DNA of 64,000 nucleotides from an uncultured Paracoccaceae bacterium (GTDB lineage: Bacteria > Pseudomonadota > Alphaproteobacteria > Rhodobacterales > Rhodobacteraceae). Shown here piece by piece: positions 1-64,000 of this stretch. The translations under genes were made by a program, and so were the position numbers. The DNA is taken from positions 186,001 to 250,000 of the forward strand of contig CANLVP010000001.1 of assembly GCA_947494675.1 (NCBI GenBank), read 5' to 3'. Positions within the stretch are counted from its first letter, which is position 1. Each line of letters starts with the position of its first letter. The notes below the pieces were generated by a model. The model had not been told where the DNA came from and did not search any database. It saw only the letters and a program-made list of their open reading frames with translations.

Positions 1-1486
1 TTTGCCCGCCAGAGAGCATCACGCCCCGTTCGCCCACGTCGCTTTCATAACCGTCAGGCAAGGCGGTCAGGAAATCATGGGCAGCAGCGGCTTTGGCGGC
101 AGCTTCAACCTCTGCGTCGGTCGCATCGGGGCGGCCAAAGCGGATGTTTTCGCGGGCGGTGTCGGCAAAGATCACCGGGTCCTGCGGCACCAGCGCGATG
201 TGTTTGCGGAACGCGGCCCGGTCCAGCGCGGTGAGGTCATGGCCGTCGAGCTTGATCACCCCCGATTGCGGGTCATAGAACCGCAACAACAGTTGAATGA
301 TCGTGGTTTTGCCAGCACCGGACGGCCCCACAAGCGCGATGGTTTCACCCGGTTTGACGTTCAGAGACACACCATCAAGGGCGGCAATGCTTGGGCGTGC
401 CGGATAGGCGAATTTCACGTCCTCAAAGGTGATTTCCCCCGCAAGCTTGGCGGGCAATTGATCGGGGTTGGCGGGGTCAGTGACGCTGTCTTGCGCATTC
501 AACAGCTCGACCAAACGCTCTGTCGCGCCAGCGGCCCGCTGCAATTCGCCCCAAATCTCGGTCAGTGCCGCAACGGCGCCTGCGACCATGACGGTGTAGA
601 TCAGGAATTGCACCAATTCGCCCACGGTGATCGCGCCCGCGCGAACATCATTGGCCCCCATCCACAAAAAGCCTACGACACCTGAAAAGGCGATGAAAAT
701 CACGATGGCGGTCAGAACCGCGCGGGTGGCGATACGACGGCGGGCGGCGGTAAAGGATTTCTCGGTGACATCGGCGAACTTGCCGCGGCTCAACCCTTCG
801 TGGGTGAAGGCCTGCACGGTTTGCGCTGACAAAAGCTGTTCGGAGGCGTCCCCGGACGAGGCCGCGATCCAGTCCTGATTTTCCTTGGACAGGGCGCGCA
901 CGCGGCGGCCAAGCACGATAATCGGCAACAAAATCACGGGGATCGGCCAGAGCACCAGCAGCGACATCTTGACCGAAGTCCAGAGCATCAGGCCGATGCC
1001 GCCCACAAGGATCAGGCAGTTGCGCAGGGCCACGGACACCGACGAGCCGATGACCGAGAGGATCAAGGTCGTGTCGGTCGTGATCCGGCTCAGCACTTCG
1101 CCGGTCATGATCTTTTCGTAGAACGCGGGGCTCATCCCGATCATGCGGTCAAAGACGGCGACACGGATATCCGCCACCACGCGTTCGCCCAGACGGGTCA
1201 CAAGGTAATAGCGCATGGCTGTGCCAACGGCGAGCAAGGCCGCGATGCCAATGGCCGCCAGAAAGTAGCTTTGCAGCAGGTCCAGTTGGTCGGAATTGAA
1301 ATTGTCCACGACCCGGCGCACAGCCAGCGGCAGGATCAGGCTGATCATCGCCGTGAGGGTCAGCGCCGCGCCTGCAAAGAACAGCATTGGCTTATAGGGC
1401 GACATGAACGGCCAAAGCGCCTGTAGCGCGCCGATATCCTTTGAAGCCTTGCGTTCAGCTTCTTGCGGTTTGGGTGTTTCGGCCAT
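1..1486 (-). CDS. ABC exporter, ATP-binding/permease half-transporter (truncated by window edge)
   Basis: MsbA/LmrA-like half-transporter, expected to form an inner-membrane dimer that exports a lipidic or hydrophobic substrate using ATP. The frame starts at the ATG 1484-1486, with AAGGA about 7 bases upstream, and runs off the left edge. Roughly residues 30-310 form a six-helix ABC transmembrane domain. The nucleotide-binding domain follows with Walker A GPSGAGKTT and Q-loop VPQDP, and the signature LSGGQ forms the last visible residues. Walker B and the H-loop lie outside the window. The gene stands alone here, with tRNA-Gly 68 bases upstream on the same strand. Substrate cannot be told from sequence. 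Confidence 0.93.
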   Translation of the reverse strand, partial: MAETPKPQEAERKASKDIGALQALWPFMSPYKPMLFFAGAALTLTAMISLILPLAVRRVVDNFNSDQLDLLQSYFLAAIGIAALLAVGTAMRYYLVTRLGERVVADIRVAVFDRMIGMSPAFYEKIMTGEVLSRITTDTTLILSVIGSSVSVALRNCLILVGGIGLMLWTSVKMSLLVLWPIPVILLPIIVLGRRVRALSKENQDWIAASSGDASEQLLSAQTVQAFTHEGLSRGKFADVTEKSFTAARRRIATRAVLTAIVIFIAFSGVVGFLWMGANDVRAGAITVGELVQFLIYTVMVAGAVAALTEIWGELQRAAGATERLVELLNAQDSVTDPANPDQLPAKLAGEITFEDVKFAYPARPSIAALDGVSLNVKPGETIALVGPSGAGKTTIIQLLLRFYDPQSGVIKLDGHDLTALDRAAFRKHIALVPQDPVIFADTARENIRFGRPDATDAEVEAAAKAAAAHDFLTALPDGYESDVGERGVMLSGGQ

Positions 1487-1554
1487 CGTCAGTCCTTGCG
1501 CATCGTCAGGGGTCACATAGAACCGACGGCGGCAATGGACAAGGTGCGGAAGGG

Positions 1555-1628
1555 TGGAGCGGGCGACGGGAATCGAACCCGTATCATCAGCTTGGAAGGC
1601 TGAGGTCTTACCATTACACAACGCCCGC
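1555..1628 (-). tRNA. tRNA-Gly (anticodon TCC)
   Basis: Read on the minus strand, the acceptor strand GCGGGCG at the 5' end pairs with CGCCCGC near the 3' end. The anticodon loop CTTCCAA gives TCC (reads GGA), and the T-loop is TTCGATTC. The discriminator is T and CCA is encoded (TGG at 1555-1557 on the plus strand). It is 74 bases with CCA. No integrase or att-like duplication is seen next to it. Confidence 0.96.
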
Positions 1629-1710
1629 GCTCGGATTTGTCAGTAGGACAAGCGGCTTGGATGGTCAAGAAGCCTTGGCGCGGTCAGGTGAAGTTGGGTG
1701 CCTGCCGCGG

Positions 1711-4428
1711 CTATTCACGCGGCGGATTGGGCAGGTCGAGCCATGCGGCAAAGGTGGATTTGACCTCGCCCGTTTCAAACGCCGTGCGCATGACGTTCTT
1801 GGTCTCGGTGCCAAATGCGACCATATCTGCCATGGGAAATTCGGATTGCAGGTGGTGGGCCTTGGCGCGGTCTGGCGGGCGGTCGGCGTAGACGATCCGC
1901 ATCGGCGGCGGCGGTCCCGTCTCTTTCAGGGCCGCGAACAATGGCGTAAATTTCGGGTGGCGTTTCAGCCCTGCCGGGGCAGCAGAGACGGCGAGGGAAA
2001 ATCCCGCCGCGCGGGCGATGGCGAGGACTGCCAAGGACCCCGCGCTGGTCCCGAGCCCGACAACACGGCCATAGCCGCGATCATCGGCAAGATCGCGCAA
2101 GAAGCCCGCAAGGCTATCAAGGTCGGGCCCAACGGCAGGCAATCCATGCAGGAACAAGCGTTGGCTTCGGTCGATAAGCAGCAGCAAATCGGCGTCATTT
2201 GGGTCCAACCCGGCGAGCGCCTGATAGGTTGGCATCAGCAGACGTGTCCGGTCACCGGCAAAGCCCACAACAAGGGTCTTTTGCGTGCTGGGCGTCAGGG
2301 GATCGGAGTAGAGCAAAGCGTCCTCAACCAGCGTCTCGCAGGTCCAGCTGTCGTCGGCATCGGCCTTGGCCATGTCCGCGCGCATATGATGCAACCATCG
2401 CCACAGGCCCCAGCGCAGGACAAGCTTGTTCCATATCCCAGCGCCTTCGCCGGGTTTTGCGCGTGCGAGTGTTTGAGCGGCTTCGCTGGCCTGCGCAGGC
2501 GTCGCATGGGCGATGATGAAGTCGAGAACGAGCTTGAGCTCGGGCCGGTTGCGCACCGTTTTGACCGCATCCAGCATGTCGCCTTTGAAGACACCGCTTT
2601 CGGCCAGGGCGGTGTGCGAGATTGTTGGGGTGTCCTTATCGTCAGCGCCCGGTGTACCCTCTGGCGGGCTGATCCCGCGTGCGTCGAGGGCGGCGGCCAT
2701 CTGATGCACCGTGGAGGCGATTGTCAGCAAATCGTCGGGCATCGTACGGCCATAGCGCGTCTCGAGCGCCACAAGAATGCGCACAGCCGACAGTGAATCG
2801 CCGTCCGCGCCAGCGAAATCCTGGTGCACGCTGATCTCATCCAGCCGTAGTTCATGACACCAAATCGCAGCCACCGCCGTTTCATTTGGCGTGGCGGGAG
2901 CCGTGAATTGGGTGTCGCTCGCCTTGTCCTGCGCGGCCATGCGCGACAGGGCCATGCGGTCAATCTTGCCGACGGGATTGCGCGGCAGCCGGTCCAGAAT
3001 AGCGATACGCGCGGGGATCTTGTGGGCTGCGAGCCTTGCGCCAAGGTATCTGCGCAGATCGCTGTCAGAGGTGTCTGCCGTTAGTGCAACCGCGCAGGCG
3101 ACATCCTCACCCAGCGTTGCGTGAGGCAGGGCAAAGGTCGCGGCCTCTGCCACTGCAGGATGCGACAAGAGCGCATCGTCGACCTCTTGTGGGCTGATCT
3201 TTTCGCCGCCGCGGTTGATCTGTTCCTTTTGGCGACCCGTCAGAAAAAGATCACCATCCGGATCCAGATAACCGACGTCGCCTGTGAGAAACCAATCGCC
3301 GAGAAAGGCCGCCGCATTGGCATCAGGATTGTCTTCGTAACCCGCAAAGACATTCTCGCCCCGGATCGCCACCTGACCGGTTTCGCCTGCCGCGACCTCT
3401 TTCCCGCCTGGTCCAATGATCCGCAGTTCTGGCCCCGCGCTGCGCCCCACCGCGCCGGGCTTTTGTGGTGCCGGTGGCAGCGCGGTCGATGTGATCAGCG
3501 GCCCCGCCTCTGTCATGCCGAGGGTGCGGATGATGGGGGCGTCAAAGTAGCGGGCGGCCTGTTCCTGCACGGCCGGAGAAAGTGCCGCCGCAACCGCCCG
3601 GACAAAGCGCAACTTGGGCGGTGGCAAGTTCTCGCGTTCGCCGTAGAGGACGAGTTCGGCCAGCGTTGTGGGCACGGCCTGATACCAGGTCGGCGCATGG
3701 GCCTTGGACTGTGCAAAAAACCGTGGTGCGTCAAACGATCCGGCCGCGATCAAGCTCCCTCCAGAGATCAAGGGGGCAAGCAAGAGGTCAACCAACCCGC
3801 CGATGTGGAATTGTTCCCACATGACAAGGCAGCGGTCCGCCGGGGTCAGCGCTACCGAACGCGCCACATCGGCGGCAGAGCGGCAGAGATTGTGGTGTGT
3901 CAAGGGCACGTGTTTCGGTTGCCCCGTCGATCCCGACGTCAAAAGCAGTAAAGCGATATCCGTGGGCTGGCGTTCTGGCATGGCCGTGCGGTCCGCGCGC
4001 AGGCCGGATATGCGCAGATCGGACGTTAACCGTAGGACGGGCACGCCCAGGGCTTGAGCGGCGGCGATGGCGGGCACCTCTGCCCCTGCGGCGACGACCA
4101 AGGCGTCGATCCCGGTCTGCACAAAAAGCGTCTCACTTTCGGGCGCTGTGTGGGCCGGGTTGAAGGGGACAGCGGTGCCAACGCAGGTCGCGGCGAGCAA
4201 CACGATGGAGATCTCTACCCCATTGGGAAGCGCGATCCCAATCCGCAGGCCGCGCGCGGGATCACGGGGGCGCAAAGACTGCAAGGCGGCACCCAGCCGC
4301 GTGGTGTGTTCGGCCAATACTGCATAGCTGATGGTTTGCCCGTCTGGCGCAATCAGTGCGGTCTGATCGGGTCGCGCCTCGGCCTGCGCCGCTAGAATAG
4401 CGGGGATGGTTTGGGGCGGCGACGTCAC
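1711..4428 (-). CDS. Three-part protein: AMP-forming acyl/aminoacyl ligase, carrier protein domain, alpha/beta-hydrolase-like domain
   Basis: A 905-residue protein. The start is GTG 4426-4428, whose GTGA overlaps the TGA of the upstream P450, so the two are translationally coupled. Residues ~10-500 are an adenylation domain: phosphate loop LTSGSTGQPKH (163-173), FLTGDVGYLD, and GRQKEQINRGGEKISP. The C-terminal PRNPVGKIDR ends at 491 with the catalytic Lys at 488. Residues ~515-585 are a carrier domain with Ser545 (GADGDSLS) as the phosphopantetheine site. After an unassigned helical stretch, residues ~715-900 resemble an alpha/beta hydrolase with a GTSAG nucleophile elbow (Ser795). A plausible role is activation, covalent loading, P450 oxidation and hydrolytic release of a carboxylic or amino acid. 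The substrate is unknown; the hydrolase assignment rests on the elbow motif and secondary-structure feel only. Confidence 0.8.
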   Translation of the reverse strand: MTSPPQTIPAILAAQAEARPDQTALIAPDGQTISYAVLAEHTTRLGAALQSLRPRDPARGLRIGIALPNGVEISIVLLAATCVGTAVPFNPAHTAPESETLFVQTGIDALVVAAGAEVPAIAAAQALGVPVLRLTSDLRISGLRADRTAMPERQPTDIALLLLTSGSTGQPKHVPLTHHNLCRSAADVARSVALTPADRCLVMWEQFHIGGLVDLLLAPLISGGSLIAAGSFDAPRFFAQSKAHAPTWYQAVPTTLAELVLYGERENLPPPKLRFVRAVAAALSPAVQEQAARYFDAPIIRTLGMTEAGPLITSTALPPAPQKPGAVGRSAGPELRIIGPGGKEVAAGETGQVAIRGENVFAGYEDNPDANAAAFLGDWFLTGDVGYLDPDGDLFLTGRQKEQINRGGEKISPQEVDDALLSHPAVAEAATFALPHATLGEDVACAVALTADTSDSDLRRYLGARLAAHKIPARIAILDRLPRNPVGKIDRMALSRMAAQDKASDTQFTAPATPNETAVAAIWCHELRLDEISVHQDFAGADGDSLSAVRILVALETRYGRTMPDDLLTIASTVHQMAAALDARGISPPEGTPGADDKDTPTISHTALAESGVFKGDMLDAVKTVRNRPELKLVLDFIIAHATPAQASEAAQTLARAKPGEGAGIWNKLVLRWGLWRWLHHMRADMAKADADDSWTCETLVEDALLYSDPLTPSTQKTLVVGFAGDRTRLLMPTYQALAGLDPNDADLLLLIDRSQRLFLHGLPAVGPDLDSLAGFLRDLADDRGYGRVVGLGTSAGSLAVLAIARAAGFSLAVSAAPAGLKRHPKFTPLFAALKETGPPPPMRIVYADRPPDRAKAHHLQSEFPMADMVAFGTETKNVMRTAFETGEVKSTFAAWLDLPNPPRE

Positions 4429-5651
4429 GCGCGGCGATCCTGCGCCACGAACGTCACTGGTAAATTTTGCAGCCAACGATGGCCATATCGGGATTGCCAC
4501 ACAACCGGTCCGCACGGCTTGAATGTCAGTCCCCCTGCCCCAAAGACAACCGGCAGCACCGCCGCCAATTGCTGACGCACCACCGCGTGGCCAAGGCACA
4601 TGTGCCGCCCGGCCCCAAAGGCCAGATGCGGCGTCGCGGGGCGGTTTGGGTCAAACACATGAGGCTGCGCAAAGTGCGCGGGATCCCGGTTCGCCGCGCC
4701 AAATCCCAGCAGCACGATGGATTTTGCAGGGATCGATTTGCCCCCAATCTCAACAGGTTCCAGTGTGATACGGCCCTGAAATTGGCCGGGGCTCTCCAGT
4801 CTGAGACATTCGTCAATGATCCGGTTCATCAGATCAGGCGACGCAATGGCGGCTGGGTCTTGCGGATGGCATAGCAGCAAGTGAATACAACTCGCCAAAG
4901 CCGCCTGCACATTCCCAATCGTGTCCGCGATCAGCAGCATCAGGTTATCCACGACCTCAGCTTCGCTCAGCCGTTGCCCTACCTCTTGCGCGAGGGTTGC
5001 AGTGACCGAACCGGCGGACGCTTGGGTCAGATGTGCAGTCATGTAGTCGCGAAAGGCGCGCAAGCGCGGCTCAAGCGCGTTTAGCGTGTCCGGGTCAGGG
5101 ACGGCATGGAAAAGCATGAAGAAATCATAGCTCCACCCGGTGATCTGTGCGGCATCTGCGTTCGGCAGGCCAAACATGGCGCAGGCCATGTCAGCGGCGA
5201 GCGGTTCGGCGAAATCGGAAACGAAATCAATGCCTTGGTTTGGCACGCATTGCTTGAGGCGTTCTTGGGTCAGATGGGCAAAATCAAGCTGGAGATCGCT
5301 CAGCGCCTGTCGAAAACCCTTGGCGATAGGACCGCGCAGCGCCGTGTGTTCAGGGGCATCCATGAAGGCGATCAGCCGGTTGGCGATATCCGCGGCAATG
5401 CGTTGGTCGCGGTTGCGGGCATGCAGGACGGCAAATGCCGCTGGGCAGTTGCTCAGCCGGGCGTCCGAAAGGGCTGCACGCACGTCATCGTAGGCCGACA
5501 GGAACCAAAACCCTTCCGGCGCCCAATGCACCGGGTCGTCGCCTTGCAGGGTGGCATAAGTCGGATAAGGGTCCGCAAAAAACGCCGCGTCTTTGAGGTT
5601 CAGCTGCACAGAGGGCGGCGCAGATTCTGCGCGGCGAAACAAACCAAACAT
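4425..5651 (-). CDS. Cytochrome P450 with atypical I-helix
   Basis: Soluble bacterial P450 of 408 residues. The start chosen is the ATG at 5649-5651, because AGGAGG lies 4-5 bases upstream; a 26-residue upstream extension has no such support. The heme-binding loop is FGAGRHMCLG (345-354, thiolate Cys352). The K-helix ExxR is E281-C-L-R284, followed by a normal 'PERF-like' region around FDPNRP. The I-helix at 240-252 reads IADTIGNVQAA, so the usual acid-alcohol pair for O2 activation (AGxxT, D/E-T) is not recognisable. The gene overlaps and is coupled to the ligase/carrier/hydrolase gene, suggesting it oxidises a carrier-bound or released substrate of that protein. Redox partners are not encoded nearby. 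Confidence 0.93.
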   Translation of the reverse strand: MFGLFRRAESAPPSVQLNLKDAAFFADPYPTYATLQGDDPVHWAPEGFWFLSAYDDVRAALSDARLSNCPAAFAVLHARNRDQRIAADIANRLIAFMDAPEHTALRGPIAKGFRQALSDLQLDFAHLTQERLKQCVPNQGIDFVSDFAEPLAADMACAMFGLPNADAAQITGWSYDFFMLFHAVPDPDTLNALEPRLRAFRDYMTAHLTQASAGSVTATLAQEVGQRLSEAEVVDNLMLLIADTIGNVQAALASCIHLLLCHPQDPAAIASPDLMNRIIDECLRLESPGQFQGRITLEPVEIGGKSIPAKSIVLLGFGAANRDPAHFAQPHVFDPNRPATPHLAFGAGRHMCLGHAVVRQQLAAVLPVVFGAGGLTFKPCGPVVWQSRYGHRWLQNLPVTFVAQDRRA

Positions 5652-5753
5652 GCCCCCTCCTCTTGGTTTCTCGGGGCAAGCTATCCGGTTTTGTGGTCCG
5701 CGCCAAATACTGTTGTGGTCGCTTTGCACCTTTCAAGTGACTTGGACGGTTGT

Positions 5754-7937
5754 TCAAGACGCGGAAGATCCAGCGGCTTTCCAATCCTCCGATGGCGCGG
5801 CAAGCAGGTCGATCATGTCGTCCATCGGCATCGGGCGGGCGAAGTGATAACCCTGCTGCAAAGGGCAACCGAGCGACACAAGCACCTGCGAAATTTCTGC
5901 GGTTTCAATGCCTTCAGCCATGACATCGATGCCCAACGCCTCACCAATGCGGATCACGCTGGCAACAATCGTTTGGTGAGAGGTTTTGTCGGCCATCGGC
6001 ATCACCAATTCGCGCGCGATTTTCAGCCGTGATGGTTTGAGCGTCATGAGGCTCAGGATTGACGTATGACCGGTGCCAAAATCGTCAATCTCAACCGCAA
6101 CGCCGCTGTCCCGCAGCTTTGAGATGTTTTCAAGCATTTGAGGTTCGGGACTGTCGAGGATCGCCGTTTCCAACAACTCGATGGCGATTTGGGTCTGGCG
6201 CGTGTTGGCCAACCAGATCACCTTATCAAGGTAGGCACTGTCCAACAGCGTGTCTCGCGGGGCGTTGACGGACACACGCGGCACTGACAGGCCCTGCGCC
6301 GCCAACCTGTCCAGAAATGAAATCACGCCGTCCAAGACGATGTGATCAATTGCCGGAAGCAGACGGTTTTCCTGCGCTGTGTCCAAAAAGGCCTGCGGGG
6401 CCGCGATGGATCCGTCATCCCGCGTCCACCGCACGAGCGCTTCGGCACCGATAATGGCACCGGTGCGGGCATCCACCTGTGGCTGGAAAAAGGGCTGGAA
6501 GGCGCGCGCCCTGACGGCCCTTAATAGCGTCTGAGCGCTTTGCCGCGTTTGGCGGATCGTTTCACGAATGGCATCCGTGGAGGCAACCGACCGGTTCCGG
6601 CCATTGCGCTTTGCCTCATAAAGCGCCTCGTCCGCCGCAGAGATGAGCGCATCCAGCGACGGGTCGGGGATCGTATCCAATGAGGCTACCCCAAGGCTGA
6701 TCGTGATGTGGTTGGCAATGGTGGAGCGTTGATGTTCCAACTGAGCCTGCGCCAAACGGGCGTGAATTTCCTCGGCCACTTCCATGGCGCCTTGCAATGT
6801 CAGGCCTTGTATCAGGCAGACAAATTCTTCTCCGCCAAAGCGCGCGACCGCGCCGCCGGATTGCGCCACGGTTTTTTCAATGATCCGTGCGATCCGGATC
6901 AGGCAATCGTCGCCCGCCTGATGCCCGTAATGATCGTTGTAGGCCTTAAAGTGGTCCACATCGAGCAACAGGATCGACAGCTGGCTGTCAGCCTCGACCG
7001 CCTCAACGAATGCGTCGCTGGCCAGACGGTCAAAGGCCCCACGGTTAAGAAGCCCGGTCAAAGCATCATGTTCAGCAAGGTCGCGGAGCTGTCGATTGGC
7101 CCGTTGGAGTTCTTCGTTCTGTTTCTCAACCGCACGCGACAGGTCTTGCGAACGGGCATTCAGTTCAGAATTGTTTTGCTCGGTCTCTTTGCGCGAAGCC
7201 TCAACCACGGAAATCTGTTGTCGCGCCGTTTCTGCAAGTTGTTTGATTTTTTCGCCCAAGACGTCCAGCTCTGTCCCGCGGAGCATTTTTGGGGGATCGT
7301 CCAGTTTGAGCGGTCCGGCAGCGGGCCGCCACTTGCCAGCCACATCAGCCAAAGACACGATGTGGCGCGCCAAAGCGGCATAGAGGATCAGGATCAAGAG
7401 TATCCCAAGGATGAAATTCTTGATGGTCGCAAACAGGAAATACCAGACCATCCGATTGACAAAGGACGGCGCGACCACGGAGCGATCCACTGTGATCGAA
7501 ATTTCGCCGATCACGTCGGACCGATCGCTGTCGGCAGGTGACATCAGCGGCACGCTGAGGGTCACCAAATCGGGCTGGGTCAACTGACCAATGGCGGGCA
7601 AGGTCGGCGCAACCTCTCGGGTGCGGCTGATCATTTCGGTGCCTTCGTTCATGATCGTGACAGCGCTGATGGCCCGTTGCGTGAACAATCCAGCGGCCAC
7701 CTGTTCTGCTGCTGGCAAGTAGTAGTTATAGGCCGCTGAGGCGGCGGAGGGTGCCACGCTCGACAAGAATTGGTCTGCCGAATATTCGACCGCACGCTTT
7801 TCTTGTTTGAGGTCCGCCAACATTTGCGAGACGCCAGCTAAGACCCCCAATGCAAGCGCAAGCAGCAAGGTCACTTTGGCAAGGACCGTGCTGAGCCTGC
7901 GTTGGGGCTTCAGCGTTGTGGGGGGCTCTATGTCCAT
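5754..7937 (-). CDS. Membrane-bound GGDEF-EAL protein with periplasmic sensor region
   Basis: A 727-residue c-di-GMP turnover protein. TM1 is ~21-41, the periplasmic region ~42-165, TM2 ~166-190, then a HAMP-like/coiled linker to ~285. The GGDEF domain (~286-450) has intact GGEEF at 368-372 but no RxxD inhibitory site (QSGG at that place). The EAL domain (~475-715) keeps EALVRW (499-504), DDFGTGHTS, AEGIET and QGYHFA; the usual KID motif reads KIA. Both activities could be present. The start is 6 bases after the stop of the binding-protein gene, so the two form an operon. This resembles the Vibrio NspS/MbaA arrangement, in which a periplasmic solute-binding protein controls a GGDEF-EAL partner (inference from organisation). 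Confidence 0.93.
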   Translation of the reverse strand: MDIEPPTTLKPQRRLSTVLAKVTLLLALALGVLAGVSQMLADLKQEKRAVEYSADQFLSSVAPSAASAAYNYYLPAAEQVAAGLFTQRAISAVTIMNEGTEMISRTREVAPTLPAIGQLTQPDLVTLSVPLMSPADSDRSDVIGEISITVDRSVVAPSFVNRMVWYFLFATIKNFILGILLILILYAALARHIVSLADVAGKWRPAAGPLKLDDPPKMLRGTELDVLGEKIKQLAETARQQISVVEASRKETEQNNSELNARSQDLSRAVEKQNEELQRANRQLRDLAEHDALTGLLNRGAFDRLASDAFVEAVEADSQLSILLLDVDHFKAYNDHYGHQAGDDCLIRIARIIEKTVAQSGGAVARFGGEEFVCLIQGLTLQGAMEVAEEIHARLAQAQLEHQRSTIANHITISLGVASLDTIPDPSLDALISAADEALYEAKRNGRNRSVASTDAIRETIRQTRQSAQTLLRAVRARAFQPFFQPQVDARTGAIIGAEALVRWTRDDGSIAAPQAFLDTAQENRLLPAIDHIVLDGVISFLDRLAAQGLSVPRVSVNAPRDTLLDSAYLDKVIWLANTRQTQIAIELLETAILDSPEPQMLENISKLRDSGVAVEIDDFGTGHTSILSLMTLKPSRLKIARELVMPMADKTSHQTIVASVIRIGEALGIDVMAEGIETAEISQVLVSLGCPLQQGYHFARPMPMDDMIDLLAAPSEDWKAAGSSAS

Positions 7938-7943
7938 AAAGAA

Positions 7944-8672
7944 TTAGCGCGATGCCAAGGTGAGGCCATCAACAGCCGCCTGTAGTTCGGCGGCCAGGTT
8001 TTCAGCGTTTTCCAATTGCCGTGACACCAGCAGGAAGCCGTCAGTTGAGAACATTGGCTTGTCGTCGAAGTCGAATTGCACCTGTTCCTCTGGGGTAAAA
8101 TTCTCGGCAATCAGGGCAAAGCCGCTTGTCGCGCTCATCGGGTAGACGTCGATGCGACCGGCCAAGAGCTTGCGCAAATTCGCCTCATCCGTTTGGGCGG
8201 TTTGGACATTGATCGTCCCTGCCGCCGCCGCGTCCCAAAAGCCGGGCGTATAGGTATAGCCTGTGACCGCACCGATCCGCAGGTCCGCCAGATCACTGAG
8301 GGTGGACCAGTCTGGCAAGGTCATGTCCGCACGGTGGAAAAAGACGATGTCGTCCTGCACAATTGGCCCCACATGGATGAAATCAACCGCGCGTTCGTCG
8401 CTTTGATACCAATAAGAGCTGACCGGGAACCGCCCATTGCGGGTCAATTCTAGTGCCCGCATCCACGGCATGTAGTCAAAGACCGCCCGATACCCCGCCG
8501 CTTCTGCGATTGCCGCGACCTGTGCGTTGACCACGCCCCCGTCAGCTGCGTTTGAATCGGTAAAGGGCGCGTATTCCCCGGTTGCGATTGCAAGCACGGG
8601 TTGGTCTGCGGCCGCCGCTGTCGCAAGGCCCCATGCGACGCAAAACACCAGACACATTTTGCCAAACATCAT
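7944..8672 (-). CDS. Periplasmic solute-binding protein (SBP_bac_3 type)
   Basis: A 242-residue exported protein. The start is ATG 8670-8672 with AGGA six bases upstream. The signal peptide is about residues 1-22, with the cleavage motif ATAAAADQ. The mature part looks like a family 3 (amino-acid-type) binding protein: an N-terminal EYAPFTDS segment, PWMRALE, and a DLRIGAVTGYTY hinge-like segment. No permease or ATPase gene is nearby; the next gene downstream, 6 bases away, is a GGDEF-EAL receptor. I infer a sensory rather than a transport role. Ligand unknown. TRAP/ABC orphan binding proteins are the alternative. Confidence 0.85.
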   Translation of the reverse strand: MMFGKMCLVFCVAWGLATAAAADQPVLAIATGEYAPFTDSNAADGGVVNAQVAAIAEAAGYRAVFDYMPWMRALELTRNGRFPVSSYWYQSDERAVDFIHVGPIVQDDIVFFHRADMTLPDWSTLSDLADLRIGAVTGYTYTPGFWDAAAAGTINVQTAQTDEANLRKLLAGRIDVYPMSATSGFALIAENFTPEEQVQFDFDDKPMFSTDGFLLVSRQLENAENLAAELQAAVDGLTLASR

Positions 8673-8705
8673 CAAATCCTATTGTCACAGACATCGTTGA
8701 CGCCT

Positions 8706-8721
8706 GCCTAACCAATTAGGC
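8706..8721. repeat. Short perfect inverted repeat between mrpG and the binding-protein gene
   Basis: GCCTAA, four bases, TTAGGC. It lies between the end of mrpG (8759) and the start of the binding-protein gene (8672), both minus strand. No T-run follows on the minus strand, so it is more likely a small operator or RNA hairpin than a classical terminator. Confidence 0.4.
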
Positions 8722-8758
8722 TTGATGAATGTTTAACCGTGGCGAGACTCTGGGCAGA

Positions 8759-9136
8759 TCACTTGGCCTCAGCCGCCTTTTCCACAAGGTCACGATCCGG
8801 TGACTGCAGGGTCGACCAGGTTGTGTCCGCTTCGGGTGGCGGAGGCGTCATGCAGTCTTGTTTATGCAGGCAGACCTTCGCGATGAAATTGGCCGACACC
8901 GGTGCCGTCACGAACAAAAAACCCATGATCAGCAGCTCGTGAAACGACGTCTCGCCCAACGTGAAGGAATGGATCATCGAGGCCAAAAGCAGCATACCGA
9001 TGCCAATCGTGCCCACCTTGGTCGGCGCATGAAGCCGCGTCATTGGGTCGTTGAATTTCAGCAGCCCCAAGACGCCCACAAGGACAAAGCCAGAGCCGAT
9101 CAGCAAGCAAAGCGCGGTTGCATAAGTTCCAATCAT
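8759..9136 (-). CDS. mrpG: Mrp/Mnh/Pha cation-proton antiporter subunit G
   Basis: A 125-residue subunit with three predicted membrane helices and the typical GLLKFNDPMTRLHAPTK segment. It is the last gene of the Mrp operon; its ATG overlaps the mrpF stop (ATGA at 9133-9136). With the other subunits it forms the large inner-membrane complex that exchanges Na+ or K+ for H+. The C-terminal ~30 residues, starting near KVCLHKQDC, are longer and more polar than in minimal MrpG proteins. Confidence 0.95.
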   Translation of the reverse strand: MIGTYATALCLLIGSGFVLVGVLGLLKFNDPMTRLHAPTKVGTIGIGMLLLASMIHSFTLGETSFHELLIMGFLFVTAPVSANFIAKVCLHKQDCMTPPPPEADTTWSTLQSPDRDLVEKAAEAK

Positions 9137-9420
9137 TCGATGATGTCCCCCCGCAAAACGAAGCGCGCCAAGGCCACCGTTGAGACAAAGCCAAGCATGG
9201 CGATCAGCAGCGACACCTCAAAGTAAATCTGTGCGCCTTGGTGGATGCCAAGCACCACAACAAGGCCCAGCGCGTTGATCACCATGGTATCAAGCGCCAA
9301 AATCCGGTCGCCTGTCGTGGGGCCGACGACCAGCCGCACCATCGACAACAGCTGCCCCAAGGCGAGCGCTGCAAAGGCCACGATCAGCGCGATATCCAAT
9401 GCCCAAGCTGCTGACGTCAT
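9133..9420 (-). CDS. mrpF: Mrp cation-proton antiporter subunit F
   Basis: A 95-residue protein with three membrane helices and the conserved VVGPTTGDRILALD segment of the MrpF/PhaF family. The start overlaps the mrpE stop by four bases (ATGA) and its stop overlaps mrpG in the same way. Confidence 0.95.
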   Translation of the reverse strand: MTSAAWALDIALIVAFAALALGQLLSMVRLVVGPTTGDRILALDTMVINALGLVVVLGIHQGAQIYFEVSLLIAMLGFVSTVALARFVLRGDIIE

Positions 9421-9917
9421 GAGAAAATCTCCTTTAGCCGTGCCTCGTATCGGGACTTGATGCCGTCGCGTTCGCCGTCGGGATCATCGGTGTGCAGCAC
9501 ATGCACCAAGAGGCTGTGACCTTCGTCCGACAAATCCGCCGACACGGTGCCGGGGGTCAGGGTGATGGTGCCTGCCAGCATTGTGATCGCCTCTGGCTGG
9601 CGCAGGTCCAGCGGGATGACGATCCAGGCCGGTTTCAGCTTGGCGTTTGGCACCGTCAGCACGATCCAGGCCACCTGAATGTTGGCGACGATGATATCCC
9701 ACATGACGATCAGACTGTAGGACAGCATCTTGCCCAGCCGGAACCCTTTGGGCGTGTCAGGCCACCATACGGAGGTTCCCCACGGGATGATGATCCCAAG
9801 GATCAGGCCAAAGACGGCCATCCCGGCAGAAAACTGATTTTGCAGCAGGATCCAGACCACCGCCAAGAGCAGTGTCAGATAGGGATGCGGCAAGAGCCAA
9901 CGGAATGCGCGTGACAT
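9417..9917 (-). CDS. mrpE: Mrp cation-proton antiporter subunit E
   Basis: A 166-residue MrpE. Two N-terminal helices are followed by a cytoplasmic domain with the family motifs YSLIVMWDIIVANIQVAW and ITLTPGTVSADL. It starts directly after the mrpD stop (stop 9918-9920, start 9915-9917). Needed for full assembly and activity in characterised Mrp systems. Confidence 0.96.
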   Translation of the reverse strand: MSRAFRWLLPHPYLTLLLAVVWILLQNQFSAGMAVFGLILGIIIPWGTSVWWPDTPKGFRLGKMLSYSLIVMWDIIVANIQVAWIVLTVPNAKLKPAWIVIPLDLRQPEAITMLAGTITLTPGTVSADLSDEGHSLLVHVLHTDDPDGERDGIKSRYEARLKEIFS

Positions 9918-11456
9918 CTAGTGACCCTCTTTCGGTTCGCTGAGTTTGCCGGGCGTCTCCAGCACTTCTGACAGATAGGGCTCTGGTGCGAAAAGCTGGG
10001 CGGACATTTGCGTGGTGTAGCCGTGCATTTGCCCGGCAAAAACGGTGTGCGCGACGAGGAGCGCCAAGAGCCCGCCAGTGGCCACATAGGCCAGCGCGTG
10101 GGGGCGTGTCTGGACAGCGTCCTCTGTCGGGTCAATGCTGTTGGCTTTCCAGAACAGGACACTGCCCGCGCGGGCAAACCCAAGGATGCTGATCAGGCTT
10201 GAGACCAGCACAACCGCCCAGATCAGCGCCATACGGTCACTGTCAAAGGCCGCGTCGAGCACCAGCAGTTTGCCGATAAACCCAGAAAGCGGCGGCAGAC
10301 CAGCCATGGCGATGGCGGCAGCAAAGAACAGCGCTGCCGTGAGCGGGGCGCCGGCCATTGGCGCTTGCGGGGTCAGCGCCACATCAGCGCGGCCCGTGCG
10401 CACCAGATCAGAGATCAGGAACAACGTGGCGGCGGCCAGCGTGGAATGCACGATGTAGTAAAGTGCGGCGGCGATGCTCTCGGGCGTGAAAAGCGCAATG
10501 ACCACCATCACCATCCCCATCGACCCGATGACCGAAAACGCAACCAGACGGTCGAGGCTTTTGGCGGCCAGCACACCCACCATACCGATGGCGAGCGAGA
10601 TCAGCGCTGCGGGCAAGAGCCAGACGTCATGCAGACCTGCGGTCGCCGCAAGCTCTGGCGGGAAGATCATCGTGTAGACCCGGATGATCGCATAGGCACC
10701 AACCTTGGTCATGATCGCAAAGAGGGCGGCAACCGGTGCGGGCGCTTCGGCATAGCTTGCAGGCAGCCAGAAGTGCAGCGGCACAAGCGCGGCTTTGATG
10801 GCAAAGACCAGCAGCAGCAGCACGGCGGCCACGCGGATGCCCACGGTGTTTTCGGGGCTGATCAACTGCACCCGTTCGGCAAGGTCCGCCATATTCAGCG
10901 TGCCCGTCTCGGCATAGATGGAGCCCAGCGCAAACAGAAACAGCGTTGATCCGATCAGGTTAAAGAGCACGTATTGCACACCTGCCCGCAGCCGCGCATT
11001 GCCGCCTGCGTGGATCATCAAGCCGTAGCTGGCGATCAGCAGGACCTCAAAGAACACAAAGAGGTTGAATAGGTCGCCTGTCAGGAACGCCCCCATGATC
11101 CCCATGAGCTGAAATTGGAACAGCGCATGGAAATGCCTGCCGCGTTCGTCCCACCCTGATCCAATGGCGTAGAGCAGCACAAATAGGCCCAGCACAGCCG
11201 TCAGCAGCACCATCATGGTCGACAGACGATCCGCCACCAGAACGATGCCAAAGGGTGCCGCCCAATCGCCCAGTTGATAAAGCGTGACCGTCCCGTCAGA
11301 GGCTTGCCAGGCCAGGCCCGCTGCCACGGCGATCAGGGCGGTGACACCGGCCAATGCAAACACCCGCTGGATGCCAATGTGGTAGCGCGCAGCCAGCACG
11401 ATGAAAGGTGCGACCAGCGCGGGCAGGACAACGGGGATGATGATCCAATGTGCCAT
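9918..11456 (-). CDS. mrpD: Mrp cation-proton antiporter subunit D (NuoL/M/N-like)
   Basis: A 512-residue membrane subunit of the proton-translocating NADH-dehydrogenase-like family. Visible are the discontinuous-helix Lys region IKAALVPLHFWLPASYAEAP and the GSMGMV segment. I chose the ATG 11454-11456, coupled to mrpC as TGATG; a GTG at 11457-11459 (GTGA overlap) is possible and adds one residue. Confidence 0.95.
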   Translation of the reverse strand: MAHWIIIPVVLPALVAPFIVLAARYHIGIQRVFALAGVTALIAVAAGLAWQASDGTVTLYQLGDWAAPFGIVLVADRLSTMMVLLTAVLGLFVLLYAIGSGWDERGRHFHALFQFQLMGIMGAFLTGDLFNLFVFFEVLLIASYGLMIHAGGNARLRAGVQYVLFNLIGSTLFLFALGSIYAETGTLNMADLAERVQLISPENTVGIRVAAVLLLLVFAIKAALVPLHFWLPASYAEAPAPVAALFAIMTKVGAYAIIRVYTMIFPPELAATAGLHDVWLLPAALISLAIGMVGVLAAKSLDRLVAFSVIGSMGMVMVVIALFTPESIAAALYYIVHSTLAAATLFLISDLVRTGRADVALTPQAPMAGAPLTAALFFAAAIAMAGLPPLSGFIGKLLVLDAAFDSDRMALIWAVVLVSSLISILGFARAGSVLFWKANSIDPTEDAVQTRPHALAYVATGGLLALLVAHTVFAGQMHGYTTQMSAQLFAPEPYLSEVLETPGKLSEPKEGH

Positions 11457-11809
11457 CACGCAGCCCCCCCACTGGTATCGTCAGAGGTTGGCTGATCATC
11501 CACATGATCGTCGTTTGACCCAAGGTAGGCCCCAAGACCGATCATCACGACCACGGCGGTCATTCCAAACGAAATCACGATGGCCGTCAGCACCAGCGCT
11601 TGGGGCAGCGGGTCTGTATAGACCTCCACCCCGTCGCGCAGGATCGGCGGCGCGCCAACGGTCAGACGACCAGAGGCGAAAAGGAACACGTTGACCGCAT
11701 AGGTCAGCAGCGAAATGCCAAGGATCACGGGGAAAGTCCGCAGGCGCAGCATCAGATAGATGCCGCCCGCGGTCAGCACACCAATGGCAGAGGACACAAG
11801 CAGTTCCAT
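11456..11809 (-). CDS. mrpC: Mrp cation-proton antiporter subunit C (NuoK-like)
   Basis: A 117-residue three-helix NuoK-like subunit. Helix 1 starts MELLVSSAIGV; conserved features are RTFPVILGISLLTYAVN and the PLPQALVLTAIVISF helix. It starts immediately after mrpAB (11810). The last ~20 residues form a polar, acidic tail. Confidence 0.96.
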   Translation of the reverse strand: MELLVSSAIGVLTAGGIYLMLRLRTFPVILGISLLTYAVNVFLFASGRLTVGAPPILRDGVEVYTDPLPQALVLTAIVISFGMTAVVVMIGLGAYLGSNDDHVDDQPTSDDTSGGAA

Positions 11810-14668
11810 CTACGCGCCCTCCCTTTCGGGTTCATCCCGCGAGGGGTCGATATCCATCGGATGATCGCTTTCTTCTGTGTGGGCGGTGCGGGCGAGCCGC
11901 GAGAAGCTTTCCAGCGACAGCATCACTGCGCCGACAACCGCAAGGAACACGCCCAAATCAAAGAGCGCGGCGGTCGCCAGTTCGAATTTCTCGAACGGTG
12001 GGATGCGGACGTAGGTAAAATCAGAGGTCAGGAAGGGCTTGCCCACAAACCATGACCCGATCCCGGTCATGCCCGCGATCAGGACCCCTGCCCCGATCAC
12101 CCCATGATAGGGATAGCGCAGACGATCAGAGGCCCAGCCAAAGCCGCTGGCCATGTACTGCATCACAACAGCGATCGACACGATCAGACCCGCGATAAAT
12201 CCGCCACCAGGCTCATTATGGCCGCGCAGGAAGATGTAGAAGCCGACCAAAAGCACAATCGGCATGATCACGCGGGTTAGCACGACCATCATCATCGGAT
12301 GCTGGTTGCCTGCGCGTGGTTGATCCGGCTGGCGGTTCAGCAGCCTTGCTCGCACATTGCTGGACAGCAGCGTCTCTGTCAGTGCGTAGATCAAAAGTGC
12401 TGCGATCCCCAGAACGATGATCTCGCCGTAGGTATCGAAGCCACGGAAGTCGACGAGGATGACGTTGACCACATTGGTACCGCCGCCGCCTTTGTAGGAA
12501 TTGGCCAGATGGAATTCCGAAATCGGGGCCGCGATGGCATCGCGCAGCAGGTAGTGATGCGCCAGCGCAAAGGTGGCCAACCCACCCGCAATGGCGATGC
12601 CCGCGTCACGGATACGCCGCAGCATGGTGCTTTCGACCGGGGTGGTTTTGGGCAAGAAGTTCAGCGCGAGCAGCAGCAAGATGATCGTCACCACCTCAAC
12701 CGTGAATTGGGTCATCGCCAGATCAGGCGCGCTGAAGAACACGAACCCGACCGAGACCATGAGCCCCACAATCCCGATCAGGATCAGCGACAACAGACGG
12801 TTGCGGTGCATCAGGACCAGCCCACCGGTTGCGGCCACAAGCATCAGCCAACCCGCGATCTGCACCAGATCAGCAGGTTGCGCCTCGCGCGTTGGCGCGC
12901 CGACCTGCCCTGTGGACCATGCGTGCAGGCCCGCCCCGACAATCGCCACGGTGCCAATGGCGGCGTAGCGGGTGAATGAGCCGTTGTGCAGCGGCAGGAT
13001 CAGCGTGCGGGCGACAGCCGCTGCAGTTTCGACAATGGCTTCAAAGATGCGCTTGGCCTCGGGCCGCGGAGCGGCATCCCAGAGCCGTAAAGCGGGGTTG
13101 AAGACCATCATCAGCAGCAAACCACCGACGACGGCGACAATCGACATGTAAAGTGCAGGCACAAGCCCGTGCCAAATCTTGATGTAGTTCTTGGGCACAT
13201 CCGCCGCCTCGCCCAGCACGGAGGCGGTCACGATTTTCACGAATGGCTCTGCCATAAAGGGTGCCACGCCGATCACGACGACCAGCACCACAAGGATCCC
13301 CGGCGGCATCCACAGACCTGGGCCGGGATCATGCGGGGTGGCCGGGTAGTCGTCGCGCACCGGACCAAGGAAGACGTGCCCGATCAAGCGGAAGCAATAG
13401 GCCGCCGAGAAGAGCGAACCAACCGTCGCCATCACCGGCACCAAGAGAGGCATCCCGAAAAGAACGGTGTGCCCCGCCTCTTCCAGCATCATTTCTTTCG
13501 ACAAAAAGCCGTTGAGCAACGGAATGCCCGCCATCGACAGCGCCGCGAGCGTTGCCACACCAAAGGTCACGGGCATCAATTTGCGCAGGCCCCCAAGGCG
13601 GCGAATGTCACGGGTATGCGCCTCGTGATCGATGATCCCGGCGGACATAAAGAGCGCGGCCTTGAACGTCGCGTGATTGAGAATGTGGAAGACCGCCGCC
13701 ATCGCGCCAAAGGCTGTGCCTGTGCCCAAAAGCATGGTGATGAGGCCCAGATGACTGACGGTCGAGAAGGCCAGCAGCGCCTTGAGGTCATGCTTAAAGA
13801 GCGCGATCACCGCACCCAGCACCATCGTCACCAGCCCTGCGGTCGTCACGATCATGAACCATTCCGGCGTGCCCGAGAGCACCGGCCACATGCGCGCCAT
13901 CAGGAAGATGCCCGCTTTGACCATGGTGGCAGAGTGCAGATAGGCCGACACCGGCGTCGGGGCGGCCATCGCGTGGGGCAGCCAGAAGTGGAACGGGAAT
14001 TGCGCGGATTTGGTAAAGCAGCCCAGCAGGATCAGGATCAGCGCAGGCACATAAAGCGGATCGGCTTGGATCAACGCGCGGTTTTGCAGGATCACGCTGA
14101 GGTCGTAGCTGCCGACGATCTGGCCAAGGATCAGCATCCCACCGATCATGGCAAGCCCTCCCATGCCAGTCACTGTCAGCGCCATCCGCGCGCCTTGCCG
14201 CCCTTCGGGCAGATGCTTCCAATAGCCGATCAGCAGGAAAGATGATAGCGAGGTCAGTTCCCAAAAAATGAGCAAAAGCAGGATGTTATCGGACAGAACG
14301 ATCCCGACCATCGCGCCTTGGAACAGCAGCAGATAGGTGAAAAACTCGCCCATATTGTCTTTGCGCGACAGGTAATGGCGGGCGTAGGTGATGATCAGCA
14401 GGCCGATCCCCAGGATCAGTAATGCGAAGAAAAAGCCCAGCCCGTCCAGCATCAGGGTAAAGTTCAGCCCCAGATGCGGCATCCAATCAACGCGGGCTGT
14501 CACCACCTCGCCCGCGATCACGCTGGGCAGGTTCGTCAGCAGCCCGACAAAGGCCAGAAGCGAGACGGTAAACGTCACACCTGCACAGGCCGCGCGGCCA
14601 GCCGAATTCATCAATCCTGGAAGCAAAGCACCCAGAAACGGCAATGCTACAATGATAAAAAGTGACAA
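11810..14668 (-). CDS. mrpA: Mrp cation-proton antiporter fused subunit A-B
   Basis: A 952-residue protein. Residues ~1-780 are MrpA (NuoL-like), with FFYL-type ELTSLSSFLLIG, KSAQFPFHFWLPHAMAAPTP, and the C-terminal MrpA extension FFSAPDLAMTQFTVE. Residues ~800-935 are MrpB: RGHNEPGGGFIAGL and SFWFVGKPF-like GSWFVGKPFLTSDFT. The AB fusion makes this a group-2 six-gene Mrp operon (AB-C-D-E-F-G). The start is a rare TTG at 14666-14668, chosen because MSLFIIVALPFLGALLPG matches the full MrpA N-terminus; AGGG lies about 9 bases upstream. The next in-frame ATG would remove the first helix. First gene of the operon. Confidence 0.95.
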   Translation of the reverse strand: MSLFIIVALPFLGALLPGLMNSAGRAACAGVTFTVSLLAFVGLLTNLPSVIAGEVVTARVDWMPHLGLNFTLMLDGLGFFFALLILGIGLLIITYARHYLSRKDNMGEFFTYLLLFQGAMVGIVLSDNILLLLIFWELTSLSSFLLIGYWKHLPEGRQGARMALTVTGMGGLAMIGGMLILGQIVGSYDLSVILQNRALIQADPLYVPALILILLGCFTKSAQFPFHFWLPHAMAAPTPVSAYLHSATMVKAGIFLMARMWPVLSGTPEWFMIVTTAGLVTMVLGAVIALFKHDLKALLAFSTVSHLGLITMLLGTGTAFGAMAAVFHILNHATFKAALFMSAGIIDHEAHTRDIRRLGGLRKLMPVTFGVATLAALSMAGIPLLNGFLSKEMMLEEAGHTVLFGMPLLVPVMATVGSLFSAAYCFRLIGHVFLGPVRDDYPATPHDPGPGLWMPPGILVVLVVVIGVAPFMAEPFVKIVTASVLGEAADVPKNYIKIWHGLVPALYMSIVAVVGGLLLMMVFNPALRLWDAAPRPEAKRIFEAIVETAAAVARTLILPLHNGSFTRYAAIGTVAIVGAGLHAWSTGQVGAPTREAQPADLVQIAGWLMLVAATGGLVLMHRNRLLSLILIGIVGLMVSVGFVFFSAPDLAMTQFTVEVVTIILLLLALNFLPKTTPVESTMLRRIRDAGIAIAGGLATFALAHHYLLRDAIAAPISEFHLANSYKGGGGTNVVNVILVDFRGFDTYGEIIVLGIAALLIYALTETLLSSNVRARLLNRQPDQPRAGNQHPMMMVVLTRVIMPIVLLVGFYIFLRGHNEPGGGFIAGLIVSIAVVMQYMASGFGWASDRLRYPYHGVIGAGVLIAGMTGIGSWFVGKPFLTSDFTYVRIPPFEKFELATAALFDLGVFLAVVGAVMLSLESFSRLARTAHTEESDHPMDIDPSRDEPEREGA

Positions 14669-15005
14669 AGCTCGACCCTATTCCGCCTGTTCCCGCTACC
14701 TTATTCGAAAAAGGTTCACGGCCTCAATCAACTAATCTGCAAGTGGGGGGCGATCAAAGGCGCCCCGCCCTGCTGCAAGTTGCACCTGACCAACACCCCC
14801 GGCGCCTCTGACCGGTCATTTAGGTCTTTGCCGGGGACATCAAGACCTTTGCCGCCAAAATCGACCCTCTGCGGTCCGATCATCCGCAGCATCTGTTGGA
14901 TTTGCCACCATCTCGCGCGGTTTGTGCCACAACTTTGTCCAATTTGGGCGACATAAACGCGGGCGAAACCGTGCTGGGGCTGGGGCGCGTAAAAGGATAA
15001 AGATC
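14669..15005. other. Divergent intergenic region between mrpAB and a secreted-protein gene
   Basis: About 337 bases with no credible gene. It must hold the promoter of the leftward Mrp operon and that of the rightward gene at 15006. I see no confident -35/-10 pairs. TTCGAATAAGG near the mrpAB end (14700 region, minus strand) is a possible -10 area, but the evidence is weak. Confidence 0.4.
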
Positions 15006-15464
15006 ATGAAACGCTCTTTGTTGGGTATGGGACTTACTGCAGCCATTGCTGCCACCACGCTGTCGACCCCGGCTGTTGCAAGCACCAGCTTGTCTGATTG
15101 CCTCGGTCGTTTTGGCGGGCCGCTGACGCATGTTGTGACGGTGATTGAGGCCGGCTTTTTCCCGACAACGACATATGTCTGCCCGGGCGACATTGTCACT
15201 TTTGAAAATGGTCATGATAACTGGGCCAACTTTACCATCGATTACGGGTCCACTGAAGTGTGGAGCGGCTGGCAACCAGCTGGTGGGTCGTACAATTCCA
15301 TCAGCTTTACAGTGACCGATACAATGACCGATGTTGAATTCCGATCCTTGAGCGCGCACCCTTACTATCCCAACGCCTACAAGGGCTTCATCCGTTTGGG
15401 CGTGTCACCATGGGAACTTGATGATCTCGACGAAGGCTACGATTTGCACAACAAGCCGGGTTGA
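15006..15464 (+). CDS. Small secreted protein, possible cupredoxin-like fold
   Basis: A 152-residue exported protein. The start ATG at 15006 has AAAGGA nine bases upstream. The signal peptide is residues ~1-26 (cleavage near TPAVAS). The mature part is beta-rich: VCPGDIVTFENGHDNW, then a WQPAGGSY segment, then ISFTVTD. This order (P-G-D-x-V-x-F plus a late beta strand) recalls plastocyanin/azurin-like proteins. However, a clear Cys/His/Met copper site is not seen; the Cys are at 32 and 59 and may form a disulfide. Function unknown. Its last 28 bases overlap the convergent gene at 15437. Confidence 0.75.
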   Translation: MKRSLLGMGLTAAIAATTLSTPAVASTSLSDCLGRFGGPLTHVVTVIEAGFFPTTTYVCPGDIVTFENGHDNWANFTIDYGSTEVWSGWQPAGGSYNSISFTVTDTMTDVEFRSLSAHPYYPNAYKGFIRLGVSPWELDDLDEGYDLHNKPG

Positions 15465-16126
15465 TCCGCTAACGGCTCGATCAACGCCGCCCCCGTTGCA
15501 CGGTTCGAATTGACCGCAGTGCTGACGCGCTGCAAGACAAGCGCATCATCTGGTGCGCTTTTCATCAATGTGGCGGCCCCTTTGCCCGCCTCGCCCAGCC
15601 ATAATGGCCAATCATCAGGGTTCAGGATCACGGGAAGCCTGTGGTGCACCGGGGCCATGGCGGCATTGGCGTCTGTTGTGACCACAGCACAGGTTGTCAT
15701 TGCCGCGCCTTCTTGATCCCAGTCCTGCCAGATGCCCGCCATCGCCATGGGCGCAGCATCCGCGCGGGTGACCCAATAGGGCAGCGGGGTTTCGCCCTCG
15801 CCCCGTTTCCATTCATAAAACCCATCCGCAATCACCAGACAGCGCCGTTCGCGGCAGGCGTTCCGAAAAGCGGGCTTTTCCGCGATGGTTTCTGACCGGG
15901 CATTGATCAAAAGCGGCCCACCAGAGGGTTTTTTGTACCAATGCGGGATAAAGCCCCAGCGCATCGGCCGCAGCCGCCGGGCGTGCCCGTCAGACGTGAC
16001 CGTATGCACCTGCACCGTCGGACAGACGTTGTAATTGGGCACGTCAGGCAGGTCATTGGACGCCACTGCGTCAAAGACCTGCGTCATCGCCTCATGCGGC
16101 AGGGTGATGGCCATACGTCCACACAT
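15437..16126 (-). CDS. SOS response-associated peptidase family, abasic-site shield (YedK/HMCES)
   Basis: A 229-residue SRAP protein. HMCES/YedK proteins form a thiazolidine DNA-protein crosslink with abasic sites in single-stranded DNA through Cys2. Seen here are MCGR at the N-terminus (Cys2), LINARSET, DGFYEWK (catalytic Glu region), VVTTDAN and HHRLPVIL (His). The length is normal for the family. It is convergent with, and overlaps by 28 bases, the secreted-protein gene. Confidence 0.93.
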   Translation of the reverse strand: MCGRMAITLPHEAMTQVFDAVASNDLPDVPNYNVCPTVQVHTVTSDGHARRLRPMRWGFIPHWYKKPSGGPLLINARSETIAEKPAFRNACRERRCLVIADGFYEWKRGEGETPLPYWVTRADAAPMAMAGIWQDWDQEGAAMTTCAVVTTDANAAMAPVHHRLPVILNPDDWPLWLGEAGKGAATLMKSAPDDALVLQRVSTAVNSNRATGAALIEPLADQPGLLCKS

Positions 16127-16161
16127 GACATCAGCTTAGACGGTTTACCCGCCGGCTGCGA

Positions 16162-17715
16162 TCAGAAATCGGTCGGCGCACCACCTTCTGATTTGCGCCG
16201 CTCGACAAAGGCGCTCAGCTCGTCCTTGACGGCGATGTCCATGGGGGGCTCCTCAAAGGTCGCCATGATGTCCTTGAACGTCCGGTGCGCCCGCTCTGCG
16301 GTCCAGATGCCGCCTGCGACCTCCCAGGCCTCAAAATTGCGCCAGTCCGAGACGAAGGGTTGATAAAACGCCTCTTCATAGCGGTCCTGTGTGTGCTGTA
16401 TGCCAAAGAAGTGACCGTTTGGCCCGACCTCTTTGATCGCATCAAGGGCGATGTCCTGGGGCGATGTCGCGGTGATCTGCGGTTCCATATAGCGCTGGAT
16501 CATCTGCAGGACCTCGCAATCCATGATGAATTTCTCGGGGCTGGCGACCAAGCCGCCCTCCAACCAACCAGCGGCGTGGTAGACCACATTGGTGCCCGAC
16601 TGGACGGCGGACCACAGCGAATTCGACGTCTCCCACATGGCTTGACCATCCGGCACGTTGGCCGCGCAAACGCCAGAGGCACGCATCGGCAGCCCGTAGA
16701 ACCGCGCCATCTGTCCGGTCATCTGCGTTGCGCGCATGTATTCGGGCGTGCCGAATGCGGGCGCGCCGGACTTCATATCGACGTTGGAGGTAAAGGTGCC
16801 GATCACGCAAGGCGCGCCGGGGCTGACATATTGGAAAAGCGCAATCGCGCTGATCGCCTCGGCAATCGACAGCGTCACGGCCCCCGACATGGTGACCGGC
16901 GCCATGGCCCCGGCGAGCGTAAAGGGCGTCACCACCACCGCCTGCCCGCGCCGCACACAACGCAAACAGCCATCGATCATGGGCACATCATGTTTCAGCG
17001 GGCTGGTGGAATTGATATTGGTATACATGCGCGGCGTGGCCTGGAATTCTTCCTCGGTCAGACCGCCCGCGATCTTGACCATTTCCATCACATCTTCGAC
17101 CCGTTCCTTGCCAAGGCTGTAGGCGTGGGCGACCTTATCGGTGAGCACCATCTTGTCGTAGACAACATCCAGATGCCGCACGCTTGCATGAACATCGACA
17201 GGCTCCACCGGATAGCCGCCCGCAAAGTGGATGCAGTTGAAATATTGCGTCAGCCGCAGCAGGTCCGCGCATTGTTTGCGACTGCCAGAAACCTTTTTGC
17301 CGATCTCAAGATCAAAGTAATTGGGCGGCGAAGAGACATTGCCAAAGAGGATATGCTTGCCGCCAATGGTGATCGTCTTGTCGGGATTGCGCGGTGTGAT
17401 GGTGAACTGATCGGGGGCCTTGGCCACCATCTCCATCACCCAGTCGCGGCCCATCTTTACGTTGGTGCCATCGACTTTGCAGCCCGCCTCTTTGAAGATT
17501 TCAAGCGCTTCTTCGTTCAGAAATTCGATCCCGATCTCTTCAAGGATGCGCATCGCCCCATCATGGATCGCCTGCACACCTTCGGGCGGCAGAGGTTCCG
17601 TCGGGCGGTCGGTATTGATCGGTAGACGCCACGGCATCTGATCTATGCTGGCCTGTCCGCGCCGTGCTGCATTTCCTGCACGTCCGCCGCCGCGCCGTCT
17701 GGGTTTATCTGCCAT
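16162..17715 (-). CDS. Trimethylamine methyltransferase-family (MttB-like) corrinoid methyltransferase, non-pyrrolysine
   Basis: A 517-residue MttB-superfamily protein. The start ATG 17713-17715 has GGAGG nine bases upstream. After a basic, Gly/Arg-rich N-terminus (residues 3-20) comes the MttB TIM-barrel region, with EALEIFKEAGCKVDG, NVSSPPNYFD, AGGYPVEPVDVHASVRHLD and PLKHDVPMIDG. The frame has no internal stop, so it belongs to the non-pyrrolysine branch. Characterised members of that branch (MtgB, MtpB, MtcB) demethylate glycine betaine, proline betaine or carnitine through a corrinoid protein. No corrinoid-binding partner is in the window. A HAD phosphatase lies 76 bases upstream on the same strand, so they may be co-transcribed. 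Substrate unknown. Confidence 0.9.
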   Translation of the reverse strand: MADKPRRRGGGRAGNAARRGQASIDQMPWRLPINTDRPTEPLPPEGVQAIHDGAMRILEEIGIEFLNEEALEIFKEAGCKVDGTNVKMGRDWVMEMVAKAPDQFTITPRNPDKTITIGGKHILFGNVSSPPNYFDLEIGKKVSGSRKQCADLLRLTQYFNCIHFAGGYPVEPVDVHASVRHLDVVYDKMVLTDKVAHAYSLGKERVEDVMEMVKIAGGLTEEEFQATPRMYTNINSTSPLKHDVPMIDGCLRCVRRGQAVVVTPFTLAGAMAPVTMSGAVTLSIAEAISAIALFQYVSPGAPCVIGTFTSNVDMKSGAPAFGTPEYMRATQMTGQMARFYGLPMRASGVCAANVPDGQAMWETSNSLWSAVQSGTNVVYHAAGWLEGGLVASPEKFIMDCEVLQMIQRYMEPQITATSPQDIALDAIKEVGPNGHFFGIQHTQDRYEEAFYQPFVSDWRNFEAWEVAGGIWTAERAHRTFKDIMATFEEPPMDIAVKDELSAFVERRKSEGGAPTDF

Positions 17716-17791
17716 GCGCTGTCCCTCCGATTGGGTCAAAGATGACAAAAGGCCTGCGGGCCGGGTGCGGCTTTTGCGACAGATCGCGTCG

Positions 17792-18484
17792 TTATTTGCG
17801 CATCTCGGCGATCCAGGACGGCAGATCAGCGACGGAACGCAGCACCACATCGGCAAAAGGGGCCAATTCCTTCGCCGGTGCCGGGCCGGTCAGGACACCG
17901 ACCGTGCGCATCCCCGCCGCGCGCCCCGCATGCAGATCATGGGTGCTGTCGCCGACCATGACGCAAGTGTCGGGGGTAAGCCCGGTTGCTTTGCAGAACG
18001 CATGCAACTGCCCCGGCGCAGGTTTGCCGCCATGGCCACTGTCGTATCCGGCAATGAAATCAAAGACATCGGTGATGCCCGCGCGGTCCAGATGCAGACG
18101 CGCTGGCCCCTCGCTATCATTGGTCGCGACACCAAGCCGCAAGTTCATCGCCTTGAGTGTCGCCATCACCACAGGCAGGTCGGCGGCGGCCACCTGCCCT
18201 ACCTCACCCGCATGTTTATTCATCCGCGCCAGCAGCGCATCGCGATCACCGGGTACCACGGTCAGGATCGCCTCAGCCAGTTCCTGTGCGGTGCTGGCAA
18301 TTACAAGGCTGCCGGCGCGAAAGACCTTGTTTTCAATGTCATAGCCAAGCACATCCGCCAGCTTTTGGGTCAATTCAGGATCGCCGCCCGCCTCTGTCGC
18401 GATCATCCCCGCAGACCACGCGCCCCATGTGGCGTTGAAGTCGAAAAGCGTGCCGTCCTTGTCGAAAATGATGCCTGCGATCAT
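17792..18484 (-). CDS. HAD-superfamily phosphatase, phosphoglycolate-phosphatase-like
   Basis: A 230-residue HAD subfamily IA hydrolase. Motif I is FDKDGTLFD (DxD, a phosphatase rather than a haloacid dehalogenase pattern), motif II VATNDS, motif III Lys in GKPAPGQ, motif IV GDSTHDLHAGRAAG. An alpha-helical cap lies between motifs I and II. Probably cleaves a small phosphorylated metabolite such as phosphoglycolate. It is upstream of the mttB-like gene on the same strand. It is divergent from the reductive-dehalogenase gene, with only 49 bases between the two starts. Confidence 0.9.
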   Translation of the reverse strand: MIAGIIFDKDGTLFDFNATWGAWSAGMIATEAGGDPELTQKLADVLGYDIENKVFRAGSLVIASTAQELAEAILTVVPGDRDALLARMNKHAGEVGQVAAADLPVVMATLKAMNLRLGVATNDSEGPARLHLDRAGITDVFDFIAGYDSGHGGKPAPGQLHAFCKATGLTPDTCVMVGDSTHDLHAGRAAGMRTVGVLTGPAPAKELAPFADVVLRSVADLPSWIAEMRK

Positions 18485-18533
18485 GCCGCCCCTCGCTTGA
18501 CACTTGGCCCCCGCACGGGGACGTTAACCCGAC

Positions 18534-21500
18534 ATGCCAAAGCTCCGCTCATACCGCAACCGCCCGTTCCATCTGGGACCGTTCCCGCTGGAAAAACTCG
18601 CAAGGGTGGACAGGGTTGACCTGCGCGGCCTGCCCCCGATGACGGGCCTGTCGTTCCGGCGTGACGACGATCCGACTAGTATCGTCGGCGCCATGCGCGA
18701 CTATCAGGCGATGCTGGACGCGACCCGCGACGGTCTGGTCAAGGCCGAGGTGGCCGAGATCCCGGATGACCCGCAAGAACGCGCCAACCACCTGAAATCA
18801 TTCGGGTATTACTGCGACGCCAGCATGGTGGGCACCTGTGAAATCCCCCAAGAGGCATGGCTGGCCGAAGCCATTCTGAACCCCGATGTGGACCGACTGG
18901 CCGATAAATTGCGTTCCATGCAGCCCAAGACACTGGCCGCTGGTATCGATGTGATCATGGCGGGTCTGCGCGAAAACATGGCCCGCCCGGCACAAGATTG
19001 CCGCCACCACAGCCACGCGCTGGTTTTCCTTTACGATATGCCCCGCGACCCGGAGGTGGACGAGCCCGGCGCCGGTTGGATCATCGGTGCGCAGGCTCAC
19101 CGCGCCTGTCTACGCGGCATGGAAACCGCTGTGACCTTGGCGAGCTACATCCGCACCTTGGGATATGAAGCGCGCGCGCATTCCATGGCCGCAAGCGACG
19201 TGCATCTGGGCGCATTGGGCTTGGCAGCGGGCCTGTTGCAGCGCGGCAGGTTCTTGGAAAACCCCTTTACCGGTGACCGCTATGGGCTGGCCGCGATCAC
19301 GACGACCTTGCCCTTTGCCGCCGATAAGCCGCTGTCGCCAAACGCAAAAACTCCGGCAAGCTACACAACGGGCCTTGGGGATCACGCCAAAACGGCGCGC
19401 ACCCGCGACCCCTTTGTGTCGCGGCAGTTCGCGGACGGCCCGCATCCGTTTGAGACGCTCAAGCGCGTGGACGAACCGACCACCTATATTGACGCGCCAA
19501 ACGTGGCGCGCGTGCCAAAACGCGCCAATCTGTTTGCGCGCGGGCTGTTCGGCGACATGGGCAAAACCGTGCAAGAGGCCACAAAGAACGGCAATTACGT
19601 GCGCAAATCGGCCGCCGCCTTTGCCTTTCGCCCCTCGCTTGGGGCCTTTGTCTTGCTGCAAGATGGTGAGGCGGCAGACGTTCATCCATCGACCACAAAT
19701 GCCGCGCAGAACGCCGCCAATATCAAGGCCGCACTTTACTACCTTGGCGTCGATGCCGTCGGCCTTTCGGCCTGCCCGGACTGGACCTATTACAGTCACG
19801 ACGCGGCAGGCGAACCCATTGTTCCCTATCACAAAAACGCCGTTTCGATGATCGTAGATCAAGGCCACGAAACCATGGAAGGCGCATCGGGCGACGACTG
19901 GATCGCCTGTGCCCAATCGATGCGCGCCTATCTGCGGTTCTCGCTTCTGGGCGGTGTGATCGCGCAGCATATTCGCAACCTGGGATACACGGCCCGCGTC
20001 CATTCCGTGATGGATGATGAGGTGCTGCACCCGCCGCTTTTGCTGCTGTCTGGGCTGGGCGAGGTCAGCCGCATTGGCGAGGTGATCCTGAACCCCTTCC
20101 TTGGGCCGCGGCTAAAGTCCGGTGTGGTCACCACCAACATGCCGATGACCCATGACAAGCCGATTGATTTTGGCCTGCAACGGTTCTGCGAGGCCTGCAA
20201 CAAATGCGCCCGCGAATGCCCCTCTGGCGCGATTACCGCGGGGCCAAAGCTGATGTTCAACGGCTATGAGATTTGGAAATCCGACAGCCAGAAATGCACC
20301 ACCTACCGGGTCGCGCAAAAGAACGGCGCAATGTGCGGGCGCTGCATGAAAACCTGCCCGTGGAACCTTGAAGGGCTCTTTGCCGAAGCGCCGTTTCGCA
20401 AACTCGCCATGACAGCACCGGGGGCCGCTAAGGCCTTGGCAAAGCTGGATGATATGGTCGGGAAGGGGCGCATTAATCCGGTCAAGAAATGGTGGTGGGA
20501 CCTTGAGATGGAGGATGACGGCGCGTACCGCCCCTCGCCCCATCCGGTGAACCAGCGCGAGCTTCAGACCGACCTTGATTTGCGGTTTGAGGATCAGACA
20601 CTCGCGGTATACCCCGCTCCGCTGGCCCCGCCACCGCATCCCTGGCCCGCGCCGATGGATCGCGAGGCTGGGATTGCCGCTTATCGGGCGATGATCACGG
20701 CGGACGAGCACAAGAAGCGCCGGGCCAAGGGCATGCCGCCTGAACATGTCTACACCGCTGACACCGTCGCTAGCCCGGTGATTCCGGTCGTAATTTCGTA
20801 CGTGGATCAGATGTCGCCTGACGTCACACTTTACACCTTCCGCCGCCCCGATGGCGCAGACCTGCCCGCAGCCACTGCTGGCGGCCACATCGACGTTCTC
20901 ATCGCGCCCGAATTCTTTCGACAATATTCGCTTTGTTCCGATCCCGCGGACCGGTCCTGCTACCAGATCGCGGTGCTGCGCGAAGATGCGGGGCGCGGTG
21001 GGTCGAAGCTGATGCACCGCATTTTCACCAAGGGCCGTCGGGTCTTTGTCAGCCACCCGATTAACCACTTTCCCTTGGCGGACGATGCCAGCCATAGCTA
21101 CCTGATGGGCGGCGGCATCGGCATCACCCCGATGATCGCGATGGCTCATGCGCTACATCGCAAAACTGCAAATTTTGAGGTGCATTACAGCATCAAATCC
21201 CGTGATCAGGCCGGATTTCTGGAAATGTTGAAAGACGTGCCTTGGGCGGATTGCGTCCATATCCACTGCTCAGCCGACGGCTCACGGGCTGATTTGGCAA
21301 GCATTTTGGCCCATAAGGCAAACGCGCATGTCTATACCTGCGGACCGGACGTCTACATGGACGCGGTGTTGGAAACCGCCGCCAAAAACGGCTTTCCCGA
21401 GGATGCGCGCCACCTGGAGTACTTTGCCGTTCCCGAAACGCCGGACTACGAGAACCACGCCTTTACGCTTGCGCTGAAAGATGGTCGTGAGGTCGCCGTT

Positions 21501-21719
21501 GCCGCCACAGAATCCGCCAGCGACGCCCTGATCCGCAACGGGGTGCATGTGGATATCAAATGCAGCGATGGGCTATGTGGGGTGTGCAAATGTGGGGTGT
21601 TGGCCGGAGACGTCGAGCACCGCGACTTTGTGCTGTCAAGGGACCAGCGCGCCAGCACAATGATCCTGTGCCAAAGCCGCGCCGCCGACCCCGACGGAAC
21701 TCTCAGGCTCGATCTCTAA
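18534..21719 (+). CDS. Self-sufficient reductive dehalogenase (RdhA fused to flavin/NAD(P)H reductase and [2Fe-2S] ferredoxin)
   Basis: A 1061-residue cytoplasmic protein without a Tat signal and without an RdhB anchor gene, as in the catabolic BhbA/NpRdhA class. Residues ~60-290 and ~360-545 look like duplicated halves of the cobalamin-binding fold (IRTLGYEARAHSM versus IRNLGYTARVHSV). Two [4Fe-4S] sites follow: C552-x2-C555-x2-C558-x3-C562 and C588-x12-C601-x2-C604-x3-C608. Residues ~745-960 are a phthalate-dioxygenase-reductase-like module: flavin motif RQYSL at 796-800, nucleotide motif GGGIGITP, CGPDVYM. The plant-type ferredoxin has C1009, C1014, C1017 and C1046. The known class removes halide from brominated or chlorinated phenolics using base-off cobalamin and NADPH. 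Tyr419/Tyr420 sit where a catalytic Tyr is expected, but I could not align this. The actual substrate is unknown; a non-dehalogenating reductase is possible. Confidence 0.93.
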   Translation: MPKLRSYRNRPFHLGPFPLEKLARVDRVDLRGLPPMTGLSFRRDDDPTSIVGAMRDYQAMLDATRDGLVKAEVAEIPDDPQERANHLKSFGYYCDASMVGTCEIPQEAWLAEAILNPDVDRLADKLRSMQPKTLAAGIDVIMAGLRENMARPAQDCRHHSHALVFLYDMPRDPEVDEPGAGWIIGAQAHRACLRGMETAVTLASYIRTLGYEARAHSMAASDVHLGALGLAAGLLQRGRFLENPFTGDRYGLAAITTTLPFAADKPLSPNAKTPASYTTGLGDHAKTARTRDPFVSRQFADGPHPFETLKRVDEPTTYIDAPNVARVPKRANLFARGLFGDMGKTVQEATKNGNYVRKSAAAFAFRPSLGAFVLLQDGEAADVHPSTTNAAQNAANIKAALYYLGVDAVGLSACPDWTYYSHDAAGEPIVPYHKNAVSMIVDQGHETMEGASGDDWIACAQSMRAYLRFSLLGGVIAQHIRNLGYTARVHSVMDDEVLHPPLLLLSGLGEVSRIGEVILNPFLGPRLKSGVVTTNMPMTHDKPIDFGLQRFCEACNKCARECPSGAITAGPKLMFNGYEIWKSDSQKCTTYRVAQKNGAMCGRCMKTCPWNLEGLFAEAPFRKLAMTAPGAAKALAKLDDMVGKGRINPVKKWWWDLEMEDDGAYRPSPHPVNQRELQTDLDLRFEDQTLAVYPAPLAPPPHPWPAPMDREAGIAAYRAMITADEHKKRRAKGMPPEHVYTADTVASPVIPVVISYVDQMSPDVTLYTFRRPDGADLPAATAGGHIDVLIAPEFFRQYSLCSDPADRSCYQIAVLREDAGRGGSKLMHRIFTKGRRVFVSHPINHFPLADDASHSYLMGGGIGITPMIAMAHALHRKTANFEVHYSIKSRDQAGFLEMLKDVPWADCVHIHCSADGSRADLASILAHKANAHVYTCGPDVYMDAVLETAAKNGFPEDARHLEYFAVPETPDYENHAFTLALKDGREVAVAATESASDALIRNGVHVDIKCSDGLCGVCKCGVLAGDVEHRDFVLSRDQRASTMILCQSRAADPDGTLRLDL

Positions 21720-21733
21720 AACCGCAACATTCG

Positions 21734-22012
21734 CTATGTCCAATGGACCTGTTCCGCCCCCGGCAAAGCGTAACGCGCCATTAAGGGTTCTTCATATTTC
21801 AACCCTGCCGTGTCACAAAATGCCATGACCCAGGCATCATCCATGGTCAGAAATTCCAGAACCGAGGCCTGAAAATCCGGCTCTGCTGCGCGGTCCCTCA
21901 GATCATCCACTGACGTGCCTGTCGCACCCATAAACGTTGGGCAAAGCTCTTCATTCCCGACCAACCACCCGAGAGCTTGTAACGCGATTGTTTGGGCGGT
22001 TTCCGGCGACAT
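21734..22012 (-). CDS. DUF3572 family protein
   Basis: A 92-residue protein. The start ATG 22010-22012 has AAAGGA upstream; the long open frame upstream of it overlaps pleD and is not coding. It contains ALGWLVGN, CPTFMGATG and FLTMDDAWVMAFC, typical of the small alphaproteobacterial DUF3572 family of unknown function, which is commonly found beside pleD. It is divergent from the pleD-like gene and convergent with rdhA, 14 bases from its end. Confidence 0.88.
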   Translation of the reverse strand: MSPETAQTIALQALGWLVGNEELCPTFMGATGTSVDDLRDRAAEPDFQASVLEFLTMDDAWVMAFCDTAGLKYEEPLMARYALPGAEQVHWT

Positions 22013-22100
22013 TTGAAATCCTTTCTTAGACTGCAACACATTCTTAACCAATACACACCAATGTGGCGAGTGAAGGGTAAACAGACTTCGAAGGTCAAAC

Positions 22101-23501
22101 ATGTCAGGAAGAATTCTGATCATCGATCCCGTAGCGACCAATCGGATCGTTCTGAAGGTCAAGATGATGTCGGCACAATATCTGGTCGATACCTGCGCTA
22201 CCTGCGCAGAAGCGGCCAAGATTATGGACAAATCCTTGCCCGATCTGATCTTGATAAACCTCGTTGAAAAGGCCGCTGAAGGGTTCCGCTTTTGCACATC
22301 GCTGCGCGAAAACCGCGCGACCCGTGACATCGCGATTCTCTCGACCGGCACAGCCGAAACATCGGCGGCACGATTGCGGGCGCTGGATGCGGGCGCAAAT
22401 GATGTTCTACCCCGCCCCATCAACGATTCGCTTCTTTTATCACGGGTGCGCAACCTGCTGCGCCGCCGCAATGCCAGCTTTGATCTGATGCACCGCGACG
22501 GCAATGGTGCCGCCTTCGGGTTCGAGGAAGAGCCTGCACCGCGCCTGACCCCGGCGCGCGTTTCTGTCGTGAGCTATGATGCCGTGGCAGCGGTCAAACA
22601 CCTCAACACCCTGCAAGATGGGCTGGGTCAGCCCATTCAAATGGTGTCCGGCGCGCAGCAATTTGTCAGCATGCTAGAACGCGGCGCACCGGATGTGCTG
22701 GTGATCAATGGCGCCGGTGGCGTGATCGATCAGGCCGCCCTTTTGCACATGGTTTGCGATTTCCGGTCGCGAAGCCAGACGCGGCATGCCGCCCAGCTTG
22801 TGATTGTCCCGGCCGACGACGCCGATCTAGCTGCGATGGTGCTGGACCTTGGGGCCGCGGATGTCATTTTTGATGGGGTCAGCAGCCAGGAATTGGTGCA
22901 GCGGACCCAGCGTTTGATCCAGTCCAAGACCCGCGATGATCAATTACGCGACCGTGTCCGCCGGGGCTTGCGTGCTGCTGTTACCGATCCGCTGACGGGG
23001 CTGCATAACCGACGCTACGCGCAGGACCATTTGCAACGTCTGATGCGGCAATCGCACGCCAGTAACCAACCCTATGCGGTGGTGATGTTGGACATCGATC
23101 ACTTCAAATCCATCAACGACAAGTTTGGCCATGCGGTCGGTGATTTGGTTCTGGTGGAACTGGCCGACCGGCTGAAGGCGGCGATGCATGACGGCGATCT
23201 GGTTGCGCGCATCGGCGGTGAAGAATTCCTGATCGCCCTGCCCAACACCGGGATCCTCAGCGCCGAGAAGATCGGCCAGCGCCTGCGCAAGTTGATCGGC
23301 GGCACGCCGTTCTCCATCGGCAAAGGGCTTGATCCCTTGACCGTAACAGCCTCTGTCGGGATTGCCGTGCACAGCGGCACGCCAGAGGATGCGCCCGAAG
23401 ACACAGCACTTGGTCAGGCATTTGAACGGGCGGATGCGGCGCTTTACAGCGCGAAATCTGCGGGCCGCGATGCAGTCAGCGTCTGGTCATCCGCCGCTTA
23501 A
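22101..23501 (+). CDS. pleD: PleD-like diguanylate cyclase with two degenerate receiver domains
   Basis: A 466-residue protein laid out as REC-REC-GGDEF. Receiver 1 (~1-120) starts GRILIIDPVATNR, and the expected phospho-acceptor position reads LILINLVE, so Asn replaces Asp. Receiver 2 (~150-275) reads DVLVINGAGG at that position, again Asn. GGDEF (~300-460) has DPLTGLHNRRY, MLDIDHFKSIND and intact GGEEF. The inhibitory RxxD position reads HDGD. It probably makes c-di-GMP without phosphorylation at the normal sites. In Caulobacter PleD the first receiver keeps its Asp, so this loss is notable. The stop overlaps the convergent sensor gene by four bases. Confidence 0.93.
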   Translation: MSGRILIIDPVATNRIVLKVKMMSAQYLVDTCATCAEAAKIMDKSLPDLILINLVEKAAEGFRFCTSLRENRATRDIAILSTGTAETSAARLRALDAGANDVLPRPINDSLLLSRVRNLLRRRNASFDLMHRDGNGAAFGFEEEPAPRLTPARVSVVSYDAVAAVKHLNTLQDGLGQPIQMVSGAQQFVSMLERGAPDVLVINGAGGVIDQAALLHMVCDFRSRSQTRHAAQLVIVPADDADLAAMVLDLGAADVIFDGVSSQELVQRTQRLIQSKTRDDQLRDRVRRGLRAAVTDPLTGLHNRRYAQDHLQRLMRQSHASNQPYAVVMLDIDHFKSINDKFGHAVGDLVLVELADRLKAAMHDGDLVARIGGEEFLIALPNTGILSAEKIGQRLRKLIGGTPFSIGKGLDPLTVTASVGIAVHSGTPEDAPEDTALGQAFERADAALYSAKSAGRDAVSVWSSAA

Positions 23502-23962
23502 CGGCGCTTGCCATCAATATCTTGGAGCCGGTCACGGAAGGCCGCTCTTTCTGCTGGCGACATCTCTGTCACCCGCAGCGTCAGCGCTTCGCGCAAGGCC
23601 TCGCGCAATTTCGCCTGACGTGTATCAGGCTGTTTGAGGCTTTCCAAAAACGCGTCCGGATCAAAGGGTTCGGTGTTGAGCACGACCAGAACAACTTCAA
23701 TCCCGCCGCGCGCGCCATCCCCGCGCGGTGCGCGCACCTCGCGATTGTCGCGCAGACTGCGCATGATCGCCTGCCGATCATCCGGCGTCAGCGCCTGCCC
23801 AATTGGCCCCAATGACAATTCGACCCCACGCGGCGGCCCGTTCTTGCCGTCACGCAGAGCAAAGCCAGCGACCAGACCAACCACAGCAAGGTTCAGCGCC
23901 AGCGATAACACCAGTACAATGCGCCAGATCGGGCGCTGACGGGGCACGGTGGGATCAGCCAT
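23498..23962 (-). CDS. Periplasmic heavy-metal-sensor/CpxP-ZraP-like membrane-anchored protein
   Basis: A 154-residue protein. The ATG at 23960-23962 lies inside the end of the preceding gene (8-base overlap). One N-terminal helix (about residues 15-35, IWRIVLVLSLALNLAVVGLV) anchors a periplasmic helical domain. It contains LTPDDRQAIMRSLRDNR and ALREALTLRVTEMSPAERAAF, the LTxxQ/helical pattern of the metal-resistance/periplasmic heavy-metal sensor family. Last gene of the EF-hand/ECF sigma operon; it may act as a modulator of the envelope response. Confidence 0.82.
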   Translation of the reverse strand: MADPTVPRQRPIWRIVLVLSLALNLAVVGLVAGFALRDGKNGPPRGVELSLGPIGQALTPDDRQAIMRSLRDNREVRAPRGDGARGGIEVVLVVLNTEPFDPDAFLESLKQPDTRQAKLREALREALTLRVTEMSPAERAAFRDRLQDIDGKRR

Positions 23963-24317
23963 CAATCAATCCCTCTTCGGCAAAGAAACTTTCGTCATCC
24001 CACAGGCTGACTGTCTCGGTTGTGCCGATCAGACCCGCAGCGACATCCTCGATCCCGGCAGGTGGGGCGACGCCGACCCAAAGCCCGACAACCCCAGCAA
24101 GGGCCAGACCACTCGCCGCAGGCCAGCCGCCGATCATGTCGCTCAACTGTGCCAAGACGCTGCGCTTGGGGCGCGGTGCAGGCAGGCCCGGCGCGCGCGC
24201 GGCATCGGCCATGACACGCGCCATCAGCGCGGTATCAGGCACGGGCTTTTCCTGCGCCACATCGCTCAGCAAGGCATCGATCATGGCATCGTCATTGTCT
24301 GTCTTACGCATCGTCAT
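23955..24317 (-). CDS. Single-pass membrane protein encoded with an ECF sigma factor, candidate anti-sigma factor
   Basis: A 120-residue protein. The start ATG 24315-24317 lies inside the sigma gene's 3' end (14-base overlap, coupled). The N-terminal ~60 residues are hydrophilic and helical (DDAMIDALLSDVAQ, ALMARVMADAARAPG). A helix follows at about 70-88 (WPAASGLALAGVVGLWVGV), then a short acidic periplasmic tail ending EEGLIDG. The position just downstream of sigma and the single TM make an anti-sigma role likely. No zinc-binding HxxxCxxC motif is present. Confidence 0.75.
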   Translation of the reverse strand: MTMRKTDNDDAMIDALLSDVAQEKPVPDTALMARVMADAARAPGLPAPRPKRSVLAQLSDMIGGWPAASGLALAGVVGLWVGVAPPAGIEDVAAGLIGTTETVSLWDDESFFAEEGLIDG

Positions 24318-24882
24318 ATCCCAACTCTGCCTTGCGCCCGGCCAAAACAGCGGCCAATGCACGTTTCCCCCGTGCCGTCAGACTTTCCACTGACCGCACG
24401 CTAATGTCCATGATTTCAGCGATCTCGGGGTTGGACAGCCCCTCAAGATGCCGCAGTGCCACGGCCTGCGCTTGCCGTTCTGGCAATTGTCCCAAAGCCT
24501 CTGACAAGGCCGTCATCCGCGCATTCGTTTGCATCTGATCGGCGGCACTTTCGCCCGGATCCGGTGGATCGGCGACCGCGTCCAGCGGCACATTGCGTTT
24601 GCGCTTGCGGATGAAATCGATGCAGAGGTTCGACACAACGCGGTAAAGCCATGTGCTCACCTGTGCCTCACCTTCGCGCCAGGCCGGGGCTTGTCGCCAC
24701 AGCCGCATCATCGCGTCCTGCGCCACATCCTCTGCCGCCGCCCGATCCGCAAGCATCCGCGTCGCTTGCGCCAAAGCACCGGGCAACAACCGCTGCGCCA
24801 GCTCTTCTGCAGCGGCCATCGTGCCATCCGCATAGGCGCGCAACAAATCGGCATCGGTCATGTCGGTTAAGGGCACAGTCAT
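24304..24882 (-). CDS. ECF-family RNA polymerase sigma factor
   Basis: A 192-residue sigma-70 factor with only regions 2 and 4. Region 2 has AEDVAQDAMMRLWR and VSTWLYRVVSNLCIDFIRKRK. Region 4 has LGQLPERQAQAVALRHLEGLSNPEIAEIMDIS and RSVESLTARGKRAL. The start is uncertain between ATG 24882 and ATG 24861; neither has a good ribosome site, and family length fits either. It lies downstream of the EF-hand gene and is coupled to the candidate anti-sigma gene. Confidence 0.92.
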   Translation of the reverse strand: MTVPLTDMTDADLLRAYADGTMAAAEELAQRLLPGALAQATRMLADRAAAEDVAQDAMMRLWRQAPAWREGEAQVSTWLYRVVSNLCIDFIRKRKRNVPLDAVADPPDPGESAADQMQTNARMTALSEALGQLPERQAQAVALRHLEGLSNPEIAEIMDISVRSVESLTARGKRALAAVLAGRKAELGYDDA

Positions 24883-24961
24883 TAACACCAGACGTATCGG
24901 CTCGATTGCCGCTCGGCAACGGGCGAAGGGCTTGTGCCCCCCGCCCACTGTCATACCTGCC

Positions 24962-25459
24962 TTAGCCGCGGTCGCCATTGCCGCGTCCGCCGCCCTTACC
25001 GTCGCGCTTGCCACCGCCTCGCTTGCCGCCACGCTCTTTTGCAGCTGCAAACTCTTCTTCGCTGATGGCACCGTCTTCGTCGGCATCAAGGCGCTCGATC
25101 ATGCGCTCGGCATCTGGACCACCGCGACGATCCTGCAATTCTGCTTGCTGCAGCACGCCGTCATCGTTTTCGTCCAACCGCTCGATCATCCGCTCGATGC
25201 CTTCGGCGCGGCGCTCAGCGCGACGCTCATCCGCTTGCGCGGTCAGCTCTTCTGCGGACAGGGCACCGTCACCATCTGTATCGATGGCAGCAAAGCGCGC
25301 ATCGCCTGCGGCTTGCAGTTCTTCCAGTGTGATCGACCCGTCACCATCGGTGTCCAGCGTGGCAAAGTCGGGACGGTCGTTTGCGTCCTGCGCCACTGCT
25401 GGCAGTGCGTTCAGAGTCAAACCAGCCGCGATTGCGATCATCAAAATTTGCGTCTTCAT
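24962..25459 (-). CDS. Secreted/periplasmic EF-hand calcium-binding protein
   Basis: A 165-residue exported protein; the start has AAAGGAAAG upstream. The signal peptide is 1-23 (ALPAVAQD). Four EF-hand loops follow: DTDGDGSITLEE, DTDGDGALSAEE, DENDDGVLQQAE and DADEDGAISEEE. The Lys/Gly/Arg-rich tail (from ~145) has repeated GG-K-RGGG units. First gene of a set with an ECF sigma factor, a membrane protein and a CpxP-like sensor, which suggests a calcium- or metal-linked envelope response. Confidence 0.92.
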   Translation of the reverse strand: MKTQILMIAIAAGLTLNALPAVAQDANDRPDFATLDTDGDGSITLEELQAAGDARFAAIDTDGDGALSAEELTAQADERRAERRAEGIERMIERLDENDDGVLQQAELQDRRGGPDAERMIERLDADEDGAISEEEFAAAKERGGKRGGGKRDGKGGGRGNGDRG

Positions 25460-25636
25460 CGGTCTTTCCTTTTTCTAAAGTGGCATCTTGCCTGTCGATG
25501 CAAGTCAAACGGCACAGCCCAAAGCTTCCGTCGCAAAAAATTGCCTCTCCCTGCGTCATCTGCGCGCAAAATGCGCCAAACCCCTTTCTTTTCGGGCCGT
25601 TCGGGCGCATGTGTGTCGCAACAAAGGCCGATCACC

Positions 25637-26026
25637 ATGACAGATATCTCCGCACCAAACGCCGACCGCCCAATGAAACCCGCCATTTGGAATGGTCTGC
25701 GCCGCCGCTGCCCCAATTGCGGTGAAGGGCGTATGTTCGCGGGCTACCTCAAGGTCGCCGATCAATGTGACCACTGCGCCCAGGACCTGCACCACCACCG
25801 CGCGGATGACGGCCCCGCCTATCTGACCATTCTGGTGGTCGGCCATATCATGGGCTTCGCGATCCACATCATGTGGAGCCAGCTGCGCCCCGAACCCTGG
25901 GTAATGGCCACAACACTCACCATCTGCGCTGTTGCCCTGTCGCTTTATCTGCTGCCACGGCTCAAAGGCATGGTGGTGGCGATCCAATGGGCCAAACGCA
26001 TGCACGGGTTTGGCACCACCCCATGA
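25637..26026 (+). CDS. DUF983 family membrane protein
   Basis: A 129-residue protein starting at ATG 25637. An N-terminal zinc-ribbon-like pair is seen (RCPNCGEG and CDHCAQD). Two membrane helices follow (GPAYLTILVVGHIMGFAI and WVMATTLTICAVALSLYLLP). The family is often associated with cytochrome oxidase assembly neighbourhoods, but its function is not established. Its stop overlaps the Nudix start (ATGA at 26023-26026). Confidence 0.9.
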   Translation: MTDISAPNADRPMKPAIWNGLRRRCPNCGEGRMFAGYLKVADQCDHCAQDLHHHRADDGPAYLTILVVGHIMGFAIHIMWSQLRPEPWVMATTLTICAVALSLYLLPRLKGMVVAIQWAKRMHGFGTTP

Positions 26027-26682
26027 CCGAGGTTCGCGACGCCGCCACGATTATTGTGCTGCGTGACGATGCAGTTCTGATGGGGCAACGCGGATCAACG
26101 GCCGCCTTCATGCCCAACAAATTCGTCTTTCCCGGCGGCGCGGTCGATCCCGTCGACGCCGATGTGCCGACAACGCCGCTGGACGAAGCCGTGGCCGAAC
26201 AACTCGCCCAAGCCTCACAGCGCCCGGCTCACGCCCTCGCCACCGCCGCCATCAGAGAGCTGTGGGAAGAAACCGGCCAATGTCTGGGCCACCCCGCCCC
26301 CTGGCCCAATGCCCCCCAAGGCTGGCGCGGCTTTGCGGCGTCCGGCCACATCCCCCATGCCGCACGGTTGCAATTCTTCTTTCGCGCCGTCACGCCACAG
26401 GGCCGCCCGCGCCGCTTTGATGCAAGGTTCTTTCTGGCCAACAGCCACGACCTCACCACCGATGCCGACGACTTTTCCAATGCCGAGGACGAATTGCGCC
26501 ACCTGCAATGGGTCCCGCTAAAAGACGCCCGCAACTTCGACCTGCCCTTCATCACACAAGTCGTCCTGGCAGAGCTTGCCTCACATCTTGCGGACCCCAG
26601 GCCTCTCACGGACATCCCGTTCTTCCAAAACGATGATGAGGCGCATCTGGTCAGCCGCCTCAACGGCAAGGCGTTGCTCTGA
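26023..26682 (+). CDS. Nudix hydrolase
   Basis: A 219-residue Nudix protein. The Nudix helix reads AIRELWEETG. The preceding FPGGAVDP and an insertion between the glycine strand and the helix are like those in the larger NUDT19/CoA-type or ADP-ribose-type members. Predicted to cleave a nucleoside-diphosphate derivative; exact substrate not inferable. Coupled to the DUF983 gene by ATGA overlap. Confidence 0.9.
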   Translation: MTEVRDAATIIVLRDDAVLMGQRGSTAAFMPNKFVFPGGAVDPVDADVPTTPLDEAVAEQLAQASQRPAHALATAAIRELWEETGQCLGHPAPWPNAPQGWRGFAASGHIPHAARLQFFFRAVTPQGRPRRFDARFFLANSHDLTTDADDFSNAEDELRHLQWVPLKDARNFDLPFITQVVLAELASHLADPRPLTDIPFFQNDDEAHLVSRLNGKALL

Positions 26683-26683
26683 C

Positions 26684-26733
26684 TTTCTTTGGAATACAAA
26701 TATCTCAGGGAGTTTGAGGGACAGCGTCCCTCA
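26684..26733. repeat. Copy A of a dispersed 3'-end element plus an 8-bp hairpin
   Basis: TTTCTTTGGAATACAAATAT at 26684-26703 matches three other copies in the window (32068, 49442, 59117). The right half here diverges after ATCTC. A perfect inverted repeat, TGAGGGAC-AGC-GTCCCTCA, follows at 26715-26733. It lies between the ends of the rightward Nudix gene and the leftward DMT gene, and on the minus strand the hairpin is followed by AT-rich sequence. Likely the terminator region of the carnitine operon. Confidence 0.65.
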
Positions 26734-26796
26734 CGACCCGTGCGGTCACGCACAAATAATATCGCGTGCGGCGCAGCCGCCCCGTTTGGCAAAGGC

Positions 26797-27699
26797 CTAG
26801 ACCACCAAGATCAACATCAGGATCGAACACAGGATCAGCGCCAGCCCCTGCCATTCCCGGCGGCTGATCACCTCGCCAAAGACCAGCCACCCGGCCAAAA
26901 GCGACAGCAGCAACTCCGCCTGCCCCACCGCTTTGACCAGCGCCACGGTCTGCATGGTAAAGGCCACAAACCACCCCAGCGATCCCAACATGGAAAAGAT
27001 GCCCACCAGCCCGGCCACGCGCCAGGCCGATAAAACGCGGCCGATCTCACCCTTTTCGCGCCAGAGCAACCAAACCGCCATAATCGCGGTTTGGAATGCG
27101 GTGACACAGGCCAGCGTCACGATGGCGCGCAAAAACGTATCGCCCGACTCCAACCCGGTTGAGGCCCCGCGATAGGTCACGCCCGACACTGCAAATAGCA
27201 CACCTGACAGCAACCCCAGCCCGGCAGCCTTATTGAAAATCCGGGTGTGCCATGCGCCCGTGGCATCTGGTGGGTCGCTGAGCAACAGGACCCCCGCCAA
27301 ACCGATCACGATCGCGACCAAGGCCCCCAGGGTGACCCCCTCGCCCAGAACGATCAGCCCGACCAAGGCCGCCAGAAGGACTTCGGTCTTCTTGAACGTG
27401 ATTCCCACGGCAAAATTGCGCTGGGTGAAAATCGCCACCACGCACATGGTCGCGATGATCTGGCTGATGCCGCCCACAACCGCATACCCCCAAAAACTTG
27501 CGTCGAAACTGGGCCGCGCTTGGCCTGTCGACTGGGCGTAGATCACGGCAACCACAAAGACCAAAGGCGAGGAATAGATGAACCGCGCGAATGTGGACCC
27601 CGCCGTGGACAAAGTCGCGGTGCGCAGCATCTTTTGCAGCATGAAACGCAGCATCTGCGCACTTGCGGCGGCAAGGCTGACAAAGACCCAGGCCTCCAT
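26797..27699 (-). CDS. DMT-family (EamA) membrane transporter
   Basis: A 300-residue protein with about ten predicted helices in two EamA repeats (for example KKTEVLLAALVGLIVLGEGV and KAVGQAELLLSLLAGWLVFGE). The start ATG 27697-27699 shares one base with the SDR stop (TGATG), so it is coupled. Last gene of the carnitine operon, so it may import or export a related small metabolite (inference). Confidence 0.88.
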   Translation of the reverse strand: MEAWVFVSLAAASAQMLRFMLQKMLRTATLSTAGSTFARFIYSSPLVFVVAVIYAQSTGQARPSFDASFWGYAVVGGISQIIATMCVVAIFTQRNFAVGITFKKTEVLLAALVGLIVLGEGVTLGALVAIVIGLAGVLLLSDPPDATGAWHTRIFNKAAGLGLLSGVLFAVSGVTYRGASTGLESGDTFLRAIVTLACVTAFQTAIMAVWLLWREKGEIGRVLSAWRVAGLVGIFSMLGSLGWFVAFTMQTVALVKAVGQAELLLSLLAGWLVFGEVISRREWQGLALILCSILMLILVV

Positions 27700-28457
27700 C
27701 AGGGTTTCGGGTCCGGGTTTTCGGTATGCCCATCCACGGCAATCACCTGCCCGCTGACCCGCCGCGCGGCGTCCGACCCCAGAAAGACCGCCATATCGGC
27801 GATGTCTTCCGGGGCCACGAAGGTCCGCATCGATGTGCCCGCCGCATAGCCTGCGTAGACCGCATCCCGCGTCATGCCCTTGGCCGCGGCTTCCCGTTGC
27901 AAGACGCCTTCCATGCGCGGCCCTTCCACCGCGCCGGGACAGATCGCATTGGCCCGCACGCCATAAGGGCCCAGTTCCATCGCCGTGGTTTTCATCAACC
28001 CAATGATCCCCCATTTCGCCGCCGCATATGGCGCGCGATTGGGATAGCCGTAAATCCCTGCAGTGGAAGAGGTGTAGATGATCGCGCCACTGCCATGGGC
28101 CTGCATAATGGGGGCCGCATATTTCGTTGCCAGGAACGCGCCTTCAAGGTTCACGGAGACGCAGGCCCGCCAATCTTTCAGAGCGACATCGGCAACACCC
28201 GCCGTCGGCCCCGCGATGCCTGCATTGGCGCAAAGCACATCAAGCCCGCCCCATTGCGTCTTGATATCTTTGAACAAAGCGGCAAAGGCATCTTCATCGC
28301 TCGCATCCGCATGGGTGCGGTTCCATGCCGCCGGACAGGTATCGAGCGCGCCCAAATCCACATCCGTGACCCAGACATCATGGCCTGCCGCGGCAAACCC
28401 TTCGGCCATGGCAAAACCGATCCCTGATCCGCCCGCCGTGACCAGAACCCGGCTCAT
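27699..28457 (-). CDS. Short-chain dehydrogenase/reductase
   Basis: A 252-residue classical SDR. The nucleotide-binding loop is TAGGSGIG (Ala where Gly is usual), with NAGIAG, catalytic Ser in YTSSTAG and YAAAK. Fourth gene of the carnitine operon, with its ATG overlapping the cdhA stop (ATGA). The specific substrate is unknown; a hydroxy or keto compound arising in carnitine or betaine metabolism is a reasonable guess. Confidence 0.9.
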   Translation of the reverse strand: MSRVLVTAGGSGIGFAMAEGFAAAGHDVWVTDVDLGALDTCPAAWNRTHADASDEDAFAALFKDIKTQWGGLDVLCANAGIAGPTAGVADVALKDWRACVSVNLEGAFLATKYAAPIMQAHGSGAIIYTSSTAGIYGYPNRAPYAAAKWGIIGLMKTTAMELGPYGVRANAICPGAVEGPRMEGVLQREAAAKGMTRDAVYAGYAAGTSMRTFVAPEDIADMAVFLGSDAARRVSGQVIAVDGHTENPDPKP

Positions 28458-29911
28458 CTTTTGCCCACCGCCGCGCCAGCGCCTTCAGGCAGGGACAATC
28501 CCGCATGGGCCGTCGCCAGACGCGCCAAAGGCACGGCAACACGGTCATCGGGGACGGATGCTTTGCGGGTCTCAAGACTCACATGGATCAACATATGCTC
28601 CCCTGTCGCGAGCAGCCTATCGCCATCATACATCCAGTGGAACAGGTGCAGCTTTTTTCCCGCTCCTTCAACAACTTGACTATCGATCCTAATGCGGGTG
28701 CCCGCGTGGACCTCATCCAGATGTCGGATATGCGTCTCTGCCGTAAAATAGCTGCCACCGCTGGCGATATAATCCGCATCACATCCCACGAGCGCCATCA
28801 GCTTATCCGTCGCATCGCCAAAAGCCTGCAAATACCGCGCCTCGTTCATGTGGCCGTTGTAGTCCGTCCAATCCAACGGTATCGCCCGCGCCACGGTTGT
28901 CACGGGCGCGGTCAAATCTGCAATATCATCAAGGGTTTCGGGCAGGTTGTTCACCCGGCGGTCCTGTGCATTCAAAAGTTTGCCTGCCCCCCAATCCTGC
29001 GCCTTCAGACCGCATAAGATCGTCACCAGATTGTTGTCACGCACTCGCTCAAGTTCACGGATTGTGTGCATTCCCGATTGCGCGTCTGACTGATCCGCAA
29101 TCGCGTCAATCAGCTCATCGGTTAGCTCCGGCACGTCCATCAGTTTCGTCCACGGCCATTCAAGTGCGGGCCCAAACTGCGCCATAAAGTGCCGCATCCC
29201 CGCTTCGCCGCCGGCCACGCGGTAGGTTTCAAACAAGCCCATCTGCGCCCAGCGCAGGCCAAAGCCATAGCGGATCGCGTCGTCAATCTCTTCCGTGGTC
29301 GCGATGCCATCCTTGATCAGCCACAGCGCCTCGCGCCAGACCGCCTCAAGGAAGCGATCCGCGATATGGGCGTCAATCTCGGCCCGGACGCGCAAGGGGT
29401 GCATCCCCAGACCAGTCAGAATATCAGCGGCCTTATCCACCATGTCGGGCGGGTTCTTGTCCGTCGCCACAAGCTCCACCAATGGCAACAGATAGACCGG
29501 GTTGAACGGATGCGTGACCATGATCTGGTTAGGGCGCGTCGCGCAATCCTGCAACTCACTGGGTTTAAAGCCAGAGGTCGACGACCCGATCACCGCCCCC
29601 GGATCACAGGCCGCCTGCAAGGCCTGATAGACTTTGCGCTTGAGCTCCAACCGCTCTGGCACGCTTTCCTGAATCCAGGCCGCACCTTCCACAGCCTCAG
29701 ACATCGTCTCGTGAAACGTCAGCGCCCCCTCGGCAGGCAAGTCAACGTCCGACAAACCCGGCAGGGACCGTCGGGCGTTGTCCAAAACCTCACCAATCTT
29801 GCGCTGCGCCTCAGGATCAGGGTCAAACACCCGTACATCCCAGCCCATCAACAGGAACCGCGCGGCCCAACCACCGCCAATCACGCCACCGCCGATAATT
29901 GCTGCTATCAT
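28454..29911 (-). CDS. cdhA: L-carnitine 3-dehydrogenase fused to betainyl-CoA thioesterase
   Basis: A 485-residue bifunctional enzyme. Residues 1-~320 are a 3-hydroxyacyl-CoA-dehydrogenase-like domain, with Rossmann motif GGGVIGGGWA, HPFNPVYLLPLVE (134-146), and SSTSGFKPSEL. It oxidises carnitine to 3-dehydrocarnitine with NAD+. Residues ~335-470 are a hotdog thioesterase with LDWTDYNGHMNEARY (347-361), fitting the betainyl-CoA thioesterase found fused to CdhA in many alphaproteobacteria. The two activities bracket the cleavage enzyme encoded upstream. ATGA overlaps on both sides show tight coupling. Confidence 0.92.
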   Translation of the reverse strand: MIAAIIGGGVIGGGWAARFLLMGWDVRVFDPDPEAQRKIGEVLDNARRSLPGLSDVDLPAEGALTFHETMSEAVEGAAWIQESVPERLELKRKVYQALQAACDPGAVIGSSTSGFKPSELQDCATRPNQIMVTHPFNPVYLLPLVELVATDKNPPDMVDKAADILTGLGMHPLRVRAEIDAHIADRFLEAVWREALWLIKDGIATTEEIDDAIRYGFGLRWAQMGLFETYRVAGGEAGMRHFMAQFGPALEWPWTKLMDVPELTDELIDAIADQSDAQSGMHTIRELERVRDNNLVTILCGLKAQDWGAGKLLNAQDRRVNNLPETLDDIADLTAPVTTVARAIPLDWTDYNGHMNEARYLQAFGDATDKLMALVGCDADYIASGGSYFTAETHIRHLDEVHAGTRIRIDSQVVEGAGKKLHLFHWMYDGDRLLATGEHMLIHVSLETRKASVPDDRVAVPLARLATAHAGLSLPEGAGAAVGKR

Positions 29912-30450
29912 CCTTGCACCTCAACCAAACGCGTCAAGTCATACCCATTGAAATCAAGCACTTCACGGGCGGCTTTCAACCGATCCTCCGGGATCTCCGG
30001 CTCTCTGTTCAAGATCCAACCCGAGCGTCCATTCGGCGCACCAACCACGGCCGTGCGATAGCTTTCGTCGGTCCACAGCACCCAGTAGTCCGCGGCGCCA
30101 AAAGGCACGCTGGGGAAGGACACTTCCAACCGTCCCGGTCCCACGATTTCTGCCGTGCCCTCGATCACAGACCGCACCGCGCCATCCGCACCACGACAAG
30201 TGTTGCGCACCGAAATCCGCCCATCGGGCAAGGCCCCATATTCCGCCGTCACCCCCCGGCACCCGGCCTCAAACGGGACGGGGTAGCGCGCCACCTCGTA
30301 CCATGTGCCCAGATACTTCGCCGGTTCAAACAAGGCCTTAGAGGCGATTGGCACATCCGTATCGCGATAGACCTCAAACAAGCCACCAACCTCTTCACCC
30401 GGCTCCGCCCCGCAGGCCGCCAGCAACATCAGCGCGGCAAGCCGCTTCAT
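29908..30450 (-). CDS. Lipocalin-family lipoprotein (Blc-like)
   Basis: A 180-residue protein with a lipobox-type signal (LMLLAAC, Cys13), so probably lipid-anchored in the envelope. The lipocalin signature is [11 protein letters not shown], and the late conserved Arg/Trp segments are [12 protein letters not shown]. Blc-type lipocalins bind fatty acids or lysophospholipids. It sits between cdhC and cdhA with four-base overlaps on both sides, so it is co-translated with carnitine degradation. A role in handling acyl chains from acylcarnitines or membrane lipids is speculative. Confidence 0.9.
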
Positions 30451-31355
30451 TGCGGGGCCTGCTTGGTCAGACCCAGCTTTTTGCGCACTTCATCGGGGCC
30501 AATCACCCGCGCCCCAAGGTTTTCGATGATGCCCACCGCACGCTCCACCAGTTGCGCATTGGTCGCCAGCACGCCCTTGTCCAGCATCAGGTTATCTTCC
30601 AACCCGACGCGCACATTGCCCCCCGCCAGAACCGAGGCCGCGACATAGGGCATCTGACTGCGCCCCAGCCCAAAGGCGCTGAATGTCCAGTCATCGGGGA
30701 CGTTGTTCACCATTGCCATGAAGGTGTTCAGATCATCCGGCGCGCCCCACGGCACCCCCATACACAGCTGCACCAGCGCACCGGGCTCCAGCACGCCGTC
30801 TTTCACCAGCTGCTTGGCATACCACAAATGCCCAGTATCAAAGGCCTCAATCTCGGGCTTCACCCCAAGTTCCGTCATCATCCGCCCCATCGCCGTCAGC
30901 ATGCCGGGCGTATTGGTCATCACGTAATCGGCTTCGGCGAAATTCATCGTGCCGCAATCCAGCGTGCAAATCTCGGGCCGACATTCTGCCACATGGGCCA
31001 CCCGTTCGGTCGCCCCCACCATATCGGTGCCCGCCACCGTGGGCAGCGGCGTCTCAACCCCGCCAAAGACCATGTCCCCGCCCATGCCTGCGGTCAGGTT
31101 CAAGACCACATCCACCTCGGCCGCACGAATGCGCTCCGTCACCTCACGATAAAGTTCCAACCGGCGCGAAGGCGCACCGCTTTCAGGGTCGCGCACATGG
31201 CAATGCACAACCGCCGCGCCCGCCTTGGCCGCATCAATCGCGCTTTCGGCAATCTGCTGCGGGCTGCGCGGCACATGCGGGCTGCGATCCTGCGTGCTGC
31301 CCGACCCGGTCACGGCACAGGTCACAAAGACCTCTCTATTCATTTGCAACGGCAT
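30447..31355 (-). CDS. cdhC: 3-dehydrocarnitine:acetyl-CoA trimethylamine transferase (BKACE, DUF849)
   Basis: A 302-residue beta-keto-acid cleavage enzyme. It condenses 3-dehydrocarnitine with acetyl-CoA, giving acetoacetate and betainyl-CoA. The start ATG 31353-31355 is supported by AGAGGG six bases upstream; a 29-residue upstream extension lacks a site. BKACE features seen are [19 protein letters not shown] (zinc His pair), the EAFDTGHLW region and [11 protein letters not shown]. The assignment to the carnitine branch rests on the neighbouring cdhA fusion. First gene of the five-gene operon. Confidence 0.92.
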
Positions 31356-31369
31356 TTGGACCCTCTCTG

Positions 31370-31440
31370 TTTTGCGCGACGTTGTGTGATTCTGTGCCCC
31401 AAGACAAGCCACGTTGACAGGCACGCAACTTTTGCGCGAC
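31370..31440. promoter_or_regulatory. Divergent control region with an 11-bp direct repeat
   Basis: TTTTGCGCGAC occurs exactly at 31370-31380 and 31430-31440, 60 bases apart. One copy lies just upstream of the cdhC ribosome site and the other just upstream of the leader peptide of the rightward unit. A TTGACA at 31414-31419 could be a -35 for the rightward unit, but no good -10 is seen. The spacing and position suggest a binding site for a regulator shared by the two divergent units (inference). Confidence 0.5.
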
Positions 31441-31448
31441 AAGGGCCC

Positions 31449-31499
31449 ATGACATCAGCAATGCACATCGCGACCCGTTACTTTACCCGGCCTCATTAG
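31449..31499 (+). CDS. 16-residue leader peptide upstream of a GNAT acetyltransferase
   Basis: ATG 31449 to TAG 31497-31499 encodes [16 protein letters not shown]. An AAGGG five bases upstream of the first ATG is a proper ribosome site. The stop codon touches the first of three complementary GC-rich segments leading to a terminator. Codons are rich in His, Arg, Tyr, Phe and Pro. It is too short for ordinary gene calling; I read it as a regulatory uORF. The HI...R...H spacing distantly recalls the SpeFL polyamine/ornithine leader peptides of enterobacteria, but I cannot align them. Confidence 0.6.
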
Positions 31500-31554
31500 G
31501 CGGCGGGTGTTGATGATATTGACGTGACCCAAGCCGCCGCAAGGCGGCTTTTTT
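31499..31554 (+). terminator. Candidate attenuator: intrinsic terminator with competing upstream segment
   Basis: The terminator stem is AAGCCGCC (31531-31538), loop GCAA, GGCGGCTT (31543-31550), running into T31549-31554. Upstream, GGCGGC at 31499-31504 can pair with the same GCCGCC and prevent the terminator. A further hairpin (ACCCG..GCC with GGC..CGGGT, about 31484-31508) could in turn hide that segment. This 1:2 / 2:3 layout directly after a leader peptide is the classical attenuator design. Confidence 0.7.
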
Positions 31555-31591
31555 GTTGGGCGGTCTTGTGGCCCAACCCAAGGACAAACCG

Positions 31592-32050
31592 ATGACGACG
31601 ATCACCCCCGCCCGCCCCGCTGACCTGCCAGAGATTTTGCGCATGGTCCGCGCCCTCTCTGCCTTCCACGGCGACACCGCCAAGGTCACATTGGAACAAT
31701 TGCAAAGCTTCTTCTTCGATACAGGCGCGCCCGCCTCGGCCCTTTTGGCATGGGACGGCGACACCGTGATCGGCTACGCCGGGCTCTTGCCGCATCTGCG
31801 CCTGCACTCGGGTGGCAAGACACTCGACGTGCAACACCTCTACATCGTGGAAACCCACCGCGGCCGCGGTGTGGGCCGGGCGCTGATCGCCGCCGCGAGG
31901 GAACTGGCCGATAAGACTGGCTGTTTTCGCCTGACCATCGGCACCGACCCCGACAACACTGCCGCCCAAGCCGCCTACCGCGCCATGGGCTGGGATGATA
32001 TCACCGGTGCCGGTCCCCGCTTCCAGATGCTGCTGGCAGAGACGCCCTGA
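31592..32050 (+). CDS. GNAT N-acetyltransferase, possibly diamine/polyamine type
   Basis: A 152-residue GNAT. The ATG at 31592 has AAGGA nine bases upstream. The acetyl-CoA motif A is VETHRGRGVGRALI. The N-terminal part (DLPEILRMVRALSAFHGD ... LEQLQSFFFD) resembles the spermidine/spermine acetyltransferase-like subgroup more than ribosomal-protein acetyltransferases; this is by eye only. It follows the leader peptide and attenuator, and is divergent from the carnitine operon. Confidence 0.85.
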   Translation: MTTITPARPADLPEILRMVRALSAFHGDTAKVTLEQLQSFFFDTGAPASALLAWDGDTVIGYAGLLPHLRLHSGGKTLDVQHLYIVETHRGRGVGRALIAAARELADKTGCFRLTIGTDPDNTAAQAAYRAMGWDDITGAGPRFQMLLAETP

Positions 32051-32067
32051 CGGAGGCACTGCCATGG

Positions 32068-32104
32068 TTTTCTTTGGAATAAAAATATCTCCGCCGGAGG
32101 CTCC
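32068..32104. repeat. Copy B of the dispersed 3'-end element
   Basis: Starts TTTTCTTTGGAATAAAAATA and ends with the small dyad CTCCG-C-CGGAG plus GCTCC. It lies 17 bases after the GNAT stop and converges on the leftward aldo/keto reductase gene. On the minus strand the dyad is followed by ATATTTTTATT, as in a weak intrinsic terminator. Confidence 0.7.
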
Positions 32105-32190
32105 ACCCCATCCACGCGCACCTTCGTTGTGTCAAAAGGGCGGAGCCTTCCGACCAAAACCAAAATGTCGTGCGCCGTCAGGCGCGCAAT

Positions 32191-33234
32191 TTAATAGGGC
32201 ATCGGGTTGGCGCGGTGTGCGGCGGTAATATCACTTAGAATCGCATCAGACAGGACCAGATCATCCCCCACCAGCAGATGCGCCAATTGCGCTTGGGTGG
32301 TGGTCCCAAAAATCGCGGAGATCGGGAAAGGCCGCGTGCGCTGCCAGGCCATCGCCATATGCGCGGGGTCCAGCCCGTGCTTTTGCGCGATATCCACATA
32401 GACCTGCGTCACCGGCAAGGTGCGCGGTGTCATCCGCCCCCCCAGTTCCGGCCCGATTGACATGCGGCTGCCCTCGGGCACCGCACCGCCCTGATATTTG
32501 CCCGTCAGCAACCCACAGGCCAAAGGCGAAAACGACAAAAGCGTGATGTCTTCGTTCACCGCCATCTCCGCCATATCGGTGTCATAAAGCCGGCACAGCA
32601 GCGAATATTCGTTCTGGACAGAGGCCATGCGCGGCAGCCCCATCTCCTCGGCGATCCGGCACCATTGCGTCATGCCCCAAGCGGATTCGTTGGACATACC
32701 GATGGCGCGAATCTTGCCTGCCTTCACCGCATCGCCCAGCGCACCCAGCACCTCGGCCATGTGATCCATCGTCTCAGCCCGGTTTTGCTTGCTTGGGTCA
32801 TAGGTCCAATTCTGCCGGAACATGTAAGACCCGCGCATCGGCCAATGCATCTGGTAAAGGTCTATGTAGTCGGTCTTGAGCTTTTTGAGCGAGAAATCAA
32901 TCGCTTCGGGGATGACCTTACCGTCATACCCGGCCCCGCCACGCACCCAACCGGGATTGTCGCCGCTGACCTTTGTGGCGATCACCACCTCGTCCCGCCG
33001 CCCGGTCTTTTCCAGCCACTCGCCAATCACCCGCTCGGAGTTACCCGCCGTCTCGGCGCTCACCGGGTTCACGGGATACATCTCTGCGGTGTCCAGAAAG
33101 TTGATCCCGGCCTCCAGCGCCATATCAATCTGGGCATGGGCATCATCCTGGCCGGTCTGATTGCCAAAGGTCATCGTGCCAAGGCACCAGTCAGAGACCT
33201 GAATGTCTGTGCGGCCAAGGGGGATCATTTTCAT
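32191..33234 (-). CDS. Aldo/keto reductase (Tas-like)
   Basis: A 347-residue NADPH-dependent aldo/keto reductase. The catalytic tetrad region is visible: FLDTAEMYP (Asp, Tyr), Lys in VVIATKVSG, His in YQMHWPM. The insertion with YMFRQNWTYDPSKQ and the C-terminal FPISAIFGTTT match the Tas-like subgroup. Substrate unknown. Monocistronic, ending at repeat copy B. Confidence 0.93.
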   Translation of the reverse strand: MKMIPLGRTDIQVSDWCLGTMTFGNQTGQDDAHAQIDMALEAGINFLDTAEMYPVNPVSAETAGNSERVIGEWLEKTGRRDEVVIATKVSGDNPGWVRGGAGYDGKVIPEAIDFSLKKLKTDYIDLYQMHWPMRGSYMFRQNWTYDPSKQNRAETMDHMAEVLGALGDAVKAGKIRAIGMSNESAWGMTQWCRIAEEMGLPRMASVQNEYSLLCRLYDTDMAEMAVNEDITLLSFSPLACGLLTGKYQGGAVPEGSRMSIGPELGGRMTPRTLPVTQVYVDIAQKHGLDPAHMAMAWQRTRPFPISAIFGTTTQAQLAHLLVGDDLVLSDAILSDITAAHRANPMPY

Positions 33235-33299
33235 CTGCGCGGGTCCTCATTTGCTGAAACGCAGACACTAATCCTTGCCCAGGCCATGACAAGGGCACA

Positions 33300-33692
33300 A
33301 TGCACTCCCATATCGGCACCATGACCAAACCGCCCGAAAACGTCCATGACCGCCTGAACAAAGAGCTCTACCGCTACTATTTCGGCGGTTGGAAATTGTG
33401 GCTTGCCGTCTTGGCGGTGCTCTTGTTTTTGGGCTGGTCGCTCTTCCCGCAGCCGCTGACGGTGACCTACCAAACCGGCGTGGTCACTGGCGTCACGACC
33501 CTGCAAGGCGAAGGCGGTCCAATCATCCGCATCGGCGTCCAGACCGGCGACATTCGGGTTGAGGCTGGCACACGAGCACAATTTGTTGCGCCCGCCAACG
33601 GCGAGACCATCTGCCTGCGCCGCACCATTGGCGATTGGACCGGCATGGAAGCGTTTGGCTTGGCCCCTATGCGCCACTGCGACGCTCCCTGA
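33300..33692 (+). CDS. Small single-pass membrane protein, member 1 of a tandem pair
   Basis: A 130-residue protein of unknown function. The ATG at 33300 has AAGGG five bases upstream; ATG 33321 is an alternative. Residues 1-30 are cytoplasmic, with a TM helix at ~32-50 (WLAVLAVLLFLGWSLFP). A ~75-residue periplasmic domain follows, with GVVTGVTTLQG, a Cys near ETICLRR and the ending IGDWTGMEAFGLAPMRHC. The C-terminal pattern C-(x)n-IGxWxGxxxxxxxP..HC recurs in the next gene. Confidence 0.75.
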   Translation: MHSHIGTMTKPPENVHDRLNKELYRYYFGGWKLWLAVLAVLLFLGWSLFPQPLTVTYQTGVVTGVTTLQGEGGPIIRIGVQTGDIRVEAGTRAQFVAPANGETICLRRTIGDWTGMEAFGLAPMRHCDAP

Positions 33693-33748
33693 CTGCCGAA
33701 TTTCAGCACTGTCACATCAAGTATACATTTGGTCGCTACATCGTCCGC

Positions 33749-34102
33749 ATGAGCCTGATAACCCACGACCCATACAACCACCTGCCCCGCCCGCAACTGT
33801 CCGTAGGGTCGCTGCGGATCAGCACCCTGTCCCCAGTCCTGATTGCCTTGACTGTCGGCACACTGGCGATCCTGCCCGAGCCGACAACACCCACCAATGT
33901 GCTGGGCGTCGTGGCCACAGTGACAGACGGCACCGACGTCACTGTGCGCGTCACCGGTCGCAGCGAAACCGCCAACATCGCCACTGACATCACCCCGCCC
34001 CGCATCGGCCAATTCATCTGCCTGCAGGCCGACATCGGCCTGTGGAGCGGGCGGGCCAGCTACGCGCCCACAGAATTGCACCACTGCGCAAATAGCCCCT
34101 AG
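33749..34102 (+). CDS. Small single-pass membrane protein, member 2 of a tandem pair
   Basis: A 117-residue protein, taken from ATG 33749 because the upstream frame overlaps member 1. The TM helix is about residues 28-45 (STLSPVLIALTVGTLAIL), followed by a domain with NVLGVVATVTDG and the ending FICLQADIGLWSGRASYAP..HHC. The domain order and the last ~30 residues match the preceding gene (IGxWxG, HC). It looks like a diverged duplicate; function unknown. Confidence 0.7.
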   Translation: MSLITHDPYNHLPRPQLSVGSLRISTLSPVLIALTVGTLAILPEPTTPTNVLGVVATVTDGTDVTVRVTGRSETANIATDITPPRIGQFICLQADIGLWSGRASYAPTELHHCANSP

Positions 34103-34134
34103 CAACATCGCGCAGAGGGGCGCATGAATACCCC

Positions 34135-35370
34135 ATGCGCATGTTCATTTCCTTCGCAGCCCTTTTCCTGTCCGCGGGCCTTTTGCAGTTCTCCTCGGGC
34201 GGCGTCGGTCCCCTGGATGCGCTGACCGGGCTTGGGCTGGGCTTTACCACCGAACAGGTCGGCTTTCTGGGCTCTGCGCATTTCTTTGGCTTTTTCATCG
34301 GCTGCTGGTGGGTGCCGCGCCTGATGGGCACCGTCGGGCACAGTCGCGCCTATGCGATCTGCACCGCCATGGGCGCCATCGGGTTGGCGGCCCATGTAGT
34401 CCTCAGCGGGCCCTATTGGTGGGCGCTCTTCCGGGTGCTTTCGGGCATCTGCATCGCGGGCTGCTATACGGTGATCGAGGCGTGGTTGCAGGCCAAGGTC
34501 ACCAATGAGACCCGTGGCCGTGCCATGGGCAGCTACCGGGTTGTCGACATCACCTCGAGCCTGATCGCGCAATTCATGATCGGCTTTCTGGCGATGCTGG
34601 AAACCGCCGTTGCCTATAACCTGCTGACCATTATCTGCTGCGCCTCGCTTTTGCCGCTGGCCCTGACCCGTGCCACGCAGCCGACCACCCCGGCGGCAAC
34701 CCGGTTGCGACCCGGTCTGGGCTGGTCCATCTCGCCACTCGCAGTGGCGGGCGTGCTTGTCGCCGCCCTATCCAGCGCATCATTCCGCATGGTCGGCCCG
34801 ATCTACGGGCAAGAGGTGGGACTGGCCGCCAGCCAGATCGGTTATTTCCTCGCGGCCTTTGTCGCAGGCGGCGCCGTGGCGCAATGGCCTGCGGGCTGGC
34901 TCGCGGACCGCTATGACCGGCGCTATGTGCTGATCGGCCTCTCTGTCGCTTCCGCCCTCTCCAGCATTGTTACCATCGCGCTGGCCACCACCGGCACAGC
35001 GGGCGTCATGATCTCTGCTGCGATCTTTGGCTTTACGTCCTTCCCGATCTATTCGGTCAGCGCCGCCCACGCCCATGACCACGCCACCGGCGACCAGCGG
35101 GTCGAACTGTCTGCGGCACTGATGTTCTTTTACGCCGTCGGTGCCATTGCCGCCCCCTATACTGCATCGGTGCTGATCGGAGCCTTTGGCCCTGCCTCGC
35201 TTTTCGTGCTCTTGGCCGCCGCGCACCTTTTGCTGGTGGTGTGGAGCCTTCTGCGCATGCGCGTCCGCGCGGCACCCTCCGACCGCACGCGTTACGTCTA
35301 TGCCCCGCGCACCTCCTTTGGGATCGGGCGGCTCTTGGGGAAAAGCCGGACAAACACCGACAAAGACTAA
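34135..35370 (+). CDS. MFS transporter (YcaD-like)
   Basis: A 411-residue protein with about 12 helices in two halves. It has the MFS loop motif GWLADRYDRRYVL after helix 8 and VIEAWLQAKVTNETRGRAMGSYR after helix 4, typical of YcaD-type efflux carriers. The start ATG is 34135, although the second Met (34141) is possible. It lies 32 bases after the second small membrane protein, so co-transcription is possible. Substrate unknown. Confidence 0.9.
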   Translation: MRMFISFAALFLSAGLLQFSSGGVGPLDALTGLGLGFTTEQVGFLGSAHFFGFFIGCWWVPRLMGTVGHSRAYAICTAMGAIGLAAHVVLSGPYWWALFRVLSGICIAGCYTVIEAWLQAKVTNETRGRAMGSYRVVDITSSLIAQFMIGFLAMLETAVAYNLLTIICCASLLPLALTRATQPTTPAATRLRPGLGWSISPLAVAGVLVAALSSASFRMVGPIYGQEVGLAASQIGYFLAAFVAGGAVAQWPAGWLADRYDRRYVLIGLSVASALSSIVTIALATTGTAGVMISAAIFGFTSFPIYSVSAAHAHDHATGDQRVELSAALMFFYAVGAIAAPYTASVLIGAFGPASLFVLLAAAHLLLVVWSLLRMRVRAAPSDRTRYVYAPRTSFGIGRLLGKSRTNTDKD

Positions 35371-35437
35371 CGCGCATGCAGCACTGGCATCCGCCCCGCC
35401 ATAGGGCTAAAACCGCGCCAAGTTCAAAGGACAATAC

Positions 35438-37144
35438 ATGGCCCGGCACCTCATCACTTCGGCGATCCCCTATATCAACGGGATCAAACACCTCGGCAAT
35501 CTGATCGGCAGCCAGCTGCCCGCCGATCTATACGCCCGCTATCTGCGCGCGCGCGAACACGAAGTGCTGTTTCTCTGCGCCACGGACGAACACGGCACCC
35601 CCGCCGAATTGGCCGCTGCCAAAGCAGGCCAGCCCGTCGCCGAATACTGCGCCGAAATGCACGCCGTGCAGGCCAAAATTGCCGAGGGCTTTGGCCTGTC
35701 GTTCGACCACTTTGGCCGCTCCTCCAGTCCACAAAACCACGCGCTGACCCAAGCCTTTGCAGGCCGTCTGCACGAGGTGGGCCTGATCCGCGAAGTCACC
35801 GAAGAGCAGGTCTATTCCCACACCGATGGCCGCTTTCTGCCCGACCGCTATATCGAAGGCACCTGCCCCAACTGCGGCTTTGACTCTGCGCGCGGCGATC
35901 AATGTGACAATTGCACCAAGCAGCTTGACCCCACTGACCTGATCGAGCCGCACTCTACGATCTCAGGCGCGACCGACCTTGAAGTGCGCGAGACCAAGCA
36001 CCTTTACCTGCGCCAATCCACTCTGCGCGACGATCTGCAAAAGTGGATCGATAGCAAATCCGATTGGCCCGTGCTGACCACCTCGATTGCCAAGAAATGG
36101 CTCAACGATGGTGACGGCCTGCAAGATCGCGGCATCACCCGCGATCTCGATTGGGGCATCCCCGTCAAACAGGGCGACGCCGATTGGCCGGGGATGGAGG
36201 GCAAGGTGTTCTACGTCTGGTTCGACGCCCCTATCGAATACATCGCTTGCGCGCAGGAATGGCAGGACGCGGGCAAAGGCAACGATTGGGAACGCTGGTG
36301 GCGCACCGACAAGGGTGCGGATGACGTGACCTACACCCAGTTCATGGGCAAGGATAACGTGCCGTTCCACACGCTCAGCTTTCCGGCCACGATCCTTGGG
36401 TCACAAGAGCCGTGGAAGCTGGTGGATTACATCAAATCCTTCAACTACCTCAACTATGACGGCGGCCAGTTCAGCACTTCGCGGGGGCGCGGCGTGTTCA
36501 TGGATCAGGCGCTGGACATCCTGCCCGCCGACGTCTGGCGCTGGTGGCTTCTGTCCCATGCGCCCGAAAGCTCTGACGCGGAATTCACCTGGGAGGCGTT
36601 CCAGACGGACGTCAACAAAGACCTCGCCGATGTGCTTGGCAACTTCGTCAGCCGGATCACCAAGTTCTGCCGCTCCAAATTCTCAGAGGCCGTGCCGGAC
36701 GGCACCTATGGCCCTGCAGAAGAAGCGCTGATCGCTGACCTGACCGAGAAAGTCACGCAATATCAGACCCATATGGACGCAATGGAAGTGCGCAAATCCG
36801 CCGCTGCCCTGCGCGCGATCTGGGTCGCTGGCAACGAATACCTGCAAGCCGAAGCGCCCTGGTCCACCATCAAGGAAGACGAGGCCAAAGCCGCAGCGCA
36901 GGTCCGTCTGGGCCTGAACCTGATCCGCCTTTACGGCGTCTTGTCCGCCCCCTTCATCCCCACGATGTCACGCACCATGCTGGATGCGATGAACACCGAC
37001 GACAGCTGGCCCACCGACGTGGCCGCCGCCTTGGATGTGCTGAAACCGGGCCATGCCTTTACCGTGCCGGAGAACCTGTTTTCCAAGATCACTGATGATC
37101 AACGCGCCGAATGGGGCGAAAAGTTCGCGGGCACCCGTGACTGA
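35438..37144 (+). CDS. metG: Methionyl-tRNA synthetase
   Basis: A 568-residue class I synthetase charging tRNA-Met. The HIGH-like segment is [10 protein letters not shown]. The zinc knuckle CPNC...CDNC lies at ~145-165, with WFDAPIEY also visible. The second signature reads [11 protein letters not shown], so Gln stands where KFSTS/KMSKS usually has Lys. The anticodon-binding domain follows; there is no C-terminal dimerisation domain. It overlaps the next gene's GTG start. Confidence 0.96.
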
Positions 37145-37691
37145 TGTTGCCCCGATCATCCACATCAACGGCTGGTCGGGTTCGGGCAAGCTGACCATCG
37201 CGCGCGGACTGGCCCCGAAGATCGGTGCACGGCTGCTGGACAATCACACACTGATGAATGCCGCCCTCGCCCTCTTCGATCGGGGGACGCCAGAAAACCG
37301 CGCGCTCCGCCAGCAGTTGCGCGATGTTGCGTTTGCCGCCGCTGTTGACCTGCCCCCGGCAACCGCGCTCGTCCTGACCGACGCCTTCTCTGACGATCCT
37401 TATGAAGAGCGCCTCTTTGCCGACGTCATCGCGCTCGCCAAGGCCTGCCAAGCGCCATTGATCCGCGTGATCCTCAACATGACCGAGGCCGAGAACATGC
37501 GCCGTCTGACTGCACCGGGTCGGGCAGAGGCGCACAAGCTGACGGACCCTGACATCCTGCGGGACCACCGCGCGAACCACGTCATTCTTGGCCACGATCA
37601 TCCCGACGCAATACACATCGACGTCACCGACATGACGCCCGATGATGCCGTGCGAAACCTGATCGAACGCGCAGGCCTTCAGCGTCTTTGA
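37137..37691 (+). CDS. P-loop AAA_33-type nucleotide kinase-like protein
   Basis: A 184-residue protein. The GTG start at 37137 overlaps the last codons of metG. The Walker A is GWSGSGKLT near the N-terminus, followed by [10 protein letters not shown] and a lid-like region with DPYEERLF. It resembles small zeta-toxin/chloramphenicol-phosphotransferase-like kinases that phosphorylate small molecules, but the substrate is unknown. Coupled to metG translation. Confidence 0.8.
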
Positions 37692-37886
37692 GCCAAGAAA
37701 ATGATGGATGAGATTGGGCGAATCCGCTGTTCCATCTGTTGGAGACTGCGCCCGTCAAACCACCGCACCCTGCTGACATAGATTACCCCTGATCCGGCAT
37801 CATTTCGCAGAGCGTTTTGAACTGATATTGGATAGCAGATGATCCGTGTTAGTGTGCGGAAAATTCATTCAAAGACGAGTTAACAT

Positions 37887-38705
37887 ATGTCCCGTACCCT
37901 TCCCCTTATCGCAATCCTGACCGCACTTGCTGCCCCCGCCGCACATGCCGCAGGCTGCATCACCGACAAAGGCAGCTTTGGCGCCTACAAAAACGCACTT
38001 GCACAAGACGCCGCAAACGCAGGCGTCGGCGGCGCGGGCATGCAGGCGCTGTCCTCCGCTGGACTTTCGGACATCACATGGCGGTTCGAATCCCGCCCCT
38101 CGTCCCAGACCGGCGTCAGCTATGGTGACCCGGCAGAGTTCCTGGCCAAGCGCACCCAATCCACCGCAAACGCCTTCGTGCAACAGGCCAGCCGGAAGAT
38201 GAGCCAGAACCAGAACGTCTTTGACGCGCTGGAGCGCCAATTCGGCGTGCCGGGGTCGATCCTTGTGACGATCTGGGGGTTGGAAACTTCATGGGGAGGC
38301 TATCTGGGCAATTCGCCTGTCGTTGGCTCTGCTGTCACGCTGGCGTCCTATTGCCGCCGCCACCCCCGGTTTGAAACCCACGCGATTGCCGCGATGCAAC
38401 TTGTTGACCGCGGCGTGATCACCGCCAATACCCGTGGCGGCCCCTCGGGCGAGCTGGGGCATATGCAATTCCTGGCTGGCAACTGGGCCCGTTTTGGCGT
38501 GGACGCCACCGGGGACGGCCGCGCCGACCCCTATAACGCCGTGGATGCGCTGGCCTCTGCCGCCAATATGCTGCGCGCCAACGGCTGGCAGGCAGGCCAA
38601 CCCTTTGGCCAGGGCACCCGCAACTTTGGCGTGTTGTCAGCCTGGAATGACAGCGGCAATTACCAACGCGCGATTGCCTACGCCGCCGCCGCCATCGACG
38701 GCTAA
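37887..38705 (+). CDS. Lytic murein transglycosylase (SLT_2/MltB-type)
   Basis: A 272-residue exported peptidoglycan-cleaving enzyme. The signal peptide is 1-21 (AAHAAGC). The catalytic Glu lies in IWGLETSWGGYLGN, followed by GGPSGELGHMQFL, DGRADPYNAVDAL and the terminal NYQRAIAYAA. The GH103-like fold cleaves the MurNAc-GlcNAc bond with 1,6-anhydro product formation. An AT-rich ~195-base region upstream likely holds its promoter. Confidence 0.92.
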   Translation: MSRTLPLIAILTALAAPAAHAAGCITDKGSFGAYKNALAQDAANAGVGGAGMQALSSAGLSDITWRFESRPSSQTGVSYGDPAEFLAKRTQSTANAFVQQASRKMSQNQNVFDALERQFGVPGSILVTIWGLETSWGGYLGNSPVVGSAVTLASYCRRHPRFETHAIAAMQLVDRGVITANTRGGPSGELGHMQFLAGNWARFGVDATGDGRADPYNAVDALASAANMLRANGWQAGQPFGQGTRNFGVLSAWNDSGNYQRAIAYAAAAIDG

Positions 38706-38770
38706 GCTTGCTTGGCAGGGGCGGACGCTTGGTCTAAACCCAAGCCAAATCCCTTGCCAAAGGCCGCAGC

Positions 38771-38905
38771 ATGACCCGTCTCGAAGATCTCGGCGTTGAA
38801 AAAGACGACATCGACGCACAGCTCGAAGCCTTGCGCACACGCAAGCGCGCCATCGGGGCCGAGATCAGGGCGCTACGGCAAGGCGATCTGACTTGCCCCG
38901 GATGA
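38771..38905 (+). CDS. 44-residue ORF, probable N-terminal part of the following methyltransferase
   Basis: ATG 38771 to TGA 38903-38905. The product is helical and charged (MTRLEDLGVEKDDIDAQLEA, RTRKRAIGAEIRALRQGDL). Dropping one base in CTGACTTGCC near 38889-38892 would join it in frame to DEIVRIRGHRV of the next gene. It is either a small protein or the 5' part of a frameshifted gene. Confidence 0.5.
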   Translation: MTRLEDLGVEKDDIDAQLEALRTRKRAIGAEIRALRQGDLTCPG

Positions 38906-38909
38906 GATC

Positions 38910-39515
38910 GTGCGCATCCGCGGCCACCGTGTCTATGTCGGCGGCCATACCCCGGAAAAGTGGTATGGCATCGGCAAACGCCAGTTCCACTATCTGGTGT
39001 CACAAGGCCTGCGCCCCGATCACCGCTTTCTCGACATCGCCTGCGGCAGCCTGCGCCTTGGGCAATACCTGATCCCTTATCTGGACGCAGGCAACTACCA
39101 CGGTGTCGAAGGCTCTGAACCGCTGGTGCAAGCGGGGCTGGAAAATGAGCTTTTGTTCGACCTTGCCACCACCAAAGCCCCGAAATTCGGCCATGGCTAC
39201 GGCTTTGATTTCGACTTTGTTCCGGGCTTTGACTACGCCATTGCGCAATCGCTTTTTACCCATCTGACCCGCGAAGACATCGCCCTGTGCTTTGCCAATC
39301 TGCGCCCCAAGGCCCATGCGGACAGCCGTTTCTACTTTACCTTCTTTGAAGGCGATGAAGCACAGAACGCCCACGCCGAAAGCCATGCAAACCTGCGGTG
39401 GGAATTCAGCTTTGACACCATGCAGACGCTTGCGGGCCCTGCGTGGTCACTGAACTACATCGGCGATTGGGGCCATCAGGCTGACCAGCGCATGGTCTGC
39501 GCGACCCCCGCCTAA
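38910..39515 (+). CDS. Class I SAM-dependent methyltransferase (possibly 5'-frameshifted)
   Basis: A 201-residue protein from a GTG start at 38910. The SAM-binding motif FLDIACGSLRLGQYL is at ~40-54 and the acidic post-II motif is YHGVEGSE. The reading frame stays open back to 38892 without an ATG (LAPDEIV precedes the GTG), and the upstream 44-aa ORF in another frame looks like its missing N-terminus. Substrate unknown. If the frameshift is real the SAM domain itself remains intact. Confidence 0.75.
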   Translation: MRIRGHRVYVGGHTPEKWYGIGKRQFHYLVSQGLRPDHRFLDIACGSLRLGQYLIPYLDAGNYHGVEGSEPLVQAGLENELLFDLATTKAPKFGHGYGFDFDFVPGFDYAIAQSLFTHLTREDIALCFANLRPKAHADSRFYFTFFEGDEAQNAHAESHANLRWEFSFDTMQTLAGPAWSLNYIGDWGHQADQRMVCATPA

Positions 39516-39658
39516 TTCAAACACGAATAGACCTTCATTTCGGGTGCCTCTGCGTGCCCGGATTAAGGCATCTTCGCCGCAATTCCTTCATACCGTGGTC
39601 ACCTTCGGGAAGTAATCTTTCGCGCAGAATGATCTAAAATTTTATGAGGATTCGCATA

Positions 39659-40225
39659 ATGTCTTTGAAGTCCACCTTGGCAATTGCCGCAACGATGCTG
39701 GCATTCGCCGCACCCGCTGCTGCTGCCCCGGTAAGCTTTTCCGCCACAGAGGCGCTGACAAGCCAAGGACAGGATTTGTCGTTTTCCTTTGCCGGACTTG
39801 ATGCCTCTGACGGTACGGGCGGCACCCTGACACTTTTGGGCAACACGCTTGATCTGGGCCGCTCCGGCAACGAATACATGGACGTCTCTATTGAAGGCAC
39901 CAGCTATGGTCGCTGGTCCTGCGGCGGAAACGGTGCACAATCAACGTCGATCCCCGGCTGGACGGGTGGCAACGGTTCGCGTTGCCTCTTCACCTTGACG
40001 ATCAACCTCACCGGCATCGAACTCGACGGGTTTCTGTCTGACGGTCTGGTTTCGATCCTTGCCGCAATGGGCAACGGCGTCTCAGTTCTGGGCGATCCCG
40101 CCGACAACCTGACCGCAACGCTTGCCTATAACACCGCACCACTCGCGATCCCCGCCCCCGCAGGCGGCGTTCTGCTACTGTCCGGCCTCTTCGGCTTTGC
40201 CGCGATGCGCCGCCGCGCGTCCTAA
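39659..40225 (+). CDS. VPLPA-CTERM-type sorted surface protein 1
   Basis: A 188-residue protein. The ATG at 39659 has GAGGA ten bases upstream. The signal peptide is about 1-22 (AFAAPAAAAP). The mature part is beta-rich, with C..GG..C residues around RWSCGGNG. The C-terminus is a sorting tail: IPAPAGGVLLLSGLFGFAAM followed by RRRAS. This is the PEP-CTERM-like VPLPA class, processed by an exosortase. No exosortase gene is in the window. Function unknown. Confidence 0.9.
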   Translation: MSLKSTLAIAATMLAFAAPAAAAPVSFSATEALTSQGQDLSFSFAGLDASDGTGGTLTLLGNTLDLGRSGNEYMDVSIEGTSYGRWSCGGNGAQSTSIPGWTGGNGSRCLFTLTINLTGIELDGFLSDGLVSILAAMGNGVSVLGDPADNLTATLAYNTAPLAIPAPAGGVLLLSGLFGFAAMRRRAS

Positions 40226-40245
40226 GCGCCGCGAAAAACACACAC

Positions 40246-40273
40246 AGGGCTGCGCCACCCGCGCGGCCCTTTT
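40246..40273 (+). terminator. Intrinsic terminator after VPLPA-CTERM gene 1
   Basis: GGGCTGCGC (40247-40255) pairs with GCGCGGCCC (40261-40269), with one T-G pair and a five-base loop, followed by TTTT (40270-40273). It lies 21 bases after the stop codon. Confidence 0.85.
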
Positions 40274-40298
40274 GCATATCCATACCTGAAATCAATGG

Positions 40299-40384
40299 TG
40301 GTGCCCCCGGCCGGACTCGAACCGGCACGGGCTTACGCCCAAGAGATTTTAAGTCTCCAGTGTCTACCATTCCACCACGGGGGC
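40299..40384 (-). tRNA. tRNA-Leu (anticodon TAA)
   Basis: On the minus strand the acceptor GCCCCCG pairs with CGGGGGC, the discriminator is A and CCA is encoded. The anticodon loop sequence ACTTAAAAT gives TAA. There is a long variable arm (TTGGGCGTAAGCCC), and the T-loop is TTCGAGTC. It is 86 bases with CCA. Confidence 0.96.
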
Positions 40385-40437
40385 ACGCCGCTATTCCTAT
40401 GCGCCCGCATGGGTCAGGGCAACAGGCTAATCGCGGC

Positions 40438-40977
40438 CTAAATGTCGGTGCCGGGGTCTTCGGTGATCAGCGCCCGTTCGTTCAGCCACGGGTTCAAGGC
40501 GACCGCCGCCTTGAGCTGCGCTTGTGCCTCATCTGCACGGCCCAATCCCAAAAGGGTCAGCCCCCGCCCGGCCATCGCGGCAATGTGGTTTGGACTGATC
40601 TCAAGCGTGCGGTCCAGATCAACCAAAGCCGCCGCAAAATCCTGCTGGAGATAGCTGGCAAAGGCACGCTGGTTGTATCCTTCGGCATAATCCGGGCAAT
40701 AGGCCACCAGTTCATCCAGCGTCTCATAAGATCGCGAGAGCTGTCCCGCGGCCAAAAGCGCCATACCGCTGTCTAGCAACCGCTGCGCCCGCGCATCCGG
40801 CGCATCCGTCCAGAGCGCCCAAAGCTGATCGCTTAACACCCGCGCCTCGCCCGCTCCGCGGGAGGCTTGCAACTCTGTCACGATCTCCGCCAATTGCACG
40901 GTGTGATCAGGGGCGGCAGGACATTCCTGTGCCGCCAGCGGTGACGCGAAAAGACAAAAGGCGATGACGTATCTCAT
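40438..40977 (-). CDS. Periplasmic tetratricopeptide-repeat protein
   Basis: A 179-residue protein from ATG 40975-40977 (another start lies nine bases upstream). The signal peptide is about 1-16 (FCLFASPLAAQ). Two to three TPR helices pairs are visible: GYNQRAFASYLQQDFAAALVD, LEISPNHIAAMAGRGLTLLG and ADEAQAQLKAAVALNP. Likely a protein-interaction scaffold; partner unknown. Confidence 0.85.
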   Translation of the reverse strand: MRYVIAFCLFASPLAAQECPAAPDHTVQLAEIVTELQASRGAGEARVLSDQLWALWTDAPDARAQRLLDSGMALLAAGQLSRSYETLDELVAYCPDYAEGYNQRAFASYLQQDFAAALVDLDRTLEISPNHIAAMAGRGLTLLGLGRADEAQAQLKAAVALNPWLNERALITEDPGTDI

Positions 40978-41013
40978 GCACCCCAAACTGGCGCATCCAC
41001 CGCTTGGGTCAAG

Positions 41014-41499
41014 TCACACCGGCGCGACCGGCGACACCCCTTCTTCTTTCACCGCCTGCATCGCCATATTGGTCGATGTGTGGGACACATGCGGCAAGGT
41101 CGATATTTTGTCAGCCAAAACAGCACGGTAGCCCGCCATGCCTGTCGTGCGCACCTTCAAAAGATAGTCAAATGCGCCCGCAATCAGGTGACATTGCTCG
41201 ATCTCAGCCACCCGCATCACAGCCGCGTTGAACTGCGCCAGGGCCGCCTCTCGCGTGTCGCTCAGCTTCACTTCAACAAAGGCGACATGATCGCGCCCCA
41301 ACCGGATCGCATCAAACAAGGCGCGGTAGCCCCGGATCACGCCAGCCTCCTCCAAACGACGCAAACGCGCCTGTGTGGGCGATTTCGACAAGCCGATCCT
41401 GTCCGCCAACGCTGTCACGCTGATCCGCCCGTCAATCGCCAGGACGTCCAGTATCTTTTGATCGAAAACATCCAAATCTGTTGCCCTTTCGCCTGCCAT
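41014..41499 (-). CDS. putR: Lrp/AsnC-family regulator, probable PutR
   Basis: A 161-residue Lrp-type protein. The helix-turn-helix is ISVTALADRIGLSKSPTQARLRRLE, followed by the AsnC ligand-binding domain with FVEVKLSD and CHLIAGAFDYLLKV. It is divergent from putA with ~105 bases between them. This matches alphaproteobacterial PutR, which activates putA in response to proline. The start ATG 41497-41499 was chosen over an upstream Met without a ribosome site. Confidence 0.9.
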   Translation of the reverse strand: MAGERATDLDVFDQKILDVLAIDGRISVTALADRIGLSKSPTQARLRRLEEAGVIRGYRALFDAIRLGRDHVAFVEVKLSDTREAALAQFNAAVMRVAEIEQCHLIAGAFDYLLKVRTTGMAGYRAVLADKISTLPHVSHTSTNMAMQAVKEEGVSPVAPV

Positions 41500-41605
41500 T
41501 ATGCGCCATCTCAATCCATTCAGGTTGTCAGGCGCCGTTTATCAGTCAAAATACCCTCTGGCAACGCGCTAAACTGGGCGCAGGTCAACCCCGTTAGGAT
41601 TCGCT

Positions 41606-44600
41606 ATGCCACGTGATACCCAAACCACCCTGCGCGCCCAGATCGATGCCGCAATGTATGCCCCTGAAATGTCCATCGTGCAGGACCTCATTGCGCAAGC
41701 CTCCCTCGGCAGTGCCGACCGCGCCCGCATCCATGCTGCGGCCACCGATCTGGTCACTGACATCCGCGCCTCAGCTGACCCGGGCTTGATGGAGGTTTTC
41801 TTGGCCGAATACGGCCTGTCGACCGACGAAGGGATCGCGCTGATGTGTCTGGCCGAAGCGCTCTTGCGCGTGCCCGACGCCGACACGATGGAAGACCTGA
41901 TCGAAGACAAGATCGCCCCCTCTGACTGGGGCAAGCACCTAGGCCATTCGACTTCCAGCCTCGTGAACGCCTCGACCTGGGCGCTGATGCTGACGGGCCG
42001 CGTGTTGGACGATGAAAAGCCCGGCCTGACAGGGGCGTTGCGTGGCGTTGTCAAACGTCTGGGCGAACCCGTGATTCGCACCGCTGTGGCCCGTGCCATG
42101 CGCGAAATGGGGCGGCAATTCGTGCTGGGGGAGACCATCGACAAGGCCATGGCCCGCGCCGATGGGATGCAGGCCAAAGGGTTCACCTATAGCTATGACA
42201 TGCTGGGCGAAGCGGCCCGGACAGAGGACGATGCCAAGCACTATCACCTCGCCTATTCCCGTGCGATTTCCGCCATCGCGCAGCATTGCCGCCACGCCAC
42301 CGTCGCCGAAAACCCCGGCATTTCGGTCAAACTGTCGGCCCTGCATCCCCGCTACGAGGTCGCGCAAGCAGAACGCGTCATGACCGAACTTGTGCCGCGC
42401 GTCCGGTCCCTTGCGATCCTGGCGAAATCGGCGGGCATGGGCTTTAACATTGACGCGGAAGAGGCGGACAGGCTCGCCCTGTCGCTCGACGTGATTGAGG
42501 CGGTTTTGTCTGAACCGGCCCTCGCCGATTGGGACGGTTTTGGTGTCGTTGTGCAGGCCTACGGCAAGCGCTGTGGCCTGACCATCGACGCGCTTTACGA
42601 CATGGCCCAGCGCCACGACCGCAAGATCATGGTCCGCTTGGTGAAAGGCGCCTATTGGGACGCCGAGATCAAGCGCGCCCAGGTCCAAGGCCTGCCCGAT
42701 TTCCCGGTTTTCACCGCGAAGGCGCACACCGACATCAGCTATATCGCTAATGCCCGCAAGCTCCTGACGCTGACAGATCGGCTTTATCCACAATTCGCCA
42801 CCCACAACGCCCACACCGTCGCCGCCGTGCTTGATCTGGCCGACACGATGGGCCGCACCCCGGCGGATTTTGAATTCCAGCGCCTGCATGGCATGGGCGA
42901 GGTGCTGCACACCAACGTCCTACGCGCCCAAGGTACCCATTGCCGCATCTACGCCCCCGTCGGCGCACACGAAGACCTGCTGGCCTACCTCGTTCGTCGC
43001 TTGCTGGAAAACGGCGCGAACTCTTCTTTCGTCAACCAGATCGTCGATGAAGACGTGCCCGCCGCAATCGTCGCCGCTGACCCGTTTGATGCGGCAGGCG
43101 AGCTGCCAAATCTGACCAAACCGCTTGACCTTTTCCAACCAGAGCGCCCGAATTCCGTTGGGTTTGACCTCACCCATACGCCAACCCTGTCACAGATCGA
43201 ACAAGCCCGTGCACCGCACCGCAAGACGCAATGGGTCGCAGGCGCGTGCAAAGTGCAGCCCGTGCACAACCCCGCGATCCCCGGCGACATCGTGGGTCAC
43301 GTCACTCCGGCCACAGCGGCAGACATCGCCCAAGCGCTGAGCACCGCGACCCCGTGGCAAGCCGACTTCGCCACCCGCGCCGCAGCCCTGAATGCCGCCG
43401 CTGACGCCTATGAGGCAAACGCAGGCGAGATTTTCGCGATCCTCGCCCGCGAGGCAGGCAAAGCGCTCCCCGATGCCGTGGCCGAACTGCGCGAAGCGGT
43501 GGATTTCCTGCGCTACTACGCCGCCCAGATCGACCCTGCCGCCAAAGCGCGCGGCATCTGGACCTGCATCAGCCCCTGGAACTTCCCGCTGGCAATCTTT
43601 ACCGGGCAAATCGCCGCTGCTTTGGCCGCAGGTAATGCCGTCCTTGCCAAACCCGCCGAACAAACCCCGCTGATCGCCCAATTCGCCGTCAATCTGCTGC
43701 ATGAGGCTGGCGTGCCCGCCAAAACACTGCACCTATTGCCCGGCGACGGCACCGTTGGGGCCGCCTTAACCGGTGACGTCCGCATCAACGGCGTGGCATT
43801 CACCGGCTCCACCGCCACGGCCCAGAAAATCGCCGCCAACATGGCCGATGACTGCGCCCCCGGCACGCCGCTGATTGCTGAAACCGGGGGCCTCAACGCG
43901 ATGATCGTCGACAGCACCGCCCTGCCCGAACACGCCGTCCGCGACATCCTGCTCGCTTCTTTCCGTTCTGCCGGGCAACGCTGCTCCGCTCTGCGCTGCC
44001 TTTACGTGCAAGAGGATGTGGCCGACAAACTGCTCACCATGCTGTACGGCGGCATGGATGCCCTGACGCTGGGCGACCCTTGGGCGCTCTCCACGGACGT
44101 TGGCCCCGTCATCGACAATGCAGCCCGCCAAACGATCCTGGATCACATCGCCACCGCCCGCGCCGAAGGCCGCATCCTGCACGAGATTGGCGCGCCCACG
44201 ACCGGCCATTTCGTGCCCCCCACCGTGATCCGCGTGGACAGCATCGCCGATATGACGCGCGAAATCTTTGGCCCCGTGCTGCATGTGGCGACCTTCAAGG
44301 CGTCCGAACTGACCCAGGTGATCGGCGCCATCAACGCCACTGGCTACGGCCTGACCTTCGGCCTGCACACCCGCATCGATGACCGGACTGAGACGATCAC
44401 GACCCAAATCAAGGCTGGCAATATCTACGTTAACCGCGACCAGATCGGCGCGATCGTCGGCAGCCAACCCTTTGGTGGTGAAGGGCTTTCTGGCACCGGC
44501 CCCAAGGCTGGCGGCCCGCACTACCTACCCCGCTTCACCGCCGCAACCCCGGCCCCGACCGCGGGTCACTTCTCAGACCCAGAGGATGTGAATGCCCTCA

Positions 44601-45022
44601 GCCAGCGCCTAACCGCGGCCAAGGCACCCGCACCGCAACCCGTGCGCGACCTGCCCGGCCCTACGGGCGAATCCAACCGGTTGCAGGCCATGCCGCGCGG
44701 TCCCGTGCTCTGCCTTGGCCCCGGCGACGCCACAGCAACAGCACAGGCGCAAACCGTCGCGGCCCTTGGCGGCACCGCCGTCACCGCCACGGGCACCATC
44801 CCAGCAGAGGCGCTCAAAACCCTGCCCTTTGCCGCCACGATCTGGTGGGGAGATGTCGACACAGCGCGCGCCTATTCCCAAGCGTTGACCCAGCGTGACG
44901 GCCCCATCACCGCGCTGATCACCACGCAACCGGACGCGGCCCACGTCCTGCATGAACGCCATATCTGCATCGACACCACCGCCGCTGGCGGCAACGCGCA
45001 GCTTCTGGCCGAGATGGCGTAA
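41606..45022 (+). CDS. putA: Bifunctional proline dehydrogenase / L-glutamate gamma-semialdehyde dehydrogenase
   Basis: An 1138-residue PutA that oxidises proline to glutamate in two channelled steps. The N-terminal helical and PRODH barrel region (to ~460) has YSYDMLGEAARTEDDA, GISVKLSALHPRYE, VRLVKGAYWDAEIKRAQ and FEFQRLHGMGE. The ALDH domain (~540-1000) has ISPWNFPLAIFTGQ, ETGGLNAMIVDS and catalytic Cys793 (GQRCSALRC). The C-terminal ~120 residues are a lid/tetramerisation-type domain of long PutAs. No N-terminal ribbon-helix-helix DNA-binding domain is present, consistent with control by the divergent putR. Confidence 0.96.
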   Translation: MPRDTQTTLRAQIDAAMYAPEMSIVQDLIAQASLGSADRARIHAAATDLVTDIRASADPGLMEVFLAEYGLSTDEGIALMCLAEALLRVPDADTMEDLIEDKIAPSDWGKHLGHSTSSLVNASTWALMLTGRVLDDEKPGLTGALRGVVKRLGEPVIRTAVARAMREMGRQFVLGETIDKAMARADGMQAKGFTYSYDMLGEAARTEDDAKHYHLAYSRAISAIAQHCRHATVAENPGISVKLSALHPRYEVAQAERVMTELVPRVRSLAILAKSAGMGFNIDAEEADRLALSLDVIEAVLSEPALADWDGFGVVVQAYGKRCGLTIDALYDMAQRHDRKIMVRLVKGAYWDAEIKRAQVQGLPDFPVFTAKAHTDISYIANARKLLTLTDRLYPQFATHNAHTVAAVLDLADTMGRTPADFEFQRLHGMGEVLHTNVLRAQGTHCRIYAPVGAHEDLLAYLVRRLLENGANSSFVNQIVDEDVPAAIVAADPFDAAGELPNLTKPLDLFQPERPNSVGFDLTHTPTLSQIEQARAPHRKTQWVAGACKVQPVHNPAIPGDIVGHVTPATAADIAQALSTATPWQADFATRAAALNAAADAYEANAGEIFAILAREAGKALPDAVAELREAVDFLRYYAAQIDPAAKARGIWTCISPWNFPLAIFTGQIAAALAAGNAVLAKPAEQTPLIAQFAVNLLHEAGVPAKTLHLLPGDGTVGAALTGDVRINGVAFTGSTATAQKIAANMADDCAPGTPLIAETGGLNAMIVDSTALPEHAVRDILLASFRSAGQRCSALRCLYVQEDVADKLLTMLYGGMDALTLGDPWALSTDVGPVIDNAARQTILDHIATARAEGRILHEIGAPTTGHFVPPTVIRVDSIADMTREIFGPVLHVATFKASELTQVIGAINATGYGLTFGLHTRIDDRTETITTQIKAGNIYVNRDQIGAIVGSQPFGGEGLSGTGPKAGGPHYLPRFTAATPAPTAGHFSDPEDVNALSQRLTAAKAPAPQPVRDLPGPTGESNRLQAMPRGPVLCLGPGDATATAQAQTVAALGGTAVTATGTIPAEALKTLPFAATIWWGDVDTARAYSQALTQRDGPITALITTQPDAAHVLHERHICIDTTAAGGNAQLLAEMA

Positions 45023-45088
45023 CCGGACGACACGGGGGGCGTCGCGGCACGTCTTGACGCGCCCCGCGCAATCCCCCACCGTCGCGCC

Positions 45089-45832
45089 ATGTTCCCGATC
45101 CGAGACCACAACCCGTCGCAACGCACGCCCTTCGTGACCTACACGTTGATGGCGCTGAACATCATCATTTGGCTCTATGGCCTGGCGTTCATCACCACGA
45201 ACGCCGAGATCAATAACCTATATTTCAACTACGCCATGATCCCCGCTCGGATTTCGGCGGGCGAAGGTTATATCACGCTGGTCACATCCGTTTTCCTGCA
45301 CGCAGGATTTATGCACCTGGCCGGTAACATGCTGTTTTTGTTTATCTTCGGCGACAACCTCGAAGACGACATGGGCCACATCCCGTTTCTGATCTTCTAC
45401 CTGTTATCGGGCGCAGGCGCGGCCCTTGCGCAATGGGCCGTGGCCCCCGGCAGCCCCGTTCCAACGGTTGGCGCATCCGGTGCCATCGCGGGCGTCATGG
45501 GTGGCTATCTGTTGCTCTACCCCAAGGCCAAAGTGGATGTGTTCATCTTCTTCATCATCATCTTCCGCATCATCCCGATCCCCGCCTGGATCATGCTGGG
45601 CGTCTGGTTCGCGCTGCAACTCTTCAACGGCATTGGCGATGACGGATCGGGTGGCGGCGTCGCCTATTGGGCCCATGCAGGCGGCTTTATCATCGGGCTG
45701 ATGCTGACCCTGCCGCTCTGGCTCCGGCTCGGGGCGATGCGCTATTGGGACCAGACAGAAGGTCACCCGCCCCACCCCGAAGCGAAATACCCCTTTCGCC
45801 AGACCAGCATTCCCAAAGTACCACGAAGATGA
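45089..45832 (+). CDS. Rhomboid-family intramembrane serine protease
   Basis: A 247-residue membrane protease with six or seven helices. The catalytic Ser130 lies in GASGAIAG and His196 in YWAHAGGF. The helix-2 motif is HAGFMHLAGNMLFLFIFGDN. It is overlapped by the GFA gene (ATGA at 45829-45832). Confidence 0.93.
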   Translation: MFPIRDHNPSQRTPFVTYTLMALNIIIWLYGLAFITTNAEINNLYFNYAMIPARISAGEGYITLVTSVFLHAGFMHLAGNMLFLFIFGDNLEDDMGHIPFLIFYLLSGAGAALAQWAVAPGSPVPTVGASGAIAGVMGGYLLLYPKAKVDVFIFFIIIFRIIPIPAWIMLGVWFALQLFNGIGDDGSGGGVAYWAHAGGFIIGLMLTLPLWLRLGAMRYWDQTEGHPPHPEAKYPFRQTSIPKVPRR

Positions 45833-46191
45833 CACGCACACTGACCTGTCACTGCGGCGCGGTTGAGATCGCATTCACCCCCAGCGAACCGCTGTCAGAG
45901 GCCGCGCGCTGCGATTGTTCCTTTTGCCGCCGCCGCGCTGCCGCCACTGTGGCTGTGCCAGAGGCCGACCTGAGGATCATCAAAGGCGCGGACAACCTGA
46001 CGCTTTATCAATGGAATACGGGCACGGCCGCGCACTACTTTTGCAAAACCTGCGGTATCTACACCCACCACAGACGGCGCATTAACACGTCAGAATTTGG
46101 CGTCAATCTGGGCGCCATCGATGGCGTGACCGACGCTGAACTGCGCGGCCCCGGCTGGAACGATGGCGTGAACCACCCGTCGGATGATTAG
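45829..46191 (+). CDS. GFA-family zinc protein (CENP-V/GFA domain)
   Basis: A 120-residue protein with the GFA zinc ligands CHCGAVE, CDCSFCRRR and CKTCGIYTHH. The family includes glutathione-dependent formaldehyde-activating enzyme, but most members lack a proven reaction. It is coupled to the rhomboid gene by a four-base overlap and convergent with suhB, also overlapping by four bases. Confidence 0.9.
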   Translation: MTRTLTCHCGAVEIAFTPSEPLSEAARCDCSFCRRRAAATVAVPEADLRIIKGADNLTLYQWNTGTAAHYFCKTCGIYTHHRRRINTSEFGVNLGAIDGVTDAELRGPGWNDGVNHPSDD

Positions 46192-46973
46192 GTACGGATA
46201 ACCTTGGCGAAGGTCTCAAAGATATCGTTATTGGCGCAAATCAGCGCGCCATCGGCCAGAATGTCGCCTGCGGGGTTCAGCGGCTCAACAATCGCGCCCG
46301 CCTCCCGTGCGATCACGATGCCCGCCGCGATATCCCAAGCGTGCAAACGGCGTTCCCAGAACCCGTCATAGCGCCCTGCGGCCACATAGGCCAAATCCAA
46401 TGCCGCTGCGCCAAAGCGACGGACACCACTACAGGCAGGCAGGATCCGCGCGAGTTCCTGTAGGGTCTCTGGCAAATCCGAACGACCTGAAAATGGCAAA
46501 CCGGTCGCAAACAGCGCCTCGGACATATTGCTGCGCGCCGACACCCTGATCCGGGCCTCGTTCACAAAAGCACCAAAGCCCTTTTCGGCGTAAAACATCT
46601 CGTCCTTTACGGGGTCATAGATCACGCCCGCAACAATCGCACCCTTGTGTTCCAGCGCAATCGAGACAGCCCAATGGCCCAACCCGTGCAGGAAATTCGT
46701 CGTGCCATCCAGCGGGTCCACAATCCAGCGGCGCGTGGGGTCTTCACCCTCGATCACGCTGCCTTCTTCACCAAGGAAACCATATGTCGGCCGCGCCGCC
46801 ATCAGGTCTTCGCGGATCGTCTCTTCGGCCATCTTGTCGGCACGGCTCACAAAGTCTCCCGGCCCCTTGCGGCTGACCTGTAGCTGCTCGACCTCGCCGA
46901 AATCCTTGACCAGTTGACGCCCCGCCTTACGGGCGGTCTTCATCATCACGTTCAGGTTTGCGCTGCCAGCCAT
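46188..46973 (-). CDS. suhB: Inositol-1-monophosphatase family protein
   Basis: A 261-residue SuhB-like phosphatase. The start ATG 46971-46973 has GGAGAG upstream. The metal-binding motifs are FLGEEGS, WIVDPLDGTTNFLHG and HAWDIAAGIVIAREAG. It dephosphorylates inositol phosphates or related sugar phosphates; SuhB proteins also influence rRNA transcription in other bacteria. Confidence 0.94.
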   Translation of the reverse strand: MAGSANLNVMMKTARKAGRQLVKDFGEVEQLQVSRKGPGDFVSRADKMAEETIREDLMAARPTYGFLGEEGSVIEGEDPTRRWIVDPLDGTTNFLHGLGHWAVSIALEHKGAIVAGVIYDPVKDEMFYAEKGFGAFVNEARIRVSARSNMSEALFATGLPFSGRSDLPETLQELARILPACSGVRRFGAAALDLAYVAAGRYDGFWERRLHAWDIAAGIVIAREAGAIVEPLNPAGDILADGALICANNDIFETFAKVIRT

Positions 46974-47061
46974 CTGGTCTCTCCGGGGGTAAGGGTCAGA
47001 GCGGGCGTATAGGCCCAATGTGGCGGTACCGCAAGCGGCCTGCGCGCCGCCAGTTTATCCT

Positions 47062-47976
47062 TTACTTGGGCGGCTCACTTTGCAGCTTCACCGCCTCTTG
47101 TTTCGCCAGCCGCAGCAAATGCGCCATATAGGGCAGCGCCGTGTCCTCGGACCGTGTGGCCGCATATAGCCGCCGGGTGACGCCCTTGGCCGTAAGGGGC
47201 CGCGTCACGTAATCCGAATTGAACCGCACCTGCCGCACCACCCAATCAGGCAGCACCGCGACGCCACGATTGGACGCCACCAGCAGCAGGATCACAGCCG
47301 TCAATTCCACCTGCCGCACGGCGGCTGGCTGCACCCCTGCAGGCGTCAAGAGCTGGCTAAACACATCCAGCCGCGACGCTTCCACCGGATAGGTGATGAG
47401 GGTCTGATCCGCGAAATCCTCCGCCTCCACATGGGGCTTCTGCGCCAATGGATGCTGGGCCGCCGCCACAAAAACCGCGTCATAGTCAAAGATCGGCGTG
47501 AAATCCGTGCCCGCGACGTCCTCGGGATCGGAGGAGACGACCAGATCCACCTCTTCCCGGCGCAAAGCGGGCAAGGCGTCAAACGCCAGACCGGGGCGGA
47601 TATCCACATCGACATCGGGCCAAGCCTTGCGGAAGGCCTCCAAAACCGGAAACAGCCACTCAAAACAGGCATGACACTCAATCGCGATATGCAGCCGTCC
47701 GGATTTCCCAGCGATCAGCCCCTCAAATTCCGCCTCAAGCGCGCTGACCCGTGGCAAGATCTCTTCCGCCGCCGCCAGCAGCTTCATCCCCGCCGCCGAC
47801 AACCGCAGCGGTTTGGTGCGCCGCACAAACAGCTCCACCCCCGCCTGATCCTCGATCCCCTTGATCTGATGGCTCAGCGCGGACTGCGTGATATTGAGCA
47901 AATCTGCCGCCCGGCCCAGCCCGCCAGTGTCATGGATCGCCTTGATCGTGCGCAAATGGCGAAACTCAATATGCAT
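47062..47976 (-). CDS. metR: LysR-family methionine regulator MetR
   Basis: A 304-residue LysR-type regulator. The winged HTH is LGRAADLLNITQSALSHQIKG, followed by the ligand domain with IAIECHACFEWLFPVLEAF, which is typical of MetR (homocysteine-responsive). It is divergent from metF across 88 bases that contain a MetR box, supporting the name. Confidence 0.93.
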   Translation of the reverse strand: MHIEFRHLRTIKAIHDTGGLGRAADLLNITQSALSHQIKGIEDQAGVELFVRRTKPLRLSAAGMKLLAAAEEILPRVSALEAEFEGLIAGKSGRLHIAIECHACFEWLFPVLEAFRKAWPDVDVDIRPGLAFDALPALRREEVDLVVSSDPEDVAGTDFTPIFDYDAVFVAAAQHPLAQKPHVEAEDFADQTLITYPVEASRLDVFSQLLTPAGVQPAAVRQVELTAVILLLVASNRGVAVLPDWVVRQVRFNSDYVTRPLTAKGVTRRLYAATRSEDTALPYMAHLLRLAKQEAVKLQSEPPK

Positions 47977-48004
47977 GCGATCCTCATAATCTTTCTGAGC
48001 TTTA

Positions 48005-48017
48005 TGAATTTGCTTCA
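48005..48017. promoter_or_regulatory. MetR binding box between metR and metF
   Basis: TGAATTTGCTTCA is an exact TGAA-N5-TTCA match to the established MetR box. Its flanks extend the dyad by one base on each side (ATGAA...TTCAT, 48004-48018). It sits 28 bases upstream of the metR start and 47 bases upstream of the metF start, where autoregulation and activation are expected. Confidence 0.85.
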
Positions 48018-48064
48018 TATGCCAGCACATGAGACTTTGGACAAGCCCGCAAAAGGATCTCCCC

Positions 48065-48925
48065 ATGCCGCGTATCAGCTTTGAATTCTTCCCGCCCAAA
48101 TCCCTCGAAGCGTCTTTCCGCCTTTGGGATTGCGTCAATACGCTTGCCCCCCTGGCCCCCGATTTCGTCTCTGTGACCTACGGCGCGGGCGGCACGACCC
48201 GCAAACTGACGCATGAGGCCGTGAGCACGCTGAACAAAACGACCGAGCTGACGGTTGCCGCCCACCTTACTTGCGTTGACGCGACCCGCGCAGAAACGCT
48301 TGAGATTGCGGATCAATACGCCGCTGCGGGCATCACCGACATCGTGGCCCTGCGTGGCGACGCACCCAAAGGCAGCGATGGTTTCACCGCCCACCCAGAG
48401 GGCTTTGGGTCTTCAGTTGAGCTGATCGGCGCACTGGCAGAGACGGGCAAATTCAACATCCGCGTCGGCGCCTACCCTGAAAAACACCCCGAGGCTGCGG
48501 ACCAAGCCGCCGACATCGCCTTTCTCAAGCGCAAGATCGACGCCGGTGCCACATCCGCCATCACCCAGTTCTTCTTTGAGGCTGACACCTTCTTTCGGTT
48601 CCGCGACGCCTGTGTGAAGGCAGGCATCGACGCGCCGATCATCCCCGGCATCTTGCCGGTGGAAAACTGGAACGGCGTGCAGAAATTCGCCAAGGCTTGT
48701 GGCACGCATATCCCTCCCGTCGTCAGCCAAGCCTTTGAAAACGCGACCCGCGATGGCACCACAGACCTGCTGGCCACTGCACTGACGACAGAGCTTTGCG
48801 ATGACCTGATCACCGGCGGCGTGGACCATCTGCACTTCTATACGCTCAACAAGCCCAGCCTGACCTATGACGTGGCCCGCGCGCTTGGCATTGCGCCCAA
48901 GCACCGCTTGCAAAACGTGGCTTGA
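48065..48925 (+). CDS. metF: 5,10-methylenetetrahydrofolate reductase
   Basis: A 286-residue flavoenzyme that reduces methylene-THF to methyl-THF for methionine synthesis. The ATG at 48065 has AAGGA eight bases upstream. The MetF motifs are FEFFPPKS, DFVSVTYGAGGTTR, LRGDAPKG, VGAYPEKHPEA, TQFFFE and HFYTLNK. Regulated by the divergent MetR through the box at 48005. Confidence 0.96.
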   Translation: MPRISFEFFPPKSLEASFRLWDCVNTLAPLAPDFVSVTYGAGGTTRKLTHEAVSTLNKTTELTVAAHLTCVDATRAETLEIADQYAAAGITDIVALRGDAPKGSDGFTAHPEGFGSSVELIGALAETGKFNIRVGAYPEKHPEAADQAADIAFLKRKIDAGATSAITQFFFEADTFFRFRDACVKAGIDAPIIPGILPVENWNGVQKFAKACGTHIPPVVSQAFENATRDGTTDLLATALTTELCDDLITGGVDHLHFYTLNKPSLTYDVARALGIAPKHRLQNVA

Positions 48926-48960
48926 CCCGGCAGCCTCCGGCCAAACCCGCCGGAGGCCCC

Positions 48961-49440
48961 ATGCATTTTGCCAAGACCCTTTCAGACCTGCCCGACCGCG
49001 ACACAATCCTGTCGATGTCGGGCCTTGAATTCATGCAAGGCGTGCTCGACGGCACGCTCCCGCACCCGCCAATCGGTCGGCTGATGAACTACCACGTCGA
49101 CGCGGTAGAACCGGGCAAGGTCACGTTCCGCGGCACCCCGCAATTCGACCACATGAACCCCACCGGCACACTGCACGGCGGCTGGTATGGCACGCTTTTG
49201 GATAGCTGCATGGCCTGCGCCGTGATGACCCGCGTGCCGCAGGGCTCCGTCTACACAACGCTGGAATACAAGGTGAACCTGACCCGCACGATCCCCATCG
49301 GCACCGAAGTGCTGGCCACCGGCACCATTGACCATGTTGGCCGCTCAACCGGTGTCGCCACTGGCCAGATCACCGATGCCAAGACCGGCAAACTTTATGC
49401 CACAGGCTCCACCACCTGCATCATCATGGCGCTGACTTAG
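48961..49440 (+). CDS. PaaI-like hotdog thioesterase
   Basis: A 159-residue hotdog-fold protein. The ATG at 48961 has GGAGG five bases upstream; the upstream frame would need a TTG. The motif HMNPTGTLHGGWYGTLLDSCMA is typical of the PaaI group (NxxGxxHGG...D), followed by TLEYKVNLTR. Likely hydrolyses an acyl- or aryl-CoA. Lies 35 bases after metF on the same strand. Confidence 0.9.
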   Translation: MHFAKTLSDLPDRDTILSMSGLEFMQGVLDGTLPHPPIGRLMNYHVDAVEPGKVTFRGTPQFDHMNPTGTLHGGWYGTLLDSCMACAVMTRVPQGSVYTTLEYKVNLTRTIPIGTEVLATGTIDHVGRSTGVATGQITDAKTGKLYATGSTTCIIMALT

Positions 49441-49441
49441 G

Positions 49442-49478
49442 CTTTCTTTGGAATGAAAATATCTCCGCCGGAGGCTCC
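49442..49478. repeat. Copy C of the dispersed 3'-end element
   Basis: Begins CTTTCTTTGGAATGAAAATA and ends CTCCGCCGGAGGCTCC. It starts one base after the thioesterase stop and converges on the leftward DUF2235 gene. It differs from copy B by two substitutions over the aligned core. Confidence 0.7.
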
Positions 49479-49516
49479 GACTCCGGCCACCCCACGCAAC
49501 AATCGCCGTTGTGCCA

Positions 49517-49537
49517 AGAATTTTCGGCGAAAATTCT
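49517..49537. terminator. AT-rich perfect hairpin overlapping the DUF2235 stop codon
   Basis: AGAATTTTC (49517-49525), loop GGC, GAAAATTCT (49529-49537): a nine-bp perfect stem. The DUF2235 stop codon (49536-49538) lies on the stem. It could act as a bidirectional terminator or protect the 3' end; there is no separate T-run. Confidence 0.5.
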
Positions 49538-50570
49538 AGCCCCCCACACTCTCATGCAATCGCTCTGACGGGTCCGCACCAACAACCCTCTTACGACGGG
49601 TGATGAATATCTTGCCCCACTTCCGCCAGGTCCCGACGGAGGGTGCCGTCACATCCTGCACAAAGCGGTCACGCCACCCCTCCGGCAAGGGCAAGCCGCA
49701 GTCGTCGAGCCGCGACAGCATCCAGACCAGCGGGATATTCGCCAAGGGGCGCGCCGCCTCAAACCCGTTCAGCTGACCTCCCACATCCCCATGCGTGCCG
49801 CGAAACCAAACCTGTTCCACATGGCCGCCCCAATTGGGGTCGCTGGTCCAAAGCACAGGGCGATAGGCCACACGGGTCTCATCCAATGCCAGCGCGTGAA
49901 ACCCATGACGGACCACATGACCGAGGTTGTGATTGTGAAAGGCATGACGCGAGGTGCTCATCCGCCACAACACCGGGGCCACCAGCCCCAGCGATTTGAC
50001 CGTATCCCAGACCGCGACGGCCTCCACCTCAATCTCAGGATGGCAATGTTCTTTCCAGAACGCCGCCGCCGCGTCCGACGTGGCCCCGGCGCGGTAGTGA
50101 CGGTAGGCCGTGCGCACCGCACGTTCGGTGGCGCAGTCGGACTTGACCAGCCCCACCATATCGATGATCCCAGCGAGGGATCGCACCGCATAGGCCCCGC
50201 GCGAATAGCCCATTAGAATGATCTTGTCGCCCGCGCGGTAGCGACTTGCCAGCACACCATAGGCCCGCTTGATCTGCCGGTTGATCCCCCGCCCGGCTGC
50301 CACATCCGCCGTCTGTCGCCAGTCACGCCACTGCACGCCCGCCTCGTAATAGACGGTCAGGTTGGTGCTTTTGCCAGCCTCATTCAGCAGCTTAAAGGTC
50401 AGGCCCGCGTGGGTCTCAAACCCTGTGCGCAAGGATGACATCGTGCCGTCAAGGATGATCACATGGGTTGCTGGCCCGCGCACATCGCGGGGCTGCCCTG
50501 TCTCGGCGCGCGGTTTGCGCCCCAGCAGGCCAAAGAACCAATCACGCAGCGGCACTGTCGTCCTTTGCAT
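49536..50570 (-). CDS. DUF2235 alpha/beta-hydrolase
   Basis: A 344-residue protein with the T6SS-phospholipase-like DUF2235 domain. The features are HVIILDGTMSSL, nucleophile elbow GYSRGAYAVRSLAG, AVWDTVKSLG, and HALALDETRVAYRP...WFRGTHGDVGG with late Asp/His. It is probably cytoplasmic, with no signal peptide. Its start overlaps the end of the molybdoenzyme gene by 29 bases. Lipid or ester substrate unknown; no T6SS genes nearby. Confidence 0.88.
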   Translation of the reverse strand: MQRTTVPLRDWFFGLLGRKPRAETGQPRDVRGPATHVIILDGTMSSLRTGFETHAGLTFKLLNEAGKSTNLTVYYEAGVQWRDWRQTADVAAGRGINRQIKRAYGVLASRYRAGDKIILMGYSRGAYAVRSLAGIIDMVGLVKSDCATERAVRTAYRHYRAGATSDAAAAFWKEHCHPEIEVEAVAVWDTVKSLGLVAPVLWRMSTSRHAFHNHNLGHVVRHGFHALALDETRVAYRPVLWTSDPNWGGHVEQVWFRGTHGDVGGQLNGFEAARPLANIPLVWMLSRLDDCGLPLPEGWRDRFVQDVTAPSVGTWRKWGKIFITRRKRVVGADPSERLHESVGG

Positions 50571-52842
50571 CCCGCATCATCTGCCAGACCCGGTGCGGCG
50601 TGAACGGCATTTCCACCTGCCGCACGCCCACGTCCCACAAGGCATCCAGCACGGCATTTGTGACCGCCGCGAGGGCCCCAACGGTCCCCGCCTCGCCACA
50701 GCCTTTCATCCCCATCGGGTTGTAACGGCTTGGCGTCCCGCGCGTCTCAAAGGTGATCGTCGGCATATCGTCGGCCCGTGGCATGCCGTAATCCATGAAG
50801 GTCGCGGTCAAAAGCTGGGCATCACCGTCAAAAACCACATGCTCCGTCAGCGCCTGCCCCAGCCCCTGCGCGACGCCACCATGCACCTGCCCCTCAACCA
50901 GCATCGGGTTGATCAGATTGCCGAAATCATCAACCACCGAATAGCGCACGACCTCTGTCACGCCGGTGTCCTGATCCACCTCGACCTCGGCCACATGGCA
51001 GCCGTTGGGAAAGCTGCGGCTTTCCAGCTTGATCCGTGCGCTGTGCTGCAACAGATCGGCCCGGCCCGCATCCCGCACCATGTCCGCGACCTCAAGCATC
51101 GTCGGCGTCAGGTTCGACCCCGCAATCCGGAATCGTTCATGGTCAAAGCTCACGTCATCGGCGCTCACACCCTCAGCCTCGGCCAGAAAGGCCCCGAAGG
51201 CCGCGACAATCACATCCACGGTCGCCAGCGTCGCCGTGTTCTGCACCGTCACCGACCGCGACCCGCCTGTGCCGCCGCCCTTGGCGATCCGGTCACTGTC
51301 GCCCTGCACAACTGTGATCTGGTCAGCCGGAATCCCCGTCTGATCGGACAGAAACTGCGCATAGACCGTCTCATGCCCCTGCCCGTTGGACTGCGTGCCC
51401 ACGAGGATCAACGCCCCCTCCGGCGTGAACTCAATCGCTGTGGTCTCGCTGGGATCGCCCAAAATGCTTTCGATGTAATAGCACAGGCCCACCCCGCGCA
51501 GCCGCCCCTTTGCCGCACTCTCCGCCTTGCGCGCGGCAAAGCCCGGCAGATCCGCAACCTCCGCCGTCCGGTCCAGAAGGGCCGCAAATTCGCCAACGTC
51601 ATAGGTGACATCTGTGGGCGTTGTATAAGGAAACTGATCGGGCCGGATAAAATTGCGCCGCCGCAGGTCAAGCGCATCCACGCCCATTTCCCGCGCCGCC
51701 TGATCCATCACCCGTTCCAGCACCAGCATCGCCTCAGGCCGCCCGGCACCGCGGTAGGCATCCACCGGCGTGGTGTTGGTGTATACGCCCCGCACCCGCA
51801 TGTAAGCCGCCTGAATGTCATAGGTCCCGGTCAGGACCTTGCTGAACAATTCCGTCTGGATGTTCTGGGCAAAGCCCGAGTTATAGGCCCCCATATTTGC
51901 AATCGTATCAACCTGATAGCCGGTGATCTTCAGGTCCGCGTCAAAGCCGATGGTGGCCTGCGTCACCAGATCGCGCCCCGCGTTATCGGTCAGCATCGCC
52001 TCTGTTCGCTCGCTCATCCAGCGCACCGGTTGGCCCAGCGTCTTGGCGGCAAAAGCCACGCAAAACGTCTCGGGATAGTCAAAGGCTTTCATGCCAAAAC
52101 CGCCGCCCACATCCGGGTTGGTCACACGGATCGCCGCCTTGTCCATGCGCAGCGCCTTGGCAAGCGCCTTCTTTGGCCCCCAGACGCCTTGGCCGTTCAC
52201 CGCCACATGCAGACGGCCGTCCTCCATCTCGGCATAACAACCGCGCGGTTCCATACTGTTGGCGATGATCCGGTTGTCCGGCACCGCCACCCGCACCACA
52301 TGCGCGGCCCCGGCAATCGCGGCCGCCGTAGCATCTGCGTCCCCCAGTCCCCAGTCAAAGGCGATGTTGTCAGGCGCCGCATCATGCAGCACCGCACCGC
52401 CTGCCGCGAGGTCCACCTTGGCCGGGCGGTCCTCCACCTCAAGCCAAAGCGCCTCTGCCGCATCACGGGCCTGCGCCATGGTCTCGGCCACGATCATCGC
52501 TACCGCCTCACCCACATGGCGCACGCGACCTTGCGCCAGAATGGGCCGCAGCGGCTTCGCCCCTTTGGAGCCATCGCGGTTCGTCACAACGCCGCCAGCA
52601 ATGTTGATCTTGACGCCCGCCGCCTGCAGATCATCCACCGTGATCGCCATCACCACGCCGGGCATTGCCCGCACATCCGTCAGATCAATCGGGGCCAGAT
52701 CACCATGCCCATAGCTCGACCGCACAAAGGTCGCGACCAAGGCACCGTCCGGGGCGATATCATCCACATAGCGCCCCTGCCCGGTCAGAAACCGCAGGTC
52801 CTCAACCCGTTTGACCGGCTGGCTTCGTCCAAACTTTTCCAT
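50542..52842 (-). CDS. Xanthine-dehydrogenase-family molybdenum-binding subunit (form II CoxL-like), orphan
   Basis: A 766-residue molybdopterin cytosine dinucleotide hydroxylase large subunit. The ATG 52840-52842 has GGAGC upstream. The active-site loop VDAYRGAGRPEA is the form II pattern rather than the CO-oxidising VAYRCSFR. The C-terminal MKGCGEAGTVGALAAVTNAV carries the catalytic Glu. Members hydroxylate aromatic, heterocyclic or aldehyde substrates. Normally a FAD subunit and a [2Fe-2S] subunit are adjacent; neither is in the window, so its partners must be encoded elsewhere or on a different unit. Confidence 0.92.
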   Translation of the reverse strand: MEKFGRSQPVKRVEDLRFLTGQGRYVDDIAPDGALVATFVRSSYGHGDLAPIDLTDVRAMPGVVMAITVDDLQAAGVKINIAGGVVTNRDGSKGAKPLRPILAQGRVRHVGEAVAMIVAETMAQARDAAEALWLEVEDRPAKVDLAAGGAVLHDAAPDNIAFDWGLGDADATAAAIAGAAHVVRVAVPDNRIIANSMEPRGCYAEMEDGRLHVAVNGQGVWGPKKALAKALRMDKAAIRVTNPDVGGGFGMKAFDYPETFCVAFAAKTLGQPVRWMSERTEAMLTDNAGRDLVTQATIGFDADLKITGYQVDTIANMGAYNSGFAQNIQTELFSKVLTGTYDIQAAYMRVRGVYTNTTPVDAYRGAGRPEAMLVLERVMDQAAREMGVDALDLRRRNFIRPDQFPYTTPTDVTYDVGEFAALLDRTAEVADLPGFAARKAESAAKGRLRGVGLCYYIESILGDPSETTAIEFTPEGALILVGTQSNGQGHETVYAQFLSDQTGIPADQITVVQGDSDRIAKGGGTGGSRSVTVQNTATLATVDVIVAAFGAFLAEAEGVSADDVSFDHERFRIAGSNLTPTMLEVADMVRDAGRADLLQHSARIKLESRSFPNGCHVAEVEVDQDTGVTEVVRYSVVDDFGNLINPMLVEGQVHGGVAQGLGQALTEHVVFDGDAQLLTATFMDYGMPRADDMPTITFETRGTPSRYNPMGMKGCGEAGTVGALAAVTNAVLDALWDVGVRQVEMPFTPHRVWQMMRDAKDDSAAA

Positions 52843-52926
52843 GAGGTGCTCCTTCGTCCTTGCGCTCAAAGCCTACGCGTCCCAGCCGCCATGTCCAGAC
52901 GTGCCGCACACCGCTCACGACATTCT

Positions 52927-52944
52927 GTCTGTGACTAAACAGAC
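52927..52944. promoter_or_regulatory. Perfect dyad upstream of the CoxL-like gene
   Basis: GTCTGT-GACTAA-ACAGAC, 85 bases upstream of the CoxL-like start. Size and symmetry fit an operator for a TetR- or GntR-type dimer. No adjacent regulator gene is recognisable. Confidence 0.45.
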
Positions 52945-53140
52945 GGTATGTGAACAAGCACAAGAGCGGACGTTCGAGCAAGTTGCAGCGAATGTCTCGA
53001 ATGAGCCCAAGGCTACCAGTGCTGTGAATTGCGGGAATGGCCCCCTGCTTCCGAAACTCGAACAAATAGAGGGGCTCAGAAACTTGACAAAAATTCTTTG
53101 TTGCAGAACAGTCAAGGCTTAGCTCTTGGGGATATATAGT

Positions 53141-53800
53141 ATGAAACTTGTAATTGGTGCGATATTTGCTGCCGTTTTTGGCGTTGGCGCTAACGCCGCA
53201 ACACTTGATTTTTCTGCGACGGGAACGTTGGCAGGCGGTTCAATTTCAGGGGTGCCAGGCGCCGGGTCACCAATCAACTGGTCGCTCTCGTTTTCAATAG
53301 ACGACGGCACAGTTGCGCTATTGGACGATGGAACATTCGCAACCTACGAACTTACCCCGACCTCTAACCCGGGTATTAACTTTTCGCTAGACGGCAACTC
53401 GGTTGCTTTGTCGGAAACCTCAAACTTGGATAGTAGGTTCATTGTAAGTTCCGGTCGGATCATCATTGTGGCCAATTTTGATACAAGCGATCCCATTTTT
53501 TCAGGCAGTGTAGCCACTTCAGGTTTTTTTGCGGCTGCCTTCGACGGGGTAGGCCTAGCTAGTGATTATTCTGATTTGAGCACACTTGATTTGCCGTTGA
53601 TGCTCAACGCGACGAACGTGAGTTTCGATGGTTTGTCATTTCGGGATGCCAATAATTCCATCGTTACCTCTGACCTGACTTCTGGGGCGTTATCGACCCC
53701 GGGTGTTTCTACCGTTCCTTTGCCCGCAGGCGGACTACTTCTTTTGTCTGGCCTTATAGGGGCCTTTGGCCTCAGGCTCCGAAAGAAAAGCACTGTTTAG
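53141..53800 (+). CDS. VPLPA-CTERM-type sorted surface protein 2
   Basis: A 219-residue protein. The ATG at 53141 has GGGGA ten bases upstream. The signal peptide is 1-19 (GVGANAAT). The mature part is beta-rich and Ser/Asp-rich. The tail is STVPLPAGGLLLLSGLIGAF followed by a basic end (RLRKKSTV), the canonical VPLPA-CTERM signal cut by an exosortase. The gene is AT-richer than its neighbours: my hand count of 53401-53580 gives 82/180 GC (46%). This suggests transfer or a different selection regime. Function unknown. Confidence 0.9.
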   Translation: MKLVIGAIFAAVFGVGANAATLDFSATGTLAGGSISGVPGAGSPINWSLSFSIDDGTVALLDDGTFATYELTPTSNPGINFSLDGNSVALSETSNLDSRFIVSSGRIIIVANFDTSDPIFSGSVATSGFFAAAFDGVGLASDYSDLSTLDLPLMLNATNVSFDGLSFRDANNSIVTSDLTSGALSTPGVSTVPLPAGGLLLLSGLIGAFGLRLRKKSTV

Positions 53801-54072
53801 TTGTAGGCCATTTTGACCGACCACATCTGAATTGCTCTCTCAAAAGCTAGAAACATTGTTCAAGAGGGTACCGTTTTGAGACGAAACCCATCTTGGACAT
53901 CTGGTCTGGATTTTTCTTGGCTTTTGTTTGAACACCCGCAGCGACAGCCCGTTACGTCCCGTTATTGAGACTTTCGTCCGCGTCATCACCGCCGCTCGAA
54001 CCGAAAGGGCGAAAGCTCAAGCAACGCTCAGATTGCTCTTACTTCGCCGGAGCCGCGCCACCGCGCATCCAC
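53801..54072. other. AT-rich intergenic stretch, no gene seen
   Basis: About 270 bases after VPLPA-CTERM gene 2. The first half continues the low-GC composition; the second half returns to local GC. Open frames here are short and lack ribosome sites. No terminator with a clear T-run was found. Confidence 0.4.
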
Positions 54073-54837
54073 TCACTCAACCTTCGGCACGCGGCTGCGA
54101 TCAAGCCGGCGTGGGCCCACATCGCCTTCCCACCAGACGGTGCCTTTGCGCACATAGACGATGACCTCGGACCCGGAACCCAAGGCCCGCAACGTGCCGA
54201 TGGAATGGTCAAGGCTCTCGCCGCGCAGACCGTCTTCGGTGTGAAAGATCATATAGCCCCGGCCCGTGCGCCGCCCTGATCGCTTGCGCTCAACAAAGTC
54301 CGAAATCCGCGCCGTGGTCTTGTAACCATACTTGCGGGTCAGGATCGCGGAATTGGCCCGGCGGCCAAAATACCAAAGCCCGGCTAAGGCCAACACTCCC
54401 GCCACCAGCGCAAAGATCTGCGTGCCCCGCGCCTTGTCGCGCATTTCGCCCACATAATATTCCATCACCCGCGGGCTTTGCGGCAGATAGCGGATGCTGT
54501 ATTGCGTGCCCTGAACTGCGTCATGGTAGAAACTGCGCGTCACTTTGCGCTCGATGACCACAGGCTCGCCTGCGGCATCATAGGCAAAGGTCACGTAGTA
54601 ATCGTCTGAATCCTCGGGGTCCGGATCGCGCCTGATCCGCCGCTCTGTCGCTGTCGCCGTGGCCGCAATGCCGTTTGCGTCAAACAGTGCGGCCTTGGCG
54701 TAGTTCGATACGCTGAAATATGTGGCCCCCAACAGGAACACGCCACCGATCATCGCAATCAGGCCACCCGCCGCCCAAAACAGGCTGAACCATCCGCGCG
54801 GCGCGGTCCTGTCATGGCGCGGTTTGATCTTGACCAA
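54073..54837 (-). CDS. DUF3592 membrane protein
   Basis: A 254-residue protein of unknown function. It starts at TTG 54835-54837, supported by GAGGAAA eight bases upstream; no ATG is available at a sensible place. TM1 is about 17-42 (LFWAAGGLIAMIGGVFLLGA) and TM2 about 142-158 (IFALVAGVLALAGLWYF). Between them lies a DUF3592 domain with YYVTFAYDAAGEPV and YSIRYLPQSPRVMEYY; a second soluble domain follows TM2. No functional context. Confidence 0.8.
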   Translation of the reverse strand: MVKIKPRHDRTAPRGWFSLFWAAGGLIAMIGGVFLLGATYFSVSNYAKAALFDANGIAATATATERRIRRDPDPEDSDDYYVTFAYDAAGEPVVIERKVTRSFYHDAVQGTQYSIRYLPQSPRVMEYYVGEMRDKARGTQIFALVAGVLALAGLWYFGRRANSAILTRKYGYKTTARISDFVERKRSGRRTGRGYMIFHTEDGLRGESLDHSIGTLRALGSGSEVIVYVRKGTVWWEGDVGPRRLDRSRVPKVE

Positions 54838-54922
54838 TGCAGCTTTCCTCGTGTCCTGCCATGTCTAGCAAAACACCGCGACAAGGGTAAACCGCCTTAC
54901 ACTTTGGCCACGATTTTGAGCG

Positions 54923-55747
54923 CTATTTCCGCCCCATGATCACCGCATAATTCCCCATTCGCGCCGCCGCCGTTGGGGCATGCCGGTCAAGCCTGTCAAA
55001 CGCCGTCCAGATCGCTTTGCCGACACCCGAAAGCTCTGTCACCGACTGGTTGAACTTTGTTGACGCAATCCCACCGCTGATCATTTGCAGATCGGACAGC
55101 GCCGCGCATTGCGCCTGATACCAGCGCAGCTTTTGCGGATTGTAGGGAATCGGCGAAGGCCCTTTGATCCGACGGGCCAGTGTTTTCAAAACCGGTGTCT
55201 CCGCCACAATCCGGATCGCCGCACGCACCGGAAACAGGATGGGCCGCGGGTTGGCGATGGACAGAATAAGGCTCCCGCCCGGGCGCAACACCCGCATCAT
55301 CTCGGACATGGCCCTGGCCTGCGCGGCGGGGTCTTCGATATGATAGAGCATATGCGCCGAATAGACCGTATCGAATTGCGCATCTGCAAAGGGCAAGGCG
55401 ACGGCATCCGCCTCAACAAATTCCGCGCAGTCCGTAAAAGCTGCAAAACGGTCGCGCGCCACATCCAGCCCGGTCAGGGAAAAGTCACTGCCGGTATATT
55501 GGCCGAAGTGATCCAGCAGCCGCGCCTCTGGCGATCCGCCGCAGCCCACCTCCAGCACATGCCCGCCCGCTTCATGGGCAACATAGTCGCGCATCCGCCG
55601 CCACATCCGCCCAAACATCGCCTGCCGCAGCGGCCCGTCTTCCTTGACCCCAAAAAGGTCGCCATCAACCGTATTCCCGGTCTCGATCTTGTGCCAGCCT
55701 TCGGAATCGTAAAATTCCTTGGTGCCCTGAGTGCCCATCACGTTCAT
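54923..55747 (-). CDS. Class I SAM-dependent methyltransferase (UbiE/Methyltransf_11-like)
   Basis: A 274-residue methyltransferase. Motif I is VLEVGCGGSPEARLL, motif II is around DAVALPFADAQFDTVYS, and motif III is VLRPGGSLILSIANP. The small-molecule or lipid substrate is unknown. AGGA lies three bases upstream of the ATG. It is divergent from valS. Confidence 0.88.
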   Translation of the reverse strand: MNVMGTQGTKEFYDSEGWHKIETGNTVDGDLFGVKEDGPLRQAMFGRMWRRMRDYVAHEAGGHVLEVGCGGSPEARLLDHFGQYTGSDFSLTGLDVARDRFAAFTDCAEFVEADAVALPFADAQFDTVYSAHMLYHIEDPAAQARAMSEMMRVLRPGGSLILSIANPRPILFPVRAAIRIVAETPVLKTLARRIKGPSPIPYNPQKLRWYQAQCAALSDLQMISGGIASTKFNQSVTELSGVGKAIWTAFDRLDRHAPTAAARMGNYAVIMGRK

Positions 55748-55962
55748 ATCCTGTTCAAACCTCCTTTGAATTCAAACAGTTCGTTGTCGGATCCCCATAA
55801 AAGCCACCCACCATGTCCCCAAACGCTAGCGCGCTACCCCTGCCCGCGCTATTCGCGATTTATGGGTATGCAAACGGCACAGCCGCCCACATCCCCGCAC
55901 ATGCCCTTTTCCTTCCCGCCCCCCTCCGCTATCTGATCCCCAAACCGCAAGGGACTGATACG

Positions 55963-58900
55963 ATGCCGATGGAAAAGACATTCGACGCCGCCACGCGCGA
56001 GCCGCAGATCTACGCCGATTGGGAAACCTCCGGCGCATTCAAGGCTGGCGCCAACGCCCGCACCGATGCCGCGACCTATTGCATCATGCTGCCGCCCCCC
56101 AATGTCACCGGCCACCTGCACGTCGGCCACGCCTTTTCCCAAACCCTGATGGACATCCTGATCCGCTGGAAGCGCATGCAGGGCTTTGACACCCTCTGGC
56201 AGCCCGGCCTCGACCACGCAGGCATCGCCACCCAGCTGATGGTGGAAAAGGACCTCGCCGCCAAAGGCGAACCCAAGCGCACCGACATGGGCCGCGAGAA
56301 ATTCCTCGGCAAGGTCTGGGAATGGAAACAAGCCTCCGGCGGCGTCATCGAACAACAGGCCCGCCGCATGGGCCACTCCATGGACTGGGAACGCTCTGCC
56401 TTCACCATGTCCGGCGCCGACAGCGCCCCCGCAGGCGAAAAACCCGGCAACTTCCACGAGGCCGTGCTCAAGGTCTTCGTCGACATGTATGACAAGGGCC
56501 TGATCTACCGCGGCAAACGCCTCGTGAACTGGGACCCGCACTTTGAAACCGCGATCTCCGACCTCGAGGTGGAAAACACCGAGGTCGACGGCCACATGTG
56601 GCACTTCAAATACCCGCTCGCCGGTGGTGAGACCTATGAATACGTTGAGAAAGACGAAGACGGCAACGTCACATTGCGCGAGACCCGCGACTATATCTCC
56701 ATCGCCACGACCCGGCCTGAGACCATGCTGGGCGACGGCGCGGTGGCCGTGCACAAAGACGACGAACGCTACGCCCCCATCGTCGGCAAGCTCTGCGAAA
56801 TCCCCGTGGGCCCCAAGGCACAGCGCCGCCTGATCCCGATCATCACCGACCCCTACCCCGACATGAATTTCGGCTCTGGCGCGGTCAAAATCACTGGCGC
56901 GCATGACTTCAACGACTACGAGGTTGCCAAGCGCGGCGGCATCCCGATGTACAACCTGATGGACACGAAGGGCGCGATGCGCGCCGACGGCAGACCCTAC
57001 GCCGAAGAAGCCGCCACCGCCCAAGCCATCGCCAACGGCGAACAGGACTTTGACGAGGCGATGATCGCCGCGATGAACCTCGTGCCTGAGGCCTACCGCG
57101 GGCTAGACCGCTTCGCCGCCCGCGAGGCGGTCGTCGCCGACATCACCGCAGAGGGGCTGGCCGTGATGACCCGCGCCACCGATGACCGTCTGGGTAGGCC
57201 GGGGTTCACCCCGGCATCCGACGACGAAGAGGTGCCGATTGTCCCCCTCATTGAGGCCAAAAAAATCATGCAGCCCTTCGGCGACCGCTCCAAAGTGGTC
57301 ATCGAGCCGATGCTGACCGACCAATGGTTCGTAGACACCGCCAAAATCGTCGGCCCCGCCTTGGACGCTGTGAAGAATGGCGAGGTGAAGATCATGCCGG
57401 AAAGCGGCGAAAAGGTCTTCTACCACTGGTTAGAAAACATCGAACCCTGGTGCATCTCGCGCCAACTCTGGTGGGGCCACCAGATACCGGTTTGGTATGG
57501 GCCAAGCATCTCAACAAAAGACAATGACCCAAACCACGTTCCTGGCATTTGGGAAAATTGGGAAAAGCCTGTCTCATTTTGTGGTTCTAGTTACGAAGAC
57601 GCCCGAAAACTTGCTCAGGAATATTATTCCCGGTTCACACCCAGTCTGGTTGTTTGCGGCGAAGCCGAAAACAAGGACGCTGCAATCCAGCTTCATTTAG
57701 ACAATGGCGTAGTCGATATTTCTCCCGACGACAGCCTGGGTTCGGCCCTAGGTCTCAAAAAGCAGGAGGCAGTTGATCCAACTTACCTATGGCGCGACCC
57801 CGACGTCCTCGACACATGGTTCTCCTCCGGCCTCTGGCCCTTCGGCACCCTCGGCTGGCCCGAAGACACGCCAGAGCTGCAAAAATACTTCCCCGGTGAC
57901 GTCCTGATCACCGGACAGGACATCCTGTTCTTCTGGGTCGCCCGGATGATGATGATGTCTCAGGCCGTGGAACAGAAGAACCCCTTCCACACCGTCTACC
58001 TGCACCAACTGGTCCGCGACGCGAAGGGCCAGAAGATGTCAAAGACCACAGGCAACGTCATCGACCCGCTCGACATGATCGACCAATACGGCGCCGACGC
58101 CCTGCGCATGTCCAACGCCGCCATGGCCGCGATCGGTGGGGTATTGAAAATTTCAGAAGACCGCATCAAGGGCTACCGTAACTTCGGCACGAAGCTTTGG
58201 AACGCCTGCCGTTTCGCCGAAATGAACGGCGTTTTTGACGCGGACACGATGCGCATTGGTTCTGCATCGGATGTGCATGGGTTGTGTACCGTTAACGCTT
58301 GGATCATCGGCGAAACCGCCCGCACACGCGAAATCGTGGACACGGCATTGACCGAATACCGCTTCAACGACGCCGCCAACGCGCTCTATGCCTTTGTCTG
58401 GGGCAAGGTCTGCGACTGGTATGTGGAACTCTCCAAACCGCTGCTGCTTGACGGCAGCGACGCAGAAAAGCAGGAAACCCAAAGGGTTATGGCATGGGTG
58501 TTGGATCAATGCGTGATCCTGCTGCACCCGATCATGCCGTTTGTCACCGAAGACCTCTGGGGCATCATGGGCAAGCGCGACAAGCCATTGGTCCACACCG
58601 ACTGGCCTAGCTACTCTGCCGCTGATCTGGTTAACCAAGATGCCGACCGCGAAATGAACTGGACGATCTCTTTGATCGAAGGCATCCGTTCTGCCCGCGC
58701 GCAGATGAACGTGCCAGCAGGCCTGAAAATCCCGGTTATTCAAACAGATAGCGACGATGCCTCTGACGCGGCGCTGGCCAACAACATGGCGATGATCCAG
58801 AAACTTGCCCGGATCACCGGCGTCACCAAAGACGCGGCCCCCAAAGGATCGATCACAGTTGCGACAACAGGGGCCACCTTCGCCCTGCCACTGGCCGATA

Positions 58901-59115
58901 TCATCGATGTGGACGCGGAAAAAGAACGCCTTTCCAAGGCCTTGGCCAAAGTCGAGAAAGAGGCAGGCGGCTTGCGTGGCCGTTTGAACAACCCCAAGTT
59001 CGTGGCCTCCGCCCCACCGGAAGTGGTCGAAGAAGCCCAACACAATCTTTCACTCCGCGACGGCGAAATCGCGCAATTGTCCACCGCCCTGCAAAAGCTA
59101 AATGAGATCGACTAA
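55963..59115 (+). CDS. valS: Valyl-tRNA synthetase with an unusual internal insertion
   Basis: A 1050-residue class I synthetase. The ATG at 55963 has AAGGGA upstream; the 50-residue upstream extension is not conserved-looking. HIGH-type GHLHVGHAF, editing-domain [22 protein letters not shown] (to residue 513), [21 protein letters not shown], anticodon domain and C-terminal coiled-coil arm ([19 protein letters not shown]) are all present. Residues ~514-608, between WYG and WRDPDVLD, are much longer than the usual short linker. They are encoded by AT-richer DNA: hand count 57541-57720 is 84/180 GC (47%), against 37/60 (62%) at 57841-57900. Confidence 0.95.
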
Positions 59116-59116
59116 G

Positions 59117-59153
59117 TCTTTCTTTTGAATAAAAATATCTCCGCCAGAGGCTC
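59117..59153. repeat. Copy D of the dispersed 3'-end element
   Basis: Begins TCTTTCTTTTGAATAAAAAT and ends CTCCGCCAGAGGCTC. It starts two bases after the valS stop; the dyad has one mismatch. The small leftward gene at 59294-59440 converges on it. Confidence 0.7.
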
Positions 59154-59221
59154 GGGCGGGTGACGCAATCCAGACGCGCGTTAAAGGGGCGAGACGCGTG
59201 AAAGTTGCACCAGTATGTCGT

Positions 59222-59238
59222 GCGGGCCACAGGCCCGC
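59222..59238. repeat. GC-rich perfect hairpin
   Basis: GCGGGCC-ACA-GGCCCGC, seven-bp stem with a three-base loop, between valS and the small leftward gene. There is no T-run on either side, so a structural or REP-like element is as likely as a terminator. Confidence 0.45.
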
Positions 59239-59293
59239 CCCGCTGGATTACGCTCGAGGGGCCCATGGTTAACGCCGCCACCGTCACGCTGGT

Positions 59294-59440
59294 CTAACGA
59301 ACCACCCGTTCCACCGCCCGCAAACCACCCAGCACTTTGTCATAAACAAGTGTTAAAATCCGCCGTTCCTTTGCCACCACCGGCACAAACCGCGCGACGC
59401 CCGCCGCGGCACTCAGGGCCAAAAACCCACGTCTTTTCAT
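59294..59440 (-). CDS. 48-residue protein with twin-arginine-like signal
   Basis: The ATG 59438-59440 has AGGAG ten bases upstream, which is strong for such a short frame. The N-terminus MKRRGFLALSAAAGVARFVP is a basic, Tat-like signal followed by a short tail ending RAVERVVR. Alternatively it is a tiny membrane peptide. Its 3' end faces repeat copy D. No homology recognised. Confidence 0.5.
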   Translation of the reverse strand: MKRRGFLALSAAAGVARFVPVVAKERRILTLVYDKVLGGLRAVERVVR

Positions 59441-59529
59441 CGTCTTGGCGCTCCTTTTTGTCAGGCCGATCAAGACTTTACCCGGTAAACCCATTGCAGC
59501 CACGGGGTCAAAATGCTGATCTTTCCCCC

Positions 59530-60645
59530 ATGACCCAAGACCCACGCCTCACCCCGCTCGCCGCCTCGCTTCCCGCCACCGTTCCCTTTGTCGGACCAGA
59601 GGCGCAAGAACGGCAACGAAATCAAGGATTTACCGCCCGTTTAGGTGCCAACGAAAACGGTTTTGGCCCCTCCCCGCTGGCGATCCGCGCGTTGCAAGAC
59701 AGCGCCCGCGCGGCGTGGATGTATGCCGATCCAGAAAGCCATGATCTCCGCCAAGCCCTTGCAAAACATCACGGAATCGACGCAGCCCACATCATGATCG
59801 ACGCAGGCATCGACACATTGCTCGGTTTGCTCGTCCGCCTGACTGTCGGACCGGGCGATTCGGTCGTCACCTCCGCCGGGGCCTACCCGACGCTGAACTA
59901 CCACGTCGCCGGATATGGCGGAGATTTACATACCGTTAGCTATGCGGGCGACTTCGAAGACCCGGATCGTCTGATCGCCAAGGCACGGGAAACAAACGCA
60001 AAATTGGTCTACATTGCGAACCCGGACAACCCGATGGGTAGCTGCCACGACGCCACAACCATGGCCCGCATGATCGCCGCCGTGCCGCCCGGATGCCTGC
60101 TGATTCTCGATGAGGCCTATGTCGAGCTCGCCCCCGATGGCACCTCCCCCGCCGTCAGCCCCGATGACCCCCGCGTCATCCGTTTGCGCACCTTTTCAAA
60201 GGCTTACGGCCTCGCCGGCGCCCGCGTCGGCTACGCCATGGGATCAAAACCCCTGATCATGGCCTTCAACAAAGTGCGCAACCACTTCGGCATGTCCCGC
60301 CCCTCTCAAGCGGCGGCCTTGGCTGCCCTGAAGGACGAAGAATGGCTGAGCGAAATCAAAGACTTGGTCGCACAATGCCGTGATCGGATCAGCGCCATCG
60401 CGCTTGAAAACGGCCTGACCCCGCTACCCTCTGCCACGAATTTCGTCGCCATCGACTGCGGCAAAGACGGCGATTTCGCCCGTAAGGTCCTGAAAAACCT
60501 GATAGATCAAGGCATCTTCGTCCGCATGCCCTTCGTCGCCCCGCAAGTCCGCTGCATCCGCGTCAGCTGTGGCCCGGCGGCTGAAATCGCTGCATTTGCC
60601 GCCGCACTCCCCGAGGCTTTGAAAAAAGCCCGCGCTGAGACGTGA
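59530..60645 (+). CDS. PLP-dependent aminotransferase, histidinol-phosphate-aminotransferase-like
   Basis: A 371-residue fold-type I aminotransferase. Features are LGANENGFGPSP, YADPESHDLRQALA, NPDNPMGS, DEAYVELAP, the PLP Lys224 in FSKAYGLAGARVGYA and the carboxylate-binding Arg in IRVSCG. It is HisC-like but not in a his operon, so an aromatic or other amino-acid transaminase is possible. Confidence 0.9.
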   Translation: MTQDPRLTPLAASLPATVPFVGPEAQERQRNQGFTARLGANENGFGPSPLAIRALQDSARAAWMYADPESHDLRQALAKHHGIDAAHIMIDAGIDTLLGLLVRLTVGPGDSVVTSAGAYPTLNYHVAGYGGDLHTVSYAGDFEDPDRLIAKARETNAKLVYIANPDNPMGSCHDATTMARMIAAVPPGCLLILDEAYVELAPDGTSPAVSPDDPRVIRLRTFSKAYGLAGARVGYAMGSKPLIMAFNKVRNHFGMSRPSQAAALAALKDEEWLSEIKDLVAQCRDRISAIALENGLTPLPSATNFVAIDCGKDGDFARKVLKNLIDQGIFVRMPFVAPQVRCIRVSCGPAAEIAAFAAALPEALKKARAET

Positions 60646-60688
60646 TCTTTTACGAATTTGCATTAAGCTTCCGTGTGACGGAGGAAAA

Positions 60689-60868
60689 ATGCGCAATAGC
60701 CAGCATCCCGGACGGGTCGAAGACTACACCGATGCCTTTCTCGGCACGGTGGCCGTCATCCTGTTCATGGGGTTTTGGGTGATGTCCGCAGTCTTTGGCT
60801 TCATCTGGGTCGTCCTTACCACTGCCCTGATCGACATCGTCATCAAGCGGTTTATCCGGCCCCGTTAG
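60689..60868 (+). CDS. 59-residue membrane protein
   Basis: The ATG at 60689 has a near-ideal GGAGG four bases upstream. After ~20 polar residues (MRNSQHPGRVEDYTDAFLGT) there is a long hydrophobic stretch, residues ~18-50, enough for one or two helices. It then ends basic (IKRFIRPR). The last four bases overlap the convergent aminotransferase stop. No family recognised. Confidence 0.65.
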   Translation: MRNSQHPGRVEDYTDAFLGTVAVILFMGFWVMSAVFGFIWVVLTTALIDIVIKRFIRPR

Positions 60869-62040
60869 GCTGTTGCGATCACCTGTGCCGCGGCATCAAG
60901 TGCGCCGCGGCCATGGGGAATGTCCAGCGCCACAAGCCCCGCCTCAATCGTGCCAAGCACACCCATAATCATATGCCCATTTACGTGCCCCATATGACCA
61001 ATGCGGAACCACGCGTCTTCCGGGTCGCGTCCCAATCCAATGCCCAGCGTCAGCCCTGCCTTATGCTCGCACCAATGCCGCAACCGATCACCATTACCCG
61101 GCCCGATCCCAACGGATGTGACGGCACAGGACCGCTTGGCCGGATCCGCGATGTTCAGCGCCATTGGCCCCTCTTGCCCCCAGACCTCAAACGCTGCCCA
61201 AATCGCTTGCGCGAGCTTTGCGTGACGCGCCCAGACCGCCTCAATCCCTTCACCGTGCAGGATGTCCAATGCGGCGCGCAGGCCAAAAAGGTGATGCGTC
61301 GGGGCGGTGCCATCGAAGTGCTGCCAATAGCCCGCAGGTGCGGCACGCGGCCCCCAATCCCAATAGTGTGAGACCAGATCGCCCTGTGCGGCCCGCGCCC
61401 TGTCGTTGAAGAAGACAAAGCTAACACCCGGCGGTGTCATCAGCCCCTTTTGGCAAGCGCTTACCATCACATCCACGCCCCAGGCGTCCATCTCAAACCG
61501 GTCGCAGCCGAGGGAGGCGATGCAATCGGCCATCAAAAACGCGGGGTGATTGGCCGCATCCAGTACCTTGCGCAGCCCTGCAATGTCGTTGCGCACGGAG
61601 GTTGATGTATCCACATGAACCGCCATCACGGCCTTGATCGCGTGGCCTTTGTCGGCGGCCAAAGCGGCCGCGACCTGATCCAGGTCGATATCAGATTGAT
61701 TACCGTAATCAATGGTTTGCACGTTGACACCTAGCTTTGCCGCCATCTCGCCCCAGCCAATACAGAACCGCCCCGTGGCCAGGACCAGCACCGTATCGCC
61801 GCGTGACAGCGTGTTGGTCAGCGCGGCCTCCCACGCGGCATGGCCATTGCCAATGTAGATCGCCACATAATGCTGGGTGCGGGCGACAGCACGCAGGTCT
61901 GGCAAGAGGCTGGCAGTGAGGTCGTGTAACTCGCCTTCATAGATATTGGGCGAGGCACGGTGCATGGCTTGCAAGACCGCATCGGGCATCACGGAAGGGC
62001 CCGGAATGGCAAGGTATTGGCGGCCGTTGGCAAGCGTCAT
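60865..62040 (-). CDS. Class V aminotransferase (serine/alanine-glyoxylate type)
   Basis: A 391-residue PLP enzyme. Features are AIPGPSVMPDAVLQAM, YIGNGHAAWEAAL, VHVDTSTSVRNDI, ADCIASLGCDRFEMD, PLP Lys198 in SACQKGLMTPPG, and FRIGHMGHVN. It probably transfers an amino group to glyoxylate or splits a related pair (serine-glyoxylate, alanine-glyoxylate, aspartate). Monocistronic. Confidence 0.92.
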   Translation of the reverse strand: MTLANGRQYLAIPGPSVMPDAVLQAMHRASPNIYEGELHDLTASLLPDLRAVARTQHYVAIYIGNGHAAWEAALTNTLSRGDTVLVLATGRFCIGWGEMAAKLGVNVQTIDYGNQSDIDLDQVAAALAADKGHAIKAVMAVHVDTSTSVRNDIAGLRKVLDAANHPAFLMADCIASLGCDRFEMDAWGVDVMVSACQKGLMTPPGVSFVFFNDRARAAQGDLVSHYWDWGPRAAPAGYWQHFDGTAPTHHLFGLRAALDILHGEGIEAVWARHAKLAQAIWAAFEVWGQEGPMALNIADPAKRSCAVTSVGIGPGNGDRLRHWCEHKAGLTLGIGLGRDPEDAWFRIGHMGHVNGHMIMGVLGTIEAGLVALDIPHGRGALDAAAQVIATA

Positions 62041-62185
62041 GGTGATGTCCTGAATGTCTTTCTAAGCGCGACCCTATCCTTTGGCGCATCGGCGTCAACA
62101 TCCTGCGGGCGTTGCGAAACTTGCCCCCGCCCCCTATTTGCGCATAGACCCAATTCATCCCGTTCAGCCACGCGAAAGCCCCCTG

Positions 62186-62860
62186 ATGCTGCGCAAATTT
62201 GTTCAGACCCTGACGACGCGCAAGGAAAGCTTTGGCCGCGACATTCAGGACCCCGCGGAACGCGCACGGTCACAGCGCTATTTGCTGTGGAAGGATCACG
62301 GGATCCTGCGCAACTTTTGGACCAACTTTGGCGAGGTCGCGCCTGAGGTTTTTCGGTCCAACCATCCGCCACATGACCGGCTCAAGGCCTACCGGGATCG
62401 CGGGATCAGGGCCATTTTGAACCTGCGCGGCGAGGGTCAGCGCGCGCCTTATCTGTTTGAAGTTGAAAGCTGCGCCGCCCTTGGCCTGACCTTGGTCAGC
62501 GTCGATTTGCAGGCCCGCAAACCCGCCCCGGTCGATAGCTTGCTCAGGCTGTTTGAGGCGTTTGACACCATCCCCCGGCCCTTCGTGATGCATTGCAAAT
62601 CGGGGGCGGATCGTGCGGGTCTCGCCTCTGCGCTTTATGTCTTGGATCAAGGTGGCAGTGTTGAAGAAGCGCAGCGGGAACTGTCGCTGCGCTACCTTCA
62701 TCTGCGGTTCACCAAGACCGGGGTGCAGGACCATATGCTGGACCTCTACGCCGCGCGCCTGCAGCAAGGCCCGATCAGCATTCGCGACTGGGTGCGAAAC
62801 GAATATGACCCGCAGGCGCTGGCCGCCAGCTTTGCCGGGAAGAAAGTGTTGCCAGTATGA
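62186..62860 (+). CDS. Dual-specificity/tyrosine-phosphatase-like protein
   Basis: A 224-residue DSP-like cysteine phosphatase. The P-loop is HCKSGADRAG with Cys137 and Arg143 (CX5R). The upstream FRSNHPPHDRLKAYRDRGI and ILNLRGEG segments are typical of this group in Gram-negatives. The start ATG 62186 was chosen; the upstream frame overlaps the divergent aminotransferase promoter. Its stop overlaps the ABC exporter start (ATGA). The substrate may be a phosphoprotein or a phospholipid/lipid A phosphate handled by the exporter (inference). Confidence 0.88.
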   Translation: MLRKFVQTLTTRKESFGRDIQDPAERARSQRYLLWKDHGILRNFWTNFGEVAPEVFRSNHPPHDRLKAYRDRGIRAILNLRGEGQRAPYLFEVESCAALGLTLVSVDLQARKPAPVDSLLRLFEAFDTIPRPFVMHCKSGADRAGLASALYVLDQGGSVEEAQRELSLRYLHLRFTKTGVQDHMLDLYAARLQQGPISIRDWVRNEYDPQALAASFAGKKVLPV

Positions 62861-64000
62861 GTGAACGTAGCGGCCCCCTCTTGCGCTGGTTGTGGCAGGA
62901 TTACCTGCGCCCGCACCGCAAAGTTCTGAGTGTCGCCGTCATCTTGATGATGATTGAGGGCGCGATGCTGGGCGTGCTTAGCCGGATGATCCAGCCGATG
63001 TTTGATACGGTTTTTCTGGCTGGCGATCAGAACGCGCTGTGGTGGGTTGGCCTTGGCATCCTTGCGATTTTCTGTGTCCGCGCGGTCAGTTCTGCCGGAC
63101 AGCGCATTCTGCTGACGCGGGTCAATCAACGGGCTGCGGCCGAGATGCGGAGCACACTTCTCCGGCATCTGATGCGGCTTGACAGCGGCTATCATCAGGT
63201 GAACCCGCCCGGCGCGCTGATTGAGCGTGTGCAGGGTGATGTGACGCTGATCAACACCACATGGGCCGGACTTTTGACGGCTGTAGGGCGTGACCTGATT
63301 GCGGTGATCGTGCTGTTTTCCGTCGCACTTTCGGTGGATTGGCGTTGGACCGCTGTGGCGCTGATCGGCATCCCGTTTCTGGTGCTGCCATCGCTGCTGG
63401 CGCAGGCCTATGTGCGCAAACGCTCAACCGCCGCGCGCGAATTGGCCGGGCGCATGTCGACCCGGCTGGATGAGGTGTTCCACGGCATCAACCCGATCAA
63501 GCTCAACGCGCTTGAGGCCTATCAGGCGGACCGCTACGACGCGCTGGCCGAAGGACGGGTGCAGTCCGAGGTTAAGGCCGCCACGGGGCAAGCCATGGTG
63601 CCCGCCCTGGTCGATATCATGACGGGCGTCGGGTTCCTGGGCGTGATGATCTATGGCGGAGGTGAGATCATCGACGGTACCAAAACCGTCGGCCAATTCA
63701 TGTCGTTCTTCACCGCGATGAGCCTTGCGTTTGAGCCCCTGCGCCGGTTGGGATTGATGAGCGGTCAGTGGCAGATTGCCGCCGCCAGCATTCTGCGCGT
63801 GCGCAGCGTTTTGGCGGAACAACCGACGCTGACATCCCCCGCCGATGCACGCCCGGCACCGCAGGACGCGCCGGACATTGTTTTCGAGGACGTTCACCTG
63901 ACCTATGGCGAACTGCCGGTGCTTCGGGGCGCAAGCTTTACCGCTGCAGCGGGCCAGACGACCGCGCTCGTGGGCGCATCGGGGGCGGGGAAATCGACCG
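62857..64000 (+). CDS. ABC exporter, MsbA-like (truncated by window edge)
   Basis: Starts at ATG 62857, coupled to the phosphatase gene. About 380 residues are visible. They comprise an MsbA-type membrane domain (PMFDTVFLAGD, RAAAEMRSTLLRHLMRLDSGY, ERVQGDV) and the beginning of the nucleotide-binding domain, with Walker A GASGAGKST as the last residues. The sequence resembles lipid flippases (MsbA/ABCB). The signature, Walker B and H-loop are outside the window. Confidence 0.92.
   Translation, partial: MSERSGPLLRWLWQDYLRPHRKVLSVAVILMMIEGAMLGVLSRMIQPMFDTVFLAGDQNALWWVGLGILAIFCVRAVSSAGQRILLTRVNQRAAAEMRSTLLRHLMRLDSGYHQVNPPGALIERVQGDVTLINTTWAGLLTAVGRDLIAVIVLFSVALSVDWRWTAVALIGIPFLVLPSLLAQAYVRKRSTAARELAGRMSTRLDEVFHGINPIKLNALEAYQADRYDALAEGRVQSEVKAATGQAMVPALVDIMTGVGFLGVMIYGGGEIIDGTKTVGQFMSFFTAMSLAFEPLRRLGLMSGQWQIAAASILRVRSVLAEQPTLTSPADARPAPQDAPDIVFEDVHLTYGELPVLRGASFTAAAGQTTALVGASGAGKST

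Follow-up and report, generated by a model that had tools for sequence, protein, structure and literature searches.

The short open reading frame (ORF) in front of a GNAT acetyltransferase gene in the 64,000-nt stretch of DNA analysed here (the window) is very probably the leader of a four-segment, ribosome-mediated transcription attenuator, which would read a Tyr codon, and with it charged tRNA-Tyr, and would control the GNAT gene. The leader, its promoter spacing, its Tyr codon and its competing stems are conserved, and the same scaffold precedes genes of tyrosine and tryptophan metabolism with matching codons. The signal suggested by these sequences is most likely tyrosine shortage, which is unexpected for a gene of the GNAT type. 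The features of the locus are as follows:

31414-31419, forward strand: TTGACA, a -35-like hexamer read from the sequence, 35 nt upstream of the leader ATG
31449-31499, forward strand: leader ORF of 16 codons, ATG at 31449, stop codon TAG, putatively on a leaderless transcript
31479-31481, forward strand: candidate control codon, Tyr (TAC), separated from the stop codon by five codons
31483-31492, forward strand: segment 1, within the last leader codons, partner of segment 2 (1:2 duplex, -14.2 kcal/mol)
31498-31509, forward strand: segment 2, beginning at the stop codon, partner of segment 1 or segment 3 (2:3 duplex, -18.6 kcal/mol)
31527-31538, forward strand: segment 3, of which 31531-31538 is the 5' arm of the terminator
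31543-31554, forward strand: segment 4 (31543-31550) and six T (31549-31554), forming an intrinsic terminator with segment 3 (hairpin, -15.0 kcal/mol)
31531-31554, forward strand: the whole intrinsic terminator, from the terminator scan
31556-31578, forward strand: second stem-loop, GTTGGGC/GCCCAAC, in the gap between terminator and gene, its stem without base-for-base conservation
31580-31584, forward strand: Shine-Dalgarno sequence AAGGA of the GNAT gene, read from the sequence
31592-32050, forward strand: GNAT acetyltransferase of 152 aa, ATG at 31592, resembling SSAT/thialysine acetyltransferases (Pfam, PDB profile search and AlphaFold model)

The original prediction had described translation-controlled attenuation of the GNAT gene by a leader peptide and three GC segments. 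Its coordinates for the ORF, the GC segments (GGCGGC at 31499-31504, GCCGCC at 31533-31538 and GGCGGC at 31543-31548), the six-T terminator and the GNAT start were all verified in the sequence, and attenuation itself was supported by the conserved leader, Tyr codon and competing stems. The three segment positions stood; their number did not, as there are four segments, segment 1 at 31483-31492 having been overlooked inside the last leader codons. Likewise, the ORF was correctly placed from 31449 and the peptide was quoted from the second in-frame ATG. The key feature that had been overlooked was the Tyr codon at 31479-31481.

The transcription start probably coincides with the leader ATG or lies beside it, because the distance from promoter to ATG is fixed; a -10 element is likewise predicted. 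In that case no ribosome site would lie ahead of the leader, and the good ribosome site previously assigned to it falls away, as the 35-nt TTGACA spacing makes probable. Upstream of the locus lies a BKACE family gene (Pfam; 30447-31352) that points away from the GNAT gene, and downstream a convergent aldo/keto reductase gene (Pfam; 32191-33234); the GNAT gene is therefore probably transcribed as a single gene. The BKACE (beta-keto acid cleavage enzyme) gene belongs to a minus-strand cluster at 26800-31352, in which only the BKACE label comes from Pfam; we take the other members to include a dehydrogenase-thioesterase fusion and an SDR, and the cluster to resemble one for carnitine breakdown.

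Single-sequence statistics are by themselves no proof of the element; the proof is given by conservation. The terminator scan of the window found two sites against 1.8 expected in shuffles, and the leader RNA folded barely better than shuffles (z -1.42). Rfam models, T-box and riboswitches included, gave no family at its gathering score over the leader and two tRNA matches in the whole window. These are a tRNA-Leu (anticodon TAA, 40299-40384) and a tRNA-Gly (anticodon TCC, 1555-1628), both on the minus strand. Below threshold there were four Rfam matches, the top one being RcsR1 (RF02552) at 18.5 bits (E 0.15), where the gathering score is 60.

Within the genus, the leader was found in all six genomes, the window's own genome counted. 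The motif Y-F-T-x-P, the stop codon and the terminator were kept in all of them, while the start of the peptide diverged: MKRMITAQTIYFTCPI is the leader peptide of one genome, and another peptide is common to two genomes. The pattern HI..R...P-H, whose conservation had been proposed as a check, was lost even at this distance. Type-I DAHP synthase was found in none of the six genomes, in a search run without a positive control.

In the family, a profile (A2) built from 11 rows, namely the window GNAT and ten GNATs where the leader had already been seen, gave 48 GNAT matches in 47 of 394 genomes. Leaders were then called by a rule blind to Tyr: an ORF of 9-26 codons starting with ATG or GTG, with a TTGACA-like hexamer (at least 5/6 positions, beginning with TTG) 34-38 nt upstream. 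For one partial match (L047) the start was shifted 150 nt upstream. Such a leader precedes 27 of the 48 GNATs where about one is expected, a biased rate since the profile rows had leaders and the spacing range was picked after the spacing of known leaders had been seen. The background, from the rest of the same loci, was 20 ORFs over 255,456 nt, or 0.022 per 280 nt. Tyr was present in 26 of the 27 leaders and in three peptides encoded by the 20 background ORFs. When the GNATs that had served as the 11 profile rows are excluded, a leader precedes 16 of 37 GNATs, with Tyr in 15 of the 16. Exactly five codons separate Tyr from the stop codon in 21 of the 26 Tyr-containing leaders. The sole leader without Tyr (L087) reads VFTACT, 19 of the 27 leaders have one Tyr codon and seven have two or three. 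Among the 21 GNATs without a mechanically called leader, seven have one by eye (sought with Tyr in mind) and 14 have none.

An order-wide search added 15 new loci, of which 14 were scanned, the genus member L233 being excluded. A leader was found in 12 of the 14 and Tyr in all 12; in 11, Tyr is separated from the stop codon by five or four codons. The hexamer spacing was 35 or 36 nt in 26 of the 27 family leaders and 35-37 nt in all 12 of these further leaders. Examples from named species are a GNAT on pSymB of Sinorhizobium meliloti Ak57 (leader MIKNAPISSVYFWLFR, TTGACA-to-ATG distance 34 nt) and one on a plasmid of Paracoccus marcusii (leader MCMNAASIVNYYRRLN, 35 nt). The linkage of leader and GNAT persists across distant genera though the spacer and peptide sequences diverge. 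In the named-genome collection there were two distant relatives (33 and 38% identity); viral contigs held no relative, and PADLOC defence families gave no match.

Segments 1:2 and 2:3 covary. In 22 leaders with U-tract terminators, the arms were permuted among leaders 5000 times: own 1:2 pairing was -13.3 against -10.8 for permuted arms, with no permutation as low, and own 2:3 pairing was -13.0 against -11.8, with six permutations as low (62 of 5000 when the genus rows L011, L012 and L013 were left out). The original prediction was to be abandoned if ORF or competing stems were unconserved in relatives; the outcome favours the element.

Folding of the 3' part outside the cover of the ribosome was used to measure the sequestration of segment 3 in the same 22 leaders. 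A ribosome placed at the usual Tyr position gave a mean probability of 0.78, one placed at the stop codon 0.30, and RNA free of ribosomes 0.39; the Tyr place was fixed at the sixth codon before the stop in all leaders, five of which have Tyr one or two codons off. In 21 of the 22 leaders, a ribosome at the Tyr place gave more sequestration than one at the stop codon (L043 was reversed, L077 nearly equal). A ribosome stalled a few codons upstream of Tyr had the same effect on segment 3. Against shuffled spacers, none of 50 shuffles was as high in only five of the 22 leaders. Even for a ribosome positioned immediately ahead of the window's Tyr codon, the terminator beats the antiterminator at equilibrium; therefore, the switch must be kinetic and decided during transcription, which is also how known attenuators work.

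A hairpin with a U-tract was present in 21 of 35 tabulated leaders and 14 had no clear U-tract. The leaders of tyrA, as far as they were read, have a hairpin without a U-tract. Leaders of this type with hairpins lacking a U-tract are L033, L062, L073, L079, L085, L125-L130, L132 and L133.

The regions after the terminator folded better than shuffles in 29 loci (mean z -1.87; 20 of 29 below -1), and the Shine-Dalgarno sequence was paired with a probability of 0.65 compared to 0.50 in shuffles, the window itself having 0.23; in this set the start of L134 was wrong, the region of L043 overran its start, and L035-L037 were excluded. In a test for a Shine-Dalgarno hairpin, 14 of 42 loci were matched by no more than 10 of 100 shuffles; some starts in this set were misplaced (L012 and L134 among them), and L013 and L015 were excluded. 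The 3' arm of the second stem-loop is often the Shine-Dalgarno sequence (e.g., L066, L074, L083, L094). The second stem-loop is a possible translational layer; it is not evident in the window itself, hence no claim is made for it.

The mechanism proposed for the GNAT leader extends these observations to a predicted transcription start, stall, signal, switch and direction, and to any benefit of the GNAT. The transcript would begin at or beside the leader ATG. When charged tRNA-Tyr is scarce, the ribosome would stall with the Tyr codon in its A site and cover segment 1; segment 2, thus freed, would pair with segment 3 once this is transcribed, no terminator would form and the GNAT gene would be transcribed. 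When tRNA-Tyr is charged, the ribosome would reach the stop codon and cover segments 1 and 2, segments 3 and 4 would pair, and transcription would end about 38 nt upstream of the GNAT start. In the absence of translation, 1:2 could form and the terminator would be favoured. Neighbouring Phe, Trp or extra Tyr codons may add a response to other aromatic amino acids. Several points weigh against this mechanism: most leaders carry the single Tyr codon noted above (19/27), where textbook attenuators have several; some GNATs lack a leader even by eye (14/48) or, for L087, lack Tyr in it; and the missing U-tracts, the shuffled-spacer result, the equal effect of stalls at many other upstream codons and the leaderless main tyrS genes (below) count on the same side.

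Using a covariance model (R1) with the terminator as its sole structure, the same scaffold was sought independently of GNAT genes. R1 was built only from GNAT leaders, 21 with clear terminators out of the 35 tabulated (29 from the mechanical listing and six by eye), and was run on 149 family genomes and 289 class genomes. R1 was unspecific at weak scores, with some match at E 0.1 in 123 of the 149 family genomes, many of them to the terminator only; in the class, 18 of 289 genomes had a match at E 1e-4. In total, 26 loci were read: 12 family loci besides L095-L101 and L108, which are GNAT places already known, and a second set of 13 class loci and one locus from a lax search of the genus. Of the downstream proteins, nine were checked with Pfam and L134 with a tyrS model; the other names were given by eye. 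The lax genus search, run with relaxed filters for a second copy of the leader, found one strong full leader per genome (6/6); the remaining matches were weak, mostly terminator-only or short, with one weak match of 129 nt in G000:C4. L161, a lax genus match, was no leader on reading, and L117 and L118 (chance matches) and L144 were also read and were no leaders. Elsewhere in the window, R1 gave one further match, a weak one, at 40940-41013 (E 0.019).

Control codons differ according to the gene that follows. Prephenate dehydrogenase (tyrA) genes (L105, L107, L141) have leaders with AYYPLLT, VYYPLPR and VYYSLTT. Tryptophanyl-tRNA synthetase (trpS) genes in three alphaproteobacterial genomes (L104, L140, L143) have NWWRA, IWWRSF and RWWRS, with terminators present, and trpE (L150) has RRWWWRS. 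DAHP synthase genes (L103, L110, L122) have somewhat longer leaders with FWYFY, SFYWF or FWYFYY, and these Phe-Trp-Tyr leaders before type-I DAHP synthase suggest control by the aromatic amino acids as a group. A tyrosyl-tRNA synthetase gene (L134) has AVYFARLP, and a stand-alone small S4 domain resembling the C-terminus of TyrRS (L135, G661; Pfam S4 3.6e-7) has NAYFTSSK. The codons before tyrA, auxiliary tyrS, DAHP synthase, trpS and trpE thus all match their genes by sequence. Such an exchange of codons with gene identity reads as codon reading and not as peptide sensing.

Further R1 loci preceded GNATs: L111, L136-L139, and also L102 and L148, whose places the family search had already given (L148 being L072). 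L136-L139 belong to two further families of the class, and their GNATs have only remote similarity to that of the window (eight-sequence blastp comparison, E 1e-6 to 5e-5). Starting from the protein, nine short prephenate dehydrogenases were found in the 149 family genomes; a Tyr-Tyr leader precedes eight of them, and the ninth (L131) has a GTG ORF only, without Tyr. Upstream of tyrS, a Tyr leader was found for none of 50 sampled genes, whose upstream regions were taken from 108 genomes with tyrS, a 1500-nt flank being assumed for 30 loci; one region (L204) had a leader-like ORF without Tyr. The main tyrosyl-tRNA synthetase, as judged from these regions, is therefore normally outside such control. 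The tyrS of the window's own genome (L211) has no leader in front of it. Genome G606 has two TyrRS, 58% identical, with a leader on the second only (L134/L250).

A different way to read the Tyr codon is that the leader senses tRNA-Tyr modification (queuosine 34, ms2i6A37) or slow decoding of UAU, and that the GNAT answers iron, sulfur, queuosine or translation stress. This reading is improbable, but it is the strongest of the rivals. In the available part of PMC13326639, Q34 and (ms2)i6A37 are described as co-occurring uniquely in tRNA-Tyr. TAT is the preferred Tyr codon of the leaders (42 of 52, compared to 99 of 183 in the ORFs of the 48 GNATs; p=6.5e-4), and the codon after Tyr in 38 leaders encodes Phe, Trp, Tyr or Cys, all U-initial, in 32. 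That position is Arg in five leaders, however (and a stop in one), and Tyr-Tyr before tyrA and Trp runs before trpS and trpE fit charging. A general attenuator of translation speed or antibiotics, in which any slowing before the stop codon induces the GNAT and Tyr is incidental, is less probable still. Folding scans showed that stalls at many other upstream codons likewise free segment 2, and GNATs are common resistance enzymes, the window GNAT having weak matches to such families (NCBIfam); against this, Tyr occurs in nearly all leaders called without regard to it, 21 times at one exact place, whereas in the GNAT ORFs Tyr accounts for 0.026 of the codons.

The original prediction had favoured a nascent-chain arrest peptide responding to some small molecule, for instance a polyamine, ornithine or arginine, a reading that now seems very hard to sustain. 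It drew on the likeness of the GNAT to diamine/thialysine acetyltransferases and on the end of the ORF on a pairing segment, as in the arrest leaders TnaC and SpeFL. The residues preceding Tyr are without conservation across 39 leaders, though, and codon identity tracks the downstream gene, the scaffold carrying Trp, Phe-Trp-Tyr or Tyr-Tyr before matching genes. Arg codons are no constant feature of GNAT leaders, and the leader gives a polyamine, arginine or ornithine signal no support. Arrest and polyamine or arginine sensing were rejected as candidates, Tyr being the only conserved residue besides the stem-forming codons. Least probable of all is that the terminated leader RNA or its peptide is the main product and acts in trans, with GNAT control secondary. 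The accessible portions of PMC7298713 and PMC10117765 describe S. meliloti rnTrpL and peTrpL as acting in trans, the RNA starting at AUG, and the top sub-threshold Rfam match, RcsR1, has the same transcription position as rnTrpL in the part of PMC7143759 that was available. The GNAT linkage kept over distant genera, with diverging spacers and peptides, speaks against this reading; trans action on top of GNAT control may occur.

The preferred reading, attenuation by tyrosine charging, leaves two families of ideas on what the GNAT would be good for: a role under tyrosine shortage, or detoxification of something that blocks tyrosine charging. We know of no place for acetyltransferases of this kind in tyrosine metabolism. 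The protein matches the GNAT superfamily (PF00583, 8.7e-17, 61.9 bits against a gathering score of 20.7). The best match in a PDB profile search was 2bei, human SSAT2 (thialysine acetyltransferase; 1.8e-17), and Foldseek with the AlphaFold model (pLDDT 83.7, from a four-row alignment in which two rows are the window protein itself) placed 2fe7 and 2bei first. No curated NCBIfam threshold was reached, and the PaiA spermidine/spermine N-acetyltransferase model NF053587 gave 22.5 bits against a cut-off of 250. In sequence and predicted fold the GNAT thus resembles diamine/thialysine acetyltransferases; the polyamine acetyltransferase likeness proposed earlier holds to that extent, but not by the PaiA score.

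By analogy, and as a rather doubtful extension, the leader could serve an inducible defence by sensing the action of inhibitors or analogues on tyrosyl-tRNA synthetase; the product would be a GNAT able to acetylate the inhibitor or, in a different lineage, a spare TyrRS. Tyrosine attenuation would then have been coupled to GNATs more than once in alphaproteobacteria. An inhibitor would raise uncharged tRNA-Tyr, the ribosome would stall at the Tyr codon, and the GNAT or the spare TyrRS would be made. The spare TyrRS under a leader in G606, a single case, fits the detoxification idea. According to the available part of PMC7916415, MccE and RimL acetylate aminoacyl-adenylate inhibitors, and the tyrosine analogue SB-219383 has TyrRS as its target. 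On this idea the window GNAT would share with MccE and RimL a benefit that shows under synthetase inhibition; in sequence and fold, however, it is nearest to SSAT/thialysine acetyltransferases and 2fe7 among solved structures.

Proteobacterial attenuators of amino acid biosynthesis include the trp, phe, his, leu, ilv and thr types. The GNAT leader shares with them the four-segment logic and a codon-specific stalling, which is predicted here, and differs in its mostly single control codon and in a target that is a non-biosynthetic gene. In Streptomyces, an auxiliary, inhibitor-resistant TrpRS is reportedly controlled by an attenuator and linked to indolmycin. The auxiliary TyrRS of G606, with a leader that the main one lacks, is similar to this case, whereas the controlled gene of the window is an acetyltransferase. 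As far as PMC7298713, PMC10117765 and PMC7143759 were available, rnTrpL/peTrpL of S. meliloti (RcsR1, RF02552) is also alphaproteobacterial and also has mutually exclusive structures and a terminator, with a leaderless ORF such as is probable here; unlike the window leader, it reads Trp before trpE and not Tyr before a GNAT, and its Rfam model gives the window 18.5 bits where 60 are required. Titles and beginnings of abstracts, with few subscription journals, yielded no proteobacterial tyrosine-codon attenuator and none before such a GNAT, an absence that is unproven.

With this element, tyrosine would join the amino acids to which alphaproteobacterial attenuators respond, and a tyrosine signal would be tied to acetyltransferases, GNATs of different subfamilies, across three or more families of the class. 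Confirmation of the signal would provide a direct substrate clue for an uncharacterised group of GNATs and a reporter of TyrRS inhibition that is ready for use. It would also provide a scaffold with exchangeable codons (Tyr, Trp, mixed aromatic and apparently Arg) for the prediction of regulons.

Two other genes carried the scaffold. A SnoaL-like protein (L106 and L109; PF12680 was checked for L106) has leaders with TTYYRS or SSYYRRP and is a second unexpected candidate for a tyrosine regulon. In G408, the locus L142 (about 1535-1610 on the minus-strand count) has the promoter, leader and terminator of the scaffold with an Arg run, MLNLANRNRRRRSPAALARAR. The downstream ORF, which we take to be acetylornithine aminotransferase-like, makes L142 a possible arginine attenuator.
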